The notes under the pieces are model-generated. The model was not told where the DNA came from. It saw only the letters and a list, made by a program, of their open reading frames with translations, and searched no databases. A stretch of 64,000 nucleotides of DNA from Oceanobacillus damuensis (GTDB lineage Bacteria; Bacillota; Bacilli; Bacillales; Amphibacillaceae): positions 124,001-188,000 of the forward strand of contig NZ_LQNF01000003.1 in NCBI RefSeq assembly GCF_001618145.1, given 5' to 3'. Shown one piece after another: positions 1 to 64,000 of the stretch. Numbering within the stretch: position 1 is the first letter of the stretch; each line of letters opens with the position of its first letter. The position numbers were made by a program, and so were the translations under genes.

Positions 1-913
1 TTTGGATTTCCTGTTCAGTCACAATTTTGGCAGCAATGGCAGCATCATGCTGTGTGTCGGACGATATCGATGCATTCACGTCTTCTTCTGTCGGGAAGGC
101 ATCTAAATCACCACCGGAAAAAGCAGCCACTGCCCGCTCGGATTCGACCATGTCTTTTATAATAGGCCCCCTCACTTTGATGGCAATATTGGAATGAAAC
201 CCACTGGCATCATGCGCGTTGGCTGATAATACAAGTCCATGGTTTTCCGTAATAACCGCTTTTCGGTGGTTTGCTTTGACGTTCAATAACTGCAAGTAAG
301 AGCGGGCTGTCACATCGGGGGAAGTTTCTCCAAATGGATTCGGTAGCCAGCCGTTCCCTTCCTGGCCGAACCATTGGAAAAACATTCTCCAGACACCGGA
401 GTAAAGCAGATTCGGATCACGCAGTCTCGTTAGATCGGTATAGACGACTTCCGCTCCGTAATCTGTCAAATAATCAATGTGCTCGGCCTCATGCGAGTTA
501 TAGGTCCGATTGATGTCATCGGTAATAAAAACGACTTTCAGATTGGGATGTGCTTCCATCTGCTCCCTGATTTTTTGTGAAAAGGAGGAACTTAATTTGG
601 GGAAATCCCTGCCTTCATCGGAAAATTCATTAACCATGAACATATCAATAATAAGAAATTCCTCTGCCTGTTCAATCATTGCAAACACTTCATCGAAAAT
701 TTCATGTTCATAGACTTCCTGACCATCCTTCGGGTAGGTCAGGTCATATAAAAACTCAATCTCATCTTCTGTAAGCATATGGGTATCCCCTGCATAGGAA
801 ATTCCTTCAGGCAGCGGCTTCTGCTGGTGATAGATGAGCGTACATATGTAGAGGAAAACGATCGCAGCCCCAAGCCATCGCTTTTTCTGATAACCTTTTC
901 TCTTTTTCTTCAT
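1..913 (-). CDS. Phospholipase D-like protein, 3' part cut by window edge
   Basis: An open frame runs from an ATG at 911-913 leftward to the window edge with no stop, giving about 304 residues; the C-terminus lies outside. A lysine/arginine-rich start is followed by one hydrophobic segment (about residues 14-27), suggesting a membrane anchor with the rest outside the cell. A PLD-type half-motif reads NHRKAVITENHG, the HxK of the HKD phosphodiesterase signature, with the Asp position occupied by Glu. The family cleaves or transfers phosphodiester bonds (phospholipase, cardiolipin synthase). A GGGAGA ribosome site precedes the ATG. The second HKD motif would be expected in the missing part or earlier in degenerate form, so the exact reaction is unknown. 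Confidence 0.75.
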   Translation of the reverse strand, partial: MKKKRKGYQKKRWLGAAIVFLYICTLIYHQQKPLPEGISYAGDTHMLTEDEIEFLYDLTYPKDGQEVYEHEIFDEVFAMIEQAEEFLIIDMFMVNEFSDEGRDFPKLSSSFSQKIREQMEAHPNLKVVFITDDINRTYNSHEAEHIDYLTDYGAEVVYTDLTRLRDPNLLYSGVWRMFFQWFGQEGNGWLPNPFGETSPDVTARSYLQLLNVKANHRKAVITENHGLVLSANAHDASGFHSNIAIKVRGPIIKDMVESERAVAAFSGGDLDAFPTEEDVNASISSDTQHDAAIAAKIVTEQEIQ

Positions 914-938
914 GACTGTTCTCCCTTATGTAAATTCG

Positions 939-973
939 TTTTTGCAGACAAGGAAAGGTGAGGTCTGCAAAAA
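939..973. other. Perfect 11-bp inverted repeat upstream of PLD-like gene
   Basis: TTTTTGCAGAC (939-949) is repeated in inverse at 963-973 with a 13-nt loop. It sits 26 bp before the start codon of the leftward PLD-like gene, so it lies in its leader or promoter. It could be an operator or an attenuator-like hairpin; nothing decides between these. Confidence 0.5.
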
Positions 974-1011
974 TGCAGCGAAGGCCCGCGGGAGCGCCTA
1001 GCTTTCTAATT
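974..1011 (+). repeat. Possible degenerate member of dispersed repeat family C
   Basis: The stretch GCAGCGAAGGC ... GCGCCTAGCTTTCTAA resembles the core of family C seen at 14756-14830 (GCAACTAAGGC ... GCCAAGTTTTCTAA). Similarity is partial, so membership is tentative. The rest of the 914-1218 gap shows nothing else clear. Confidence 0.3.
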
Positions 1012-1218
1012 AACTTACCCTTTATGACGGATAATTACACTTTAGGAAGCGGCTTGGGAGTCTGTTCTATTTGAACGGGAAAAAGCATATGTATGACGAT
1101 GTGATAAAATTTACAAAAAACTTTTCGAATATTCACCCCCTGGGCAACACTTATTTCGATTATATAGGTGAAGGCATAGTTAAAAAGAGTTGCTTTTTAG
1201 CGACAAAGGGGGATGTAT

Positions 1219-1740
1219 ATGGATAAAAAGAAAGTAACCTTTGAAGAGATTTTTGAGCACAATGAGCGCAGAATTCACTTTTACATGAGAAAACTAAACA
1301 TTCGAGATCCACATGATGAGTTTTATCAGGAAGGTATTGTCGCCATGTGGAACGCATACGAAAATTATCAGCCTGATAAGGGAACACTGGCAACATACTT
1401 CAACTATACCATTCGCAACCGCATGATTGACCTCATGAGAAAGCAGAACAGGGAACAGGAGAAAGAAGAGCTGTGTGTACGAAGAAGTAGTGCACAGCTG
1501 TATGATGGCAACCTTTTCCAAAGTGCAGGAGCCGCCTATCCAATCATAAAGGCAGAGAGTTTTCAAATTCCTGATCGGGATTTTTGGCAAAACGTAAAGG
1601 ACGAGCTCTCGGATAAACAATGGAAATGGGTGAAGTTCCATATTATGGAAGGTATGTCCGCCGATGCGGTAAAAAGCTGGGGGAAAGAGGCAAGGAGAAA
1701 GTTAAAAAAAGCGGATTTTTGGGAGGGAGGGGTGGATTAG
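1219..1740 (+). CDS. Sigma-70 family RNA polymerase sigma factor with shortened region 4
   Basis: Encodes about 173 residues. Residues about 10-75 match sigma region 2: the QEGIVAMWNAYENYQPDKG core-binding segment and the YFNYTIRNRMIDLMRK promoter-melting/-10 segment. The C-terminal part (about 125-170) looks like region 4 (LSDKQWKWVKFHIMEGMS, then ADAVKSWGKEARRKLKK) but the first helix of the usual helix-turn-helix seems absent. ATG at 1219 is preferred over the ATG at 1213 because the AAAGGGGG ribosome site (1205-1212) would abut the latter. Targets are unknown. No anti-sigma gene is adjacent, so this is not a classical ECF pair. Confidence 0.75.
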   Translation: MDKKKVTFEEIFEHNERRIHFYMRKLNIRDPHDEFYQEGIVAMWNAYENYQPDKGTLATYFNYTIRNRMIDLMRKQNREQEKEELCVRRSSAQLYDGNLFQSAGAAYPIIKAESFQIPDRDFWQNVKDELSDKQWKWVKFHIMEGMSADAVKSWGKEARRKLKKADFWEGGVD

Positions 1741-1833
1741 AAGCATTCGATTTCCAACAGTATTCTGGATGAAGAACAATACATAAACCTTTATTGATAA
1801 TATTTTTAAAAATGTAAAAATTTTAAGTTTATA

Positions 1834-1842
1834 TGGTATGAT
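1834..1842 (+). promoter_or_regulatory. Extended -10 promoter candidate for asparagine synthase
   Basis: TGGTATGAT gives a TGn plus TATGAT extended -10 about 50 bp before the asnB start. No good -35 is present at the normal distance. A small dyad ATGATA-TTTG-TATCAT (1839-1854) overlaps the start region. Confidence 0.4.
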
Positions 1843-1891
1843 ATTTGTATCATGGTGAATTTATGTTGATGAATAGGGGGTCAATTTCATT

Positions 1892-3829
1892 ATGTGTGGT
1901 TTTGTAGGTATGGTATTTAATAGTCCGACAGAATTGAATGAGAGAGATAAGCGCTTAGTTGAAATGCAAAATAATATGGTCACACATCGGGGTCCTGATG
2001 ATGAGGGCTATTATTTTGATACCTACATATCAATGGGGTTCAGACGATTAAGCATTATAGATATAGAGAGCGGTAATCAACCATTAAGCTATGAGGATGG
2101 AAACATCTGGATGGTCTTCAATGGCGAGATATATAATTACGTAGAATTGCGTGAACGTCTGGCAGCTGAAGGCTTCTCATTCGCAACAGAATCAGATACC
2201 GAAGTCATTGCAGCAATGTTTTCCAAATATAGAGAGAATGCATTTCAATATTTGAGAGGCATGTTTTCGGTTATACTTTGGGATAAAAACAGTAAGACTC
2301 TATATGGCGCGAGGGATCCATTTGGAATTAAGCCGTTATTTTATCATGAAAATTCGGCTGCTGTGGTTTTTGCTTCGGAGAAAAAAAGTATCACATTGCT
2401 TCTTGAGGAGGAAATCCTCAGTAAAGAAGCTCTGCAGCACTATTTAAGTTTTCAATATGTACCGGAGCCGTTGACGATGACAACCGGAATCCAAAAGGTG
2501 GCACCTGGCCATTACTTTATAAAAAAGCTTGGTGAGCCAATTGCATTCACAAGATTTTTTCAAGCCACTTTTTCTCCAAAGACAAAAGGGAAAAATGAGT
2601 GGATTAAAAAGATTCAGGATGTCATGTACGAATCGGTAAAGCTGCATATGCGGAGCGATGTTCCTGTCGGTTCATTTTTATCGGGAGGTATCGATTCAAC
2701 GTTAATTGTTTCTTTGGCCAAAGAATTTAACCCGAATATAAAGACATTTTCTGTAGGGTTTAGGCAAGATGGTTTTTCAGAGGTTGATGTAGCGAAGGAA
2801 ACGGCAGATAAACTGAACGTTGAAAATATCTCCTATATGATTTCGCCGGAGGAATATATCGAAAAACTCCCTAAAATTATGTGGCACATGGATGATCCGC
2901 TGGCAGACCCTTCCTGTGTGCCATTATACTTCGTTTCCAGAGAAGCGCGGAAGCACGTAAAAGTGGTATTGTCTGGAGAAGGTGCGGATGAATTATTCGG
3001 TGGCTATAATATCTATCGTGAGCCGGATTCGCTTAGCATGTTCCAAAACATCCCGTCACCAGCCAAACAATTGCTGGCAAAGGTTGCTGCAGTTCTGCCT
3101 GACGGCGTGAAAGGGAAGAGCTTCCTGGAACGGGGAACAACGCCATTGAGGGAACGCTATATCGGAAATGCGAAAATGTTTGAGGAAGCTGAAAAGCAGC
3201 AGTTATTAAAGACGTATTCAACTGAGCTGTCGTATAGGGATATTACAGGGAAGCTCTTTGACCATGTTGCTGATTATCCACCTGTAAATCAAATGCAATA
3301 TATTGATATTCATACATGGATGCGCGGGGATATTTTGCTGAAGGCAGACCGTGTGACGATGGCAAATTCATTGGAATTGAGGGTCCCCTTTCTCGATACG
3401 GAGGTTTTCCGAGTGGCCAATGAAATTCCTGTGGATATGAAAATTGCCAATGGAACGACGAAGCACATTTTAAGGGAAGCGTCCCGCGGCATTATTCCCA
3501 ATCATGTCCTCCATCGTAAGAAACTTGGATTCCCAGTGCCGATTCGCCATTGGCTAAAGGATGAAATCAATGGCTGGGCAAAAAATCTTATTAACGAAAG
3601 CTGTACAGAGCACCTGATCGAAAAGAAATTCGTCCTAGGCTTACTCGAAGCCCACTGTCATGGGAAAGGTGACTACAGCAGGAAGATATGGACTGTGTTG
3701 ATGTTTATGCTGTGGCATCAGATATTCGTTGAAGGTAAATATGATGTTGGTGAGTTAAGCAGGCTGGAAAATGAGGTTGTTGGTGATGATAAGGTGGAGC
3801 AGGAGCTGCTAAGTGAAGCAACTGTGTAA
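1892..3829 (+). CDS. asnB: Asparagine synthase (glutamine-hydrolysing)
   Basis: Makes asparagine from aspartate, ATP and glutamine. The 645-residue protein begins MCGFVG, so Cys2 is the N-terminal nucleophile of the class II glutaminase domain (about 1-210). The ATP-pyrophosphatase loop SGGIDS lies at residues 264-269 in the synthetase domain. Length and sequence resemble the ~630-residue Bacillus AsnB/AsnO type; which paralogue it matches cannot be settled here, and some family members amidate peptidoglycan instead. A GGGGG-containing ribosome site precedes the ATG. The gene stands alone, with its own promoter region and a strong terminator at 3865. Confidence 0.93.
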   Translation: MCGFVGMVFNSPTELNERDKRLVEMQNNMVTHRGPDDEGYYFDTYISMGFRRLSIIDIESGNQPLSYEDGNIWMVFNGEIYNYVELRERLAAEGFSFATESDTEVIAAMFSKYRENAFQYLRGMFSVILWDKNSKTLYGARDPFGIKPLFYHENSAAVVFASEKKSITLLLEEEILSKEALQHYLSFQYVPEPLTMTTGIQKVAPGHYFIKKLGEPIAFTRFFQATFSPKTKGKNEWIKKIQDVMYESVKLHMRSDVPVGSFLSGGIDSTLIVSLAKEFNPNIKTFSVGFRQDGFSEVDVAKETADKLNVENISYMISPEEYIEKLPKIMWHMDDPLADPSCVPLYFVSREARKHVKVVLSGEGADELFGGYNIYREPDSLSMFQNIPSPAKQLLAKVAAVLPDGVKGKSFLERGTTPLRERYIGNAKMFEEAEKQQLLKTYSTELSYRDITGKLFDHVADYPPVNQMQYIDIHTWMRGDILLKADRVTMANSLELRVPFLDTEVFRVANEIPVDMKIANGTTKHILREASRGIIPNHVLHRKKLGFPVPIRHWLKDEINGWAKNLINESCTEHLIEKKFVLGLLEAHCHGKGDYSRKIWTVLMFMLWHQIFVEGKYDVGELSRLENEVVGDDKVEQELLSEATV

Positions 3830-3864
3830 AGGGAACTAAATGGTATTTCTTCATAATAGTAAGT

Positions 3865-3897
3865 AGGAAGCAGAAAAAATCTTCTGCTTCCTTTTTT
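3865..3897 (+). terminator. Rho-independent terminator after asnB
   Basis: AGGAAGCAG pairs with CTGCTTCCT around a short A-rich loop, followed by six T. Confidence 0.85.
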
Positions 3898-3923
3898 GAT
3901 GAACGAGCTATAGTATCAAAGAA

Positions 3924-4190
3924 TTACCTATAATATACAGGATAATATGGAGCGTAATAGCCATATGGTGGATATGTTGGATATGGCGGGTAAGGCGGAT
4001 AATAATATCCTCCACCGTGTGGATAGAAAAGTGCACCTGCAAGCAGCCCACCTGCAATGCCGCCGACTAATGGAACGAATGGAAATCTGTAATCTTGAGA
4101 AGTACCTTCAACCGAATACGCTGGTTCAGAACGGTATTCGGCATACGGATATGCCCCATGGTCTCCTGTTTCTGAAATAAAATTATTCAT
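3924..4190 (-). CDS. Small Pro/Tyr/Gly-rich membrane or coat-like protein
   Basis: An 88-residue protein of unknown function. A polar N-terminal half is followed by a glycine-rich hydrophobic segment (VPLVGGIAGGLLAGALFY, about residues 39-56) and a tail made of repeated PPY/PYPP/YY motifs ending PVYYR. Such tails occur in Bacillaceae spore-coat and surface proteins, but the family is not recognised. ATG at 4190 follows a GAGGG ribosome site; a TTG one codon earlier is less likely. The composition of the tail could also reflect self-association. It is convergent with asnB. Confidence 0.6.
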   Translation of the reverse strand: MNNFISETGDHGAYPYAEYRSEPAYSVEGTSQDYRFPFVPLVGGIAGGLLAGALFYPHGGGYYYPPYPPYPTYPPYGYYAPYYPVYYR

Positions 4191-4373
4191 CAATCAACCC
4201 TCACTTCTATATTTCTTTTCTCCAATAACCTATGCATCTGCCTAATGGAACTATTGGGCTATTGACCTGGATTGAGAAATAAATGGCGCACTGGTTGTTC
4301 TGTTCGGCACAGATTAATCCCCCCGTAAGAATAGTATAAGAGATGCAATTACATAGAAAATTATCAAAATAGA

Positions 4374-4402
4374 TTGACAATGTACGGGAATCAAGGTAAC
4401 TT
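4374..4402 (+). promoter_or_regulatory. Sigma-A promoter for the SAM riboswitch transcript
   Basis: TTGACA (4374-4379), 17 bp spacer, TAACTT (4397-4402), placing the start just ahead of the riboswitch P1 strand. The -10 is weak. Confidence 0.55.
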
Positions 4403-4414
4403 AGATGAATGAAC

Positions 4415-4520
4415 TTCTTATCAAGAGAGGTGGAGGGAAATGGCCCTTTGAAACCTCGGCAGCAGGCTCTATATGAGTACTGTGCCAATTCCATCAGACA
4501 ACTGTCTGGTAGATAGGAAG
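4415..4520 (+). ncRNA. SAM-I (S-box) riboswitch aptamer
   Basis: Contains the conserved S-box blocks in order: TTCTTATCAAGAGAGGTGG, AGGGAAATGGCCC, TGAAACCTCGGCAGC, TGTGCCAATTCC, a variable P4 hairpin (CAGACAAC-TGTCTG) and the closing strand AGATAGGAAG that pairs back to form P1. SAM binding stabilises P1 and frees the downstream terminator. This puts the following transporter under methionine/SAM control. Confidence 0.93.
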
Positions 4521-4571
4521 AGGAAATCGGTTTAAACGAACCCTCTTCTTATTGATGGAAGCGGGTTTTTT
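4515..4571 (+). terminator. S-box expression platform: antiterminator/terminator
   Basis: AGGAAGAGG (4516-4524) can pair with CCCTCTTCTT (4541-4550) as antiterminator. The alternative hairpin CCCTCTTC / GGAAGCGGG (4541-4565) ends in TTTTTT and is the terminator. Confidence 0.85.
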
Positions 4572-4659
4572 GTATGCTTTTTCAAACAAAAAGCAGGAGC
4601 AGACCCTGTTCTTCCATATGACAAGATGCATAGATTTATTGCATAAAAGGAGGAAAAGT

Positions 4660-6264
4660 ATGACAACGTACGGGATATGGATCATTATTTTAGCTATCGG
4701 TTATACTGCTGCATTGATTATTGCTGGGCAGCTTGCCAAACGGAGATTGACCAGGAAAGACAGTTATTTTGTTGGTAACAGGAATTTCAATAAATGGATC
4801 GTGGCATTTTGTATAACCGGTTTATTTTCGGGTTCTACATTTATATCCATTCTTGAGTTATCCTATTTAACCGGTGTATCAGCAATCTGGTATGGTGTGG
4901 CGGAAATTGTACAGATAACGATTATCGCCCTATTGATCATCCGGTCTTTCCGGGAAAAAATGCTTGTCACAATCACTGGTTTGATCGGTGATAAATATGG
5001 ACGTACAGCAAAAGGTGTCTCTGGAGCGATCACTGCTTTTGCATTTCCGATGTGGTCGGTTGCAACAGCGATTGCATTTGCCTCGGCTGTTCATGTATTC
5101 ACAGGGATATCGCTAAGCATGTCCGTGGCATTTACGGCTATACTGCTATTCATCTATTTGCAGGCTGGTGGTATGTGGTCCATCGCTTTTACCCAAACGA
5201 TGAATATGGTCCTGTTCGGGCTGATGTTTATCATTGGAGGTATTGCCTTTTTCATCAATCCGGGAATCGATGGATTGCGCACACTGGCCTTGGAGCAACC
5301 AGCAATGTTTAACTTCGGCAGTGTCGGACTGCAGGTGATCGTCGTCTGGTTTGGAACCTTTCTCGTAAATGTCATTCTTGCCCAAGCGGCATTCCAAATG
5401 GCATTATCCTCCAGATCTCCTGAAGAAGGACAAAAAGGGTTGGTGCTTGCTAGTTTTATGGCGATTCCCTTTATTATCGGAGGAGTTTTGTTCGGTATCT
5501 CAGCAGCGGTCGTAATTCCGAATGCGCAAACAGGCCTTATTGCAGTTCCTCAATATTTAATGGAAGTTTTACCAGCACCATTGGTAGGTCTATTTTTCTT
5601 AGGAGTGTGGGGTTGTGCACTTGGATGGGGCGGACCATGCCAATTCTCTGGTGCGACCAGTCTCGGCCGCGATGTAGGCAGTGCATTAAACCCGGCAGCA
5701 ACAGAGAACCAATTAATCAAATATACCAAAATATCCTTGCTGATTTTAACAGCCTTAATGATTATGTTTGGTTTATTGCGGACAGAGCAATCTGCATGGT
5801 GGAATGTACTCGCTTGGACAATCCGAAACAGTGCAACCTTTGCACCTGTTGTAGCAACATTATTTTGGCCGGTTGTTACCAAGCGTGCAGTTATTGCATC
5901 ACTGTTTACTGGGTTTCTCAGTGGACTATCCTGGTATTACCTCGGCGATTGGCATCCACAGGAATTCTACCTGAACATACATCCGGTCTGGGTTGGAAGT
6001 ACAGTTAATATTTTAACAATCACACTGGTAACATTAGCAAGCAGAAAATCGGACTGGGTCATTCAAAAACAGGACCGGGCTGGTTATGCAGCTATAATCG
6101 GTGCACTCCTATTTACTTTGGTAAATGTCATTTATTTCCAGGCGCTTTATGATAATGGATTATTTGGAATGGTTCTGTTTGTTGCGGTATTATGTTTCTT
6201 TATTTCTGCGATACGATTTGTCCGGCCGCAGAAAGAGGAACAGGTAATTAGTGACGTCTCTTGA
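4660..6264 (+). CDS. Sodium:solute symporter (SSS family) under S-box control
   Basis: A 534-residue polytopic protein with about 13 hydrophobic helices and the SSS fold's N-terminal pattern (GQLAKRRLTRKDSYFVGNR). The frame is open from 4552, but that would place the start inside the riboswitch terminator; ATG at 4660 has a perfect AAAGGAGG site nine bases away, so it is the start. Transporters of this family use a sodium gradient to import amino acids, sugars or vitamins. The SAM-I riboswitch directly upstream implies the substrate is methionine or a related sulfur compound; this is inferred from regulation only. The gene is monocistronic and ends at dispersed repeat A1. Confidence 0.88.
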   Translation: MTTYGIWIIILAIGYTAALIIAGQLAKRRLTRKDSYFVGNRNFNKWIVAFCITGLFSGSTFISILELSYLTGVSAIWYGVAEIVQITIIALLIIRSFREKMLVTITGLIGDKYGRTAKGVSGAITAFAFPMWSVATAIAFASAVHVFTGISLSMSVAFTAILLFIYLQAGGMWSIAFTQTMNMVLFGLMFIIGGIAFFINPGIDGLRTLALEQPAMFNFGSVGLQVIVVWFGTFLVNVILAQAAFQMALSSRSPEEGQKGLVLASFMAIPFIIGGVLFGISAAVVIPNAQTGLIAVPQYLMEVLPAPLVGLFFLGVWGCALGWGGPCQFSGATSLGRDVGSALNPAATENQLIKYTKISLLILTALMIMFGLLRTEQSAWWNVLAWTIRNSATFAPVVATLFWPVVTKRAVIASLFTGFLSGLSWYYLGDWHPQEFYLNIHPVWVGSTVNILTITLVTLASRKSDWVIQKQDRAGYAAIIGALLFTLVNVIYFQALYDNGLFGMVLFVAVLCFFISAIRFVRPQKEEQVISDVS

Positions 6265-6265
6265 T

Positions 6266-6305
6266 GGTGCCTGTCACTCCCCGGTTTTTGTCGGTAATTG
6301 TCGAA
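6266..6305 (+). repeat. Dispersed repeat family A, copy 1
   Basis: GGTGCCTGTCACTCCCCG then TTTTTGTCGG and a second GTCGAA. It starts one base after the TGA of the SSS symporter gene. Confidence 0.85.
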
Positions 6306-6420
6306 TGAAATCGGGGTAACTGGCGATTTTTTCTGACTTCAAATGGTCCTCTTTTTTGAATCAATTTGTCTAAACCTGTATTATACACTTAAACCGTATC
6401 CGTTAAAGGAGACAGAATTG

Positions 6421-7689
6421 ATGAAAGATGAGAAATCGTGGTACCGACTTGATAATGCAGGAAAGCTATATTCATCCATAATATCTTCCAGAGCAACCAC
6501 CTTGTTCAGGGTGTCCGTCACGCTTACCAAGCCGATCGAGCCGCAACTTCTCCAGGAAGCGCTTGAAGCAACACTGGAGCGATTTCCTTTTTATAAGGTT
6601 CAATTAAAGCAGGGCTTCTTTTGGTACTATTTTGAAGGAACGAACCAGACTCCAAAGGTGGAAGAGGAAATTTACTATCCATGTATGAGCCTCTCCATTA
6701 AGAGGCGAGGTTCCTTCCCATATCGGATATTATATTTCAATAAGCGAATTGCCGTGGAATTATCACACAGTATTACGGATGGTACAGGAGCGCTTAAGTT
6801 TTTGCACGTACTTATGGCCAATTACCTTCATTTGAAGGAATCAGTGCCACTGAAACGGGAAAGTATAAACGAGGAACAGCTGCATTCCGAAACAGAGAAT
6901 GCGTTTCGAAAATATTATGAAAAAGATATTCCGGCCCCGATATCGCCTGTTGGAAAGTCCTTTAAGCTTCCAATCCAGCTCGACAAAAAAGGGCATTATC
7001 ATATTGTGACAGGGATCATAAATGTGGAGGCTTTAAAGAAAAAAGCAAAAGCATATGATGTATCGATCACGATATTTCTGACTGCTGTTTATATTGATAG
7101 TCTGTTAAAGATTCAGGAAAGAATATCACGACGTAAAAAGCCAATCGTAATAAATGTTCCGGTTAATATGCGTTCTTTTTTTGAAAGCGAAACGATGCGG
7201 AACTTTTTTGTCAGCATAACACCTTCCATTGATGCAAGGCTTGGCGAATATGAATTTGAGGAAATCATCACAGAGCTGAAAATTGAATTCAGCCGTTTGC
7301 TCACTCCGAAAAAGTTAAAGCAGTATATTAAGCGAAGTGTAATCAGCGAAAATTCTTTCGTGCTGCGGTTAATGCCATCACCCGTAAAAGATATCGTCGC
7401 CCCGTCAATCTATTCTTTTTTTGGTGAAGGCCAATATACAAGTGGGTTATCCAACCTGGGAATCGTGCAGCTGCCCAGTGAACTGGAGGAGCATGTCGAA
7501 AGAATTGAGTGTTACCCACCACCGAGCATCGGGAATAAAGTAAAGGCGATGATGGTTAGCTTTCAACAAAATGTTTATCTCTCTTTTGGCAATTTGTCCA
7601 AAGACCGACTGCTGGAGCGGGAATTCTTTCGGAATCTGCGTAAGCTGGGAATGGAAGTCACGATAGAAACAAACGATGAGGGGGATTGA
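6421..7689 (+). CDS. Condensation-fold acyltransferase-like protein (alcohol acetyltransferase type)
   Basis: A 422-residue protein with the HxxxDG motif of chloramphenicol acetyltransferase/condensation enzymes (HSITDGTGALKF, about residues 119-130), the His acting as general base in acyl transfer. The second lobe carries the family's NVPVNMRSFF and SGLSNLG segments. ATG 6421 is chosen because AAAGGAGA lies nine bases upstream; the frame is open from 6343 but without a ribosome site. The next gene starts one base after its stop, so the two are probably co-expressed. The acyl donor and acceptor are unknown; a role in cell envelope or lipid modification is a guess based on the membrane-bound partner. 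Confidence 0.75.
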   Translation: MKDEKSWYRLDNAGKLYSSIISSRATTLFRVSVTLTKPIEPQLLQEALEATLERFPFYKVQLKQGFFWYYFEGTNQTPKVEEEIYYPCMSLSIKRRGSFPYRILYFNKRIAVELSHSITDGTGALKFLHVLMANYLHLKESVPLKRESINEEQLHSETENAFRKYYEKDIPAPISPVGKSFKLPIQLDKKGHYHIVTGIINVEALKKKAKAYDVSITIFLTAVYIDSLLKIQERISRRKKPIVINVPVNMRSFFESETMRNFFVSITPSIDARLGEYEFEEIITELKIEFSRLLTPKKLKQYIKRSVISENSFVLRLMPSPVKDIVAPSIYSFFGEGQYTSGLSNLGIVQLPSELEEHVERIECYPPPSIGNKVKAMMVSFQQNVYLSFGNLSKDRLLEREFFRNLRKLGMEVTIETNDEGD

Positions 7690-7690
7690 G

Positions 7691-8404
7691 ATGGCATATT
7701 GTCCAAAGTGCGGCATTAAAGTTGAAAAAGATAATCGACCTTGCCCATTATGCAATTTTCACATCCCGAAAGTGAATGATACCGAGGACGAAACGGTCAG
7801 GAAATTTCCTAAGGCAGCTAATCCATATCCTGCACATTTGAGAAGAGTGCTGAATCGGATTTTCGTATTTGTGACATTATTGGTTTTCGTGGCTGTCAGC
7901 ATCATGTTTTACGTAGACTATGAACTGAACGGCACGTTTACATGGTCAAGATACAGTAATATAAGTATACTTGCCGGCTGGGGTGTTTTATACTTTTCCT
8001 TCGGTTATGTTCAAAGCTATTATAAAGTGATTATTGGTATTGGAATGATATGCTTAGTCCTGTTATTTGGATTGGACAATTTTAATGGCAGACTTGAATG
8101 GTTCTTTCCGTTAGCATTTCCTATTGTTGTCGGGACATCTGTCATAGGTGTAGCATACTGGAGCGTCATAAGAGCCTTGTCTGTAAGAGGTTTTAACGTC
8201 CTCGGATTTTTCTTTATCGCAGTCGTAATCCTATCGATGTGGATAAACTTTTTTATCACCAGGTATCAAGGCGAAACAAATCTTTCAAATTGGCTAATTG
8301 TCACAGCACTGCAACTGTTGCCTGTAGTATTGATTATGATTTATGTTAAGTATGGGATGCCTGAAAAGGTGAAGCAGAAGATTGCGAGGAAGTTTCATTT
8401 GTGA
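7691..8404 (+). CDS. Zinc-ribbon protein with six membrane helices (DUF6320-like)
   Basis: A 237-residue protein that starts with a CxxC...CxxC zinc ribbon (CPKCG at about 4-8 and CPLCN at about 18-22), followed from about residue 60 by six hydrophobic helices. This layout is known from proteins encoded beside condensation-type acyltransferases, usually annotated DUF6320; function is not established. ATG at 7691 follows GAGGGGGATTGAG, one base after the stop of the acyltransferase gene, so translation is probably coupled. It likely anchors or assists the upstream enzyme at the membrane. Confidence 0.7.
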   Translation: MAYCPKCGIKVEKDNRPCPLCNFHIPKVNDTEDETVRKFPKAANPYPAHLRRVLNRIFVFVTLLVFVAVSIMFYVDYELNGTFTWSRYSNISILAGWGVLYFSFGYVQSYYKVIIGIGMICLVLLFGLDNFNGRLEWFFPLAFPIVVGTSVIGVAYWSVIRALSVRGFNVLGFFFIAVVILSMWINFFITRYQGETNLSNWLIVTALQLLPVVLIMIYVKYGMPEKVKQKIARKFHL

Positions 8405-8437
8405 GGAAGGCACTATGTGGTTGGAGTTTTGGGTATT

Positions 8438-8470
8438 GAGGGCGAACAGTGGAATACACTGCTCGCTCTC
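8438..8470. terminator. Hairpin between convergent genes
   Basis: GAGGGCGAACAGTG pairs with CACTGCTCGCTCTC around GAATA, with two wobbles. There is no long T tract, so a terminator role for the 7691 gene is plausible but not certain. Confidence 0.45.
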
Positions 8471-8607
8471 TCTCTGTTTAAATTGCGTGATTATTTGCCA
8501 GTGACTAGAGCGAGTAACAGCATACATCAAGTGATATTCATCTCGAAACAAGCGGCAGCCCCTAAACGCAACCTCCCAAATCGATCGCCTCCCAACAACT
8601 GCCCCTG

Positions 8608-10227
8608 TCATCTCCGTTCAAACCTCACTCCCCACAGCCTCAAACACAAGTCCAGCAAAAAAACATCATCCGGGTTATCCAGTGACCGGTCCGTCAGTTT
8701 TTCAATTTTTCTCAATCGGTACAGTAGCGATTGACGGTGCAGTGATAGAGTTCGGGCTGTCTGGCTTACATTTTTCTGATGGTGTATATAGGTTGCGAGG
8801 GTGTGCAACAGGTCAAGTCCTTTATTTTTGTCATAGGCTGCAATGTTTCCAATGGTAGAATGCATGATTTCGCTAGCGGACGGGTTGTTCATCAGTGCGC
8901 TCAGCAGTTGGTAGATTCCTGTGTTGGCATAGGTGAATCGTTGTCCTGGGCCTTTATGGGTCCTGCCAATCTCGAGTGCTGTCCTTGCATTTTGATAGCT
9001 TAGGTGGAACGTGAATTTTCCTGCCTGATTTTCTCCAATCCCCAAGGAAAATGCGGGAATCTTGCCTTTTTCAACAGACAGATCAATTTTATCCAGAAAA
9101 AGGTGTGCGTCCTCGCTAGCCTTTTCTTCTGTACATTCAATAAAAACGATAACGAAATTGCGATGAAAGGTGTATATCATCTTTTTCTTAAGTGACTTGG
9201 CTGCAGACTCGAGAATAGTTGATACGCTTTTTTTGAACGTATTTTCGATTTTACCGATGGAATCGCTGTTTGGGATTTGATAAAATTCCATAAGATTTTC
9301 AGGGTAACCAACGATACATACATAAGGTAACTCAACCTCGTAATTTAATTTTTCCCCCTGTTTAATAAAATCCTCCTTGCCATCGGTGGACCAGTCTCCA
9401 TTCAATAGAATTTGCATGAATTCTTCTTTTTCCTTCTCTTCTCTGTTTATTTTTGTTTCTTGTTGCAGAATCCAGAGGGAAAGAATCGTAACGGCCTGTT
9501 TGAGAATCAGCCATGGAATTGGAGTGGCGTTCGGCGATTTCGATTCCAGCAGAAGCCGATATGATTCATGTGCTGGCATATGGATCGGGACGATTTGCGT
9601 AAAGCCGTGATTCTTGGAATGAATGATGTATGGCTCTTTCTGATGGTATGTGGTTAGTAGTGTATCTGAGTCATTTAATGTAGGGTCAATCCATGTGTTT
9701 TTGTCATCATTTTCTACAGTGACAGTCATTTTAAGATTCTTTGATAAATAGGAAAGCGCGTCGTTGAGGGATTTATTTTCCATATATAATCGGAGAAGCT
9801 TGCGTTGAATAATATCTGCCTTTGCCTGAGAGTTCTGTTCCCATTGGTTAATCTGTTCCAACGTGATCTTAATAATATCTCCAAACCGCAGCTCCCAGGG
9901 AAGTTCAATCAAAGGGAAGTTCTCGTTCTGACAAAAGCTGATAATTTGCTCGGGGATATCCAGCACATGCCTCCCTGTGGAAATGGCCATGGCCGCTGCA
10001 CCGGCAGAGAAGACAGCCTCGACATATGAAAGAAAAAGGTCAGGATTGTTTCCGCATCCGATGGCTGTTGTTAAGACAAGCTCATTGTGATAAACAAAAT
10101 CCTCGACAGGCATCTCCATTACGGTAACCGATTCAATTGGCTGGGAGGAAATGATCGTTTCAGCAGCCAATAGATTGGCAGAATTCAATAATGGATTCGT
10201 TAATAAATCCTTCACGGTATATTGCAA
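8608..10227 (-). CDS. PucR family transcriptional regulator
   Basis: A 539-residue regulator. The N-terminal part (about 1-125) matches the purine catabolism regulator PucR ligand domain (DLLTNPLL, VVDF-like EDFVYHNELVLTT). A central GGDEF-like/CdaR region follows, and the C-terminus holds the PucR helix-turn-helix (NVSQTARTLSLHRQSLLYRLRKIEKL, about 490-515). Such proteins activate catabolic genes for purines, amino acids or other nitrogen sources when the substrate is present. It is divergent from the ectoine-hydrolase-like gene, its likely target. Start ATG 10227 has an AAGGAGG site. Confidence 0.88.
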   Translation of the reverse strand: MQYTVKDLLTNPLLNSANLLAAETIISSQPIESVTVMEMPVEDFVYHNELVLTTAIGCGNNPDLFLSYVEAVFSAGAAAMAISTGRHVLDIPEQIISFCQNENFPLIELPWELRFGDIIKITLEQINQWEQNSQAKADIIQRKLLRLYMENKSLNDALSYLSKNLKMTVTVENDDKNTWIDPTLNDSDTLLTTYHQKEPYIIHSKNHGFTQIVPIHMPAHESYRLLLESKSPNATPIPWLILKQAVTILSLWILQQETKINREEKEKEEFMQILLNGDWSTDGKEDFIKQGEKLNYEVELPYVCIVGYPENLMEFYQIPNSDSIGKIENTFKKSVSTILESAAKSLKKKMIYTFHRNFVIVFIECTEEKASEDAHLFLDKIDLSVEKGKIPAFSLGIGENQAGKFTFHLSYQNARTALEIGRTHKGPGQRFTYANTGIYQLLSALMNNPSASEIMHSTIGNIAAYDKNKGLDLLHTLATYIHHQKNVSQTARTLSLHRQSLLYRLRKIEKLTDRSLDNPDDVFLLDLCLRLWGVRFERR

Positions 10228-10581
10228 TGTATGACCTCCTTTTCTGAATATGTATATGTTGACTATCGGCTTCTCTTGCTTTTAAGTGAGAGTATTGTTG
10301 TCATGCTTCATAAAAATCCTCAAAGGTTAGTTGCAGAGGCGCTTTTCCTAAACTTCCCCAACCTGTAAACCTCTCCAATCCACAATACCTTTGTTATGTA
10401 TTCTGGCATATATCTATGTGGAATTCCACAAAAATCATTAAAATTAAAATAATAAAAACTGTCTAATAAACTTCATACAAAATGGTGAATAGTAATAGCA
10501 GACGATAAGTTATAAGATTATTATAATAATTCAATTAAATTTAATGGGGTTATTTTAATTACAAAGGGGTTGATTTGTGAA
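10228..10581. other. Divergent control region between pucR-like and doeA-like genes
   Basis: 354 bp without a gene, AT-rich towards the right. A TATAAT-like box lies in the run near 10520-10530, but no convincing -35 was found. No clear riboswitch or terminator is seen; operator sites for the PucR-type regulator would be expected here. Confidence 0.4.
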
Positions 10582-11796
10582 ATGACTGCTTTTGAACTTA
10601 CAGAGTATAAGGAACGCATTCGGAAGACAAAAGAAAAGATGACTGTAAATGAGCTGGATGTATTGCTTATCACCGACCCGGCGAACATGAATTATTTAAC
10701 CGGCTTTGATGGGTGGTCATTTTACGTACATCAGCTTCTAATGATTCTTCCAGATGAAGAGGAGCCATTCTGGATTGGCCGTGAGCTGGACTTGAATGGA
10801 GCGAAGGCAACTACCTGGCTTAGTGAGACGCATATCATCGGTTACCCAGATATTTATGTTCATTCCAGGGAAAACCATCCCATGGATTTTGTCTGCCGGA
10901 TTTTAAGGGAAATAGGTCAGGCAGGAAGCAGGATAGGAATTGAAATGGATACGTATTATTTTACGGCAAAATGTTTGACGCAATTACAGGCGGGACTTCC
11001 GCAGGCTGTGTTCATGGATGCGACGAATCTCGTGAATGATGTACGAATGATTAAATCGGATCAAGAAATCGAATATATGAAAAATGCGGCAAAAATCGTT
11101 GAGAAGGCAATGCAAACAGGGATTGATGCCATTGAAGTCGGTGTAAGGGAGTGTGATGTGGTTGCGAAGATCATGCATGCACAAATAAGCGGGACTGTTG
11201 AATTTGGCGGGGATTATCCTGCAATCATGCCACTTCTGCCATCCGGCAAAAAAACAGGAGCCCCGCATCTTACCTGGACAGATGCCCCCTATAAATCCGG
11301 TGTCCCAGTCACTTTGGAATTGGCTGGTTGCTATAAGCGCTATCATTCGCCGCTTTCCCGTACCGTCTATCTTGGAGAAGCTAATCCTAAAGTGACCTAC
11401 CTGGCAGATGCTGTCATTGAAGGATTAAATGCAACAATCGATGGGATCAAACCGGGAATGACCGGGGAAGAGGTTGAGGCAGTCTGGAGCAAGTCAATTG
11501 CGAAAAGTGGTTTTATCAAAAATACGCGCATCGGCTATTCGATGGGTCTCAATTATCCGCCAGACTGGGGAGAGCATACTGCAAGCCTGCGACCGGGTGA
11601 TCAAACAGTCCTGCAGCCAAATATGACGTTTCACGTTATACCGGGAATTTGGCTTGAGGAGTATGGCGTGGAACTCAGTGAATCGATAAGGGTAACGGAA
11701 AACGGATGTGAAACTTTTGCCGATTTTCCAAGAAAGCTGTTTGTCAAACCTTCACAACAGGTCTTTAAGATTGGTGGCTTACATGAGAATACTTGA
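10582..11796 (+). CDS. doeA: M24 metallopeptidase, ectoine hydrolase (DoeA/EutD) type
   Basis: A 404-residue creatinase/prolidase-fold hydrolase. It matches the DoeA pattern strongly: NMNYLTGFDGWSFYVHQ near residue 40, the central GGDYPAIMPLLPSG and APHLTWTD segments, and GYSMGLNYPPDWGEHTASL with the metal-binding region. DoeA opens the ectoine ring to N-acetyl-diaminobutyrate. The frame begins with a TTG at 10570, but ATG 10582 fits the AAAGGGG site better, at a rather long 12 bases. Neighbours (PucR regulator, PLP enzyme, M20 deacylase) fit a catabolic locus. Related proline dipeptidases cannot be wholly excluded. Confidence 0.78.
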   Translation: MTAFELTEYKERIRKTKEKMTVNELDVLLITDPANMNYLTGFDGWSFYVHQLLMILPDEEEPFWIGRELDLNGAKATTWLSETHIIGYPDIYVHSRENHPMDFVCRILREIGQAGSRIGIEMDTYYFTAKCLTQLQAGLPQAVFMDATNLVNDVRMIKSDQEIEYMKNAAKIVEKAMQTGIDAIEVGVRECDVVAKIMHAQISGTVEFGGDYPAIMPLLPSGKKTGAPHLTWTDAPYKSGVPVTLELAGCYKRYHSPLSRTVYLGEANPKVTYLADAVIEGLNATIDGIKPGMTGEEVEAVWSKSIAKSGFIKNTRIGYSMGLNYPPDWGEHTASLRPGDQTVLQPNMTFHVIPGIWLEEYGVELSESIRVTENGCETFADFPRKLFVKPSQQVFKIGGLHENT

Positions 11797-11961
11797 TAAA
11801 AGGGAAGGGAGCCATCCTGAGATGCTGATGGGTAATTTACAGGTAAAAAAGGGCTTTGGAATGAATGCCGGTTTCTAGGTCAAGGAGATGGTGGTTACAG
11901 CATTCAGATGCTGGCAGCTGATTGGTAAAAGGAAAATATAAATAAATGGGAGGCTGGTAAC

Positions 11962-13143
11962 ATGAGTAAAGAACATGGCAGGATTGGAACAAAATCAGTT
12001 TGGGCAGGGGAAGAGGATGTACTCGTTCATGGAGCTTCACAGGTTCCGGTCATTGTGAGTGTGGCATATAACTATGACGATATGGATGAATGGTATGATG
12101 TGGCGGTTGGCAAGAAACAGGGTCATATTTACGGAAGGAACACAAATCCGACGGTTCAGGCTTTTGAGGAAAAGGTGCGGATTCTCGAAGGTGCAGAAGC
12201 ATCGACCAGTTTTTCCACAGGAATGGCGGCAATCAGCAATACGCTTTATACCTTTCTGAGGCCAGGCGACAGGGTTGTTTCCATTAAAGACACGTATGGT
12301 GGCACAAATAAGATTTTCACGGAATTTTTACCGAAAATGGATGTCGAAGTTACCCTTTGTGATACGGGGAACCATGAGAATATGGAAGCGGAGGTCGAGA
12401 AAGGCTGTAAAATTCTGTATTTGGAAACACCGACAAACCCTACCGTAAAGATTACCGATATCGAGCGGATGGCGAGAAAAGGAAAAGAGGCAGGTGCGCT
12501 TGTCATTGTAGATAATACATTTGCGACGCCAATAAATCAAAATCCGCTTGATCTCGGTGCTGACCTTGTGCTGCATAGCGCGACGAAATTTTTGGGAGGC
12601 CATGCGGATGCATTGGGTGGAGTCATTTGCGGATCGAAGGAATTAATTGAGCCGATCTATCATTACCGGGAAATCAATGGAGCTACGATGGACCCGTGGG
12701 CAGCCTACTTGCTGCTGAGAGGAATGAAGACGTTGAAGCTGCGGGTGGAGCAGCAGGAAAAGAATGCAATGGCGATCGCTGAATTTCTGCTTCAACAGGA
12801 TGTGGTGGAAGATGTCTATTATCCAGGACTGAAGACACATGTCAATCATGATATTGCCTTGAAGCAGATGAGGGGGTTTGGCGGAATGCTCAGCTTTTCC
12901 CTTAAAGGTGGTATGGATGCTGTGAGAATCCTCCTTCCCAATTTAGTCTATGCCAATCGAGCTGCAAATTTGGGTGCCGTGGAAACAACATATGGACCTG
13001 CCAGAACAACAAGCCATATAGAATGTACACCGGAAGAAAGGGCGAAAATGGGAATTCCAGAAGGACTGGTGCGCCTTTCTGCCGGGATTGAAGATACAGA
13101 AGATTTAATTCGAGACCTGCAACAAGCATTCGCTACTTTATAG
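11962..13143 (+). CDS. Cystathionine gamma-synthase/lyase family PLP enzyme
   Basis: A 393-residue Cys/Met-metabolism PLP enzyme of fold type I. The Schiff-base lysine is Lys209 in SATKFLGGH; other family marks are YGRNTNPT, SFSTGMAAI, VDNTFATP and RLSAGIE. Family members catalyse gamma-replacement or elimination on homocysteine, methionine or cystathionine. It is not in a sulfur gene context: it follows the DoeA-like gene by 165 bp and precedes an M20 hydrolase, so it may act on a four-carbon amino acid from ectoine breakdown. That is inference. The stop codon TAG shares its last base with dispersed repeat A2. Ribosome site GGGAGG. Confidence 0.85.
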   Translation: MSKEHGRIGTKSVWAGEEDVLVHGASQVPVIVSVAYNYDDMDEWYDVAVGKKQGHIYGRNTNPTVQAFEEKVRILEGAEASTSFSTGMAAISNTLYTFLRPGDRVVSIKDTYGGTNKIFTEFLPKMDVEVTLCDTGNHENMEAEVEKGCKILYLETPTNPTVKITDIERMARKGKEAGALVIVDNTFATPINQNPLDLGADLVLHSATKFLGGHADALGGVICGSKELIEPIYHYREINGATMDPWAAYLLLRGMKTLKLRVEQQEKNAMAIAEFLLQQDVVEDVYYPGLKTHVNHDIALKQMRGFGGMLSFSLKGGMDAVRILLPNLVYANRAANLGAVETTYGPARTTSHIECTPEERAKMGIPEGLVRLSAGIEDTEDLIRDLQQAFATL

Positions 13144-13181
13144 GTGCCTGTCACTTCCCGGTTTTTGTCATATTTTGTCGA
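13143..13181 (+). repeat. Dispersed repeat family A, copy 2
   Basis: GGTGCCTGTCACTTCCCG then TTTTTGTCATATTTTGTCGA. Its first G is the last base of the PLP enzyme's TAG stop. Confidence 0.85.
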
Positions 13182-13224
13182 GAGATGTGAGGAAGATGCT
13201 CGGCCAAAAGTGGTTTAGTTATAG

Positions 13225-13355
13225 AAAAATCCGAACTGTGATTCTGAATTCTTTAGTTAGAATTCGAATTAGTTCGGATTTTTTTCTTTTTTAAGCCTGC
13301 TAATCTTGCAATCACATGTTTTAGAAATGGTATTTTTAGTTATGGACCAGCCACT
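13225..13355 (-). repeat. Dispersed hairpin element, family B copy 1 (acts as terminator)
   Basis: A 131-bp element homologous, in opposite orientation, to 43455-43587. On the + strand it begins with a long hairpin (ATCCGAACT...AGTTCGGAT with inner GAATTCTTTAGTTAGAATTC) followed by a T run, so it can terminate the PLP gene transcript. It ends with the conserved flank TATGGACCAGCC. It resembles a miniature or remnant mobile element. Confidence 0.7.
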
Positions 13356-13562
13356 TATTTTCAATATACATAGTATATTTCTTAACTTCTCACCGTTCAC
13401 TGCCACTTCATCAGATTCTATGATATTCTTATGCTAAACAGGAATATGAAAAATTCCGATAACGATGTCTTTAATCAACTTGATGCTGTTTGAATTAATT
13501 AACCACACAGTGGAACGCGGAAAAACACAACCCGCCTATAAACACATTATAAAGGATGGCGA

Positions 13563-14693
13563 ATGATGGGAAACACGATTGAACAAAAAGTTAATGATAC
13601 ATTTCATTATCTGCATAATCATGCAGAGATCAGCTGGGAAGAGGTGGAGACGACTAAATATATTAAGAATCAACTAGAAAAAAGCGGCTGTAATGTTACA
13701 GTTTTTGAGGATTGTACAGGGGTCATTGGGGAGTTTGGGAATTTTGACAAAGGCCTTCCGGTTGTAGGGATACGTGCGGATATGGATGCATTGTGGCAGG
13801 AAGTCAACGGCAAATTTCAGGCGAATCACTCCTGTGGTCATGATGCACATATGGCGATGGTTTTAGGTGTGTTGTGGAAACTGGTGCAAACACCGGAAAT
13901 AGCTGATCAGGTAGCGGTAAAATTTATTTTTCAGCCTGCTGAGGAAAATGGAACTGGCGCACTGAAAATGGTGGAGAAGAAGGTTATAGACAATGTCGAT
14001 TATCTATTTGGTATTCACCTTAGACCTTCACAGGAAACTAAAATGGGACAGGCGACACCAGTAATCGTCCATGGTGCCACGAAAATGTACAGTGCAGACA
14101 TTAAGGGAGAGGATGCTCATGGGGCGAGACCTCATCTTAATCATAATGCCATTGAAATTGGTGCACAGATTGTCAATATGATCAGCCAGATTCACTTGGA
14201 TCCAAGGATTCCCCATTCTGTTAAAATGACTAAGTTCCAGGCTGGTGGAAAAAATACAAACATCATACCGGGAAACGCATCTTTCTCACTTGATCTCCGG
14301 GCACAAAATAATAAATTGATAGACCAATTGGAAAAGAAAGTGAACAGTATATTTGAATCGATTCGGAATTTATACGATGTAGATATCGAAATAACCTCTG
14401 TTGGCGGAATAGCTGCTGCTGAAACAAATGAAGAAGCAATTTCGATTATGAGTCAATCCATCAAAGAGACAATCGGTGAGGAGAATCTTACCCCGCCACT
14501 TGTTACACCTGGTGGCGATGATTTCCACTTTTATACGATAGAAAAACCATCCCTGAAAGCTACCATGTTAGGGTTGGGCTGTGATCTTCAGCCTGGACTG
14601 CATCATCCTCACATGACATTCAATGAGAAGGCATTGATGAATGGCGTGGAAATTTTGCACAGAGCGGTGCTGAATACGTATAACATTCAATAG
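13563..14693 (+). CDS. M20 family amidohydrolase (AmhX-like)
   Basis: A 376-residue M20 hydrolase with the two-metal motif SCGHDAHM (about residues 88-95) and QPAEEN with the catalytic Glu at about 125; the dimerisation lobe sits at about 175-290. Family members remove acyl groups from amino acids or hydrolyse amide-linked conjugates. The shape fits AmhX-type aminoacylases. Beside a DoeA-like enzyme it is a candidate N-acetyl-diaminobutyrate deacetylase, a step done by a different family (DoeB) in Halomonas; this is inference. Two adjacent ATGs (13563, 13566) share the AAAGGATGG site. It ends at a strong hairpin terminator. Confidence 0.82.
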   Translation: MMGNTIEQKVNDTFHYLHNHAEISWEEVETTKYIKNQLEKSGCNVTVFEDCTGVIGEFGNFDKGLPVVGIRADMDALWQEVNGKFQANHSCGHDAHMAMVLGVLWKLVQTPEIADQVAVKFIFQPAEENGTGALKMVEKKVIDNVDYLFGIHLRPSQETKMGQATPVIVHGATKMYSADIKGEDAHGARPHLNHNAIEIGAQIVNMISQIHLDPRIPHSVKMTKFQAGGKNTNIIPGNASFSLDLRAQNNKLIDQLEKKVNSIFESIRNLYDVDIEITSVGGIAAAETNEEAISIMSQSIKETIGEENLTPPLVTPGGDDFHFYTIEKPSLKATMLGLGCDLQPGLHHPHMTFNEKALMNGVEILHRAVLNTYNIQ

Positions 14694-14700
14694 GATTTTG

Positions 14701-14738
14701 AACTTCCGCAGTGGTTGCTGCGGAAGTTAGAGTTTTTT
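14701..14738 (+). terminator. Terminator after M20 hydrolase
   Basis: AACTTCCGCAG / CTGCGGAAGTT, a perfect 11-bp stem, then AGAGTTTTTT. Confidence 0.88.
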
Positions 14739-14755
14739 AGCAAGTAAGAAAGGGA

Positions 14756-14830
14756 GTATAAACTTTCTTGCTTGCATAAGTGCAACTAAGGCATTCGCCG
14801 AAAGGCTTGGCGCATGCCAAGTTTTCTAAC
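14756..14830 (+). repeat. Dispersed repeat family C, copy 1
   Basis: GTATAAACTTTC..., then GTGCAACTAAGGCATTC, GCTTGGCGCATGCCAAG (a short palindrome) and TTTTCTAAC. The left half matches 20936-20985; the right half matches 43650-43711 and the reverse of 18857-18905. Confidence 0.6.
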
Positions 14831-14943
14831 GAAATAGCATCTCAGGAAAATGGATGTATGCAGCTATTGTTTTGGATATTACAATATCTTTCATGATAAG
14901 ATAATTTGTAAACAGGAAAATTCATAGGAGTGGGGTGTAACGA

Positions 14944-15921
14944 ATGAACATAGCTACAATTGGAACAGGAAGTATTGTTGAACTATTCCTTTCCGCCGTA
15001 GATGAAGTGGATGGGGAGCAGTGTGTGGCAGTTTATTCCCGCAGAGAGGAGTCTGCTGAAAGATTGGCAGATAAATTTGATATCTCTGCTATTTATACAG
15101 ATTTGCATGCGTTAATGGAAAATACGGCGATTGATTTTGTGTATATTGCATCGCCGAACAGTATCCATTTTGAGCAGGCATATATGGCACTTCAACATGG
15201 CAAAAACGTTATTTGTGAAAAGCCATTTACATCAACCCTTCGAGAAGCGGAACAGTTAGCTGGGCTGGCGAGAGAAAAACAGCTGATGATTTTTGAAGCC
15301 ATTTCAACGATACATATGCCAAATTATAAATTAATCAGCAAACATCTCGACAGTCTTGGTCCAATTAAGCTGGTTCAATGCAATTACAGCCAGTTTTCAA
15401 GCCGTTACGAAAAGTTGAAGAACGGTGAAATGCCGAATGTGTTCCACCCTAAATTTTCAGGTGGCGCTTTAGCGGATATCAACATTTATAATCTGCATTT
15501 TGTCATGAACCTCTTTGGCGGGCCGGAATCGGTAAGTTATACAGCGAATAAGCATGCGAATGGAATTGATACATCGGGCGTCGCTGTAATGAAATATCCG
15601 GATTTTATTGCCGAGTGTGTTGGCGCGAAGGATACGCAAAGTATGAACTTTGCAATGATCCAAGGGGAAAAAGGGTATCTGAATGTTTTAAACGGTGCGA
15701 ATGGCTGTCAGGAAGTGATGATAACGATTGGCGATAGGGAAATAAGGATGAATGCCCAGACGAAAACAAACCGCCTATACTATGAAGTCGCAGAATTCCA
15801 GAAGATTTTTCAAGCGGGAGATTTTGAACGTTGTTATGAGCTGCTGGATTATACGCTGTCTGTTGTGGGTGTATTGGAAGAAGCAAGAAAAGACGGTGGG
15901 ATAGTTTTTGAAGCGGATTGA
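14944..15921 (+). CDS. Gfo/Idh/MocA family oxidoreductase
   Basis: A 325-residue NAD(P)-dependent sugar/cyclitol dehydrogenase-like enzyme. The N-terminal Rossmann fold shows GTGSIVE (residues 7-13) and the family motif CEKPFTS (about 95-101), whose Lys is the usual catalytic residue. The C-terminal alpha/beta domain has FSGGALADINIYNLH, resembling the GGGALxDxGxY motif. Substrate is unknown. GGAGTGGGG ribosome site before ATG. It sits alone between terminator 14701 and the MscS gene. Confidence 0.85.
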   Translation: MNIATIGTGSIVELFLSAVDEVDGEQCVAVYSRREESAERLADKFDISAIYTDLHALMENTAIDFVYIASPNSIHFEQAYMALQHGKNVICEKPFTSTLREAEQLAGLAREKQLMIFEAISTIHMPNYKLISKHLDSLGPIKLVQCNYSQFSSRYEKLKNGEMPNVFHPKFSGGALADINIYNLHFVMNLFGGPESVSYTANKHANGIDTSGVAVMKYPDFIAECVGAKDTQSMNFAMIQGEKGYLNVLNGANGCQEVMITIGDREIRMNAQTKTNRLYYEVAEFQKIFQAGDFERCYELLDYTLSVVGVLEEARKDGGIVFEAD

Positions 15922-16012
15922 ATGGTGCAGGGTTACATAAAAGGAAATTTGCGTGATTCCAAAATAGATGTTTATTTCAACTTTCGAAAATTTAATTGCT
16001 GGAAGGAGTGGA

Positions 16013-16843
16013 ATGATGGAGATTTTTGGTTACACAATTGATTTTGGGGAGATAGTTGGCGCTATTTTACCGGTGATTGGGCAAATAATTCTGCTGCTTA
16101 TTCTATATGCGATCGTTGTTCCGATTGGCAAAAAACTTATAGAAAGAGCCTTGAACAAAGCATCCATTAGGCAGAAAACATCGCCTGGACGGATGAAAAC
16201 ACTTGAAAAATTGCTTGTTAACCTATTTTCATATGTAATGATTTTTATTTTAATTGTCATGTTATTAACGACACTCGGAATTGAAATAGGACCGATCATT
16301 GCTGGTGCCGGGGTAGCTGGGCTTGCAATTGCCTTTGGTGCACAGGGCCTCGTCAGTGATGTTGTAACAGGATTTTTTGTGCTGCTGGAGCGGCAAATTG
16401 AGGTCGATGATTATGTAACAACTGCAGGCTATGATGGAATCGTAGAGGAAATCGGTCTGCGCACCACTAAAATTCGCAGCTTTGATGGTACATTAAATTA
16501 TGTGCCGAACCGTTACATTGAAGGGGTGGCGAATCACTCGAGAGGGAATATGCGAGCCCTCGTTGATATTGGCATTAGTTATGATACGGATATTGACCAG
16601 GCCATCAAGGTTCTGGAAACGATTTGCTCGGAGTTCCAGTTGGATGAACGTTTTAAAGATGGCCCAAATGCAATCGGCGTCCAAAGCTTTGGTGCCTCCG
16701 ATGTTGTTCTCCGTGTGGTCGGCCAGACAGAGAATGGACTGCAATGGGAATGTGAGCGTGACATGAAAAAACGAATCAAAGAAGTATTTGATCAACAAAA
16801 CATCGAAATCCCATATCCACATCAGGTGCTCATACAGAAATAA
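16013..16843 (+). CDS. Small-conductance mechanosensitive channel (MscS family)
   Basis: About 276 residues, the length of Bacillus YkuT/YfkC-type channels. Three hydrophobic segments precede the pore-lining TM3 (AGAGVAGLAIAFGAQGLVSD, about residues 93-112) with its Gly/Ala packing pattern, followed by the beta domain (EVDDYV, GLRTTKIRSFDG, VPNR). The channel opens on membrane tension during hypo-osmotic shock, which suits an organism rich in compatible solutes. ATG 16013/16016 follow GGAAGGAGTGG; the frame is open from 15968 without a ribosome site. Confidence 0.92.
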   Translation: MMEIFGYTIDFGEIVGAILPVIGQIILLLILYAIVVPIGKKLIERALNKASIRQKTSPGRMKTLEKLLVNLFSYVMIFILIVMLLTTLGIEIGPIIAGAGVAGLAIAFGAQGLVSDVVTGFFVLLERQIEVDDYVTTAGYDGIVEEIGLRTTKIRSFDGTLNYVPNRYIEGVANHSRGNMRALVDIGISYDTDIDQAIKVLETICSEFQLDERFKDGPNAIGVQSFGASDVVLRVVGQTENGLQWECERDMKKRIKEVFDQQNIEIPYPHQVLIQK

Positions 16844-16844
16844 C

Positions 16845-16884
16845 GGTGCCTGTCACTTCCCGGAATTTGTAGAATATTGTCGAA
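16845..16884 (+). repeat. Dispersed repeat family A, copy 3
   Basis: GGTGCCTGTCACTTCCCG then GAATTTGTAGAATATTGTCGAA. It starts two bases after the mscS stop codon. Confidence 0.85.
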
Positions 16885-16886
16885 TG

Positions 16887-16919
16887 AAGTAGTCCTTATT
16901 TTTATGGGGCTACTTTTTG
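16887..16919 (+). terminator. Terminator after mscS
   Basis: AAGTAGTCC pairs with GGGGCTACTT around TTATTTTTAT, followed by a T run; it directly follows repeat A3. Confidence 0.75.
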
Positions 16920-17061
16920 TTTTGTTGGGGCCTACCTCACATACTGGAAATAGTTATCTGCCTCTAATAAATAGTCATTAATCCCTAGCCCACATTACCA
17001 ATTTTTCCTGTAAAATAAACATCGGTGTTTATAAATATTACAACAAGAGGGGCTATTAATC

Positions 17062-17688
17062 ATGAATGGAACAGCACACGCTGCAATAGGTGCAGCAGCA
17101 GGATTTATTGTTGCAAACAATGTTGCTTCAACGCCTGTTGATACATTCCTTCTAGTTGGATTGGGAGCGGTATCGGGATTGATGCCTGATCTTGATGTCG
17201 ATGGCAAACTGCGCAATAGAATAACCTTTTCCCACAGGGTAATCCAGTCTGTTGCCCAAATAATCGGGCTATTGATGATTATTTATAGTATTTATGAAGG
17301 AAGGGCAGCGGATTGTTTTTCAGGTATAGGAATAGGTGTCGGAATGCTGGTATTATCCTCATACCTTAAGCAGAGGCATATGCTGTTGATTACAGGTATT
17401 GGAGTGATCGGGGGCGGTATTTCCCTGCAGGAAGTCTGGCTGATACTGCTCGGAGTATACATTCTGATCGCATCCTATGTTTCACATCGAACCTACACAC
17501 ACTCGGTATTGGGAGTTGTTTTTCTCGGAGCCATTGCTTATCAACTGGAAATATCCATTCAAGCTGACGGTGTTTTCTACACTTGCCTGGCTGGATACAT
17601 AAGTCACCTGATTGCAGACAGCAAATTTCTCCCGGTCAACAAACGTGGAGTAAAATTGTTCTTACCTTTCTCTTCAGCGGAATTTTAG
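17062..17688 (+). CDS. YdjM-like membrane-bound metal-dependent hydrolase
   Basis: A 208-residue integral membrane protein of the YdjM family (in Escherichia coli an SOS-regulated inner membrane protein). Family marks are the N-terminal TAHAAIGAAAG with a His, LMPDLD (about 48-53), FSHR, SHRTYTHS (about 140-147) and GYISHLIADS near the C-terminus: conserved His/Asp in or near membrane helices that could bind a metal. The biochemical reaction is not known. No LexA/DinR box was recognised upstream. Its stop codon abuts repeat A4. Confidence 0.8.
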   Translation: MNGTAHAAIGAAAGFIVANNVASTPVDTFLLVGLGAVSGLMPDLDVDGKLRNRITFSHRVIQSVAQIIGLLMIIYSIYEGRAADCFSGIGIGVGMLVLSSYLKQRHMLLITGIGVIGGGISLQEVWLILLGVYILIASYVSHRTYTHSVLGVVFLGAIAYQLEISIQADGVFYTCLAGYISHLIADSKFLPVNKRGVKLFLPFSSAEF

Positions 17689-17717
17689 ATGCCTGTCACT
17701 CCCCGAAATATGTCGAA
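17689..17717 (+). repeat. Dispersed repeat family A, copy 4
   Basis: ATGCCTGTCACTCCCCG then AAATATGTCGAA, directly after the TAG stop of the YdjM-like gene. Confidence 0.82.
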
Positions 17718-17724
17718 TTATGTC

Positions 17725-17770
17725 AAAAAGGATTTCCCGGAATCATACTTCCGATGGGAAATCCTTTTTT
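17725..17770. terminator. Bidirectional terminator
   Basis: AAAAGGATTTCCC pairs with GGGAAATCCTTTT around 17 bases; it lies between convergent genes and has T runs in both directions. Confidence 0.85.
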
Positions 17771-18603
17771 CATAGTATATATTTTATCAAGTTATATACG
17801 TTCAATAAAATAATCATCATTAGTGTTGAGTTAAATACCAGTTCTATTCGTACATTCGCCAGTTTGTTTACGAGTTTGCTACCGATAAAACCTCCGATTA
17901 TGCCACCGACAATCATATAACCGATCATTGATAGATCATAATCGCCAAATCCTTCCGTTACAGCAATTAGTGCAAGAGCGGATAGCTGTGAGAAGAAAAT
18001 GATGAATGTGGAGTTTACGACAGCATTTTTTGCATTCATGGAAAAAAGCAAATACAGGACAGCTACATTGAGTGGTCCACCGCCTATACCAAGGAAGGAG
18101 GAAAGCATCCCTAGGATGATGCCTACCGACAGAATAATTCCTTTACTGTACAGCTGGTAAGACTTCAGCAATCCTTTGTATCTCACATACAGGAAAATGA
18201 TGGCTAATATGATGGCCAATAGCCCGGATTGCAGCATACCGATCATACTCGCCGAATTGACTTGATTAAGCAGAAAATTAAATAAACCTTTTCCTAAAAA
18301 TCCTCCCAAAATAGATCCAAACGCAATAAGCAGTCCAATCTTTTTATCAACATTGGCATCCATATGTCTAACTTGGATAAGTGATACAGTAGCCATTGCC
18401 AGAACAGTAGCAGCTGACAATACGCCAATTGTCGCCAAATCATAATGACCGAACAGATCGAGTACAGGTTTTATAATAATTCCGCCACCCAATCCAGCCA
18501 TTGCACCAAGCAATGAAGCTGACAGACCGATTAAAAAATACAAAATAAAAATCCAAATCATCTCCGCCCATAAGAAAATGGAGCTATCATATAATAGAAT
18601 CAC
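17770..18603 (-). CDS. TauE/SafE family sulfite/sulfonate exporter-like permease
   Basis: A protein of up to 277 residues with about eight membrane helices and the duplicated TauE/SafE signature: GAMAGLGGGIIIKPVLDLFG in the first half and FLGIGGGPLNVAVLYLLF in the second. The family moves small organic anions such as sulfite or sulfoacetate; the direction and substrate here are unknown. GTG 18603 gives the longest frame but has only a weak GGA site. ATG 18561 would start right at the first helix like many family members, yet its GGCGGAG site is too close, so the start is uncertain. Confidence 0.82.
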   Translation of the reverse strand: MILLYDSSIFLWAEMIWIFILYFLIGLSASLLGAMAGLGGGIIIKPVLDLFGHYDLATIGVLSAATVLAMATVSLIQVRHMDANVDKKIGLLIAFGSILGGFLGKGLFNFLLNQVNSASMIGMLQSGLLAIILAIIFLYVRYKGLLKSYQLYSKGIILSVGIILGMLSSFLGIGGGPLNVAVLYLLFSMNAKNAVVNSTFIIFFSQLSALALIAVTEGFGDYDLSMIGYMIVGGIIGGFIGSKLVNKLANVRIELVFNSTLMMIILLNVYNLIKYIL

Positions 18604-19136
18604 GTTTTCCAGAATAAATGAAAATATACCCTACAGAACTTCCATTTACCAATCCTAAATCAGGGAGCTATAAACGAAAGTATATTTATTATTGAATCAT
18701 ATTCCATGTGAAATTGGAAGCAGGTGGGTGCAAACCATAAGAGATACAGAGAAGACCACATGCTGCTTACAGCGATTGAAATGGACAAACGAAGTATATG
18801 CCTATGACAGTACACCTTCAAAAGTTGCCGGATATTACTCCTGATGAAAAGTTTTCATTAGAAAACTTGTTTGTCGCTAAGTCTTTTGGTGAAAGCCTTA
18901 TCCGAACTTATTCAGATAGTTGCAGGAAACAGGCATTTATTAGCAGTAATGCAATTAATAAGTATAACTATTGTTAAGGTGGATTTTTTTACACTCTGAC
19001 TAATGGCGGACGAACTGTTCATGATCGCCATGCAGGTTTCCGTCTGCCAAGAAAAGGAATCAGGGACACTATATCCCGGATTCCCCATGTTTGGAACATT
19101 TATTATCACTACCAACTGTAATTAAACATATCGACT
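18604..19136. other. 533-bp non-coding gap with repeat remnant
   Basis: No supported gene. A 59-codon frame from 18799 lacks a ribosome site and overlaps the reverse family C copy. A dyad GGAATC...GATTCC (about 19055-19085) may terminate the leftward lipase gene on its far side, though without a clear T run. Confidence 0.4.
18857..18905 (-). repeat. Dispersed repeat family C, copy 2
   Basis: In reverse complement it reads GATAAGGCTTTCACC, AAAAGACTTAGCG and CAAGTTTTCTAATG, matching 14795-14846 at most positions. Confidence 0.55.
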
Positions 19137-20726
19137 CTATTTTCCGTACACAGAATCCACGATTGTACGTTTAAATGTATGCCCATCGTTTGTAATGCCT
19201 TCAATATCCACTGTTATATTATAAACGGTATTTGCTTTATCCAATTTCAATTGCTGGGAAAGATTTGATTTCCCTTTTACGGTCCATTTCTTTTCATTAT
19301 TCGGTTTCGCTGATTCAGTTAAGTGATAGGTTGCACTTAAAGAGTCTTCAATAAGATGCTTCGTATCGATATTTAGTTGGTATAGATCGTCCTGCATCGT
19401 GAAATTCTTTATCAGTTCTGCCTGCATATACGGTTCTTTTTTCAAATCAGCAACCAATAAGTATGCATTGTCATCTGTATTGGTGCGCAATTCCAATTGC
19501 CATTCACCGGCTTCAGGATTTTCAATCGTAAGTGCGGAGCTGACAGCATCTTTGAAAATACCTTCTTCCAAATGAATCTGCTGTACATTCGTTTTCGCAT
19601 TTTTTCCGGAGGGATTCGTTACTTTTAACTTGGATAGCTGTTTAGCGGTCAACAGATTAATCGTAAGTTTTTCAACATCCTCCTCCACATTTACAGTGAT
19701 CACATCTTTCTTCGCCAATGGTGCCCCATGAACCCACTGGTTTGCCTTCGGTGGAAATGATTCGCTCTCACTGGTTTGAGTCGAAAAATCACTTGCAGGT
19801 GGCAATTGATCCCCTTCCAAATAGTCCTGAAAAGTTGGAAAAGTTATTCCAGTGCGAATGGTAGCGTGATTCCACTCTCTGATTGCCAATTCATATCCAC
19901 CTGGAAGATTGCTGCTTCTGGCCGTGACAACCCCGTCGTTAGGTCCATAGCTTGATAGGTACATGCCGCCAAACCAGTTGGAGGAAAAAACTGCTCCCCA
20001 ATCTGTTCCGCCGAGCGTAAAGTAGTCGTTCACATATGCATTGGGATTCGTGTCTGTCTCCGAGCGGAAGTTTTCCATATATGCCATTTGCATGGAATAG
20101 GTGCCCTCGCCCTGCATTCCGATTAAATCTGCAAGCCACCCTGCATCGGAGCTATAAGCAAGATCTGCCAGCTGGGAACCATGGTGTGGGCTCGATAAAG
20201 TGATGACATTGTCCACATAATCTGATGCTCCATAGTAAGTCAAGGCTGCCTGCGAATCGACCCCGCCTTTGCTGTAGGCAACAATGGTAATGTCTTTTCC
20301 ACCAAAGTGATTTGAAATTTCTGTGATTTTTTCAGCCAGCAGTCTCCCATTATTCCACATGTCAGCCGACTCTCCACCAGCATCGTACAGCTGAACAAAT
20401 GCCGTCTGATAACCTGCATGGTAGGCGGTCTGATACATATCATTGTCTTCCCAAAATATTTGAGCGACATTGTTTAATCCTGGAACGAACAACAATACGG
20501 GGGCATCGGGTTGTAAATCAGCAGGTGTTGCACCAAGATACCAAGTGCCAGGCGTTTCCTCATTGCCATTCCCGCCTTTTCCCATTATGGAGAATGATGC
20601 GGGGGAATCTATTCTGACGGGGTCGGTGACGGTTTTTGTGCTGGCGGAAACCTGTGATACCGGATAAATTCCAACGGTGATTAGTGCGGAAAGACAAAGC
20701 ATAAAACCACTCCTTAAGCTTTTCAT
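19137..20726 (-). CDS. Secreted alpha/beta-hydrolase lipase/esterase
   Basis: A 529-residue exported protein. A signal peptide covers about residues 1-28 (cut after VSA). The alpha/beta hydrolase domain follows: oxyanion-side LLFVPGLNN (about 79-87), nucleophile elbow AYSKGG with Ser152 (a GxSxG variant with Ala first), SSPHHGS near 180, and EWNHATIRTG carrying the likely catalytic His. The last ~200 residues are beta-rich and resemble a C-terminal accessory domain. No cell-wall anchor is seen, so it is probably released. ATG 20726 has a GGGAGAGG site; the frame is open 12 codons further upstream without one. Confidence 0.82.
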   Translation of the reverse strand: MKSLRSGFMLCLSALITVGIYPVSQVSASTKTVTDPVRIDSPASFSIMGKGGNGNEETPGTWYLGATPADLQPDAPVLLFVPGLNNVAQIFWEDNDMYQTAYHAGYQTAFVQLYDAGGESADMWNNGRLLAEKITEISNHFGGKDITIVAYSKGGVDSQAALTYYGASDYVDNVITLSSPHHGSQLADLAYSSDAGWLADLIGMQGEGTYSMQMAYMENFRSETDTNPNAYVNDYFTLGGTDWGAVFSSNWFGGMYLSSYGPNDGVVTARSSNLPGGYELAIREWNHATIRTGITFPTFQDYLEGDQLPPASDFSTQTSESESFPPKANQWVHGAPLAKKDVITVNVEEDVEKLTINLLTAKQLSKLKVTNPSGKNAKTNVQQIHLEEGIFKDAVSSALTIENPEAGEWQLELRTNTDDNAYLLVADLKKEPYMQAELIKNFTMQDDLYQLNIDTKHLIEDSLSATYHLTESAKPNNEKKWTVKGKSNLSQQLKLDKANTVYNITVDIEGITNDGHTFKRTIVDSVYGK

Positions 20727-20935
20727 TTTTTCCTCTCCCTTAGAGTTTTTATAGGACATCATAAATGATGGGATTTTGAAAAAGCTGTGATTATAAGATG
20801 CTATTTTTAGAGGTTTAAATAAAATTAGGTGATATAGATAGGGGACCTTGGTGTAACCTTGGTGTATTTTCTACTATTATAGTTTATTAGAGTGTTAATT
20901 ATACAGATGCTAATATTACTATTTTTATAAGAAAG

Positions 20936-20985
20936 TAGTATAACTTCATACTTGCAGTGGTGCAACTGAGGCATTCTCTGAGGAA
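20936..20985 (+). repeat. Dispersed repeat family C, copy 3 (left half)
   Basis: GTAGTATAACTTC..CTTGCAG then TGGTGCAACTGAGGCATTC, matching about 45 positions of copy 1. The right half has diverged into a separate hairpin (TTCTCTGA...TCAGAGAA). The 20727-21234 gap holds only this, repeat A5 and presumed promoters. Confidence 0.5.
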
Positions 20986-21121
20986 TTATATTCAGAGAAG
21001 AGTTCTCTTATACGGAAAAAATGTATGCTCCCTTTCCTATTTCGGAAAAGGAATATCCAATAACGGATGGTAAGCTCCGCTATAGATTTATTTATTCCAG
21101 TAATGACTGACCAATACACAC

Positions 21122-21160
21122 TTCGACAATAACCGACAAAAACCGGGAAGTGACAGGCAC
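21122..21160 (-). repeat. Dispersed repeat family A, copy 5
   Basis: Reverse orientation; AACCGGGAAGTGACAGGCAC ends 74 bp before the TetR start, so the GTGCC end faces the gene. Confidence 0.82.
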
Positions 21161-21234
21161 TTTTTTCGTGGTTGAAATAAAACCGTCCAGCTAGTATAGT
21201 AAAAATATATTCCTCAGAAGTAGGTGAAATGATC

Positions 21235-21771
21235 ATGGGAAGAAATTCTCGTAAGTTGGATATTTTGGATGCAGCTTCAAAGATAGTGAATGAACGTGGT
21301 ATTTTTAATTTGACTTTGGATGCTGTTGCAGCTGAAGCCGGGTTTAGTAAAGGTGGTCTTCTCTATCATTACCCGTCTAAAGAAGCACTTGTTAGAGGAA
21401 TGGTGGAGCATTTGGCTGAAAATTATCAGGAAAAGGTTCAAGCAGATATGGATAAAGATCCGGAACAAATAGGTAAATGGATCCGTGCCTATGTTAATGT
21501 CACTTTTAATCAAACCGATGAGAATAAGAATAAAAATGCAGTATTACTTGCCGCAAAAGCAGTGGGTCCCGAGTTGCTTGATCCGATCAGGGAAGTGTAT
21601 GAAAGTTGGAAAGATCAAGCGGAGAAGGATGGAATTGATCCGATGAAAGCAACGATTATACAGCTGGCAGCAGATGGAATTTGGTTATCTGAGCTATTTG
21701 ACATCAATCGGATGGAGGATAGTAAAAAAGAAGAAGTCTTTCAAGCGCTCATCAAATGGGCAAAAGAATAG
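21235..21771 (+). CDS. TetR family transcriptional regulator
   Basis: A 178-residue repressor. The helix-turn-helix spans about residues 10-55 (ILDAASKIVNERGIFNLTLD, then AGFSKGGLLYHYPSKEALV, a typical TetR recognition helix). The C-terminal helical part is the ligand pocket. ATG 21235 is seven bases from the AAGTAGGTGA site; ATG 21229 is too close. It lies just before, and in the same direction as, the carnitine operon and is the obvious candidate to control it, sensing carnitine or an intermediate. This is inferred from position only. Confidence 0.88.
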   Translation: MGRNSRKLDILDAASKIVNERGIFNLTLDAVAAEAGFSKGGLLYHYPSKEALVRGMVEHLAENYQEKVQADMDKDPEQIGKWIRAYVNVTFNQTDENKNKNAVLLAAKAVGPELLDPIREVYESWKDQAEKDGIDPMKATIIQLAADGIWLSELFDINRMEDSKKEEVFQALIKWAKE

Positions 21772-21927
21772 CCAAACAGTTAACAATATAAATATCTATC
21801 GTGCGTGAACTGTCCTAAATTGTTCATTTACGATGGATTTTTTTATTTGCAATTTTCCTTTCCTGCTTCCAATTCCGGAAATTTTCAATTTAATTTAAAT
21901 TTCGCCGAAGCCTTTTAGCATGTACAT

Positions 21928-21941
21928 TGTAAGCGCCTAAA
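21928..21941 (+). promoter_or_regulatory. Putative cre (CcpA) site
   Basis: TGTAAGCGCCTAAA matches the cre consensus TGWAANCGNTNWCA except near the 3' end. It sits 26 bp before the -35 of the carnitine operon promoter, a position used for carbon catabolite control. Confidence 0.45.
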
Positions 21942-21947
21942 AATAGG

Positions 21948-22001
21948 TTTGAAACACTGAATCGCCTTGAAACGAATCAGGTATGATGTTATAGTTTCAA
22001 A
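21948..22001 (+). promoter_or_regulatory. Carnitine operon promoter with flanking inverted repeat
   Basis: TTGAAA (21967-21972), 17-bp spacer, TATAGT (21990-21995). TTTGAAAC at 21948-21955 is mirrored by GTTTCAAA at 21994-22001, and CTTGAAAC at 21966-21973 covers the -35. These sites are well placed as operators, for example for the upstream TetR protein. Confidence 0.55.
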
Positions 22002-22065
22002 TGTATTTATAAACCGTCTGGATGGTAAAGTAAAAAATATTGGAAAAGGACACGGAGGTTTTACG

Positions 22066-22944
22066 ATGAAAAAAGTTCTACTTACAGCTGCAGTTACTGG
22101 AGCTGGTGATACTTCACATAAAAGCAGCTATGTTCCTGTAACACCAAAGGAAATTGCTGATTCGGCCATTGCTTCGGCAAAAGCAGGTGCGACCGTAGCA
22201 CATATTCATGCACGAGATCCGAAAACTGGCGGAATCAGTCACGATGTAGCGCATTATCGTGAGATTGTTGATCGTATTCGTGAGTCTGAAACGGATGTTG
22301 TCATCAACATTACAGCTGGTGGTGGCGGTGACTTTATCCCAAGCCTGGACACACCTGCAATGGGAGGCACCGGCACATTCATACAGACACCGGAGGAGCG
22401 GCATCGTCCAGTTGGGGAATTGCTTCCTGAAATGTGTACATTGGATTGCGGCAGCATTAATTTTGGCAACATTATTTATATGAGTCCGACTGATTGGTTG
22501 GAACAGCAAGCAAAATTAATTCAGCAAAGCGGTGTGAAACCGGAAATGGAATGTTTTGATACGGGTCATTTAAGCTATGCGAAACATTTGGTGGATCAAG
22601 GATTAGTCGATGGAGACCCAATGTTCCAGTTTTGCCTTGGGATTCCATGGGGAGCTGAAGCAGATGTGGAAACAATGCTTTATATGAAAAACCGTCTGCC
22701 TGAAAATGCAACATGGTCAGCATTTGGGATTGGACGCATGCAGCTTCCTATTGCACTACAGACTGCACTTCTTGGTGGAAATGTTCGCGTTGGACTTGAA
22801 GATAATCTTTATTTGGAAAAAGGTGTACTTGCACGTAATGAACAGCTTGTAGATAAGACTGTGAATATGCTTGGACAAAATGGTATTGAAATAATGACAC
22901 CGGCAGAGGCACGTGAACAATATGGATTGCGGAAGATAAAATAG
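22066..22944 (+). CDS. cdhC: Beta-keto acid cleavage enzyme (dehydrocarnitine cleavage type)
   Basis: A 292-residue BKACE (DUF849) enzyme. These TIM-barrel zinc enzymes condense a beta-keto acid with acetyl-CoA and split it to acetoacetate and a new acyl-CoA. The metal-binding HIH is at residues 46-48 (VAHIHARDP), and the Glu-bearing MECFDTGHL segment lies near 167. Next to carnitine dehydrogenase and a thioesterase it should act on 3-dehydrocarnitine, giving acetoacetate and betainyl-CoA. ATG 22066 has the site ACGGAGG; the longer frame from 21967 runs through the promoter and is rejected. Confidence 0.88.
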   Translation: MKKVLLTAAVTGAGDTSHKSSYVPVTPKEIADSAIASAKAGATVAHIHARDPKTGGISHDVAHYREIVDRIRESETDVVINITAGGGGDFIPSLDTPAMGGTGTFIQTPEERHRPVGELLPEMCTLDCGSINFGNIIYMSPTDWLEQQAKLIQQSGVKPEMECFDTGHLSYAKHLVDQGLVDGDPMFQFCLGIPWGAEADVETMLYMKNRLPENATWSAFGIGRMQLPIALQTALLGGNVRVGLEDNLYLEKGVLARNEQLVDKTVNMLGQNGIEIMTPAEAREQYGLRKIK

Positions 22945-22956
22945 GAGGATTTTTTG

Positions 22957-23925
22957 ATGAATAAGGAAATAATAAATATTGCCATTGTCGGTACAGGTGT
23001 GATCGGCAACGGATGGATAGCACGTTTTATAGCAAAAGGATATAAAGTAACTGCATTTGATCTTGCAGAGGGTGCAGAAGAACGTACGCGAGCAATGATC
23101 AATCGCGTTTGGCCTTCTTTGAAGGAGCTTGGGATAAGTGAAAATGCTTCCCTGGACAACTTAACTTTTGCAGAAACCCTGGAAGAGGCTGTTGTTGATG
23201 CTGATTATGTTCAGGAAAATGTACCGGAACGCGAAGACCTGAAAAAGAGCGTGCTTCAGTCAATCGATGCAAGCACTCGCTCATCCGTTATTATCGGCTC
23301 CAGTACTTCCGGAATTATGCCAAGCACACTGCAGGACGGACTGCAACATCCGAACCGACTGATTGTTGCACATCCATTTAATCCTGTTTATATCCTCCCA
23401 TTGGTTGAGATTGTAGGAGGAGACAAAACGAGCAAAGAAACGATTGAAATAGCAGAAGCTCTGTTCACGGATATTGCAATGAAACCATTGATTGTCAATA
23501 AAGAAATCGAGGGGCATATAGCAGACCGCCTGATGGAAGCACTATGGCGCGAAGCACTTCACTTGGTTAATGATGGTATCGCGACAACAGAGGAAGTCGA
23601 TAAGGCAATCATTTACGGTGCTGGTCTTCGCTGGGCACAAATGGGACCGTTCATGACATTCCATCTTGCTGGTGGAGATGCAGGAATGCGTCATATGCTG
23701 GAGCAATTCGGCCCGGCATTGAAACTGCCATGGACGAAGCTTGTGGCGCCGGAATTAACAGATGACCTGAAGGACAAAGTTATTACTGGTTGCGAAAGCA
23801 GTGCAGGTAATATGTCTATTTCCCAACTTGAAGAAATGCGAAACGAATTTTTAGTAAAACAATTGGAATTAGTAGCAGATTACTGGCCAGTGTTTAATAA
23901 GAAAGAAGAATCGATAGGGGGCTAA
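22957..23925 (+). CDS. cdhA: L-carnitine dehydrogenase (3-hydroxyacyl-CoA dehydrogenase family)
   Basis: A 322-residue NAD-dependent enzyme oxidising L-carnitine to 3-dehydrocarnitine. The N-terminal Rossmann fold has AIVGTGVIGNGWIARF (about residues 9-24). VQENVPER, SSTSG and AHPFNPVYILPLVEIVGG are typical of the carnitine dehydrogenase branch of the 3-hydroxyacyl-CoA dehydrogenases. It follows cdhC by 12 bp with AGGAGG before ATG 22957, and the next gene starts 2 bp after its stop, so it is tightly operonic. Confidence 0.9.
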   Translation: MNKEIINIAIVGTGVIGNGWIARFIAKGYKVTAFDLAEGAEERTRAMINRVWPSLKELGISENASLDNLTFAETLEEAVVDADYVQENVPEREDLKKSVLQSIDASTRSSVIIGSSTSGIMPSTLQDGLQHPNRLIVAHPFNPVYILPLVEIVGGDKTSKETIEIAEALFTDIAMKPLIVNKEIEGHIADRLMEALWREALHLVNDGIATTEEVDKAIIYGAGLRWAQMGPFMTFHLAGGDAGMRHMLEQFGPALKLPWTKLVAPELTDDLKDKVITGCESSAGNMSISQLEEMRNEFLVKQLELVADYWPVFNKKEESIGG

Positions 23926-23927
23926 CA

Positions 23928-24398
23928 ATGGATCATACGTCTTTTGAATATGCTTGTCATGTTCCATCTGAATGGGTTGATTATAACGGCCATATGAATG
24001 ATGCCGAATATGCGAGGATATTCAGCCTTGCTGTCGATAGCTGGATGGAAAAAATCGGTCTCGATGCCGATGCAAGGGAACGTTATGCCTATACGATTTT
24101 CACATTGGAAACCCATCTTTGCTATTTACAGGAAGCACATGAAAAAGAAAAACTCACGGTTTCCCTTCAGCTCCTTGATATGGATGCAAAAAGAGTCCAT
24201 GGAATTTTTCTTATGAACAATGAAGAAGGACAACGGATTGCAACAAGTGAGCAAATGCTGATGGGAATTGATGCAGCCAGTAATCGTCCTGCACCATTTC
24301 CAGAAGCTGTTAATGAAAAAATCATTGAAATCTATAACAGGGATAAGGAAATGGAAAAACCGATACAAGCAGGACGGACAATAGGGATAAAGAGATAG
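23928..24398 (+). CDS. cdhB: Hotdog thioesterase, likely betainyl-CoA thioesterase
   Basis: A 156-residue 4HBT-type hotdog protein. WVDYNGHMNDAEYARIF (about residues 14-30) is the family's active-site helix, with Asp/Asn/His in the usual places. In carnitine breakdown the betainyl-CoA formed by the cleavage enzyme is hydrolysed to glycine betaine and CoA, and a thioesterase of this kind is encoded with the other two enzymes in Pseudomonas. In other bacteria it can be fused to the dehydrogenase; here it is separate. Ribosome site GGGGG before ATG. Confidence 0.85.
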   Translation: MDHTSFEYACHVPSEWVDYNGHMNDAEYARIFSLAVDSWMEKIGLDADARERYAYTIFTLETHLCYLQEAHEKEKLTVSLQLLDMDAKRVHGIFLMNNEEGQRIATSEQMLMGIDAASNRPAPFPEAVNEKIIEIYNRDKEMEKPIQAGRTIGIKR

Positions 24399-24435
24399 TT
24401 CGTTCATAGACAAAAGAAAAGAGGAGAAAAGAAGC

Positions 24436-25632
24436 ATGAATAAGATTGAAGTAAAAAATCTGACGAAAATTTTTGGTTCCCATCCTCAACAAGGTCTTAA
24501 ACGAATGAATAATGGGGAAACGAAAGAAGAAATTTTGAAGAAGACTGGAATGACAGTTGGTGTCAGCCAGGCGAATTTCTCCGTAAAACCAGGAGAAATC
24601 TTCGTTATTATGGGGCTATCCGGAAGTGGTAAGTCAACTTTAATTCGTCTGGTCAACCGGCTAATTGATTCAACGAGTGGTGAGGTATACATCGACGGGG
24701 AAGACATCACCCAGATGAATAAAAATAAGCTGATCGAAACACGCCGTAAAAAACTTGCGATGGTGTTTCAAAAGTTTGGTTTGTTGCCGCATCGTACCGT
24801 ATTGAATAATGTCGCGTATGGCCTGGAACTACAAGGTATTAATAAACAGGAACGCGAGGAACGTGCTGAAAAAACAATTGCAGATGTTGGCTTGAAAGGC
24901 TATGAAAGCAGTTATCCGAGTCAGTTGAGTGGCGGTATGCAGCAGCGTGTCGGACTGGCGCGTGCACTGACAAACGACAGTGACATTCTGTTAATGGATG
25001 AAGCATTCAGTGCACTCGATCCGATTATTCGTAAAGAAATGCAGGACGAGCTGATCCGTCTGCAAAATAAACTGGAAAAAACAGTGCTGTTCATTACGCA
25101 TGACCTTGATGAAGCATTAAAACTTGGCGATCGGATTGCAATTATGAAAGACGGGGAAATTGTTCAAATTGGCACACCGGAAGAGATTCTTGAAAATCCT
25201 GCCAATGATTATGTCTCAAGTTTTGTTAAAGATGTGGATCGTTCCAAAGTTCTGGATGCCAGCGTTGTTATGAAAAAACCCGAAGTGCTCGTTACCTATA
25301 AGGATGGTTTACGGGTGGCTGTAAGAAAAATGGAAGATGTAGGCGCTTCAAGTATCTTTGTCGTAGATAAGGAGAAGAACTTCAAAGGCCTGCTGACCAT
25401 TGATGATGCTATTCGGGCTTACAAAGAAGGCATACCGATGGAAGACGTTCTAGTAGATAATGTGTCGATAACATCTTCAGATACATTGCTGAATGATCTT
25501 GTCGGAATAGCTGCCGAGGCTAAATATCCAATAGCAGTAGTAGATGAAGGGAAATTAAGTGGGATTGTCTCCCGAGTATCAATCCTTTCAGGTCTTGTAC
25601 TTGGTAAGGAAAGAGAGGAGGAAACAGAATGA
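24436..25632 (+). CDS. Glycine betaine/carnitine ABC transporter ATP-binding protein with CBS pair
   Basis: A 398-residue ATPase of the OpuA/ProV class. Walker A GLSGSGKST at residues 60-68, signature LSGGMQQR near 165, Walker B ILLMDEAF near 187, then two CBS domains (about 280-395) that in OpuA-type importers sense ionic strength or cyclic-di-AMP. It shares ATGA with the permease gene. Because it is encoded with the carnitine enzymes, carnitine is the likely substrate, with glycine betaine possible too. Confidence 0.92.
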   Translation: MNKIEVKNLTKIFGSHPQQGLKRMNNGETKEEILKKTGMTVGVSQANFSVKPGEIFVIMGLSGSGKSTLIRLVNRLIDSTSGEVYIDGEDITQMNKNKLIETRRKKLAMVFQKFGLLPHRTVLNNVAYGLELQGINKQEREERAEKTIADVGLKGYESSYPSQLSGGMQQRVGLARALTNDSDILLMDEAFSALDPIIRKEMQDELIRLQNKLEKTVLFITHDLDEALKLGDRIAIMKDGEIVQIGTPEEILENPANDYVSSFVKDVDRSKVLDASVVMKKPEVLVTYKDGLRVAVRKMEDVGASSIFVVDKEKNFKGLLTIDDAIRAYKEGIPMEDVLVDNVSITSSDTLLNDLVGIAAEAKYPIAVVDEGKLSGIVSRVSILSGLVLGKEREEETE

Positions 25633-26459
25633 ATTATTTCAATTTCCCGCTCGAGGATGTTACCAACGATTTTGTAAATAATTGGCTGCTGCCAAACTTT
25701 AGTGGTTTTTTTGATGAAATCAGTGTCATTCTGCGATCTTTTGTAGATTCCGTTACAAATGTTTTGATTGCTACACCAGCTGAAGTAATTGCGCTTATCT
25801 TTGTTCTGCTTGCCTGGTGGATATCTGGAAAGGGTGTTGCGTTTTTTGCTGTCATTGGATTTTTATTTATCGGATCGATTGATTTATGGGATGAGTCGAT
25901 GCAGACACTAGCAATTGTCATTGTATCAACAGTAATATCCATCATTTTCGGTGTTCCAGTCGGAATTTTAAGTGCAACGAATTCAATCATTGATAAAATT
26001 GTCAGGCCAGTTCTTGACTTTATGCAGACATTACCAATATTCGTTTATTTGATTCCTTCCATTTTATTATTTGGTTTAGGAGGAGTGCCTGCAGTAATTG
26101 CGACATTTGTATTTGCTGCACCACCAGCAGTAAGAATGACAAGTCTTGGTATTAAACAAGTACCTGAAGAAGTCGTTGAAGCTTCCAGGGCATATGGATC
26201 AACACCAAAGCAGTTATTGCTAAAAGTGCAATTGCCACTTGCTATGCCAACCATTATGGCCGGTGTCAATCAGACGATTATGTTGGCATTATCGATGGCA
26301 GTAGTTGCATCAATGATCGGTGCACCTGGACTTGGATCAACCGTATTGACAGGTATATCCCAGGTTAATGTAGGTCTTGGATTGACTGGTGGACTTGCGA
26401 TTGTTGTATTGGCCATTTTGCTGGACCGAATTACACAAGGAATTACAAAAAAAGTTTAA
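25629..26459 (+). CDS. Glycine betaine/carnitine ABC transporter permease
   Basis: A 276-residue membrane subunit with about six to seven helices and the BPD-transport EAA loop (VPEEVVEASRAYGSTPKQLLLKVQLPLA split over about 178-205). It resembles the OpuAB/ProW branch. The start overlaps the ATPase stop by four bases, implying coupled translation. It forms the channel for the ATPase and the lipoprotein on either side. Confidence 0.92.
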   Translation: MNYFNFPLEDVTNDFVNNWLLPNFSGFFDEISVILRSFVDSVTNVLIATPAEVIALIFVLLAWWISGKGVAFFAVIGFLFIGSIDLWDESMQTLAIVIVSTVISIIFGVPVGILSATNSIIDKIVRPVLDFMQTLPIFVYLIPSILLFGLGGVPAVIATFVFAAPPAVRMTSLGIKQVPEEVVEASRAYGSTPKQLLLKVQLPLAMPTIMAGVNQTIMLALSMAVVASMIGAPGLGSTVLTGISQVNVGLGLTGGLAIVVLAILLDRITQGITKKV

Positions 26460-26476
26460 CGTGAGGAGTTTTATGG

Positions 26477-27355
26477 ATGAGAAAAAAATTATTATTTTTA
26501 ACAGTATTGCTAACCGTGTTAGTGCTGGCAGCATGTTCATCAAGTGATGAAACATCAAATGCGGCAAATGAGGAATCAGGAGATAAACCTGTCATTACCT
26601 TTGGTGTAACTCCATGGACAAGTACTGTACCACCAACAGAAGTAGCGAGCCTTATCTTGCAGGATATGGGATATGAAGTGGAACAAACGAGTGCAGATGC
26701 AGGTAACGTCTATATTGGACTTTCCCGAGGAGATATCGATGTGTTTATGGATGCATGGCTCCCGGCACATGAAGTTTATTTGGATAAATACAGTGAAAAC
26801 ATTGAAAGTGTTGCTGTTAGCTATGATGGAGCAGATGCAGGTTGGGTTGTCCCTACCTATATGGAAGATATAAATTCTATAGAAGATATCAAAGGGAATG
26901 AAGAACTGTTCAAAAACGAAATGTATTCCATTGAAGAAGGTGCAAGTGCAACTGGAATTATTGATGAAATGATTGCTGACTATGAACTTGACATAAACCA
27001 GGTGAATTCCTCAGAAGGAGGTATGATTGCACAGGCAATGCGCTTGATGCAGCAGGAAGAACCAGTAATTTTCTATGGATGGCGCCCACATACCATGTTC
27101 AATAAATTTGATTTGAAATTTGTTGAAGAAAATCGTGGCCACTTTAACAGTGCATCTGTTGAGGTTATCGCAAATAATGAACTAAAAGAGAATGCTCCAG
27201 ATGTGTATGAATTCCTAAGCAATTGGACGATTTCGATTGATGATGTGGAATATATGATCCAGCAGATTGAAGATGAAGGTCGTGATTCTGCCGAAGTAGC
27301 ACAGGAATGGATCGACAACAATCAGGATTTAGTAGATGAAATGCTTGGAGAGTAA
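26477..27355 (+). CDS. Glycine betaine/carnitine-binding lipoprotein
   Basis: A 292-residue substrate-binding protein. A lipobox LAAC puts the lipid anchor at Cys20. The OpuAC-type fold carries conserved tryptophans (PWTSTVPP near 48, DAWLPAHE near 93, YGWRPH near 201) that in relatives build the aromatic cage for trimethylammonium groups, fitting betaine or carnitine. It is 17 bp after the permease with GTGAGGAG before the ATG. It closes the cdhCAB-transporter operon. Confidence 0.92.
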   Translation: MRKKLLFLTVLLTVLVLAACSSSDETSNAANEESGDKPVITFGVTPWTSTVPPTEVASLILQDMGYEVEQTSADAGNVYIGLSRGDIDVFMDAWLPAHEVYLDKYSENIESVAVSYDGADAGWVVPTYMEDINSIEDIKGNEELFKNEMYSIEEGASATGIIDEMIADYELDINQVNSSEGGMIAQAMRLMQQEEPVIFYGWRPHTMFNKFDLKFVEENRGHFNSASVEVIANNELKENAPDVYEFLSNWTISIDDVEYMIQQIEDEGRDSAEVAQEWIDNNQDLVDEMLGE

Positions 27356-27372
27356 TCTTTAAAAGAAGGTGA

Positions 27373-27405
27373 TGGACATGTTGTAGCTTCAAGAGCTTCA
27401 ACGTG
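27373..27405 (+). terminator. Weak hairpin after carnitine operon
   Basis: GACATGTTGTAGCT pairs with AGCTTCAACGTGTC around TCAAG with one mismatch and one wobble; the T run is poor, so termination may be partial. Confidence 0.5.
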
Positions 27406-27499
27406 TCTATTCCTTTATCTTAGGCTTTTTTTGTAATGTTTGTTGCTTAATGGTAGTCGGGAGTTGATATAAAATGCGAAGTAAATTAAGTTTATTCGT

Positions 27500-27930
27500 G
27501 GAGATAAGTGCTCTTGCCGCCGTTCGGGATCGCTCTGGGCGGGTGCGCATCCTTAGGGCACGGCCTCAGCCCCGAAGAGAAAACCACTCTTCTGGTCTTC
27601 GGACACGTGCTTTTCCCGCAGGACAAGGAAAGCTTCGTCAGCTTTCACATCGCACGAAGGAAATTGATTTGTATTTCCGAGGAGTCACCGCCCGCCGCTC
27701 ACCCGGACTGGTGAAACTGTGTGTTGCTAGTTTAGCTATTGCACAGGTAGTAATTGAGAGTAATCTTCAAACAAGCTCGGGGGAATACACGGAGACTCCT
27801 ACGGGAAGAAAGGAATAGGTGAGACAACGTAGCGCTTTAGCGCAAGTTGGCTCACCAGCCGCCCGTGGAAAGCGCAGTGTATTTCCCCGAGCGGTCGCCG
27901 AAGACACCTTTCCCGCGTCACGGCTTATTC
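27500..27930. repeat. GC-rich palindromic repeat island (two juxtaposed elements)
   Basis: About 430 bp of markedly higher GC than its surroundings. The right element (27776-27893) has long inverted ends, CTCGGGGGAATACAC and GTGTATTTCCCCGAG. Inside them are nested arms GGTGAG...CTCACC and GTAGCGC-TTTA-GCGC, so the transcript would fold into a branched hairpin. The left element (about 27505-27700) contains CACGTGCTTTTCCCGCAGGA and related blocks. From memory, sequences of this style recur in many Bacillaceae genomes between genes. Frames inside it are not coding. It separates the carnitine operon from the CocE gene. Confidence 0.7.
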
Positions 27931-28069
27931 AAATCCAATTGTAATTAATTAAGTTACGTCGCAGTTAACATATTTTTTGTCATAAACAACAATTTCTTTG
28001 GTGAACGAGTAACCGCATCTCAAACTTTTAGAAAACAGCAATATTTAATAACAAGTGAGGGGTAGAACA

Positions 28070-29785
28070 ATGAATGAAACGAGTAAAAATGTCCAGATTA
28101 TTGTAGATCGAGAAGTTGCATGTACCCTGCGTGATGGAATAAAATTATATGCCAATATTTATCGGCCAAATGACGATGGTAAATATCCGGTTTTACTTAC
28201 GCGTCTTCCATATGATAAAAATCTTCCTAATTTTTCACACCGGTATATCGATCCTATTAGGCTTGCCATGAATGGGTATGTTGTAATCATCCAGGATGTA
28301 CGCGGAAGATTTGCTTCTGAGGGAGAATTTGAGCCATTTGTACAGGAGTTGAAAGATGGATATGACACGGTCGAGTGGGCAGCAGCACTACCATATGCCA
28401 ACGGTAAGGTCGGTATGTTCGGATTATCTTATTATGCTTTTACGCAATTGTATGCCTTGATGGAGCAACCACCATCTCTAAAAGCAATTTTTCCTGCTAT
28501 GACTGGTCATATATTTGGTGATGCTTTTAAACAGAGTGGTGTGCATATGCTGGCTTCCACAGAAACATGGGTATTGGATTCTGTTGCTGCTGATTATCTG
28601 AAGCGTAAACAGTCAGCTGAACAGTATGAACATACGATACAGGAGATTACGAATGATTTGGATAAGATGGATGAATGGCATGGATTCAAGCCTGTTAAAG
28701 AGTGGCCACCGGTCAAAAAGCATCCGGAACTTGTGGAGTTTTTCAGAAAATATCTGCATCAGGACTTCACAAAGGATGCTATGAAGCAATTCAGCTTCAA
28801 AGGGGATCCAAGTGAATTAGGTGTTCCGGCATATCATCTTGCTGGATGGTATGATAACTTTTTAGACGCTACAATCCGAAATTATGAATCGATGAAAGGA
28901 TCTGCCAATAATCAGAAATTGATTATCGGGCCATGGGGTCATGGCATGTTTCATTCTGAACTTGGCGAGCGTAATTTTGGCATTAACAGTTCAGGTAATT
29001 CCATAGAAGGAAAAGAAGATATAACAGGACTGCATATCAAATGGTTTGATTACTGGTTGAAAGCTGATTTCGAGCAGCTTCCTGAAGATGAGGATCCTGT
29101 GAAAATCTTTATCATGGGAGAAAATAAATGGCGTTCTGAAAAAACATGGCCGTTGGAGCGGACCGTCTATACACCGTACTATTTACATGAAAATGGATCA
29201 CTGTCTAAAAATGATCCAGCTGAAGAAGCACCGGATTCGTATGTTCATGATCCGAATCATCCTGTTCCAACTACTGGTGGTGGCGTATTATTTTACAATG
29301 GCAGAGGTGCTGGGCCACGTGATCAGAGCGAGTTGGAAAAACGGGATGATGTGCTTACTTATACATCAGAAGTCTTGGATACTCCTGTCGAAGTGACCGG
29401 TTGGATCAAGATGAAGCTTTGGGCTTCATACGATGCTCATGATACAGATTTTGTTGTAAAACTTATTGATGTTATGCCTGATGGAACTGCCTATAACCTG
29501 ACAGACGGTGTTATTAGGGCTAAATATCGCGGTGGTAATGGGGGTAATAATCATTTACCAGAGGAAATCGTTGAGTTGGATGTGGATATGTGGGCGACAA
29601 GCAACGTATTTTTACCTGGACATTCCATTCGAATTGAAATTTCATCAAGCAGTTTTCCACGATACGATGTGAATCCAGGAACAGGGAATACAACAATTGA
29701 TTCAACGGAAATGGTAACATCCAATCAAAAAATCTACCATGACCAAGAACACCCATCACATGTAATATTACCAATCATTAACTAG
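28070..29785 (+). CDS. CocE/NonD family alpha/beta hydrolase (Xaa-Pro peptidase-like)
   Basis: A 571-residue S15-type hydrolase. The N-terminal alpha/beta domain includes VIIQDVRGRFASEGEF (about 78-93) and the nucleophile motif FGLSYYAFTQ (Ser near 122). A helical cap lies at about 150-270, the catalytic His is probably in GPWGHGMF near 293, and a C-terminal jelly-roll domain (PepX_C, about 350-570) completes it. Relatives hydrolyse cocaine-type esters, glutaryl amides or X-Pro peptides. Cytoplasmic: no signal peptide. ATG 28070 has GTGAGGGG. The location after a carnitine operon suggests acyl-ester substrates, but this is speculative. The TAG stop is fused to repeat A6. Confidence 0.82.
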   Translation: MNETSKNVQIIVDREVACTLRDGIKLYANIYRPNDDGKYPVLLTRLPYDKNLPNFSHRYIDPIRLAMNGYVVIIQDVRGRFASEGEFEPFVQELKDGYDTVEWAAALPYANGKVGMFGLSYYAFTQLYALMEQPPSLKAIFPAMTGHIFGDAFKQSGVHMLASTETWVLDSVAADYLKRKQSAEQYEHTIQEITNDLDKMDEWHGFKPVKEWPPVKKHPELVEFFRKYLHQDFTKDAMKQFSFKGDPSELGVPAYHLAGWYDNFLDATIRNYESMKGSANNQKLIIGPWGHGMFHSELGERNFGINSSGNSIEGKEDITGLHIKWFDYWLKADFEQLPEDEDPVKIFIMGENKWRSEKTWPLERTVYTPYYLHENGSLSKNDPAEEAPDSYVHDPNHPVPTTGGGVLFYNGRGAGPRDQSELEKRDDVLTYTSEVLDTPVEVTGWIKMKLWASYDAHDTDFVVKLIDVMPDGTAYNLTDGVIRAKYRGGNGGNNHLPEEIVELDVDMWATSNVFLPGHSIRIEISSSSFPRYDVNPGTGNTTIDSTEMVTSNQKIYHDQEHPSHVILPIIN

Positions 29786-29851
29786 TGCCTGTCACTCCCC
29801 GAATTTTGTCGAAAACCGAACAGTGCCAGGCACCACCCGGATTTTGTCGAA
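29785..29851 (+). repeat. Dispersed repeat family A, copy 6 (doublet)
   Basis: Two units: GTGCCTGTCACTCCCCG...GTCGAA, then AACCGAACA, then GTGCCAGGCACCACCCGG...GTCGAA. The first G is the last base of the CocE stop codon. Confidence 0.85.
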
Positions 29852-29859
29852 TATTATTA

Positions 29860-29894
29860 AAGGGCAGGAAATCGTTAACAGATTTCCTGCCCTT
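29860..29894. terminator. Bidirectional hairpin terminator
   Basis: AAGGGCAGGAAATC pairs perfectly with GATTTCCTGCCCTT around GTTAACA, between convergent genes. Confidence 0.75.
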
Positions 29895-29960
29895 ATTCAT
29901 GTTTTGCCTACTTCCCAAAAAAAAGAGATTGTCCTTAGCTCGGGACAGGCAGTCACAACA

Positions 29961-30731
29961 TCAACTAAATATTTTCAGAAATCCCATCTCGAAGGAAACG
30001 ATCACGGCTGTGGTGAATCCAATCAGCATTACTAATGGAAAGAACCAATCTGTTTTCCTGATGGTAAATTGGCGGTAAAAGGTTCTGTCTTTATCCCCTG
30101 TAAATCCTTTCGATTCCATTGCCATCGCAGTTCTTTCGGCTTTACGAATTGCGCTTGCAAGCAGCGGAATGGAATAGCGTTTGTAATTATTCCATTTTTC
30201 CTTAATTGTTTTCGCCTGGTTCACCCCGCGCACACGATGTGCATCGTGAATAATTTTTATTTCGTCACGCATCATGGGCAGGAATCGATAGCCAGCCAAG
30301 ACAGCATAAGCAATTTTAGGCGGCAATCGCAATTGCTGCATCATGCTCAGAATAAAATGAGCAATGTTTGTTGTGAAAATAAACAGCAAGGACAGTGCTG
30401 CAACATTGAGCACCCTCAAGGAAAGTGCAAGAGCGGTAAGAATGGATTCCCTTGGGTATTCCATGCCAAATATCAGAAGAATATCATTTTTGTTTGCTGG
30501 TGCATCAGCAAAGATGACAGTCGTCCAAAGCATTCCAAAAGCAAAGATCATAAAAGGTATAAAATACAATACATATTTTTTCCATGCCACTTTCCCAAAT
30601 AAAAATGTAATGGATACTGTCCAAATCAGAAACAGCGACGGTGTAATAGGATCAAAAATTAATGCCAGCAGTACAACAAACAACAATATCGTCAATGCTT
30701 TTAAACTTGGATTAAGACGTTGTAGAAACAT
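29961..30731 (-). CDS. ykoC: Energy-coupling-factor transmembrane protein YkoC (thiamine precursor import)
   Basis: A 256-residue EcfT-type membrane subunit, matching the size of Bacillus YkoC. Several hydrophobic helices precede the two cytosolic coupling-helix motifs, AHRVRG (near 180) and ESKGF (near 220), that dock onto the ATPase. ATG 30731 lies inside the end of ykoD with GAGGAAG upstream; the longer frame from 30785 is within ykoD and is rejected. It is the last gene of the TPP-riboswitch operon. Confidence 0.9.
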   Translation of the reverse strand: MFLQRLNPSLKALTILLFVVLLALIFDPITPSLFLIWTVSITFLFGKVAWKKYVLYFIPFMIFAFGMLWTTVIFADAPANKNDILLIFGMEYPRESILTALALSLRVLNVAALSLLFIFTTNIAHFILSMMQQLRLPPKIAYAVLAGYRFLPMMRDEIKIIHDAHRVRGVNQAKTIKEKWNNYKRYSIPLLASAIRKAERTAMAMESKGFTGDKDRTFYRQFTIRKTDWFFPLVMLIGFTTAVIVSFEMGFLKIFS

Positions 30732-32370
30732 AATAAGCTTCCTCTTCACATATTTTTTGAATCTGGACCGAGACAGGGAGCTCAAGCTGCCATTCTTTTA
30801 ATTTTTCTGGAGTCATGTCCCATAACTTTTCCGGCGGGCAATCGGCGACAGGCGCTCCATTATTCATGACGATGACCCTCGTTGCATATTGGTCCACAAT
30901 TTCCATATCATGCGTGATCATTACAATTGTCGATCCTGATTGATGACGCTGCTGTAATAGGTGCATTAGCTCAGCATTTGAATGTGCATCCTGGCCGAAC
31001 GTAGGCTCATCGAGAAGCAGGAAGGATTGATCGTCCACTATCATCGTCGCAACGCTCAAGCGGCGTTTTTGCCCCTGGCTTAATGAGAAAGGATGTTCAT
31101 GCTTCAGCTCAAGCAGTTCACAAATTTCCAATATCAAATTGACTTTTTCTTCCATATTGTTTTCATTTTTTAGTTGCAAACTGAATGCAACCTCCTCAAA
31201 CACAGTATTCGTAATGAATTGATGCTCCGGATTTTGAAAAACATACCCAATTTCCTGGCGCAGAAGCGATTCTTTCCAATCCTTCAATGCTTTTCCCTTT
31301 ACCATGACACTTCCGGAAGAGGGCTTTTGAATGCCTGCAAGTATCCTGGAAAGAGAGGTTTTCCCACTGCCATTCGCTCCAACAATGGCGATAAATTCCC
31401 CGTCCCCGAACATGAGGGAGACATTGCTTATGATATCTCGTCTTTTTGTGGACCATGTGACATCATGTGTTTCAACAATCGTATCTGCCGTATATGCTGC
31501 TGTGCGTTTCCTCGGTTGTGGTTTTACATTAACTAATGTGGAAGCGAACTTGGAAAATTCCTCAACGGTGAGTGGAAGCTCCTCCAAGTCCGGCTGGCTA
31601 TTTAATAAATACTGTGCCGTTTTTGGCAGCCAGATGCCTTGTTCCATCAATTGCAGACGATTTCTGCGTATTGCATGGCGTAATGAACCATCATAAAAGA
31701 TTTCGCCTTGGCGATTCAGCAGGAGGCATCTTTCCGCTAAATCGGTCCAGCCTTCCAGCTTATGCTCAATAATGATCAGCCCAAAGGGAATTTTCCCCTG
31801 CAAATTTTTGATTGTTTCAATTAAATCTTTTGTTGCAATGGGATCCAAATTGGCAGTAGGCTCATCCAAAATAAGCAGGGATGGCTCCAAGGCAAGTATG
31901 CATGCAAGGGCAAGTTTTTGCTTTTGACCGCCAGATAATGATGCAATGGCAGATTCTTTGTATTCCTGCATGTGAACCAGTGAGAGGGCAGCATCAATTT
32001 TTGCTGACATCTCTTCAAATTCTTCACCGATATTTTCCAACCCAAACGCTACTTCATCTTCAACAGTAAGCATGCAAAACTGTGTTTCCGGATCCTGAAA
32101 AACAACTCCGACCTGTCTGCTTAGTTCACCTGGTCGGTAATCGGTTGTTCTTTTACCATCGATAAAAATGTCGCCTTCCATCTCACCATCCAATTCACGG
32201 GGGAACAGCCCGTTTAAACAGGAAGTTAATGTGCTTTTTCCACTTCCGCTTGGGCCAAGTAATAAGACACTTTCACCAGGATTTAGCTTGAAGCTAATAT
32301 TGGATAGAATATTGCTTTGACTCGTTTCAAAACGTAAGCAAAGCCCGTTTACTTCCACAAATGGTTTCAT
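30712..32370 (-). CDS. ykoD: Double-domain ECF ATPase YkoD
   Basis: A 552-residue fusion of two ABC ATPase domains: the first has Walker A LGPSGSGKST (about 34-43) and signature LSGGQKQK; the second has VGANGSGKTS (about 330) and LSQGQKRR. One protein thus supplies both ATPase sites of the importer. The start overlaps the ykoE end by four bases, and ykoC begins inside its 3' end. Together with YkoE it powers uptake of the hydroxymethylpyrimidine moiety of thiamine. Confidence 0.93.
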   Translation of the reverse strand: MKPFVEVNGLCLRFETSQSNILSNISFKLNPGESVLLLGPSGSGKSTLTSCLNGLFPRELDGEMEGDIFIDGKRTTDYRPGELSRQVGVVFQDPETQFCMLTVEDEVAFGLENIGEEFEEMSAKIDAALSLVHMQEYKESAIASLSGGQKQKLALACILALEPSLLILDEPTANLDPIATKDLIETIKNLQGKIPFGLIIIEHKLEGWTDLAERCLLLNRQGEIFYDGSLRHAIRRNRLQLMEQGIWLPKTAQYLLNSQPDLEELPLTVEEFSKFASTLVNVKPQPRKRTAAYTADTIVETHDVTWSTKRRDIISNVSLMFGDGEFIAIVGANGSGKTSLSRILAGIQKPSSGSVMVKGKALKDWKESLLRQEIGYVFQNPEHQFITNTVFEEVAFSLQLKNENNMEEKVNLILEICELLELKHEHPFSLSQGQKRRLSVATMIVDDQSFLLLDEPTFGQDAHSNAELMHLLQQRHQSGSTIVMITHDMEIVDQYATRVIVMNNGAPVADCPPEKLWDMTPEKLKEWQLELPVSVQIQKICEEEAYYVSTTS

Positions 32371-32945
32371 GCCGCATTCTTCTTTCGGTATTCTTTTCCT
32401 AATGCAAAGCTTGACAGGACACCAGTTTGTGCCAGCCCATCACTCAATGCTTTACCAAGCAGTCCTGCAATCAATGCCCCACTGATCATACGGACAATGA
32501 ACATGGCGGTCACATAGCCAGGTGCAAGTGCCGCATAACCACTCATGAAATATCCATAGATAAAACTAGTCACTGCGGAACCGACACCGGCAGCCATCAG
32601 TATCCATACGGAATAATTTTTCCAGCGGGTTGCAGCAAATGCAGCTTCCGCACCTAGTCCCTGAACCATCCCGGTAACGATGAGCATTGGTCCTATTGCA
32701 TTCCCAATTAATACTTCAACCATTGCCGCAATCGTTTCGGATAGAAATGCGGCTCCAGGTTTCCGAATGATATAGGCTGCAATAATGGAAACGATGAACC
32801 AAATACCAAAAATGAAATCATAACCAATTGGTCCAAAAAATCCGACCAGAACCCCGCCTAGAGGTAAAAATGCTAAGTAAACAACTCCAAAAACGACAGA
32901 TAGTGCTGCCATCACAACAATTTCCTTAAATCTCCAATTAGCCAT
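32367..32945 (-). CDS. ykoE: Substrate-specific (S) component YkoE
   Basis: A 192-residue hydrophobic protein with about five to six helices, the membrane substrate-binding subunit of the YkoEDC importer for hydroxymethylpyrimidine/thiamine. ATG 32945 is eight bases from AAAGGAGA; the annotated longer start at 32954 would sit on the ribosome site. It overlaps the end of ykoF by eight bases. Confidence 0.9.
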   Translation of the reverse strand: MANWRFKEIVVMAALSVVFGVVYLAFLPLGGVLVGFFGPIGYDFIFGIWFIVSIIAAYIIRKPGAAFLSETIAAMVEVLIGNAIGPMLIVTGMVQGLGAEAAFAATRWKNYSVWILMAAGVGSAVTSFIYGYFMSGYAALAPGYVTAMFIVRMISGALIAGLLGKALSDGLAQTGVLSSFALGKEYRKKNAA

Positions 32946-33552
32946 TTGCTGCATCTCCTTTATGGGAAGGGCTGTTTGCTGAAATCGATAAGGTCATAAC
33001 GGTGTGACTTGATCCGCCTTCAACGGTTGCCTGGAAGACCTGTTCCAACCCATCAAAAATCGCTGTGGCCTCTCCATCCAGACGTGTTGAATAATGTGCC
33101 GGGGATACGGTAACATGTTTTTTCATTGCTTCAATCTGTCCATAGATCACATCCATATAATCTCCGCCGCCTAGTGGGTAAAGTGAAAATTTGGATGCGA
33201 CTGGTTGTTTGATGTCTTTTACACTTTCAAAATTTAGAGGTGTTTCATCCTCCGCCATGTATGCCTCGCCTTGGGAATCTCCAGGACACCCGAGGGAATA
33301 GGTTGCCTGAAATGCTACATGTTCTCCGGTTTTTGCTGCGTGAAGAAAGACTGCTTTTGTTACATCAAATACATGGACAAGCTTCCCTCTTACTGTTGTT
33401 GTAACGTCATCCGTTTTCATATGAACCTTGGAAGTATCGACTTCCTCAAGTGCACCCAGGATGATATCGATAAATTGATTGCTCATCGGGTGAATGGAAA
33501 AGCTTGCTCCTGCGATATCGCTTTTTGTACATGCTTGACTTTGATTGACCAT
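32938..33552 (-). CDS. ykoF: Thiamine/HMP-binding protein YkoF
   Basis: A 204-residue soluble protein with two tandem ferredoxin-like halves (SFSIHPMSNQFIDIILGALE and KFSLYPLGGGDYMDVIYGQI), the internal duplication known for YkoF, which binds thiamine and the HMP moiety. ATG 33552 has GAGGAGGAAATTT upstream. The frame is open to 33702, but that extension runs through the riboswitch terminator and is not translated. First gene of the operon. Confidence 0.92.
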   Translation of the reverse strand: MVNQSQACTKSDIAGASFSIHPMSNQFIDIILGALEEVDTSKVHMKTDDVTTTVRGKLVHVFDVTKAVFLHAAKTGEHVAFQATYSLGCPGDSQGEAYMAEDETPLNFESVKDIKQPVASKFSLYPLGGGDYMDVIYGQIEAMKKHVTVSPAHYSTRLDGEATAIFDGLEQVFQATVEGGSSHTVMTLSISANSPSHKGDAANG

Positions 33553-33580
33553 GTAAATTTCCTCCTCGTTAAATTTTTTG

Positions 33581-33617
33581 AATAAAAAAGACTGCATCCC
33601 GGGGGAATGCAGTCTTA
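33581..33617 (-). terminator. TPP riboswitch expression-platform terminator
   Basis: On the minus strand AAGACTGCATTCCC pairs with GGGATGCAGTCTT and is followed by TTTTT, between aptamer and ykoF. Confidence 0.88.
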
Positions 33618-33660
33618 TTGTAGGTATCTTTACTATTGCAAAAATGCAGATATACATGTC

Positions 33661-33757
33661 GACCGCACTTCCCCACGCTGGTATTATCCAGTTCGGGTGC
33701 AAAGGGTCAGAACAAAACAGTTCTTCTCAGCCGTTCAAACAGCTCCCCCAGCGCTAC
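33661..33757 (-). ncRNA. TPP (THI-box) riboswitch aptamer
   Basis: On the minus strand the conserved blocks occur in order: GCGCTGGGGGAGCTG, GAACGGCTGAGA, CTGACCCTTTGCACC, CGAACTGGATAATACCAGC and GTGGGGAAGTG. TPP binding favours the terminator and shuts off ykoFEDC, matching the thiamine-precursor role of the operon. Confidence 0.95.
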
Positions 33758-33828
33758 TAATTATGAAATTTTCTAATTATAGCCTAACACGATACATGAC
33801 CGATGTAAAGACAGCAGTGCCGACTGTA

Positions 33829-33895
33829 GTGCCTGTCACTTCCCGAATTATGTCGAAAACCGAACAGTGCCTGTCACTTCCCGGATTTTGTCGAA
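33829..33895 (+). repeat. Dispersed repeat family A, copy 7 (doublet)
   Basis: Two full units, GTGCCTGTCACTTCCCG...GTCGAA and, after AACCGAACA, GTGCCTGTCACTTCCCGG...GTCGAA, in the gap between divergent ykoF and the broken symporter. This copy does not point its GTGCC end at the nearest coding sequence start. Confidence 0.82.
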
Positions 33896-33998
33896 TGGCC
33901 AGTATGTTGCCACTGCCGGTTTCAGCTCCAATGAAAGCGGGTATAAAAGCCTATCTGATTTATTCAGTACACTACAAGGTAAAGGTGGGTGATTCAGC

Positions 33999-35744
33999 AT
34001 GTTATTTACAATTATATCCTGTGCTTTTTTTATGGGATTGGTCGCATGGTATTCGTATGTGAAAACGAAGAATACGGTGAGTGATTCAGATGGGTACTTC
34101 CTGGCGGGTCGCGGATTGACTGGTGGCTTCATTGCTGGATCGCTGGTGCTGACAAATTTGTCCGCAGAGCAATTGGTTGGGTTGAACGGACAGGCATATA
34201 ACGCCAATTTATCCAATATGGCATGGGAAGTAACTGCTGGTTTGTCTGTTATTATTTTGGCTTTAATCTTATTACCGCGCTACCTCGGTGGAGCTTTTAC
34301 GACACTTCCTCAGTTTTTGAGTAACCGATTTGATAATGGGACGCGTACATATGTCGTTATTTTGTTTATGCTTGGGTATGCCTTTGTAACGATACCATCT
34401 GTACTGTATTCAGGTGGAATTGCCGTGCTTCAGCTGTTCAATGTACCGGAGCTTTTGGGGATTTCCCTTGAGCAGGCGCTTTGGATTGTTGTCTGGATTA
34501 TCGGGATCATCGGTGCTGCTTATGCAATTTTCGGCGGTCTGCGGGCGGTCGCTATTTCCGATACATTGAATGGGATTGGTCTTCTTATTGTTGGTCTGCT
34601 CATCCCGATTCTTGGGTTTATTGCCCTTGGGGATGGAAGCATGGTGGAAGGGATGAAAACAATCTCTACAGAAAATCCGGAAAAATTGAATGCGATTGGT
34701 TCAGCGGATGACGCAGTCCCGTTTGGCACGATATTTTCCGGGATGATTTTTATGAATCTCTTTTACTGGGGGACCAATCAGTATGTTATTCAGTGAACCC
34801 TCGGAGCAAAGAGTTTGGCGGAAGGGCAAAAAGGGGTGCTGCTTACAGGATTTCTGAAAATAATGGTTCCGTTCATGATGATGATCCCTGGGGTGATCGC
34901 ATTCCATCTGTATGGGCCTTCCTTGGCAACGATGGACTTAGCCTATCCAACTTTGGTAAATGATCTTTTTCCCGCGTTATTAACGGGTTTTTTCCTTGCT
35001 GTATTGCTAGGTGCAGTATTATCGAGCTTCAATTCATTATTGAACAGTGCCTCTACGATGTTTGCATATGACATATACAAGGCAGCGATTAAAAAGGATG
35101 CTACCGATAGGCAGATGATCCGCGTAAGTCAGTGGTTCGGCACTTGCCTTGCACTCTTTACGTTTTTCATTGCTCCATTGCTTTTACGGGCTCCGGATGG
35201 ATTGTGGAACATCATCAGGGAGTTCACGGGGTTTTTCAATATACCGATCGTAGCTATTGTTCTAGTCGGGATTTTTGCAAAACGGGTACCGCCAATTGGA
35301 CCAAAGATAGTCATTATATTTCATGTGATTACCTATTATATGCTGCTATGGGGATTACCTGCCTTCTTTAATGTGGAGGTGCCAATTAACTTTATTCACA
35401 TCTCTGGAATGTTATTTGTTATTGAAGTAGCTATTATGCTTGTGGCAGGAAAAGTCAAACCATTGCCTAAGGATTTTGTGTTTAAAGCGAATGCAAAAGT
35501 AAATACGACTCCATGGAAATATGCGGTTCCAGTCTCAATACTGCTGTTTGGATTGATGGTGTTTGTGTATATTCTGTTTTCACCGATTGGACTCGCATTT
35601 GCTGACGGTATTGTTTCCCAGTGGTTCTGGCCTGCCAGCATCGCATTGGTGATTGTTACAGCATTGCTTTATTTCCTTGCGTTAAAATTATGGAACCAGA
35701 AACATGCAGTAGCGGAAAACGAACAAGAAAAATTGCAGATTTAA
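33999..35744 (+). pseudogene. Sodium:solute symporter broken by one in-frame TGA
   Basis: The frame encodes an SSS-family transporter (about 581 codons, a normal length) interrupted only by TGA at 34794-34796. Upstream ends ...WGTNQYVIQ; downstream resumes in the same frame with TLGAKSLAEGQKGVLL. SSS proteins normally read Q-R-T-L-G-A here, so the stop replaces an Arg codon, most simply CGA to TGA. Both halves are otherwise intact, with no frameshift, implying a recent mutation, a sequencing error or strain-specific loss. A GGTGGGTG site precedes ATG 33999. The family (YidK/SGLT-like) imports sugars or similar solutes with sodium. Confidence 0.85.
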
Positions 35745-35758
35745 TGCTGCAATACTTA

Positions 35759-35825
35759 TCGACAAATTTCGGGCGGTGCCTGGCACTGTTCGGTTTTCGA
35801 CAAATTTCGGGGAGTGACAGGCACC
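35759..35825 (-). repeat. Dispersed repeat family A, copy 8 (doublet)
   Basis: Reverse-orientation pair: TCGACAAATTTCGGGCGG, TGCCTGGCACTGTTCGG, then TCGACAAATTTCGGGGAG and TGACAGGCACC. The GTGCC end lies 64 bp before the subtilase start. Confidence 0.83.
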
Positions 35826-35889
35826 TTAAAATTTAGTATAGTAGATTAAAAGATTAAAAGATTGAATGATAGAAAAGGAGATTTGATAA

Positions 35890-37938
35890 TTGTCCAGAGT
35901 AGCGTTTAGTCGTCTGATGTGTCTATTTTTTTCTTTATTTGTTCTCATTTCATTTGCCCCTGTAACCTCATATGGTATGGATAGTAATGAGGTTGAGGTG
36001 ATCATAGGGTATGAAAATGAAGCTGGGAAACAGGTAATATTGGAAAAAAGTAGTGAGCTGGATTTTGATTTTAGTCGCATATCCGCTGTTGCCGTAACTA
36101 TTGACCGAAATAATCTAAATGAATTCTATGACAATCCCAATATTACGTACATAGAAAATAATGCAGCTATAAAACTATCAAATACTGCTCAAACAATTAC
36201 AGAAATTTCCGGGACGGATAGCGTAAACGAAACAGAACATTGGAATATACAATCAACTGGTGCCCCATTTGCATGGGCAGAAGGTTTTACCGGTAAGGGA
36301 ATTAATATAGCAATCATTGATACTGGCATCTCCTCACACCCTGATCTGGAAATCGCTGGTGGATATTCAGCGGTTGATTATACAACAGAATGGACGGATG
36401 ATAATGGCCATGGGACACATGTGGCTGGCGTTATCGGTTCAAAGCGGGATGATATTGGTGTTGTTGGTATTGCCCCAGAATCCAGCCTTTATGCTGTCAA
36501 GGCACTGGATGCTGATGGTAAAGGTGGGATATTCAATGTAGTGGATGCTATTGAATGGTCCATTGAAAACAACATGGATATTATTAATCTTTCCTTAGGT
36601 TATGAAAAGGATAGCGAAGACAGCGAAGCATTGCGAAATATGCTGGATGAGGCGTATGACTCTGGAATACTTGTCGTTGGAGCAAGTGGCAATGATGGAA
36701 ACAGTGTCACCTATCCGGCCAAGTATGATAGTGTTATCGGGGTTTCCGCTGTAGATGGACGTTTGAACATTGCCGGATTTTCTTCAACTGGGGCGGAAGT
36801 GGAATTTTCCGCACCTGGATTCAATATTATCAGCACTTATTTGAATGATTCATATGGGATGGGAAGCGGTACATCACAGGCATCACCGCATGTGAGCGGA
36901 ATGCTCGCCATATTGAAGCAAAAGTTTCCCCAGATGACAAATGGTGAACTCCGGGAAGAACTAATTAACCATACTGAAGATTTAGGAGAGCCAGGAAGAG
37001 ATCCACTTTACGGCCATGGATTTATTACCTACACTCCTGATGATCAAATTGCTCCCGGAGAAGTTGCAGACATTAAAGTGAATGAATCAACTGCTGATTC
37101 TCTTTCAATAGGGTGGAAAAACCCGGAAGATGAGGATTTTTCTTCGGTCGCCATCTACTGGGATGATTCCTATCTAACAACTGTTGATAAGGATGAAGAA
37201 GCTGTTTATTTCGTGGAGGGATTGGAAGCTGATACGGAATATACCTTTACTTTTTATACCGAGGACATTTTCGGAAACCAATCTGAAGGTATATCCTTTA
37301 CGGCACGTACAGTAGCTGAGGAACCCGAAGGAAATAATGAAGAAGTTACCATTAAAGAAAAAGACGATGAAGCAACGTTGGATAACGAACAAGATGAAAA
37401 GAAACAGAACAGCACTAGTGATTCTGATAATGAGCAAGTGGCCGTGACACCTGTAACAGATAAACCTAAGGAGGAGCAATTGAGCTCCGTTAAGGGAAAA
37501 CACAGTTCCGAGAAAGAGGAGCAGCCCGCCGTATCAGACACAGTCGATGATTCAAAAGGTACCGATGGTGAACAAGGGGTTATTTCAGAAGATAATGAGG
37601 TTACTGAAGAGTCTCCTTCCAAAAGACCAGCTGCAGAAAAAGCATCACAAACGAGTGGCCGAGGAAATGCTAACCCAGTTGATTCAGATAAAATCAGATC
37701 TTCGCTTAATTCAGGGAAAAATAAGGAAGACGTTAGTGACTCGGAACAGAACGAAGCGGAAGAAAAAGAACAATTCGAGCTGACTCAACAGGCTGATGAA
37801 GGATCAGATGAAGAAAAAGACGAAGAAAATACAGAAGAAAAAGAGAGCGAAAGCAAAAACATTTTTACGCGTTTCTTCAACTTTATCGGAAACTTATTTG
37901 TAACAATAATTGACTGGCTAGGCAGCCTATTTAGTTAG
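35890..37938 (+). CDS. Secreted subtilisin-like protease with FN3 domain and acidic tail
   Basis: A 682-residue S8 protease starting at TTG 35890, eight bases after AAAAGGAG. Signal peptide about 1-29, I9-like propeptide about 35-97, catalytic domain about 120-385 with Asp144 (AIIDTG), His174 (NGHGTHVAG), oxyanion Asn268 and Ser329 (GTSQASPH). A fibronectin type III domain follows (about 393-478), then ~180 residues dominated by Glu, Asp, Lys and Ser, and a hydrophobic/amphipathic C-terminus (FTRFFNFIGNLFVTIIDWLG). There is no LPxTG. The acidic linker is typical of salt-adapted secreted proteins. The TAG stop is fused to repeat A9. Confidence 0.9.
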   Translation: MSRVAFSRLMCLFFSLFVLISFAPVTSYGMDSNEVEVIIGYENEAGKQVILEKSSELDFDFSRISAVAVTIDRNNLNEFYDNPNITYIENNAAIKLSNTAQTITEISGTDSVNETEHWNIQSTGAPFAWAEGFTGKGINIAIIDTGISSHPDLEIAGGYSAVDYTTEWTDDNGHGTHVAGVIGSKRDDIGVVGIAPESSLYAVKALDADGKGGIFNVVDAIEWSIENNMDIINLSLGYEKDSEDSEALRNMLDEAYDSGILVVGASGNDGNSVTYPAKYDSVIGVSAVDGRLNIAGFSSTGAEVEFSAPGFNIISTYLNDSYGMGSGTSQASPHVSGMLAILKQKFPQMTNGELREELINHTEDLGEPGRDPLYGHGFITYTPDDQIAPGEVADIKVNESTADSLSIGWKNPEDEDFSSVAIYWDDSYLTTVDKDEEAVYFVEGLEADTEYTFTFYTEDIFGNQSEGISFTARTVAEEPEGNNEEVTIKEKDDEATLDNEQDEKKQNSTSDSDNEQVAVTPVTDKPKEEQLSSVKGKHSSEKEEQPAVSDTVDDSKGTDGEQGVISEDNEVTEESPSKRPAAEKASQTSGRGNANPVDSDKIRSSLNSGKNKEDVSDSEQNEAEEKEQFELTQQADEGSDEEKDEENTEEKESESKNIFTRFFNFIGNLFVTIIDWLGSLFS

Positions 37939-37967
37939 GTGCCTGTCACTCCCCGAATTTTGTCGAA
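37938..37967 (+). repeat. Dispersed repeat family A, copy 9
   Basis: GGTGCCTGTCACTCCCCG then AATTTTGTCGAA; its first base is the last base of the subtilase stop. Confidence 0.87.
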
Positions 37968-37969
37968 TA

Positions 37970-38022
37970 AAAAGGCTGCAAGAATTAATGTTTAGTATGG
38001 ACATTAAGCAGGGCAGCCTTTT
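37970..38022 (+). terminator. Terminator after subtilase gene
   Basis: AAAAGGCTGC pairs with GCAGCCTTTT, with an inner TTAATGT/ACATTAA arm. Confidence 0.78.
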
Positions 38023-38062
38023 AATATGTATATTAAAGATATGCAGTATTTCGGTGCTGTAA

Positions 38063-38101
38063 TCGACAATTTATGACAAAAACCGGGAAGTGACAGGCAC
38101 C
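38063..38101 (-). repeat. Dispersed repeat family A, copy 10
   Basis: Reverse orientation, AACCGGGAAGTGACAGGCAC then C; the GTGCC end is 13 bp before the purU start, so it forms part of the purU leader. Confidence 0.84.
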
Positions 38102-38114
38102 ATCCTGGAAAGAA

Positions 38115-39029
38115 ATGGGGAATATGATGATGAACAGTTACTCTGAAGGAAAAATAAAAGCATATCAAGATAAAAATGAAAACCGTGCTCGTTTTTTAAT
38201 CAAGTGTCCAGACCAGCCGGGAATTGTAGCGGCAGTGTCTCAATTTCTATATGAACACGACGCAAACATTGTAGCTTCCAATCAATATACAATAGACCCT
38301 GACGGTGGGGAATTTTTCATGCGGGTTGAGTTTGACTGTCCGAACCTTAAAAGTCGGAAAGAAAAGCTGGAAGAGTCATTTATTCCACTGGCAGAGAATT
38401 TCCATATGGACTGGAAAATCATGTATGTGAGTGAACTTAAAAATATGGCGATCTTTGTTTCGAAAGAACCACACTGCTTGCTCGAGCTTCTTTGGGAATG
38501 GCAAAGCGGCGATCTCATGGCAAATATTTCTCTTGTCATCAGCAATCATGAAACATCAAGAGAAATGGTAGAATCACTGGGTATCCCGTACTATTATATC
38601 CCTGCAAACAAGGAAATACGCAAGCAAGTTGAAGATAAACAGAAAGAGCTGCTCAAGCAATATGATGTGGACCTGATTGTGCTTGCGCGCTACATGCAGA
38701 TTCTCACGAATGATTTTGTCCGGGGGTACGAAAACCGGATAATCAACATCCACCATTCATTCCTGCCAGCTTTTATTGGAGCAAAGCCATATGAGCGCGC
38801 ATACCAGCGCGGGGTAAAGATGATCGGGGCAACTTCCCATTATGTAACGAGTGACCTGGACGAGGGTCCGATCATTGAGCAGAATATCGGCAGGGTCGAC
38901 CACCGTGATAATGAGGAAGATATGAAAAAAATTGGCCAGTCCATCGAGCGGAGTGTGCTTGCTCGGGCAGTAAAATGGCATTTGGAAGACAGGGTCATTG
39001 TGCATCAGAATAAGACGATCGTTTTTTAA
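38115..39029 (+). CDS. purU: Formyltetrahydrofolate deformylase
   Basis: A 304-residue enzyme releasing formate from 10-formyl-tetrahydrofolate, balancing one-carbon pools. An N-terminal ACT domain (FLIKCPDQPGIVAAVSQFLY, about 20-40) is followed by the formyltransferase-fold hydrolase with LVISNHE, LARYMQIL, INIHHSFLPAFIGAKPY and ATSHYVTSDLDEGPIIEQ; the Asn/His/Asp catalytic set is present. The exact start is uncertain: ATG 38115 and three further ATGs from 38124 are possible, and none has a strong ribosome site. Terminated by a strong hairpin. Confidence 0.92.
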   Translation: MGNMMMNSYSEGKIKAYQDKNENRARFLIKCPDQPGIVAAVSQFLYEHDANIVASNQYTIDPDGGEFFMRVEFDCPNLKSRKEKLEESFIPLAENFHMDWKIMYVSELKNMAIFVSKEPHCLLELLWEWQSGDLMANISLVISNHETSREMVESLGIPYYYIPANKEIRKQVEDKQKELLKQYDVDLIVLARYMQILTNDFVRGYENRIINIHHSFLPAFIGAKPYERAYQRGVKMIGATSHYVTSDLDEGPIIEQNIGRVDHRDNEEDMKKIGQSIERSVLARAVKWHLEDRVIVHQNKTIVF

Positions 39030-39047
39030 AAGAAAAAATAGTAGATG

Positions 39048-39099
39048 CTCCCCATCAGACAGCAAGATATTTTTTATTGCTGTCTGATGGGGAGTTTTT
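39048..39099 (+). terminator. Strong terminator after purU
   Basis: CTCCCCATCAGACAGCAA pairs with TTGCTGTCTGATGGGGAG, an 18-bp stem, followed by TTTTT. The rest of the gap to 39406 is AT-rich promoter region. Confidence 0.9.
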
Positions 39100-39315
39100 G
39101 CATTCTTATGGAATAATTGTTAATACGTTTGAAAACTGCAAAAAATAGCATTAAACATAGTAGATTCCCTCTAATATTTAGACATAACACCCTTTTTACT
39201 AGATACCGAAAACATAATCCCCTATCATTCGCAGCAATCTGTTTTAACCTAATAGGTAAATAGAATCAGAGATAATCACGAATATAGTTCCAAATGATTA
39301 TTTTAGAATAATAGA

Positions 39316-39344
39316 TTGTTATTACAATTTTTATACTATAAAAT
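39316..39344 (+). promoter_or_regulatory. Promoter candidate for the gamma-glutamyltransferase gene
   Basis: TTGTTA (39316-39321), 17-bp spacer, TAAAAT (39339-39344), 62 bp before the start codon. Confidence 0.5.
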
Positions 39345-39406
39345 CGATTACAATAATTGAAATAACTTATATAGTTATTTTACAAAACTATCAAGGGGGA
39401 AAGTTG

Positions 39407-42400
39407 ATGTACAAAAGTAAATACAAGCAAGCAGTATGTATTCTATTTAGTGTTTTGCTAGTTTTGACACCTTTTGCCAATGTACAGGCTGAGGGGTTTG
39501 ATTATGATGAGAATTTTGTAAACTCTTACTATGAGCAGGAGCCAAGTGCAATAGGGAATGGGGGAGCAGTAGCAACAGAGCATCCGCTAGCATCAGAGGC
39601 GGCCATTGAAATTATGGAAAAGGGAGGAAATGCGATTGATGCTGCCATTGCTGCTGCAGCTGTGCAAAATTTAACACGACCGTTTTCAGGTGGAATTGGT
39701 GGTGGGGGAATGATGAACATTTACTTTGCAGAGGATGAAGAGAATGTAACACTTACCCATCGTTCTATGTCTCCCGCTTCGTTTGATATAGAATCGTTTG
39801 AGGACGAGAACGGAGATATCTACCCAAGTGACGTACGTATAAATGGAGGCAGATCTGTAGGAGTCCCTGGTACCGTATTAGCATGGGAAGAAGCCTTAGA
39901 TAACTATGGAACGATGACATTAGCAGAGGTTCTTCAGCCGGCTATTACATCAGCTAAAGAGGGATTTGTCATTGATGATAACTTTGTCAGAGAAGTTACT
40001 GAAAATGCAGATCGTTTCCGTTTGTTTGAATCGACATCCGAGATTTTCTTGACGGAAAATGGGGAAATTCCCGAGGCTGGCAGTATATTAAAAAATCCCG
40101 ATTTAGCATATGCATTTGAGCTGATAGCTGAGCATGGAAGTGAGGTTTTTTATAATGGCGAGATTGGAGAGGCCATAATAGGGGCGGTAAATAATCCGCC
40201 AACAGTTGATAATCCTGGTGCTGAGGTTTTAGCAGGAGAAATGACAATGGCAGATTTTGCCGCTTATGAGGTGGTTACTGGAGAACCAATCACGACGACG
40301 TACAGGGGATATGATTTTTACGGAATGCCTCCTGTGTCCAGTGGTGGCCTTTTAATTGGAGAAATACTTAATATTCTTGAGGCCTATGATCTCAGCAGTA
40401 TGTCAGATACGGAATTTTATCATCATTTTATTGAAGCTTCCCGTCTGGGATTTGCTGATCGCGGTGCCTATCATGCGGACCCAGAACATATTGATGTACC
40501 AGTTAATGGATTGATTTCAAAACAGTTTGCTGCAGATCGTCGTCAGCATATAAATGATACGGCAGCCGTCGGAAAAATTGCTCCTGGGGATGCTTGGAAG
40601 TATGAAGAAGACCCCAATCGTGATCCTGATCCATTACCGGAGCTCGAAGCGAATTTCTCTTATGATTTTGCCGGAGATCAAGGGGATGCATGGGATAGTG
40701 ACACGTTTTTTGTAGATACATCTTATGATACGACATTCGAGCTTGATGGAGAGGGGTTTGCTAACCTTCATATAGGAGATCGCAGAAATTCAGCCGGTCG
40801 TGCAACAGCTCAAATGGAATGGTCGGAAAATCAGGAATTATTAGTACCGTTTCGAATTAATGATCCTGGTCCAAATCGGTACATGCGTTTTTGGTTACGT
40901 GCTGATGGCTTTAATTTAAGCTCGAGTCCACATAACGGGTATGGGGTGGAAATCCGCTCTGGTTACAATGATATCCGATTGATTAATAGAGCTGATGGTG
41001 AAGGTGGAGCCTTCGCCCAATTCGATCATGATTTGACAGACGAATTACAATGGCTGCGATTTAAAGTTGTAGACAATCAACTATCTGTAAAAGTATGGAA
41101 GGACGGTACTGAGGAGCCAGAGAACTGGAATCTGGTTGTCGAGGATGATTCTGTTACAGATCCAGGAAGATTATTGATCAGTACAATTGAATTCGAAGAC
41201 ACAAACGGTGGTGGATCCTTCAGTATAGGACCACTTCAAGTGGAAGAAACGGACGAACGAAGCCCTGATTTAGAACCTGGATTTGAATACGACTTTTCCG
41301 GGGCTGAAGGTGATGGATGGGATAATGGTAAATTTTCCACTGAGACCGAGGATGGTGCCGTAGTCGATCTTGATGGGGAAGGATTTGGCCGTGTTGAACT
41401 TGCTGATCAGGATAGATCATCAGCAAGAATGTCAGCGCTAATGAAGCCAGCTGAAAATCAGGAATTGCTTGTCCCGTTCAGTATGGACCCAGGTAATAGC
41501 AGGGATCTGCGTTTCTGGTTGCGTTCAGACAATTTCACGAACCTTCAGAGTCCGAGTAATGGATATGGTGTGGATATTCGATCAGCATGGAACAGTATTC
41601 GGCTCGTGAAAACTGTAGATGGTTCACTTCAAGAGATTGGGCGATTCAATCATACAGTTACAGATGAACTGCAATGGCTGCGATTTAAAGTTGTGGATGA
41701 GCAATTGTCTGTAAAGGTCTGGAAAGGTGGGGAGGACGAACCTGACGACTGGAACTTGATTGCTGCAGATGATTCGGTTTCTTCTCCTGGAAAATTACTG
41801 ATCAGTGCCCGGGAGTATAGGGATGGAGAGGGTGCAGGCGGATTTAAGATAGGATCCATCTCAGTAGAGGAAACGGATGAACAAACCTATACAGAACAAG
41901 GGTTTTCCCATCAATTTACCGGTGATGCCGGTGACCCATGGGATGAAAGCAAGTTTACACTTTATACTAGAAATTCCATTATGGACCAAAGTGGAGATGG
42001 TTATGGACGCATTGAGATACCAGAAAATACGTCTTACGGAACTGCAGTTGCCAATATGAGTGCAGCTGAAAATACAGAAATGCTGGTTCCATACCAATTT
42101 ACAGATATGGATGAAGGTTCCAATCCACATCTTAGATTCTGGCTGCGTGCAGACTACCCTTCTCCGACTGTTTCACCATACAATGGTTACGGGGTTGATA
42201 TCAGACCGTCAGAGGACCGAATTCGCCTGGTCAAAGCAGTGAATGGCGATAACACATGGTACCATGACATTGCATATGAATTTACAGATGAAGAACAGAT
42301 GCTGCGGTTTAAGGTTGAAAATAACCAAATTTATGTCAAAGTATGGAATGGAAATGATGAAGAACCTAGTGAGTGGAGCTTTGTGACAGAGGATGATTCA

Positions 42401-43420
42401 GTTAGCACATCCGGAAGCCTGATGATCGGTGCGTATGAGTTCGGAACAGATGGTGCTGGAATTCATATTGGTGATATTCAAGTTGAGGATTTGGAAGCTT
42501 CCACGGTTGATAGCATGCAAACAGAATCTCAAGAAAATGAGCAAGATGAAACGGAAGAAAATTCTGATGAAGAAAAGAAGAATAGTGAAACAATTAATTT
42601 AACCGTAGCAGATTCGTATGGAAATGTTGTTGCATATACGAATACCATTGTCTCTATCGGTGGAAACGGTATGGTGGTTCCCGGGTATGGATTTTTACTG
42701 AATGATGTTTTGGCTAATCGGACCCGTTCTTTTGCCGCGGAAGGAGAGCCTAATAGTGCCGCTCCACATATGAAACCGTTAAGCACGATGGCTCCTACGA
42801 TTATTATGCAGGATGGCGAACCTGTCTTTGCGGGTGGTGCTCCTGGCAGCCTTACCATTATTTCAACCGTAACACAAATTATTTTAGCTTATCTTGATCG
42901 TGGTGTGGAATTGCCGGATGCAGTTGAAATGGCCAGGCTGTCACAACAGAATAAAATATCTGGCAGAACAATTATTGAAAAACAATTTACAGAGACAGAA
43001 GAATATGAGGAGTTAAAAGCTCTGGGGCATAAATTTGAAGTTTCTGATCTTACTCAAGGTATAGGGTCATTTAACGGAATAGGATTTATGCCGGATGGTA
43101 ATAAGCAGCCTGTTGCAGAAGCGGTTCGCAGGGGTGGCGGAAGTGCCATGGCGTATGATATAAATCTGGAACAAATGAATAATCTGTTGGAGCATTATAT
43201 AGAAACAGCTGAAGTTAACGATCCGCTTAAAAGTCAGTTAACTACCAGCTTAAATCAAGTAGAACACCATGACGACAAAGGTCAAATGGAACAGTCAATA
43301 AAGAAGATGGAAGACTTTTTGAAGAAAATAAATAACAACGAATTGGAAAATCATATTTCACAAGATGCCAAAAATGCACTAATTAGTCACGCAGAGACTT
43401 TGATTGGGCAATGGAAGTAA
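39407..43420 (+). CDS. Secreted gamma-glutamyltransferase with three inserted lectin-like repeats
   Basis: A 1337-residue exported Ntn-hydrolase, more than twice the usual ~580. Signal peptide about 1-28. The large-subunit part (about 30-410) has GGAVATEHPLASEAA, GGNAIDAAIA and FSGGIGGGG. Then come three homologous ~207-residue units starting near 413, 622 and 829; each contains NGYGV(D/E)IR and LRFKV...VKVW, a LamG/concanavalin-like beta-sandwich pattern. An acidic linker leads to Thr1062 in SETINLTVAD, the expected autocleavage and catalytic threonine, and the small subunit (PLSTMAPTII, GGAPGS) follows, with a helical tail of ~90 residues. ATG 39407 follows AAGGGGGAAAG. It would degrade glutathione or polyglutamate outside the cell. 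Confidence 0.88.
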   Translation: MYKSKYKQAVCILFSVLLVLTPFANVQAEGFDYDENFVNSYYEQEPSAIGNGGAVATEHPLASEAAIEIMEKGGNAIDAAIAAAAVQNLTRPFSGGIGGGGMMNIYFAEDEENVTLTHRSMSPASFDIESFEDENGDIYPSDVRINGGRSVGVPGTVLAWEEALDNYGTMTLAEVLQPAITSAKEGFVIDDNFVREVTENADRFRLFESTSEIFLTENGEIPEAGSILKNPDLAYAFELIAEHGSEVFYNGEIGEAIIGAVNNPPTVDNPGAEVLAGEMTMADFAAYEVVTGEPITTTYRGYDFYGMPPVSSGGLLIGEILNILEAYDLSSMSDTEFYHHFIEASRLGFADRGAYHADPEHIDVPVNGLISKQFAADRRQHINDTAAVGKIAPGDAWKYEEDPNRDPDPLPELEANFSYDFAGDQGDAWDSDTFFVDTSYDTTFELDGEGFANLHIGDRRNSAGRATAQMEWSENQELLVPFRINDPGPNRYMRFWLRADGFNLSSSPHNGYGVEIRSGYNDIRLINRADGEGGAFAQFDHDLTDELQWLRFKVVDNQLSVKVWKDGTEEPENWNLVVEDDSVTDPGRLLISTIEFEDTNGGGSFSIGPLQVEETDERSPDLEPGFEYDFSGAEGDGWDNGKFSTETEDGAVVDLDGEGFGRVELADQDRSSARMSALMKPAENQELLVPFSMDPGNSRDLRFWLRSDNFTNLQSPSNGYGVDIRSAWNSIRLVKTVDGSLQEIGRFNHTVTDELQWLRFKVVDEQLSVKVWKGGEDEPDDWNLIAADDSVSSPGKLLISAREYRDGEGAGGFKIGSISVEETDEQTYTEQGFSHQFTGDAGDPWDESKFTLYTRNSIMDQSGDGYGRIEIPENTSYGTAVANMSAAENTEMLVPYQFTDMDEGSNPHLRFWLRADYPSPTVSPYNGYGVDIRPSEDRIRLVKAVNGDNTWYHDIAYEFTDEEQMLRFKVENNQIYVKVWNGNDEEPSEWSFVTEDDSVSTSGSLMIGAYEFGTDGAGIHIGDIQVEDLEASTVDSMQTESQENEQDETEENSDEEKKNSETINLTVADSYGNVVAYTNTIVSIGGNGMVVPGYGFLLNDVLANRTRSFAAEGEPNSAAPHMKPLSTMAPTIIMQDGEPVFAGGAPGSLTIISTVTQIILAYLDRGVELPDAVEMARLSQQNKISGRTIIEKQFTETEEYEELKALGHKFEVSDLTQGIGSFNGIGFMPDGNKQPVAEAVRRGGGSAMAYDINLEQMNNLLEHYIETAEVNDPLKSQLTTSLNQVEHHDDKGQMEQSIKKMEDFLKKINNNELENHISQDAKNALISHAETLIGQWK
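40640..42500 (+). repeat. Three tandem coding repeats inside the transferase gene
   Basis: Units of about 627, 621 and 610 bp (near 40640, 41270 and 41891) encode similar beta-rich domains. Each unit keeps the ELQWLRFKVV / EQMLRFKVEN, VKVWKDG/VKVWKGG/VKVWNGN and ISxxEF/E-Y blocks. Units 1 and 2 are closer to each other than to unit 3, suggesting stepwise duplication. Confidence 0.85.
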
Positions 43421-43454
43421 TGAATTGTGCTTGAGAAAAGCAGAACTATTTTAA

Positions 43455-43587
43455 GAGGCTGGGCCATAAGTAAAAGTCCCATTACAAAAGACAGATGATT
43501 GCAAGATAAATAATTTTATAAAGAAGAAAAAACCCGAACTAATTCGAATTCTAACTAAAGAATTCTGAATCAAAGTTCGGGTTTTTC
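43455..43587 (+). repeat. Dispersed hairpin element, family B copy 2 (acts as terminator)
   Basis: Begins GAGGCTGGGCCATAAGTAAA, continues through GATGATTGCAAGAT and ends in a long hairpin AACCCGAACT...AGTTCGGGTT with inner GAATTC arms and a T run. It matches 13225-13355 in reverse along its whole length. It can terminate the transferase transcript. Confidence 0.7.
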
Positions 43588-43649
43588 TTTAAATAAACCA
43601 ATTTTATCCAAGGATCTATTATGTTTTCTAGCAGTTAAGAAAAGCTGTC

Positions 43650-43711
43650 TTACTATATTTGCAACCAGCGCTGACACTGAAAAGACTTGGTAACAGTCCA
43701 AGTTTTCTATA
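43650..43711 (+). repeat. Dispersed repeat family C, copy 4
   Basis: TTTGCAACCAGCGCTGACAC, then GACTTGGTAACAGTCCAAG and TTTTCTATAG, matching the right half of 14756-14830. Confidence 0.5.
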
Positions 43712-43750
43712 GATTCTTCATATAACCCAAACAGCTGAAAAATAGATTCG

Positions 43751-43782
43751 AAAAAACCGGGCAAAATAGAGGCCCGGTTTTT
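43751..43782. terminator. Terminator of the nhaC-type gene
   Basis: AAAAACCGGGC pairs with GCCCGGTTTTT around AAAATAGAG; symmetrical, so usable from both sides. Confidence 0.88.
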
Positions 43783-43786
43783 CTAA

Positions 43787-45301
43787 TTAAACAGCTTGCC
43801 GTTTATTCTTCTGAAGTTTCGCTAATGAAAACACTGCTACAACTAATAGGGCAGTTGTTAAAATAAGTGTCCATGCGCTTCCGGTGATACCGGCAACGAT
43901 AAATCCTACAAAGGAAACAATCCCATTAAGCAAGGCATATGGAAACTGTGTTTTCACGTGATCGATATGGTCAGCTCCTGCCCCTGTCGAGGAAAGCAAG
44001 GTAGTGTCGGAAATCGGTGACGTATGGTCACCAAACATTCCGCCTGAAAGAATTGCACCGATACAGACAAGTAAGTGTGCATCCAGTGCAAATGCCATTG
44101 GGATAGCAATTGGGAGCATAATTGCGAATGTTCCCCACGATGTTCCGGAGGCAAGAGACATAATAAGACCTACAACAAATAATAGTGCAGGAATAATGAA
44201 TACTGGAAGATTGCCATCGATGATTTCCACAATATACATTGCCGTACCCATTTCACTGATGATTGTGCCCAGGGCCCATGCAAGGATGAGTGTGACAGCA
44301 ACATAGGCCATACGCTGCATCCCGGATGTATAAATATCAAAAATCGCGTTGAAGCTTTTAATCTTATAGACAAGCATCAAGATAATGATTGTTACTGCTG
44401 CAAATAGGTATGCAGTTGTCAATGAAATTCTGAAATCACTGCCTGCAACTTGTTCGAACGGGAATCCGAAAGAGATCATCAATCCGAATAAAGTTGTAAA
44501 CAAGACCAATAGTGGCAGCCAAATCAGGATGGCTTTCGATCCTTCTGTATATTTCGCATTTTCATCAGGTTTCCGAAGTGGTTTGGACTCAGGCCAGTAT
44601 AGTTCACCTGTCTCCTGAATTCGTCTTTCTGCCGTTGCCATCGGTCCAAAATCCAAATTTGTCATCGTAATGAGTGGTACCATGATGATCGCCATGATGG
44701 CATAAAATTGGAAAGGAATGACCTGGACAAGCGTATCAAATTCAGATGCGGTAATATTCAGCAGATCGAATTCATTTCGAATCAATCCCATGATATAGAC
44801 TCCCCAACCGATGAAAGGAATCAGGACAGCAACTGGAGATGAGGTGGAATCAATGATCCACGCCAGTTTCTCCCTTGAGATCTTCAATTTATCAAAAACT
44901 TTTTCAAAAACAGGTCCAACGATCAGTGGCGTACCTAAATCAGAGAAAAAGATAATAATGCCGCCAATCCATGCAGACATTTGCGCTTTTGCGCGCGTAT
45001 TGATGTATTTGATCGCGTTATAAGCAAGCGCTGCTCCCCCGCCCGAATTTTCCATCAGCGCAACAAATCCACCAATGAAGAATAATAATACGATGATCCC
45101 TGCATTATATCCATCTGACAGCTGTGGATAGATATAGTTGCCGATGGTCGACATCGTTGCTTCCAGTGGATTTCCTCCTACTATAATCAATACACCGATA
45201 AATACACCTGAAAATAAAGAAATAATAACATTCTTAGTAATGATTGCTAAAATAACTGCTACAATCGGCGGAATTAATGATATGAGTCCCATGTGTTCCA
45301 A
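43787..45301 (-). CDS. nhaC: NhaC family sodium/proton antiporter
   Basis: A 504-residue membrane protein with about 12 hydrophobic helices; SGGMFGDHTSPISDTTLLSS and SDLGTPLIVGPVFEK are typical of NhaC-type exchangers, which expel sodium in exchange for protons. Some NhaC-like proteins exchange amino acids or organic acids (malate/lactate, lysine), so substrate is not certain. The start is TTG 45301 with GAAGGAGAG upstream; the ATG at 45292 lies too far. A good promoter sits 70 bp upstream. Fits a salt-exposed cell. Confidence 0.88.
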   Translation of the reverse strand: MEHMGLISLIPPIVAVILAIITKNVIISLFSGVFIGVLIIVGGNPLEATMSTIGNYIYPQLSDGYNAGIIVLLFFIGGFVALMENSGGGAALAYNAIKYINTRAKAQMSAWIGGIIIFFSDLGTPLIVGPVFEKVFDKLKISREKLAWIIDSTSSPVAVLIPFIGWGVYIMGLIRNEFDLLNITASEFDTLVQVIPFQFYAIMAIIMVPLITMTNLDFGPMATAERRIQETGELYWPESKPLRKPDENAKYTEGSKAILIWLPLLVLFTTLFGLMISFGFPFEQVAGSDFRISLTTAYLFAAVTIIILMLVYKIKSFNAIFDIYTSGMQRMAYVAVTLILAWALGTIISEMGTAMYIVEIIDGNLPVFIIPALLFVVGLIMSLASGTSWGTFAIMLPIAIPMAFALDAHLLVCIGAILSGGMFGDHTSPISDTTLLSSTGAGADHIDHVKTQFPYALLNGIVSFVGFIVAGITGSAWTLILTTALLVVAVFSLAKLQKNKRQAV

Positions 45302-45371
45302 AATAGTCTCTCTCCTTCTTTGTCAAACAATAATGTATATTTATGCACTTTAATGTAAAAATATACACTTG

Positions 45372-45400
45372 AGTATACTACGGTTTTATTGCTTTGTAAA
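45372..45400 (-). promoter_or_regulatory. Sigma-A promoter of nhaC-type gene
   Basis: On the minus strand TTTACA, exactly 17 bp, TATACT. Two related partial palindromes (TATACTCAAGTGTATA and TACATTAAAGTGCATA) follow the -10 and could be operators. Confidence 0.65.
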
Positions 45401-45474
45401 TAATATTTTTAACTTTATATATCAAAGTGATTAATAGTTGAAGAATTGCTTACCGCACATCTTCTTTTATTATA

Positions 45475-45513
45475 TTCGACAAATTCCGCCAAAAAACGGG
45501 GAGTGACAGGCAC
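45475..45513 (-). repeat. Dispersed repeat family A, copy 11
   Basis: Reverse orientation, AACGGGGAGTGACAGGCAC; GTGCC end 52 bp before the VOC gene start. Confidence 0.82.
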
Positions 45514-45565
45514 TAGTTTGCAACTTCTCTGTAAAGGGTATTTTTTCTTTTGGGAGGGGATTTGC

Positions 45566-46039
45566 GTGGCGGCGATAACACATATTGGACTGGCTGTTCC
45601 TGATATTGAGAAGGCAATTGAATGGTATGAGGAAGTACTTGGTTTCAAATTAATAGCGGGACCCTATTCATTTAATGCAGAAAAGGAAGATAGGCGCAAT
45701 ATGACGAATGATTTGCTGGGCGGTCATATCAAAAAGATGAGAAATGCCCATCTGACGTCAGATAATCAGGTAGGGATCGAGCTGTTTGAAATTCAGGATC
45801 CAACGATGGAAAAAAGCGATAACAGGAATTATGATGGCTTTTTTCACATATGCCTGATAGCAGATGATATTGAAAAACTGGCTGACGAAATAGATTCTTC
45901 TGGAGGGAAGAAGCGGAGTGATATATGGAATACATGGAAAGGAAAACCATACTATCTTATCTACTGTGAAGATCCGTACGGCAATATTATTGAACTGTAC
46001 AGCCACAGTACAGAAACGATGTATGTTAATAAAGATTAA
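45566..46039 (+). CDS. VOC family (glyoxalase/bleomycin-resistance fold) protein
   Basis: A 157-residue protein of two beta-alpha-beta-beta-beta halves. HIGLAVPDIEKAIEWYEEVLGF (first metal His near residue 6) and DPYGNIIELYSH near the C-terminus are typical VOC metal-site segments, with further candidates in the LFEIQDP and FHICLIADDIE strands. Members include lactoylglutathione lyase, methylmalonyl-CoA epimerase and dioxygenases; function is undecided. GTG 45566 has GGGAGGGGA at the right distance; the earlier in-frame ATG 45446 would place the dispersed repeat inside the gene. Confidence 0.8.
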   Translation: MAAITHIGLAVPDIEKAIEWYEEVLGFKLIAGPYSFNAEKEDRRNMTNDLLGGHIKKMRNAHLTSDNQVGIELFEIQDPTMEKSDNRNYDGFFHICLIADDIEKLADEIDSSGGKKRSDIWNTWKGKPYYLIYCEDPYGNIIELYSHSTETMYVNKD

Positions 46040-46189
46040 TAATTTATATAACGTAGAAAAAAGTTAGAATTGCGTGATAAAATAGGTATAGCAATAAAAA
46101 ACAGGGAATAAAAAAGCAATTCTATCAGTGAGTATGATAACAAACAAGGTTTCTGAGAGTTTACACAGATTGAAAATGGAGGGGATTTT

Positions 46190-47074
46190 ATGGGGAAAGT
46201 TCGAAAAGCCATTATTCCGGCTGCCGGAATGGGAACGCGGTTTTTACCTGCGACAAAAGCGATGCCCAAGGAGATGCTTCCTATCGTTGATAGACCGACA
46301 ATTGAATATGTCGTACAGGAGGCGATTGAATCCGGTATAGAAGATATTATTATTGTCACTGGTAAAGGAAAACGGGCAATAGAAGACCATTTTGACAATA
46401 ATTTTGAGCTTGAAAATAATTTAATGAAAAAAGAGAAGTATGATTTGCTGGAGAAAATAAACAAGTCGGCAAATGTGGAAATCCACTACATAAGGCAGAA
46501 GGAAGCGAAGGGACTTGGCCATGCGGTATGGTGTGCAAGAAAGTTTATCGGCAACGAACCTTTTGCAGTACTGCTTGGTGATGACATTGTCCAAGCTGAA
46601 AAGCCTTGTTTGAAACAGCTGATCGAACAATACGAAGAAACCCGTTCATCCATTATCGGTGTTCAAAGAGTTGCCGATGAAGATACACATCGGTATGGAA
46701 TCATTGATCCCAAAACAACCCAGGGCCAACGTTATCAGGTTAGTAATTTTGTTGAAAAGCCTGAACAAGGGACTGCTCCATCAAATCTGGCAATTATGGG
46801 ACGTTACATTTTAACTCCAGAGATTTTTGATTTTCTAGGCAAGCAGGAAACCGGTACAGGTGGAGAAATACAATTGACAGATGCTATCCAGAAACTAAAT
46901 GAGCATCAAACTGTCTTTGCTTACGATTTTGACGGTAAGAGGTATGATGTGGGTGAAAAACTCGGGTTCATACGGACTACTATAGAGTTTGCCTTAAATA
47001 ATGAAGAGATTGGTGAAGATGTCCGCAAAATACTGAAAGAGCTTGTGTTAGACAAAGAGGTTGTTAAAGAGTAG
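46190..47074 (+). CDS. galU: UTP-glucose-1-phosphate uridylyltransferase
   Basis: A 294-residue enzyme making UDP-glucose from glucose-1-phosphate and UTP. The nucleotide-binding start [20 protein letters not shown] (about residues 10-29) and VEKP(E) near 195 are diagnostic. UDP-glucose feeds cell-wall teichoic acid, glycolipid and exopolysaccharide synthesis. The next gene uses the product, so they form a functional pair. GAGGGG ribosome site before ATG. Confidence 0.95.
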
Positions 47075-47102
47075 TACGGACATCGGAAGTTATCCGATAA
47101 TT

Positions 47103-47131
47103 TTCGACAAATTTCGGGAAGTGACAGGCAC
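47103..47131 (-). repeat. Dispersed repeat family A, copy 12
   Basis: Reverse orientation, TTCGACAAATTTCGGGAAG then TGACAGGCAC, between galU and ugd; the GTGCC end is 16 bp before the ugd start and touches its ribosome site. Confidence 0.84.
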
Positions 47132-47147
47132 TCTAGGAGGGGTAAGG

Positions 47148-48476
47148 ATGAATATTTCAGTGGTTGGAACTGGCTATGTTGGGCTTGTGACAGGTGTGAG
47201 TCTATCGGAAATAGGCCATACCGTAACATGCATAGATATCGATGAAGTAAAAGTCGAGAAAATGAAGAAGGGAATTTCACCTATTTATGAACCTGGTTTG
47301 AATGACATGATGAAGCAAAATATCGAGAGGGACCGTTTATTTTTTACAACCTCCCATAAAACCGGTTTTAAGGATGCCGATGTTATCTATATCGCTGTAG
47401 GCACTCCTGAAAATACGGAAGGGGCTGCAGACCTGACATATGTGATGCAGGCAGCGAAGGATATCGCTGTGAATGTAACAAAGGATGCTGTCGTGGCGAC
47501 TAAAAGTACGGTGCCTGTAGGAACAAACGATAAAATCAGGCAGACGATCAATCGGCATCTAAAAAACGATGTAAAAATTGACGTTGTATCCAATCCCGAA
47601 TTCTTAAGGGAAGGTTCAGCCATTTACGATTCCTTTAACGGGGACCGCATTGTCATTGGGACAGATAGTGAAGAAGCGGCAAATATCATGGAAGAAATCA
47701 ATAAACCGTTTGGTGTTCCGGTCTATAAAACAGATATCCGCAGTGCTGAAATGATTAAATATGCATCGAATGCATTCTTGGCCACGAAAATCAGCTTCAT
47801 TAATGAAATTGCCAATATTTGCGAGCTTGTTGATGCAAACGTTGATCAAGTGGCAGCCGGAGTAGGTATGGACCAGCGGATTGGAAACCAGTTCCTGAAA
47901 GCGGGAATTGGCTATGGAGGTTCTTGTTTTCCGAAAGACACAAAAGCGCTTATTAAAATTGCTGGAAATGTAGATTACCATTTTGAACTGTTGAAAGGGG
48001 TCGTCCATGTTAACACCAAACAACAGGCACTTCTGGTCGAAAAATTAAACGAGCGCTTTTCATCTCTGGAAGGAAAGCGCGTTGCCGTCCTCGGACTGGC
48101 CTTTAAGCCGAACACCGATGACATGCGGGAAGCGGCGTCTCTGATCGTTACAGAAAAATTGATCGAACAAGGTGCAAATGTGGTCGGCTATGATCCAATT
48201 GCTGCAGACAATGCGCGCAGGTTGTTAAGCGAAAAAATGCACTATGCAGACAGCGTGGAAGAAGCCATAAAAGACAGTGATATCGTACTGATTTTGACAG
48301 AATGGGATGAAATCAGAAATGTCGATCTCAATGTTTTTCATACAATGAATATGCCACTGATTTTTGATGGAAGAAACTGTTTCGATTTACAGGGAATGAA
48401 AGCTCAAGGAATTGAATATCATTCGGTTGGCCGCCCACCGGTTTTGAGAAACGAGGATGTGCTGCTAGCCGACTAG
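47148..48476 (+). CDS. ugd: UDP-glucose 6-dehydrogenase
   Basis: A 443-residue enzyme oxidising UDP-glucose to UDP-glucuronate with two NAD. The N-terminal GTGYVGLVTG binds NAD (residues 7-16), and the catalytic thiol is Cys260 in GGSCFPKDTKAL. The C-terminal UDP-binding domain has GLAFKPNTDDMREA. It follows galU by 73 bp, providing glucuronate units for acidic exopolysaccharide or teichuronic acid. ATG 47148 follows AGGAGGGG; the open frame back to 47061 is excluded by the repeat and lack of a site. Confidence 0.95.
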   Translation: MNISVVGTGYVGLVTGVSLSEIGHTVTCIDIDEVKVEKMKKGISPIYEPGLNDMMKQNIERDRLFFTTSHKTGFKDADVIYIAVGTPENTEGAADLTYVMQAAKDIAVNVTKDAVVATKSTVPVGTNDKIRQTINRHLKNDVKIDVVSNPEFLREGSAIYDSFNGDRIVIGTDSEEAANIMEEINKPFGVPVYKTDIRSAEMIKYASNAFLATKISFINEIANICELVDANVDQVAAGVGMDQRIGNQFLKAGIGYGGSCFPKDTKALIKIAGNVDYHFELLKGVVHVNTKQQALLVEKLNERFSSLEGKRVAVLGLAFKPNTDDMREAASLIVTEKLIEQGANVVGYDPIAADNARRLLSEKMHYADSVEEAIKDSDIVLILTEWDEIRNVDLNVFHTMNMPLIFDGRNCFDLQGMKAQGIEYHSVGRPPVLRNEDVLLAD

Positions 48477-48640
48477 TTAAAAATCTTTTAGGAAGGGAAC
48501 GATTTCAGTACGAATAAGTATTTTGAAATCAAAAATGAACATCCCGTAGTTCCGATGAAAGATTCAGGAACTGCTGTGACAGAGGAACGGCTGTAAAGAG
48601 AATTGAAATGGGGGGTTCTGCCCTGTCCCTCAATTTCCCC

Positions 48641-48662
48641 GATTCGTCAAGAGTGACAGGCC
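48641..48662 (-). repeat. Degenerate family A remnant
   Basis: CCCCGATTCGTCAAGAGTGACAGG-like text (48637-48660) keeps the GTGACAGG end and a TCG block but has lost the rest; membership is tentative. Confidence 0.35.
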
Positions 48663-48739
48663 CGCTTCCTGCTGCAAAATGTTTTCACCATAGGATTCCG
48701 GTGGTATAATAAGAACCTATGGTAGAAAGGATTGGTTTT

Positions 48740-49588
48740 GTGAATACATTTTCAGTCATAAAAGTACTCAACAATAATGTACTGATTGCAGCAGATACCG
48801 AAGGCCAGGAAGTGGTGCTCATAGGCAAAGGCATTGGTTTCAACAGCAAAAAAAATGACCCCATTGCCAAGGAAACCGTCGAAAAGCTGTTTGTGCTCCG
48901 AAATGAAAATGAGCAGGAGAACTATAAAAAACTGGTTAATGATATAGATGAAGATACACTGAATGCAATTGTATCGGGGGTTGAGATTATTAAAAAGAGA
49001 TCCCAATCCATGCTTAATGAAAGTGTCCATGTAGCGCTGACAGACCATATTGTATTTGCAATTACACGTTTGCTGAAAGGCATGGCAATACGCAATCCGT
49101 TTTTGCTGGAAACGAAAGCGCTTTACCCTGGAGAATATGAAATTGCCGCTGAAGTAGTTGATTTCATTAACCAGTCACTGGATATCAATTTGCCGGAGGG
49201 AGAAGTCGGCTTTATTGCTCTGCATGTGCACAGTGCAATCACAGATTCCACTTTATCGGAGATTAACAGATATTCCCAGCTTGTCACTAAACTAATTGGA
49301 GTTATCGAGGAACAGTTTCGTATGGAAATAGACCGTGAAAGTATCGATTATATTCGTCTTATTAGACATCTTCGCTATACAATTGAAAGAGTGATGAACG
49401 ATGAAAGGCTGGAAGAACCAAAAAAGATCGCAGACCTGTTGAAAAAAGAATATCCATCATGCTATAATCTTTCGTGGAAGCTTGTTAAAATCATGCAGCA
49501 GACGTTGAAAAAACAAGTTTATGACGCCGAGGCTGTATATCTGACGATGCACCTTCAGCGTTTAAGTGAAAAAATCGAAACGTATTGA
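48740..49588 (+). CDS. glcT: Transcription antiterminator GlcT
   Basis: A 282-residue BglG-family RNA-binding antiterminator. The N-terminal CAT domain (FSVIKVLNNNVLIAAD, VVLIGKGIGF) binds the RAT RNA hairpin; two PRD domains follow (about 65-170 and 175-282), with conserved His in HVALTDHI and FIALHVHSA that are phosphorylated by PTS proteins. The start is GTG 48740, eight bases from AAAGGA; the ATG at 48719 lacks a site. The ptsG gene and its RAT element directly downstream identify it as GlcT over LicT. Confidence 0.92.
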   Translation: MNTFSVIKVLNNNVLIAADTEGQEVVLIGKGIGFNSKKNDPIAKETVEKLFVLRNENEQENYKKLVNDIDEDTLNAIVSGVEIIKKRSQSMLNESVHVALTDHIVFAITRLLKGMAIRNPFLLETKALYPGEYEIAAEVVDFINQSLDINLPEGEVGFIALHVHSAITDSTLSEINRYSQLVTKLIGVIEEQFRMEIDRESIDYIRLIRHLRYTIERVMNDERLEEPKKIADLLKKEYPSCYNLSWKLVKIMQQTLKKQVYDAEAVYLTMHLQRLSEKIETY

Positions 49589-49613
49589 CAAGAGTGCAAT
49601 TTTAATAAAATAT
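49585..49613 (+). promoter_or_regulatory. ptsG promoter overlapping the glcT stop
   Basis: TTGACA (49585-49590) includes the glcT TGA stop; 17 bp later AAATAT. The -10 is imperfect, with TA-rich alternatives beside it. Confidence 0.5.
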
Positions 49614-49620
49614 ATATCTC

Positions 49621-49731
49621 TTACGTGTTACTGATTCGATCAGGCATGAGTAGAGACATGTAAAAGTGGTATCAGGGCATAATAATGTGCACCTGTATCT
49701 TTTTTCGTGTTCTCTGTTCATGCCTTTTTTC
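49621..49731 (+). promoter_or_regulatory. RAT antiterminator and overlapping terminator of ptsG
   Basis: TTACGTGTTACTGATTCGAT then CAGGCATGAG (49621-49650) matches the ribonucleic antiterminator of Bacillus ptsG. Its 3' end overlaps the terminator stem AGGCATGAGTAGAGA, which pairs with TCTCTGTTCATGCCT (49711-49726) before TTTTTT. GlcT binding to RAT would block the terminator when glucose is present. Confidence 0.88.
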
Positions 49732-49784
49732 GTTGTTTTAAACAAATGAATGCTGCAAATAATATTGATAAAGGAGAATTTCTT

Positions 49785-51851
49785 ATGTTTAAAAAAGCTT
49801 TTGGTGTACTGCAAAAAATCGGTAAAGCACTGATGCTGCCAGTGGCACTTTTACCTGCTGCCGGTCTGTTGCTTGGGTTTGGTAATGCTGCCCAGCAGGA
49901 AACGATGATCGGCTATCTGCCATTTTTACAGACTGAATGGATTCAGCTTCTGGCAACCGTAATGGAAGATGCAGGGGGCGTTATTTTTGATAATCTGCCA
50001 CTTATATTTGCCATTGGTGTTGCGATAGGACTTGCCAGTGACGGCGCGGCAGGACTTGCTGCACTTGTTGGTTATCTTGTGTTGAATCAGGTAATGGGTT
50101 CCTGGATGGGCGTTACCCCGGATATGGTTGCTGAGGACCCCGGATTTGCATCGGTTTTAGGTATTCAGACATTGCAAACCGGTGTATTTGGAGGGATCAT
50201 AGCCGGGCTTATTGCGGCATACTGTTTTAATCGGTTCCACGATATAGAAATGCCTTCCTTCTTAGGATTCTTTGCCGGAAAGCGGTTTGTACCGATTGTA
50301 ACTGCCGCATTGTCGTTTGTGGTTGGTCTTTTATTGATGATTGTATGGCCGCCAGTACAGGAGGCAATGAATGCTGCATCCTACTGGCTGATTGAAGAAG
50401 GCACATATATCGCTGTATTTATGTTTGGCTTTGTTAAGCGTCTATTGATTCCATTCGGATTGCATCATATTTTTCATGCGCCATTCTGGTATGAATTTGG
50501 TTCTTATACAAGTGCTGCCGGAGAATTGGTACGTGGGGATATGACAATCTTTTTCCAGCAATTGAAAGATGGCGTGGAAATTACTGCTGGTAACTTTATG
50601 GCTGGGGAATATCCGATTATGATGTTCGGTCTGCCGGCAGCGGCACTTGCAATGTACCATACAGCCCGTCCGGAAAAGAAAAAACTTGTTGCAGGATTAC
50701 TCGGTTCTGGAGCACTGACATCTTTTCTGACAGGTATCACAGAACCACTTGAATTTTCATTCTTATTCGTTTCACCAGTATTATTCTTTATCCACGCAGT
50801 GTTGGATGGTCTCTCATTCGTACTTATGACATTTCTTGGTGTCAATATCGGTTACACGTTCTCGGGCGGCGCGATCGACTTTATGCTGTTTGGTATTTTA
50901 CCGGGAAGAGAACCATGGTGGATTGCAATCCTTCTTGGACTCGTATTTGCGATACTTTACTACATTATTTTCCGATTCTTTATCAAAAAGTTCAACTTGA
51001 TGACGCCAGGTCGTGAAGAGACAGTTGAAGCAGAAGAAAAAGAAGGCAAAAAAGCGGGAAATGGAGATCTTGCTTATAATGTACTTGAAGCGATGGGTGG
51101 ACAGGAAAATATCGCACATTTGGATGCTTGTATCACTCGTCTGCGTGTCTCCGTCAATTCTATAAGTGATGTAAATAAAGCTGAATTGAAGAACTTAGGC
51201 GCAGCCGGTGTTCTTGAAGTAGGAGACAATATCCAGGCGATATTCGGTCCCCGTTCAGAAATCATCAAAGGACAAATGCAGGATATCATTTCCGGTAAAA
51301 AACCTCGACCAGCTGCCAAAGTGGATCAGCAGGAAGAAATACAGCAACAGATTGAGGACGTAAATCCGGAAGCATTACGTAACGAGGAACATAAGGGTGC
51401 AGAAGAAGTTATTTTCTCCCCGTTAAAAGGTAAAATTGTACCGATTACCGAGGTCCCCGACGAAGTGTTTGCAGGAAAGATGATGGGTGACGGCTTTGCG
51501 ATTGACCCTTCTGAAGGGCTTGTTGTTTCCCCTGTCAACGGAAAAATCATCAATGTTTTCCCGACGAAGCATGCTATCGGAATTCAATCTGAACGAGGGA
51601 AAGAAATCCTGATTCATGTGGGTCTTGATACGGTTAACCTAAAAGGTGAAGGTTTCGAATTGCTTATTGAAGAAGGACAGGAAGTGAAAGCTGGACAGCC
51701 ATTGCTAAAAGCCGACTTGTCCTATATTAGTAAACATGCCAAATCAACGATAACGCCAATTGTTTTCACCAATTTAGGCGAAGCTGAGAAGATTGTCTTC
51801 AAAAAAGAAGGCAATGTAGAAAGGGAAGATGATCTAGCAGAAATAGAATAG
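49785..51851 (+). CDS. ptsG: PTS glucose transporter EIICBA
   Basis: A 688-residue glucose permease that phosphorylates glucose during uptake. EIIC membrane domain about 1-410 ([36 protein letters not shown]), EIIB about 425-510 with phospho-Cys449 ([12 protein letters not shown]), EIIA about 540-680 with phospho-His611 ([14 protein letters not shown]). ATG 49785 has AAGGAG; the longer frame from 49707 lies in the terminator. Controlled by GlcT through the RAT element, and ends at a hairpin terminator. Confidence 0.95.
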
Positions 51852-51866
51852 ATATTCTTCGTTTAC

Positions 51867-51922
51867 AAAAGCTATTCGTACGTCATGGTAATTTTAAATC
51901 ATGACGGTACGGATAGCTTTTT
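51867..51922 (+). terminator. Terminator after ptsG
   Basis: AAAAGCTATTCGTACGTCATG pairs with CATGACGGTACGGATAGCTTTT (one bulge), then T-rich sequence. Confidence 0.82.
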
Positions 51923-52016
51923 ATATTTTGTAACTATAGCCTCAATTTTTTTTGCTGATTGTTCATTCGTCCAGTAATATTCCAGTATTTAGCTAATGAA
52001 CATGTCTGAGGTGTTC

Positions 52017-52045
52017 TTGACTTTTTTAAAGAAATACTATAAATT
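52017..52045 (+). promoter_or_regulatory. Promoter candidate for AbgT transporter
   Basis: TTGACT (52017-52022), 17-bp spacer, TAAATT (52040-52045). A ~165-nt leader follows with no recognised riboswitch; the GTCGAA-like text near 52070 may be a family A fragment. Confidence 0.45.
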
Positions 52046-52217
52046 TTAATATATTGTCGTGAATTGTCGAATTATGCAAAAAATAGGATAGTTAATAATT
52101 TACGTACATAGCTTGGCTGGGGGAGTAACATATTCAGAAAAGTCTCAAGTATTTTCGCAAAGTGAAGGATCACCTTAAGAGAAACTATCTCATCGAGGAA
52201 AGAATGGAGGATTTTTA

Positions 52218-53738
52218 TTGGAAACGAAGGAAAAAAATGGGTTTATGGATAAATTTTTAAACAAGATAGAAGTGTGGGGCAACAAATTGCCCGATCCTAT
52301 CGTAATTTTCATCTTTTTAATGGGAGTTATTCTCGCATCTTCTTTTATTGCCTCATTATTCAATCTAAAAGCAACTAACCCCGCTACGGGAGAAGTGGTA
52401 GAAGCAGTGAACCTGCTATCCGGTGATGGATTGATCCTCATCGTCACGGAAAGCATCAATAATTTCAGTGCATTTCCACCACTTGGTATGGTGCTCGTAG
52501 TGATGCTGGGTATCGGGATCGCTGAAAAGACTGGTTATTTTGAAACAGCGATGAGACGTGTTATTGAAATTTCACCACGCAAATTAATTATTCCTGCAAT
52601 CATTTTGGTCGGTATTATCGGTAATGTCGCCGGTGATGCTGCACCAGTTATTCTCCCGCCAATTGCCGCTATGGTTATGATCAGACTTGGTTACCATCCT
52701 TTTGCAGGTCTTGTAATGGCATATGGTGCAACACTTGGTGCATTTTCGGCCAACTTTATTATCGGAATGACGGACGCCCTGGCATTTGGCTTTACAGAAC
52801 CTGCCGCACAGCTTGTTGATCCAAGCTACACAGGGAACGTTGCGATGAACTATTATTTTATCGCTGCTTCTGCTGTTCTATTGCTTATTGTGACGTATTT
52901 TATTACTACTAAAGTAACGATTCCTCGTCTAGGCAGCTACAAAGGTGAGGCAATCAATGAAAAGGCAGTGGGGGAAAGGGAAATCAAAGCACTTCGCTGG
53001 GCTAATATTTCCTTGTTGATTACTGCTGCGGTCATTTTGTCATTGGTAATCCCTGAAAACGGGATATTACGTAATCCAGAAACGAACTCTATCATTAACA
53101 ATTCTCCATTCATGGATGGGGTCGTATTTCTTATAACAATTTTATTCTTTGTACCTGGCCTTGTTTATGGCTTGAAGGCAAAGACGATCAAGAACACGAA
53201 AGATTTTGGCGCAGTATTGAGTGATTCGATGTCAACAATGGGAAGCTATATTGTTCTCGTCTTTTTCGCAGCACAAATGCTTGCCTACTTTAGCTGGAGT
53301 AATCTTGGGCCGATTATAGCCATAAATGGTGCAGATCTGCTTCAAGCAATGAACTTTACTGGAATACCTTTGATTATTTGCTTCATCTTGCTTGCTGGTA
53401 TGATTAATTTACTTATCGGAAGTGCCTCGGCAAAATGGGCTATCCTTGCACCGGTATTTATTCCGCTATTTATGTTTTTAGGGTATGACCCGGCATTTAC
53501 GCAAATGCTTTATCGAATTGGAGATTCTTTCACAAATCCGATTACACCGATGCTGCCATATTTGCCATTATTATTAGCGTTTGCGAAACGATATGATAAA
53601 AATGCGGGGATAGGAACTTTGATTTCCAATTTACTCCCTTATTCTATTGCATTCTTTATCATCTGGACATTATTTATAATCGTTTGGTACCTGATTGGGC
53701 TGCCAGTAGGTCCAGGGGGGCCAATCTTCTTGTCATAG
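52218..53738 (+). CDS. AbgT family transporter
   Basis: A 506-residue membrane protein of the p-aminobenzoyl-glutamate transporter family (AbgT/MtrF), with WGNKLPDPIVIFIFLMG near the N-terminus and the PITPMLPYLPLLLAFAKRY signature near 440. Members import aminobenzoyl-glutamate, a folate breakdown product, or export sulfonamides. TTG 52218 is the start, six bases from TGGAGGA. An M20 hydrolase gene follows 80 bp later, mirroring the abgAB-abgT pairing of transporter and hydrolase, which favours import of a glutamate conjugate. Confidence 0.88.
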   Translation: METKEKNGFMDKFLNKIEVWGNKLPDPIVIFIFLMGVILASSFIASLFNLKATNPATGEVVEAVNLLSGDGLILIVTESINNFSAFPPLGMVLVVMLGIGIAEKTGYFETAMRRVIEISPRKLIIPAIILVGIIGNVAGDAAPVILPPIAAMVMIRLGYHPFAGLVMAYGATLGAFSANFIIGMTDALAFGFTEPAAQLVDPSYTGNVAMNYYFIAASAVLLLIVTYFITTKVTIPRLGSYKGEAINEKAVGEREIKALRWANISLLITAAVILSLVIPENGILRNPETNSIINNSPFMDGVVFLITILFFVPGLVYGLKAKTIKNTKDFGAVLSDSMSTMGSYIVLVFFAAQMLAYFSWSNLGPIIAINGADLLQAMNFTGIPLIICFILLAGMINLLIGSASAKWAILAPVFIPLFMFLGYDPAFTQMLYRIGDSFTNPITPMLPYLPLLLAFAKRYDKNAGIGTLISNLLPYSIAFFIIWTLFIIVWYLIGLPVGPGGPIFLS

Positions 53739-53818
53739 AAGCAACAGGAGTTTGACCTGCGATAGCTGCGATTTATAAATTAAACAATCAGTTAATATTT
53801 TTAAAGGGGTTATGAAGC

Positions 53819-54985
53819 ATGGACATAAATAAACAAATAGAAGAAATAATGCCAAAAGTGATTGACTGGCGCAGAACAATGCATCAGCACCCGGAGGTAT
53901 CTTTTGAAGAACATTGGACAAGCCAGTACATCGAAGAACAACTCCGTGAACTGGGCAATGTTGAAATTTCAAGACCGACAAAAACGAGTGTTCTTGGCAT
54001 TATAAAAGGTAAAAATCCCGGAAAGAAAATTGGTTTGCGAGCAGACATTGATGCACTTCCAATCCAGGAAGAACGGGATGAGCTTGCGTTCAAGTCAAAA
54101 AATGATGGCGTCATGCATGCTTGTGGTCATGATGGACATGCGTCGATTCTTCTTGGAGCCGCTAGTGTGCTTTCAAAAAACACGGATTTATTGAGTGGTG
54201 AAATTTATTTGATTTTCCAGCATGCAGAAGAGCTTCCACCAGGTGGGGCGCAGGAAATGGTCGCAACCGGTATGTTTGATGATCTGGATTTTGTGTATGG
54301 ACAGCATTTATTCACACCGATTCCTGTTGGACAAATCGGAATCACAAAAGGGCCAATCACATCCAATTCAGACACGTATGACCTTGTTATCAAAGGAAAA
54401 GGCGGGCATGCCGCACTGCCGGATAGCACAATTGATCCAATTATTGTCGGGAACCAGATTATCAGCCAGTTCCAGACGATTGTATCGAGAATAACCTCCC
54501 CATTGGATTCTGTAGTTATTTCAACGACGACTTTCCATGCTGGTACAGCGAAGAACATCATTCCTGATACTGCTGTAATTGGAGGAAGTGTCCGTACAAT
54601 CAATGATGAAACAAGAGAATTGGTAAAGCGAAAAATGGGGGAAATCGCAGCCTCTGTCTGCGATTCCTATGGCGCTGATTGTGATTTCTCATTTAACTAT
54701 GGGTATAGTGCTGTGGTCAATAATGAGGAGAAAACAGATCAAGTCCTGGATATTGCCACTGACTTATTCGGTGATCGTGTTTTCAATTACCCATTGACAA
54801 TGGGGGGAGAAGATTTTTCCGCATTTTCCCGAATCATCCCAGCCACTTATATTTTCATTGGGGTAGGAAATGAAGAGAAAGATTTTGACTTCCCACACCA
54901 CCATCCTAAATTCGGGATGGATGAAGATGGTTTCATCGACGGCGTAAAAATGATGGTCCACATCGCCATGGAAATGGGAAAATAG
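53819..54985 (+). CDS. M20 family amidohydrolase paired with AbgT
   Basis: A 388-residue amidohydrolase of the IAA-amino acid/hippurate hydrolase branch. Metal site MHACGHDGH (about 99-107), catalytic Glu in FQHAEELPPGG (about 137), dimer lobe about 180-290, and the late metal His in DFPHHHPKFGMDE. ATG 53819 follows AAAGGGG. With the AbgT transporter it probably splits an imported acyl-amino acid or aminobenzoyl-glutamate-like conjugate; substrate not proven. Followed by repeat A13 and a perfect terminator. Confidence 0.88.
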   Translation: MDINKQIEEIMPKVIDWRRTMHQHPEVSFEEHWTSQYIEEQLRELGNVEISRPTKTSVLGIIKGKNPGKKIGLRADIDALPIQEERDELAFKSKNDGVMHACGHDGHASILLGAASVLSKNTDLLSGEIYLIFQHAEELPPGGAQEMVATGMFDDLDFVYGQHLFTPIPVGQIGITKGPITSNSDTYDLVIKGKGGHAALPDSTIDPIIVGNQIISQFQTIVSRITSPLDSVVISTTTFHAGTAKNIIPDTAVIGGSVRTINDETRELVKRKMGEIAASVCDSYGADCDFSFNYGYSAVVNNEEKTDQVLDIATDLFGDRVFNYPLTMGGEDFSAFSRIIPATYIFIGVGNEEKDFDFPHHHPKFGMDEDGFIDGVKMMVHIAMEMGK

Positions 54986-54998
54986 AGGTTCAAATAGA

Positions 54999-55066
54999 GG
55001 TGCCTGTCACTTCCCGAAATTTGTTGAAAACCGAACAGTGCCAGGCACCACCCGGATTTTGTCGAA
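54999..55066 (+). repeat. Dispersed repeat family A, copy 13 (doublet)
   Basis: GGTGCCTGTCACTTCCCG...GTTGAA, AACCGAACA, then GTGCCAGGCACCACCCGG...GTCGAA, 14 bp after the M20 stop; nearly identical to the doublet at 29785. Confidence 0.86.
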
Positions 55067-55067
55067 A

Positions 55068-55107
55068 AAAAGGGCGAGTTCTAATTCATTTTAGAACTCG
55101 CCCTTTT
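55068..55107. terminator. Bidirectional terminator
   Basis: AAAAGGGCGAGTTCTAA pairs with TTAGAACTCGCCCTTTT around a short loop, serving both the M20 gene and the convergent gas vesicle operon. Confidence 0.92.
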
Positions 55108-55137
55108 CATGTTGTTCTGAATTATTATCCATCTCGT

Positions 55138-55806
55138 TTAAGCTCTTTTTCTTTCATCAGTAGTGGAGGTCTTGGTTCTTTGGCTGTTTGCTCTGGTTGT
55201 GCGTTTTTTTGGTGCCGGTTTTTTAGATGCTGATTGGCTTGATTTTGCAGCAGATCTCTTCGTAGCAGTGGAGGATTTTTCTTTTTGCTCATTCTCCTCC
55301 TGTGCCTCATTTTGATTATCTTGGTCTTCATAATCCTGCTGATCTTCCTGGTTTTCCGCTGTCATCCCCTCATCGCTTTCCTGCTCATTACCCATTGCAC
55401 CTTCCATTTCATTCGAGTGCAGTTGTGAGCCATTTTCAGTGTCTTCATCTTCTTCATTGTCCTGGTCATCTGACTGTTTCTTCCTGCTTATTTTGTCTTT
55501 TAATCCCTTGGTTTTGTTCGTAGCGTTTTCTTTAATAGAATTGTATTTCTCCATTGTCGAATCACTAAGCTCTTTTGATTTGTCTACTGCTTTCTCCTTT
55601 GCACTGCCGACCTGATAAGTTATATCTCCACGAAGCTCTTTCCCGGATTTGGGTGCAAGGAACATGGTAGTGGCGACACCAAGCGCCCAACCGATTGCAC
55701 CGCCTTTAATTACGTCTTTTTTTGTGTATACTTTATCAAGTACCTCTACATTGTCCTGTTCCTTATGGTTATTTTGCATTTCCTGCTTATTTTGTTCAAC
55801 CATCAT
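55138..55806 (-). CDS. gvpT: Gas vesicle protein GvpT (YtxH-like)
   Basis: About 222 residues, last gene of the gas vesicle operon, in the place of gvpT of Bacillus megaterium. A YtxH-like region (about 25-75) has GGAIGWALGVATTMFLAPKSG, a possible membrane helix, then a helical stretch. A very acidic Glu/Asp/Asn/Gln segment (about 115-180) follows, and a Lys/Arg/Ser/Thr-rich tail. The charge reversal between the two tail halves is striking. Two adjacent ATGs (55806, 55803) share the TAGGAGG site. Its role in vesicle assembly is unknown. Confidence 0.8.
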   Translation of the reverse strand: MMVEQNKQEMQNNHKEQDNVEVLDKVYTKKDVIKGGAIGWALGVATTMFLAPKSGKELRGDITYQVGSAKEKAVDKSKELSDSTMEKYNSIKENATNKTKGLKDKISRKKQSDDQDNEEDEDTENGSQLHSNEMEGAMGNEQESDEGMTAENQEDQQDYEDQDNQNEAQEENEQKEKSSTATKRSAAKSSQSASKKPAPKKRTTRANSQRTKTSTTDERKRA

Positions 55807-55839
55807 TAATTCCTCCTAGTAAAATTTTTGAATTATAAT

Positions 55840-56169
55840 CTATGGTAAACGGCTATCATCAGCCATTTTACCTTCCAGTTTTTCCAGCCGTTCCAGCAGC
55901 ATTTGATTCTCTTCCTTCAATTTATCCTGTTCCTGCATTGCTGCCTGGGAGTTGAGGTAGGGGTCTGTTTCCCACCAATCCATTCCGATTTCTTTTGCTT
56001 TATCGACAGATGCAACAATCAGTCTGATTTTAATGGACAGTAATTCCACATCTGCAATTCCTACCCGTATATCACCTGCAATGACAACACCTTTATCCAA
56101 TACGGTTTCAAGAACGTCCACTAGACTACTGGATTGTGCTGTTGTCTGTGGGGAGTTTCCATTGGCCAT
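55840..56169 (-). CDS. gvpJ: Gas vesicle protein GvpJ
   Basis: A 109-residue minor shell-related protein of the GvpA/J/M superfamily: SSLVDVLETVLDKGVVIAGDIRVGIADVELLSI (split over about 14-46) matches the GvpA core, followed by a heptad-like coiled-coil tail (KLKEENQMLLERLEKLEGK). Relatives are needed for nucleation of vesicles. AAGGAGG before ATG 56169; 37 bp after gvpK. Confidence 0.9.
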   Translation of the reverse strand: MANGNSPQTTAQSSSLVDVLETVLDKGVVIAGDIRVGIADVELLSIKIRLIVASVDKAKEIGMDWWETDPYLNSQAAMQEQDKLKEENQMLLERLEKLEGKMADDSRLP

Positions 56170-56205
56170 GATTATCCTCCTTCAGGGGAAGGTCTCCTAC
56201 AAAAA

Positions 56206-56535
56206 TTATAGTAAATTCCCCAGTGGTCCCAAATCGATATTTAAATCCTCATCGGTAAAATTAAATATCTCTTTCAGTTCTTCCATCTTCAAATCCAAAT
56301 TCATAAGCGCAACACCTAACTTTTCAATTTCTTCCTCCGTCAGGTTTCCACCGTCCACCCGGCGAATTGCCTGTCTCTCAACGAGCTGGCGTAACAGCTC
56401 GATAACGGTAAGAACCAGCTGGGCAAGCCCTTCTTCAGCACCTTCAGAATCAAGCTCAATGCGCCCGCTTTTTTCCGGGCGATGGTCCAAATTTGCGAAT
56501 GATCCTGACTGGTTATTAAGATTGATGGATGACAC
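56206..56535 (-). CDS. gvpK: Gas vesicle protein GvpK
   Basis: A 109-residue GvpK with the family core RIELDSEGAEEGLAQLVLTV, IELLRQLVERQAIRRVDGG and the conserved end LNIDLGPLGNLL. The best start is GTG 56535: AAAAGGAGG (56545-56553) is nine bases away, while the ATG at 56556 would sit on that site. It overlaps gvpS by 20 bp. GvpK is required for assembly, probably as a chaperone or nucleation factor. Confidence 0.9.
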   Translation of the reverse strand: MSSINLNNQSGSFANLDHRPEKSGRIELDSEGAEEGLAQLVLTVIELLRQLVERQAIRRVDGGNLTEEEIEKLGVALMNLDLKMEELKEIFNFTDEDLNIDLGPLGNLL

Positions 56536-56776
56536 GATCCAATTCCTCCTTTTCATAATCAAATTGTTTGGATGATAATTTCTCGGCAGTTTTCTTATTC
56601 GATTCTATCAATGTCTCAACGGATGAAATCAAAACCCGTAAATCGAGATAGACTAAATCAATTCCTGCGACGGAGAGGATCAGGTCGCCTTTGATTGCCA
56701 CACCTTTATCAAGCACCACATCCAGTATATCAATGAGGCCGACTTCCTTATTTTCAAACTCCTGTCTCTGTGACAT
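56516..56776 (-). CDS. gvpS: Gas vesicle protein GvpS (GvpA-like)
   Basis: An 86-residue GvpA/J-superfamily protein: VGLIDILDVVLDKGVAIKGD and LRVLISSVETLIESN match the shell-protein core, with a charged C-terminus. Position between gvpL and gvpK corresponds to gvpS of Bacillus megaterium. ATG 56776 has TTGGAGGAT; the longer frame to 56863 lies inside gvpL. Confidence 0.87.
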   Translation of the reverse strand: MSQRQEFENKEVGLIDILDVVLDKGVAIKGDLILSVAGIDLVYLDLRVLISSVETLIESNKKTAEKLSSKQFDYEKEELDRVIHQS

Positions 56777-56790
56777 GTGTATCCTCCAAA

Positions 56791-57594
56791 CTAGCTGATC
56801 TTGGCGAAATGGTAGGATGGCCATGGTCCAGTAACTTCTATTTGCCAGCCCGATTCCGTCCATTTCTCCTGTAGCTTTTTAATAACGGATATGAAATCCT
56901 CGACTGCAGATTTCTCAAGCAGATAGACACTGTTCCAGCACATTTCTTCTACACGGCCAGTAACATCCTTATTCCAATTCTTCTTCACTTCGTTATCAAC
57001 ACTCAATGCTGCCAATTCATCATGGATCTTTTCTGAAAAGGTCTGTTTTTCTTTTTCCGCTTCCTGATCGATCAATTGGTTTAATTTTCTTTTCTCCAAA
57101 TACTGCCGGCCTGGCGACATAGATGCGATTTCCTCTTTTTTTGTCTCGATTGTTTCATTGTGGCCTGCCACCGCATCTTTAACCTTGTCTGCTTCACAAT
57201 AGATTTTCATTATCCATTCTTCTTTATCTGTGATGCCATCAAGCAATTCGATCATGTTAGGCTTATGTGAATCAATCGTATTTTTCAGGCTTTCGGCTCC
57301 GGAATAGATGGTACCGAACTTCATTGGGATGATGGGATATTTCTCATAAAGCTTCATCAATGCTTCATGGTGATGAAATGCTTTTTGATGAAGCCAATTT
57401 GCATCATTTGTTTTCTTCTCGAGTTCCTTTTCACCGTATTCGGCAGCGTCCAGCTCGCAGACAACCGCTTCGATTTCTCCAAAAGGAATACTGTAGACCT
57501 CCGATTCCCCATCCAGGCCTTTTAAAGAGGGGAGGGGAGACGAATCATTTTCCTCAGCAGGTATGATCCCATATAAATAAATTAATTTTTCCAT
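56791..57594 (-). CDS. gvpL: Gas vesicle protein GvpL
   Basis: A 267-residue GvpF/GvpL family protein beginning LIYLYGIIPAE with a PIIPMKFGTIY motif near 96; the C-terminus WQIEVTGPWPSYHFAKI is the family signature. It probably chaperones GvpA subunits onto growing vesicles. 10 bp after gvpG; paralogous to GvpF in the same operon. Confidence 0.9.
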   Translation of the reverse strand: MEKLIYLYGIIPAEENDSSPLPSLKGLDGESEVYSIPFGEIEAVVCELDAAEYGEKELEKKTNDANWLHQKAFHHHEALMKLYEKYPIIPMKFGTIYSGAESLKNTIDSHKPNMIELLDGITDKEEWIMKIYCEADKVKDAVAGHNETIETKKEEIASMSPGRQYLEKRKLNQLIDQEAEKEKQTFSEKIHDELAALSVDNEVKKNWNKDVTGRVEEMCWNSVYLLEKSAVEDFISVIKKLQEKWTESGWQIEVTGPWPSYHFAKIS

Positions 57595-57604
57595 GGTTTG
57601 TTCC

Positions 57605-57862
57605 TCACCTTTTACCTTTGGTTAGTTCATTGATTTGTTCCATTTCCCGCTTTTTGGCAATTTCATATCGGAGTAACAATTCTGCCTCCGATTGCTTGTA
57701 GGATTCTTCATCGATTTCCTCAAGCTCATACATCATCTGCAAATGAATTAATTTCTTCTGGATATGCTCCAGGTCATAAAACTCTTTTTCCACTTCCTCC
57801 TGAACCTTTTCCCCAATTCTTACAATCAGATTGATAGGCGAAGTGAAAATTTTGTGAATCAT
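57605..57862 (-). CDS. gvpG: Gas vesicle protein GvpG
   Basis: An 85-residue, highly helical protein typical of GvpG: IHKIFTSPINLIVRIGEKV start, then EFYDLEHIQKKLIHLQMMYE and EIDEESYKQSEAELLLRYEI. ATGA overlap with gvpF indicates coupled translation. Minor component or assembly factor. Confidence 0.9.
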   Translation of the reverse strand: MIHKIFTSPINLIVRIGEKVQEEVEKEFYDLEHIQKKLIHLQMMYELEEIDEESYKQSEAELLLRYEIAKKREMEQINELTKGKR

Positions 57863-58626
57863 GTGGAGGGCTCCTCAACCTTCAATTTAATATTGATAAA
57901 GTTATATGCCGGCCATGGACCCGTGTATTTGAAGTCCACTTTATCCTGCCAGCTGTCATGGAGTTCATTTACCTTCTCATCGAATTCCGCTTCCTTCCCG
58001 CGGTCAATGAGGTAGGCTGCATTCAGAAGCATTTTTTCGCCAATGGGATCATTGATTTGATCTGCTTCGGCAAGAGGTGTTAATGCATCATGGATATCTG
58101 TCTGGATGTCATTCTGCAGAGCTTGAAAGAAGTTTTTCGCCATTTCCCCAAGCTGAATCCTGTCAAAATAGCCGGCAGCCTCCGATTTGGAATGTACCAC
58201 CTGTTTTTTCTTCATGACCTCTTCGTTTTGGTTGATGTTTTTCTCCAGCCAATCCTTCTTGCCGACAACTTTCAAGCCAACTTCGATTTTCCCTTTAATT
58301 TGCGGAAATATCTTCTCCAATTGTGGATAGAGACTTTCGGCTAGTGCCACCACATCCTCTTCACTGTGGAACATATTACCGAAACTGATTGGAACGACCG
58401 TATCCGCCGTTTCCATTACCTTTGAAAGCACCTGCTGATGCATCATCAGGTTGTCTTTGCTTGGATGATAGATCTTCATCGGAACGTTGGTGACGACCAT
58501 TGCGGCGTCTTTATAATGGACCGTATAGACTTCTCTGTCCTCTCCTTCAAAATGTACAGTTCCAAACGATTGCTCTTGGTCTGTTTGTATCCCGCAAAAA
58601 ACATAAATTCCTTGTTCCTCACTCAT
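57859..58626 (-). CDS. gvpF: Gas vesicle protein GvpF
   Basis: A 255-residue GvpF/L family member: GIYVFCGIQTDQE start, VVPISFGNMF near 93, and the C-terminal signature FKYTGPWPAYNFINIKL. It begins at ATG 58626, inside the end of gvpN; its ribosome site GGGGTGA is modest and translation may be coupled. GvpF can bind the inner vesicle surface and the GvpA monomer. Confidence 0.9.
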   Translation of the reverse strand: MSEEQGIYVFCGIQTDQEQSFGTVHFEGEDREVYTVHYKDAAMVVTNVPMKIYHPSKDNLMMHQQVLSKVMETADTVVPISFGNMFHSEEDVVALAESLYPQLEKIFPQIKGKIEVGLKVVGKKDWLEKNINQNEEVMKKKQVVHSKSEAAGYFDRIQLGEMAKNFFQALQNDIQTDIHDALTPLAEADQINDPIGEKMLLNAAYLIDRGKEAEFDEKVNELHDSWQDKVDFKYTGPWPAYNFINIKLKVEEPST

Positions 58627-58631
58627 GTTAG

Positions 58632-59546
58632 TCACCCCACTGTTATTTTTTTGCATTCCTGTATGAGCTGTCTTTTCACCCGATGTTTATGTTTGTCATC
58701 TACACATGTCTGAAGGGGAAACCATGTGATGTCAAAACAGAGCTGATTAAACTCCTCATTTGATCCATCAACCGGAATATCATAACGATTTACCAATTCA
58801 GCAATCATGATGGAAGCTCTCAGTGACGGACCTTGAAAGTCCTGTCCGGAATGGCAAAGCTTCCTGATCTTCATCATAAATTCAACAATTGCTTCCGCTT
58901 TTTCCCGTTCAATCGATGTCTTATTGATCACGGCTGTAATTTCCGCCTCCTGCTCCAGGGATCCGAGCGTCAGTGTCACCATCCGGTCAAGCAGGGCATC
59001 CTGAGACTCGTAGACTCCGGCATACTCGACAGGGTTACTTGTGAAAATGACGGAAAAATCCGGATGGACATTGATATATGATTTTTTCTGCTTCGTTCCA
59101 TAGAGAGGCAAAATCTTCTCTTCCAGAATCGGCAGAAAAATGTTATTTGCCTCTGGCTGGGAGCGGGTAAACTCATCATAAACAAGGGTATAGCCTTTTT
59201 TGACTGCTTCAAGGAGCCGTCCATCTGACCAGGATTCCGTTACATTTTCCTCGATTTTATGGACGCTTCGTACGTAATTGTCTTTTAATTTTCGCCGCTT
59301 ATAGCCTGAAAACGCACCAATCAGATCTTCTGTGGAAAGATCTTTATTCCCGTTGATCAGCATCACTGGCCGTTTTCTCTTTTTGGCAATATGAAGGGCG
59401 AGTGTTGTTTTCCCAATGCCTGAAGGTCCTGTGAAATGAAGCGGATAGCCAGTTTCAAGGTATCGCAATGACCGTTTGATGATGCCTTTATAGTAGGATG
59501 ATTGTTCATATAAGCTTGTCTGGTTTTCCTCTGCATGTTCGGTCAT
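58632..59546 (-). CDS. gvpN: Gas vesicle AAA ATPase GvpN
   Basis: A 304-residue MoxR/AAA-type ATPase. Walker A GPSGIGKTTLAL (about 40-51), Walker B LVYDEFTRS (about 118-126), SNPVEYAG sensor near 166. Thought to remodel the shell and enlarge vesicles. ATG 59546 has CAGGAGGA; the frame is open to 59588 but overlaps gvpO-like gene without a site. Confidence 0.92.
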   Translation of the reverse strand: MTEHAEENQTSLYEQSSYYKGIIKRSLRYLETGYPLHFTGPSGIGKTTLALHIAKKRKRPVMLINGNKDLSTEDLIGAFSGYKRRKLKDNYVRSVHKIEENVTESWSDGRLLEAVKKGYTLVYDEFTRSQPEANNIFLPILEEKILPLYGTKQKKSYINVHPDFSVIFTSNPVEYAGVYESQDALLDRMVTLTLGSLEQEAEITAVINKTSIEREKAEAIVEFMMKIRKLCHSGQDFQGPSLRASIMIAELVNRYDIPVDGSNEEFNQLCFDITWFPLQTCVDDKHKHRVKRQLIQECKKITVG

Positions 59547-59565
59547 GTTTGATCCTCCTGTCCAT

Positions 59566-59832
59566 CTATGCCTGTTCCTCCAAATCACTTCGGTACCTGA
59601 GGCTTATTCTTGAAAAGCCGGTAACCTCGGAATCGGCATCAAGAAAAACCTCATACAGGCCAATCATTTGATCGTTGGCGTATTTTTTCATATATTCTTT
59701 TTCCTCTATTACTTCGACTAGTGCCCGCCATCCATTCTCAGCGTTATCCTCGTGCTTTTTTACGGAAATAATTTTATGTGGAGGGGCGATATTTTCATTG
59801 AAGAACTGTTTTACTTCCTCCATAACTTTCAT
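59566..59832 (-). CDS. gvpR: Gas vesicle protein GvpO-like (GvpR)
   Basis: An 88-residue protein with the GvpO fold pattern: VKQFFNENIAPPHKIISVKK, GWRALVEVIEEKEYM and LYEVFLDADSEVTGFSRISL followed by RYRS. In Bacillus megaterium the equivalent position is called gvpR. ATG 59832 follows AAGGAAGTGG; the frame begins six codons earlier. Required for vesicle formation in other organisms. Confidence 0.85.
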   Translation of the reverse strand: MKVMEEVKQFFNENIAPPHKIISVKKHEDNAENGWRALVEVIEEKEYMKKYANDQMIGLYEVFLDADSEVTGFSRISLRYRSDLEEQA

Positions 59833-59908
59833 ATGTTCCACTTCCTTCATGGTTTGTTGTAAGTATGGGAGGAATCAGGATCTGTTGCACCTGATTCCAG
59901 TCTGTGAC

Positions 59909-60184
59909 TTATGCTTCTTCCTCTTCATATTCCAGACTGTCTGACCGTGCAGACAATCGGTCTGACAGGCCATCCTCCTCGAAATCATCCTGCAGCAGAC
60001 CAACAGCCTCCGCATATCGCAGCCATGTATCCACACTGGCAATCACCACGCGTGCTTCAACGGTGATCAGTTCAATTCCCACTACAGAAACTCTCGCAAA
60101 TGCATCAATGACAATCCCTTTGTCAAGTATTCGGTCAATAACCTCCGCCAAACTTGAACTATCGGTTGATTTTTGAATAGCCAT
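59909..60184 (-). CDS. gvpB: Major gas vesicle structural protein GvpA/GvpB
   Basis: A 91-residue shell protein. The strongly conserved core [20 protein letters not shown] (about 9-28), then [20 protein letters not shown] and [13 protein letters not shown], builds the amphipathic ribs of the hydrophobic gas-filled shell. The acidic C-terminal extension ([12 protein letters not shown]) is longer than in the 70-residue cyanobacterial GvpA and resembles Bacillus GvpB. It is the only full-type shell gene in the window. AAGGAGC ribosome site. Confidence 0.94.
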
Positions 60185-60231
60185 GTAAACATGCTCCTTT
60201 CTGGTTGTTAAGTTTTATATTTAGGAAATGG

Positions 60232-60807
60232 TTACGCTCTTTTCAAGTCTGAATGATGCTTAATACTTCCTGGACCTTTTATATTTGTAGAGCTTTTTAT
60301 GGAAGTGGCGCTTTTAATGTGACGCACTCCTTTTATCTGATTTACACCTCGTATACCTGATTCTGAATTCGTTCTTTTTTTCATGTTCCTTTGGAAATCC
60401 TGGCCGCTTTCCTTTACCCCAGCCACTTTATCTCTTACTTGCATGAGGGTGTTTTGCATTCTGTCTTCTACTTTTTCTGCATTGGCGTGAACCTTTTCGG
60501 CATTTTCATCTTTCTTTTTCCGAAGCTTTTCAGCAGCCTCATTCGCTTTCGATTGAATTCCTTCCGTCAAGTGATTGCGGAATTGATCCGCCATTTCTTC
60601 CTTCAATTCTGATTCTACCGATTCTTTAAGTTCTGTTGGGTCATCTGCCCGCTTGATTATATTTTTGACTCTCGGCAGTGCATGGCCCAGGCCTTTTCGA
60701 ATTTTTGGAAACAATAGTGGTGCGGTAGTAGCCACAAACGTAATTCCGCCAGCAAGGACAGATGCTTGTACACCAGGATTATCAGCTATTTTTTTAGGTG
60801 CTTCCAT
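60232..60807 (-). CDS. gvpQ: Gas vesicle protein GvpQ with basic hexapeptide-repeat tail
   Basis: A 191-residue protein, first gene of the operon. The N-terminal third has a hydrophobic glycine-containing segment (VLAGGITFVATTAPLLFP, about 18-35), the middle is a long charged helix (KSKANEAAEKLRKKKDENAE region), and residues 151-191 form seven near-repeats of x-(I/L)-(K/R)-x-x-x: GIRGVN, QIKGVR, HIKSAT, SIKSST, NIKGPG, SIKHHS, DLKRA. Position before gvpB matches gvpQ of Bacillus megaterium. ATG 60807 has AAGGAGG; function is unknown. Confidence 0.8.
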   Translation of the reverse strand: MEAPKKIADNPGVQASVLAGGITFVATTAPLLFPKIRKGLGHALPRVKNIIKRADDPTELKESVESELKEEMADQFRNHLTEGIQSKANEAAEKLRKKKDENAEKVHANAEKVEDRMQNTLMQVRDKVAGVKESGQDFQRNMKKRTNSESGIRGVNQIKGVRHIKSATSIKSSTNIKGPGSIKHHSDLKRA

Positions 60808-60856
60808 AGGTAACCTCCTTGAAGGAATCCAGGGTGTATACGCCCTTTGCAAGTAG

Positions 60857-60882
60857 ATACCCTCCCAATTTTTTTGAGAAAC
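60857..60882 (-). promoter_or_regulatory. Sigma-B-type promoter of the gas vesicle operon
   Basis: On the minus strand GTTTCT (60877-60882), exactly 14 bp, then GGGTAT (60857-60862), matching the general-stress sigma-B consensus GTTTNN-N(12-14)-GGGTAT. The start would be about 40 bp before gvpQ. No comparably good sigma-A promoter was seen in this stretch. Confidence 0.68.
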
Positions 60883-61000
60883 TGGTTATTTTAACCTGCT
60901 ATGGATGATTATGAGAGAATGTAACAAGGAAAATGCACTAAAAACAGGATACACAGGAGATTAAGGGAGGCAGTATTACAAACATTACAGTTTTATTAAA

Positions 61001-61030
61001 GGTGCCTGTCACTTCCCGAATTGTGTCGAA
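61001..61030 (+). repeat. Dispersed repeat family A, copy 14
   Basis: GGTGCCTGTCACTTCCCG then AATTGTGTCGAA, in the gap between the divergent gas vesicle operon and the NCS1 gene. The remaining gap (to 61389) shows no gene. Confidence 0.85.
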
Positions 61031-61389
61031 TATTATTTAGAATTGTATGTGCTTGGGTTGGTACATCTGATTTTCTGTCGTGTAGTGAAAACTCCGGGCT
61101 TCTATGTTGTTGCCACCACTTTGGAAATGTCATTCTCCGGTTTTTCGCTTAAATAGCCGACATTTAATAGAATTTTTCAAGAAAATGAGATTAATAGGGA
61201 GATTTTGTGAGCATTTGGCAGTAAATACGCATCAAATCAATGCTATAGTGTTATAAGCACTAATAGCATGTTTGCCTGTAAGCAAGCAAAATGATAATCT
61301 ATAATGGAGTTCATAGTGATTGTGAAACACTTCACAATATTTAATCGTTTTTATTTAAAACTTAATAATGGGAAAGGAAGTTGGTATTT

Positions 61390-62790
61390 ATGAGATCTGG
61401 GGAATTTGCAGATCGCAAAGTAGTCGAAGAGAGCAGTGATGATTATTCACTAGAAAGGATCCCTCGAGACAAAAGGAATATGGGTTGGTTAAGTATTACA
61501 AACATTACTTTCGGTATAGCTACTGCTATTTTTTATTTGCAAATGGGGAGTGTCATGGCTCTTCAATTCGGTGCAGTAAATGCAATCATTTCAGCCGTTT
61601 ACGCTATTATTGTTGCTGGTATACTTGGAACAATTATTGCCTACCTATCCGCTAAAACCGGTATGAACGTTAATTTATTATCGAGAGGTGGAGGGTTTGG
61701 ATATATCGGTGCCTCATTAACATCCTTAATTTACGCATCAAACTTTATCATGTACTGTGCTTTTGAAGGAATGATATTGGTTGCTGCAATCAATGCATTT
61801 TTCCCCTCTATTCCAGTATGGCTATTAATAATAGTATTTGGAACAATCATCATCCCGCTAAACTGGTTCGGAATTAAACAATTGGATAAATTACAAAAAT
61901 GGTCATTACCGCTTTTCGGTATTTTTTTAGTTGCAGCAATTTTAGTGGCACTCAATACGCCATCCGTGTATGAGGGAAGTTTTTGGAGCTATATGCCTGA
62001 GGGAGTTCAAATGGGAGGAACTGCTCTGCTTCTTTGTATTGGAATGCAGCACGGTATTATGGGTCTTACTGCACTAATTGCTTCGGATTATGCAAGATAT
62101 CTTAAACCGAAAGACATTAAGTTTGGTTCAGTAATAATCGGATTTCTCCCGCAAATTTTCTGTTTCGGTGTCATGGGCGGCCTGGGAATATGGTTTGGTG
62201 TTCGTTTAGGTGAAGGAAATCCTGGTATCTATATTGTATTTCTTCTGGGACTGGGTGGAGCAATTTTCACATTGCTTACTCAAATAAGAATTAATATCAC
62301 TAATATATACAGCAGCTCACTGTCCTTATCGAACTTCTTTGAGAATGTCTTTAATTTTAAACCTGGAAGACGTTTTTGGGTTGTTGTGGCAGGAATTATA
62401 GCAATATTATTAATGCTTGGTGGCATCGTCGATCATTTAGGTACAGCGATGACATTCCAAGGGGTGTTTCTCTTAACTTGGGCAGCAATCCTTGTTACAG
62501 ATGCATTGGTTGTTAAAAGACTTATGAAAACTGGGCCTGGTTATTATGAATCAAGACAGCAATATTTGTTCAAATGGAATCCGGTAGGTGTTGTGCCACT
62601 ACTTGTATCCAGTGCACTTGGTACCATCGCTGCACTAGGATTCATGGGAACATTCCTGCAAAGTACTGCCGCATTCTTCGCCGCATTTCTTGCAGCAATA
62701 CTAACTATTGTTTTTGCAAAAATTACAGACGGAAAATACTATATTAAAGAACACAAAGAAGACATACCAAAACAAGACTACATCGCTTAA
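61390..62790 (+). CDS. NCS1 family nucleobase/cytosine permease
   Basis: A 466-residue transporter with 12 hydrophobic helices. After a charged N-terminus, NMGWLSITNITFGIATAIFY and the TM with MNVNLLSRGGGFGYIGASL are typical of the purine-cytosine permease branch. It should import a nucleobase or related vitamin by cation symport; no linked deaminase or other enzyme narrows the substrate. ATG 61390 is nine bases from AAAGGAAG; a TTG at 61381 is too near. Its stop is one base before repeat A15. Confidence 0.87.
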   Translation: MRSGEFADRKVVEESSDDYSLERIPRDKRNMGWLSITNITFGIATAIFYLQMGSVMALQFGAVNAIISAVYAIIVAGILGTIIAYLSAKTGMNVNLLSRGGGFGYIGASLTSLIYASNFIMYCAFEGMILVAAINAFFPSIPVWLLIIVFGTIIIPLNWFGIKQLDKLQKWSLPLFGIFLVAAILVALNTPSVYEGSFWSYMPEGVQMGGTALLLCIGMQHGIMGLTALIASDYARYLKPKDIKFGSVIIGFLPQIFCFGVMGGLGIWFGVRLGEGNPGIYIVFLLGLGGAIFTLLTQIRINITNIYSSSLSLSNFFENVFNFKPGRRFWVVVAGIIAILLMLGGIVDHLGTAMTFQGVFLLTWAAILVTDALVVKRLMKTGPGYYESRQQYLFKWNPVGVVPLLVSSALGTIAALGFMGTFLQSTAAFFAAFLAAILTIVFAKITDGKYYIKEHKEDIPKQDYIA

Positions 62791-62791
62791 T

Positions 62792-62820
62792 GGTGCCTGT
62801 CACTCCCCGAAATATGTGGA
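62792..62820 (+). repeat. Dispersed repeat family A, copy 15
   Basis: GGTGCCTGTCACTCCCCG then AAATATGTGGA, one base after the NCS1 TAA stop. Confidence 0.83.
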
Positions 62821-62842
62821 AAAATATAGTGAAACATAATGA

Positions 62843-62888
62843 AAAAGCATCCCAGCTGACTGATATTGGTCAGCTAGGATGCTTTTCT
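62843..62888. terminator. Bidirectional terminator between convergent genes
   Basis: AAAAGCATCCCAGCTGAC pairs with GTCAGCTAGGATGCTTTT (one bulge) around TGATATTG; T runs on both sides. It is sandwiched between two family A repeats. Confidence 0.88.
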
Positions 62889-62897
62889 TTTCAAAGG

Positions 62898-62927
62898 GGT
62901 GCCTGTCACTCCCCGAATTTTGTCGAA
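62898..62927 (+). repeat. Dispersed repeat family A, copy 16
   Basis: GGTGCCTGTCACTCCCCG then AATTTTGTCGAA. Here the GTCGAA end, not the GTGCC end, lies 17 bp from the adjacent gene's stop. Confidence 0.86.
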
Positions 62928-62944
62928 ATTATTTTAGGATTTTA

Positions 62945-64000
62945 TTACCAGTCTTCGATATAAAATATTCTTGTATCCCTCACTGATTCTCCGTTTTCGG
63001 CTGCTGCTTCAAAAGTTACGACATGGAATTTTTCCCTTAGTGGTTCTTGTACCTGTACGGACATGGTAGATTGGTCAGAATCGAATTGGGCTTCATATTC
63101 TATTCCATCTACAACAACATGAAGACTACTTTCCTCAATTTTTACATCATTGGCAGTTTTGATCTCTGCTGTAAGAAGGGGGGTGGTGCTGTCCAGCATT
63201 TCACCCATCTCGAATGCAGCGTCGATTGCCAAATCAGTGGTGTTGCCATTATTGTAAGGTACGAGTTCCGCTGCTTTTTCCACATCCATAAGCAGTCGCA
63301 GCGTATTTTTACCAAGGATTTTTTCTATGTCCTCATTGGAGTAGCCTCTATTTAAAAGTTCGTCCGTGATTTTTGGAAGGTCAGTGACATCTTGTATATC
63401 TGCTGGCATGTCAGAACCGTCAAAGTCTGAGCCAAGTGCAACATGGTCGATGCCAATCAGATTTACGACATACTCAATATGATCGACAACATCTTCTGCA
63501 TATGCCTCAGGTTCGTCTGTTAAAAATGCCGGGTAAAAGACAATCCCTACGACACCGTTATTTTCTTTAATTGCCTTCAGTTGCTCATCTGTTAAATTGC
63601 GTTGATGGTCATGCAACGCATTGACACCGGAATGTGTGGCCATAATAGGGGCTCCAGTAACTTCCATGACATCCCAGAAGGTACTTTCGGCCATATGGGA
63701 AACATCGATAACCATTCCTAATTTGTTCATTTCCTTGGCAACAGCAGCTCCAAGCTCTGTTAATCCGCCCTGTGAAGGAGTTTTTTCCGGGTCACCATAG
63801 ACGCGGTTGGCACCTTCCCCAAGCGCGTTGGAGTAATTCCAATTAAACCCGACAGCTTTTATACCCAAGTCATGGTATTGGTGAAGCAGTTCGATTGCAT
63901 TGTGTTCCTCCAGGGAATAACCACCTTCAATTGTAGGGACTGCTGCGATTTCTCCTCTTCTTATTGACTCGATAATATCCAATGTATTTGACGTGATTTG
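62945..64000 (-). CDS. M19 family membrane dipeptidase, N-terminus outside window
   Basis: The frame continues to the window edge without a clear start (the TTG at 63982 is internal), giving about 351 C-terminal residues. The M19 TIM-barrel marks are VPTIEGGYSLE with the bridging Glu, VIDVSHM, MATHSGVNALHDHQRNLTD and ALGSDFDG. The first metal HxD motif would lie in the missing part. The last ~100 residues form an extra beta domain (VDGIEYEAQFDSDQSTMSV) beyond the usual catalytic core, suggesting an extracytoplasmic form. The family cleaves dipeptides, including D-amino acid ones. Confidence 0.87.
   Translation of the reverse strand, partial: QITSNTLDIIESIRRGEIAAVPTIEGGYSLEEHNAIELLHQYHDLGIKAVGFNWNYSNALGEGANRVYGDPEKTPSQGGLTELGAAVAKEMNKLGMVIDVSHMAESTFWDVMEVTGAPIMATHSGVNALHDHQRNLTDEQLKAIKENNGVVGIVFYPAFLTDEPEAYAEDVVDHIEYVVNLIGIDHVALGSDFDGSDMPADIQDVTDLPKITDELLNRGYSNEDIEKILGKNTLRLLMDVEKAAELVPYNNGNTTDLAIDAAFEMGEMLDSTTPLLTAEIKTANDVKIEESSLHVVVDGIEYEAQFDSDQSTMSVQVQEPLREKFHVVTFEAAAENGESVRDTRIFYIEDW

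Follow-up and report, generated by a model that had tools for sequence, protein, structure and literature searches.

The window, a stretch of 64,000 nucleotides from Oceanobacillus damuensis, carries an open reading frame starting with ATG at 39407 and ending at 43420. It encodes an apparently secreted protein of the glutathione-degrading gamma-glutamyltransferase (GGT) family with an array of lectin-fold units inside the enzyme. The following features, all on the + strand, were assigned (BsGGT, B. subtilis GGT):

39393-39399, +, ribosome-binding site AAGGGGG, 7 nt 5' of the ATG at 39407 (by inspection)
39407-43420, +, precursor of a GGT-family protein bearing a lectin-unit array, 1337 aa (ORF, PF01019, TIGR00066)
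39407-39493, +, probable signal peptide, residues 1-29 (inspection of the translation, no program)
39542-40606, +, large-subunit GGT core, residues 46-400, with Arg119 (BsGGT Arg113) kept (Pfam, PDB alignment, model)
40646-41257, +, lectin-fold unit 1, residues 414-617 (alignment, model, ERGIC-53 match)
41273-41881, +, lectin-fold unit 2, residues 623-825 (alignment, model)
41894-42493, +, lectin-fold unit 3, residues 830-1029 (alignment, model)
42494-42589, +, acidic low-complexity linker at residues 1030-1061, just ahead of the cleavage site (41% Asp+Glu; pLDDT mostly <50)
42590-42592, +, Thr1062, predicted nucleophile and residue 1 of the small subunit (aligned to PDB small-chain starts; kept in 17/17 inserted members)
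42590-43156, +, small-subunit GGT core, residues 1062-1250 (Pfam, PDB alignment, model)
42650-42652, +, Val1082 in place of BsGGT Glu423, an alpha-amino ligand (alignment; role from PMC8062742)
42707-42718, +, VLAN, residues 1101-1104, replacing the BsGGT stretch with Glu442 and Asp445 (alignment; role from PMC8062742)
42845-42850, +, Gly1147-Ser1148 in place of the GGT oxyanion Gly-Gly (alignment; role from PMC8062742)
43166-43405, +, FIMAH domain at residues 1254-1333, within the predicted small subunit (PF22888)

The G+C content of the core pieces and the units is 0.43-0.47 and that of the FIMAH segment 0.35. Promoter-like sites numbered 17 against 12.9 expected (sd 4.1) and terminator-like sites 1 against 3.4 expected. 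Two genes upstream of the GGT reading frame lies a gene for a subtilase-like, apparently secreted product (by inspection).

The PF01019 match (E 6.6e-123) is split into two stretches, the better one covering residues 68-390 and the second lying at 42524-43072 of the window, and the NCBIfam equivalog TIGR00066 was passed with 366.8 bits (cut-off 357.85). The best PDB chain covers residues 45-412 and 1055-1246 and, among the matches listed, the alignments of 14 small PDB chains start at residues 1062-1065. The core modelled by AlphaFold2 matched the B. licheniformis GGT precursor 4y23 with a Z of 51.1 and an rmsd of 2.1 over 529 aligned residues. With family models extending over the whole core, and with the nucleophile Thr1062 and the dyad residue Thr1080 in place, the product is probably a secreted, self-processing N-terminal-nucleophile (Ntn) hydrolase of the GGT family. 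Thr1062 is the nucleophile named by the original prediction, and it is conserved, as are Thr1078 and Thr1080, in the 17 members of the family found to carry an insert.

The core is split between residue ~400 and Thr1062 by an insert of ~660 residues composed of three units of ~200 aa and the acidic linker; from residue 400 to the nucleophile there are 661 residues, compared with 6-54 from the end of the aligned large-subunit part in rows lacking an insert. The insert had been predicted to lie in the processing segment before Thr1062, and PDB and Pfam alignments agree with the model on this position: structure prediction placed the units between residue ~400 and Thr1062, not outside the processing loop. 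The three units are 44-54% identical, with pairwise alignment scores of 598, 406 and 420 compared with a shuffle maximum of 64 (200 shuffles per pair), and the unit tree indicates that the array probably arose through tandem duplication of one inserted unit. The AlphaFold2 model of unit 1 matched ERGIC-53 (3wht) with a Z of 18.2 and an rmsd of 3.0 over 190 aligned residues; as judged by this structural match, the fold of unit 1 is lectin-like (a concanavalin-like jelly roll). Modelling was poorer for units 2 and 3 and the lectin matches among those listed concerned unit 1 only; the fold of units 2 and 3 was assigned through their identity within the array. The proposal of three lectin-like units in tandem is upheld on these grounds. 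The jelly roll of L-type lectins (ERGIC-53) and of laminin-G/concanavalin-like domains is common to the whole of unit 1, but identity to ERGIC-53 is only 14%, and neither the whole protein nor the insert gave a Pfam lectin or LamG match at the thresholds used. When a six-unit profile was searched against solved structures, the best match, to a Lap adhesin (E 3.1e-5, profile positions 31-80), was weak and partial; four others were worse, and all were taken as uninformative. The motif NGYG is invariant across the six-unit alignment. Low-confidence stretches separate the units in the model, and these linkers are probably flexible. A search of the organism's own genome gave no unit match beyond the three in the window.

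The architecture is unusual, as had been stated in the original prediction, although 16 further genomes found here share it. The 17 genomes, the window's included, come from several families and carry one, two or three units at the same site. A recent or artefactual fusion was ruled out by those genomes with one or two units. Of 487 confirmed relatives the best 80 were retained, and those named include Lentibacillus halodurans and Natribacillus halophilus; a first scan of the named genomes with P0001 gave no relative. A member with a broken frame (L080) was excluded from the 17. The insertless set comprised 56 ORFs from the same 80, one of which (L079:1238-3265) accompanies an inserted GGT as a second GGT; the remaining ORFs, which included many near copies and extended or fragmentary frames, were left unused. 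In a GGT tree for which 19 insertless rows were drawn from the 56, and two paralogues from the organism's own four, the 17 inserted proteins form one side of one branch (SH-aLRT 100); this was a quick tree without bootstrap, with a long-branch warning for the window protein, the paralogue L004 and others. In the order sample of 397 genomes, nine encode the small-subunit type of the window protein (E <= 1e-50), and strong unit matches occur in exactly these nine. Three aspects had been overlooked in the original prediction: the FIMAH domain, the altered active site and the presence of related, permuted units at other places.

The window protein resembles the Bacillus GGTs (B. licheniformis 4y23, B. 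subtilis 3a75) in core fold, nucleophile Thr, helper threonines, alpha-carboxylate Arg and first Ser. It differs from them by the ~660 residues ahead of the nucleophile (roughly 20 in Bacillus), by the C-terminal FIMAH domain, by a small subunit starting with TIN instead of the conserved TTH, and by the lack of the alpha-amino ligands Glu423, Glu442 and Asp445 (BsGGT numbering) and of the second oxyanion Gly, Gly1147-Ser1148 standing where the canonical gamma-glutamyltranspeptidase has Gly-Gly. At the alpha-carboxylate site, Arg119 and Ser1126 are kept and the second Ser is Thr1127. Whilst Thr1062, Thr1078, Thr1080 and Ser1126 are kept in 17/17 inserted members, all 17 lack the three ligands and the second oxyanion Gly, a loss seen in none of the 56 sampled insertless relatives and in none of nine GGTs carrying a related unit in another loop (site A). 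In 4/17 inserted members, Ser replaces the first oxyanion Gly as well. Arg119 is replaced by Val in 6/17, and therefore one substrate need not suit all members. Of the organism's four further GGT-family proteins, three lack Glu442 and Asp445, and these three carry no insert; the pocket change therefore does not require the lectin units. PMC8062742 describes the roles of the alpha-amino and oxyanion residues in Bacillus GGT, a hydrolytic D445A variant, and a B. licheniformis GGT (BlGGT) variant with the second oxyanion Gly changed to Ala that is 95% processed and retains 70% activity; the passage on this variant does not cover Ser. The changes from TTH to TIN and from Gly to Ser1148 could slow self-cleavage. 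Judged by alignment, the altered donor pocket speaks against an ordinary GGT, and an ordinary canonical GGT was ruled out by these pocket residues.

The FIMAH match at residues 1254-1333 (E 4.8e-24, 85.2 bits, gathering score 24.8) is the only one found in the genome. C-terminal domains were scanned with Pfam in 10 of the 17 inserted proteins, and FIMAH, SLH, CWB2 or cohesin was found above the curated cut-off in 8 of these 10; L195 gave a dockerin match only, just below the cut-off, and the C-terminus of L189 no further Pfam match.

We consider it fairly probable that the protein is a GGT-family Ntn hydrolase that is secreted, probably self-processing, and specialised for work attached to a glycan-bearing surface. 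In the precursor, the processing loop of the GGT core holds the three units, lectin-like as modelled, on linkers whose pLDDT suggests flexibility. From its conservation, Thr1062 would cut the chain before itself with the help of Thr1078 and Thr1080. After this cut, the array and the acidic linker would form a C-terminal tail of ~650 residues on the mature large subunit. With a small subunit starting at Thr1062 and closing with FIMAH, both chains would bear targeting parts. The lectin tail and the surface module may together tether a hydrolase of altered specificity near glycans. Since the alpha-amino ligands are lost while Arg119 and Ser1126 stay, donors with a blocked alpha-amino group are suggested; these might be N-acylated gamma-glutamyl peptides or residues within a poly-gamma-glutamate chain, and their cleavage would be hydrolytic and not a transpeptidation. 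CapD is a GGT-like enzyme acting on poly-gamma-glutamate; it belongs to the same superfamily as the window protein by sequence and structure match, whereas its solved chains have no lectin units. The two enzymes may have this substrate in common. Searches of open-licence papers, judged by their listings, gave nothing on point for GGTs with lectin, LamG or other inserted domains, for FIMAH, for permuted lectin or concanavalin insertions, for polyglutamate of haloalkaliphiles, or for N-acyl-D-glutamate deacylase with GGT. One might expect the cut site of a self-processing enzyme to accept few changes, yet this clade holds 200 to >600 folded residues there. Such a large natural insert makes testable how processing copes and offers a natural route to a binding module on one subunit, and the rebuilt donor pocket alongside it predicts a different substrate class.

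In related Ntn enzymes, penicillin acylases for example, a spacer is excised at the place of the insert. The array might likewise be a spacer, freed by a second cut of the enzyme or of another protease to leave an ordinary heterodimer, and the long acidic low-complexity linker between unit 3 and Thr1062 and the subtilase-like gene mentioned above would suit such a cut. We regard this as unlikely: a spacer need not keep its fold, whereas folded units are kept in one, two or three copies across several families, and related units also occur at C-termini and in other loops. About equally unlikely is a passive role without ligand, in which the insert would aid solubility or spacing in a high-salt habitat. 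The insert is strongly acidic (21% Asp+Glu, 8% Lys+Arg) and the names of Lentibacillus halodurans and Natribacillus halophilus suggest saline habitats, but the whole protein is acidic too (18% and 7%), and the conserved lectin fold with its invariant NGYG and the pairing with surface modules point to binding. An unprocessed or inactive enzyme, whose GGT core would serve as scaffold of a surface adhesin, is likewise unlikely: TIN, Ser1148 and the loss of three alpha-amino ligands would fit it, but Thr1062, Thr1078, Thr1080 and Ser1126 persist in every inserted member and the BlGGT variant with Ala, if not Ser, at the second oxyanion position is still processed and active.

Beyond the processing loop, related units are found at site A of canonical GGTs (for example L064:14816-17509 and L188:2620-5301), inside amidohydrolases and at C-termini. 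The site-A units belong to the same family and group with units of the window and two-unit proteins (SH-aLRT 99 in the unit tree), and FIMAH is present in the one site-A GGT scanned; these GGTs differ by a canonical active site (9/9), another insertion loop, a permuted single unit and a separate branch of the GGT tree. The rotated-profile test gave a circularly permuted order for the units of site-A GGTs and amidohydrolases. It was clearer than local alignment, which crossed a unit boundary of the window array in 6/9 site-A inserts, where the score rose only slightly, and in 0/6 amidohydrolase inserts. Such a permuted order is expected of a piece taken out of register from a tandem array, and comparison of the relatives suggests a lectin unit planted repeatedly in secreted enzymes, sometimes in rearranged order. 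Tentatively, and with slightly less than even confidence, we propose that the unit spreads among secreted Bacillota hydrolases via loops of catalytic domains, with tandem arrays as the donor stage from which an out-of-register piece of unit length would automatically be permuted. Permutants would have entered canonical GGTs and, probably separately, amidohydrolases, and insertion in the processing loop would have accompanied a new enzyme class with a pocket blind to a free alpha-amino group. With one unit in native, tandem and permuted form, there is a natural series on the origin and host entry of circular permutants. The permuted unit had no Foldseek match at E <= 0.001; a second structural search matched it to a GH43 protein (Z 12.3, model 23-213), a phage fibre (Z 11.4), a CBM66 carbohydrate-binding module (Z 10.6, model 28-212) and the circularly permuted glucanase 1ajo (Z 9.3, model 1-161).

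The precursor encoded by the GGT-family gene of the window is matched by PF01019 in two stretches (residues 68-390 and window 42524-43072), and the following elements were identified:

39407-43420, + strand: GGT-family ORF, 1337 aa
residues 414-617, 623-825 and 830-1029: lectin-fold units 1, 2 and 3, between the two GGT halves
32 residues following unit 3: acidic linker
C-terminus: FIMAH domain (PF22888)

Pairwise identity among the three units is 54, 44 and 46%, with alignment scores far exceeding those of shuffled controls, and the small-chain alignments start at residues 1062-1065 (14 solved GGT-family small chains among the matches listed). The FIMAH domain is the only one found in a search of the O. 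damuensis genome, which carries four more genes of the GGT family, their ORFs spanning 504-610 aa. An AlphaFold2 model was built for residues 46-1245 using 60 relatives (model number = window residue minus 45) and reached a mean pLDDT of 77.5 and a pTM of 0.60; pLDDT was mostly above 90 in the core and mostly 50-90 in the unit bodies, and partly fell below 50 in the linkers and unit starts. The original prediction had placed lectin-like units in the processing loop, and both position and fold were borne out by the model, the lectin matches listed covering unit 1 alone. The units are thus modelled as lectin-fold beads within this loop, since the core matches B. licheniformis GGT in its uncut precursor state (4y23; Z 51.1, rmsd 2.1, 529 aligned), and unit 1 (model residues 370-571) matches the ERGIC-53 lectin domain 3wht (Z 18.2, rmsd 3.0, 190 aligned). 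No description of this architecture was found in the open-licence papers searched; one may exist elsewhere.

The whole window protein was first searched against 98 relatives, and the units were then searched against genus, family, order and class samples. At E <= 0.001, unit matches were found in 7/28, 16/159, 17/397 and 5/398 genomes, respectively; nothing beyond weak partial matches was seen in 8 of these 17 genomes at order level and in a single genome from the genus and family samples. A scan of named genomes also revealed the unit in Lentibacillus halodurans, Natribacillus halophilus and two Geomicrobium. In a phylum sample of 398 genomes, the small-subunit profile detected none beyond the window's own genome at E <= 1e-45. 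In total, an intact GGT with an insert at the processing loop is present in 17 genomes including that of the window, with three units in the window protein, two in genomes G677 and G696, and one in the other 14. A quick tree, which gave long-branch warnings, separates the 17 proteins from the rest by a single branch (SH-aLRT 100); their neighbours are insertless GGTs from Massilia and kin, cyanobacteria and actinobacteria, and the shortest tree path from the window protein leads to the two-unit proteins. The architecture is real and common to a clade rather than a single oddity.

Three acidic residues of B. subtilis GGT (Glu423, Glu442, Asp445) serve as ligands of the donor alpha-amino group, Arg113, Ser464 and Ser465 hold the alpha-carboxylate, and a pair of glycines binds the oxyanion; the D445A variant loses transpeptidation and keeps 40% of hydrolysis (PMC8062742). 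Glu423, Glu442, Asp445 and the second oxyanion glycine are lost in all 17 inserted proteins, with the caution that, among the four other GGT-family proteins of O. damuensis, three likewise lack Glu442 and Asp445. All 17 keep the nucleophile, the two helper threonines and the first serine; the first oxyanion glycine is kept in 13/17 and the Arg113 equivalent in 11/17, including the window protein. The alpha-amino ligands and both glycines are kept in the insertless relatives sampled (n=56) and in 9/9 GGTs whose insert lies elsewhere, in the large subunit. Among the 397 order-sample genomes, nine encode the altered small subunit at E <= 1e-50, always within an open frame no shorter than 938 aa, and the genomes with strong unit matches are exactly these nine. 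The clade architecture is tied to a rebuilt donor pocket, and from these residues we infer that the window enzyme would read donors with a blocked alpha-amino group and hydrolyse them.

The C-terminal domain scan covered 10 of the 17 inserted proteins and found FIMAH in four (window, L. halodurans, Natribacillus, G821), SLH repeats in two (Geomicrobium sediminis, G463), CWB2 in G081 and cohesin in G677; G696 gave a dockerin match alone, just below cut-off, and the scan returned no further domain match in G246. Should the precursor be processed like other GGTs, a targeting part would be present on each of the two mature chains.

The unit was also found in other hosts. In M14 carboxypeptidases a single unit sits at the C-terminus. 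Nine loci make up a second GGT class, with one unit in a large-subunit loop between DMFLD and VIPF (site A). Amidohydrolase superfamily enzymes, putatively N-acyl-D-amino-acid deacylases, the matches here indicating amidohydrolase only, hold one unit or two in the gap that separates their two matched stretches:

L064:14816-17509, L188:2620-5301, L068-L071, L076-L078: GGTs of canonical type bearing a single circularly permuted unit at site A
L061:3099-5975, L062:13270-16227, L067:7919-11425, L064:6357-9902: enzymes of the amidohydrolase family whose catalytic domain encloses one or two units in permuted register

In both groups the unit begins with what are its final strands in the native order. 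When the unit profile was rotated at one loop and compared with the native profile, it gained 19-33 bits in 15/15 single-unit site-A GGT and amidohydrolase cases and fell 30-49 bits below native in 16/16 native-order cases, none of the 31 being a profile row and L196 being a near copy of one row; for the window and two-unit arrays it fell 5-18 bits below. For the permuted unit in the amidohydrolase of L. halodurans, the prediction reached a pLDDT of 90.2 and a pTM of 0.86, 2 of the 10 alignment rows being shifted stretches of the window array. In a quick tree of units, those of site A cluster with the units of the window array, G677 and G696 (SH-aLRT 99) and those of amidohydrolases are placed elsewhere; because the two sets fall apart, two separate permutation events are likely, though not proven. 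Within the window array, the stretch from mid unit 1 to mid unit 2 resembles a permuted unit together with its linker, which suggests that permutants may arise by out-of-register excision from a tandem array. In genomes of different families, L065:12608-14608 and L188:14751-16721 encode short proteins made of an amidohydrolase-like piece from around the insertion point and two units, without the catalytic barrel and, in L065, where this was scanned, with FIMAH; they may be an offshoot of the enzyme reduced to its lectin part. Weak partial unit-profile matches in one beta-lactamase-like protein and in M14-like proteins (L061:11741-13798, L062:2492-5077, L065:1-3344) perhaps represent a more distant lectin-like domain.

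Genome searches found no second unit-bearing or FIMAH-bearing gene in O. damuensis, and by inspection an apparent secreted subtilase, whose C-terminal region is long, acidic and of low complexity, lies two genes upstream of the GGT (window 35890-37938); the setting of the window gene therefore says little on substrate. The neighbours of the unit-bearing genes in L. halodurans, G195 and G055 include, in varying combinations, a canonical GGT and peptidases of families M14, M28 and S15, all of these tagged with FIMAH, besides an M42 peptidase and a solute-binding protein; together they look like a set for scavenging peptides or polymers. A FIMAH-enzyme cluster at L061:952-17911 comprises two GGTs, an amidohydrolase, three M14 peptidases and a class-A beta-lactamase-like protein with FIVAR.
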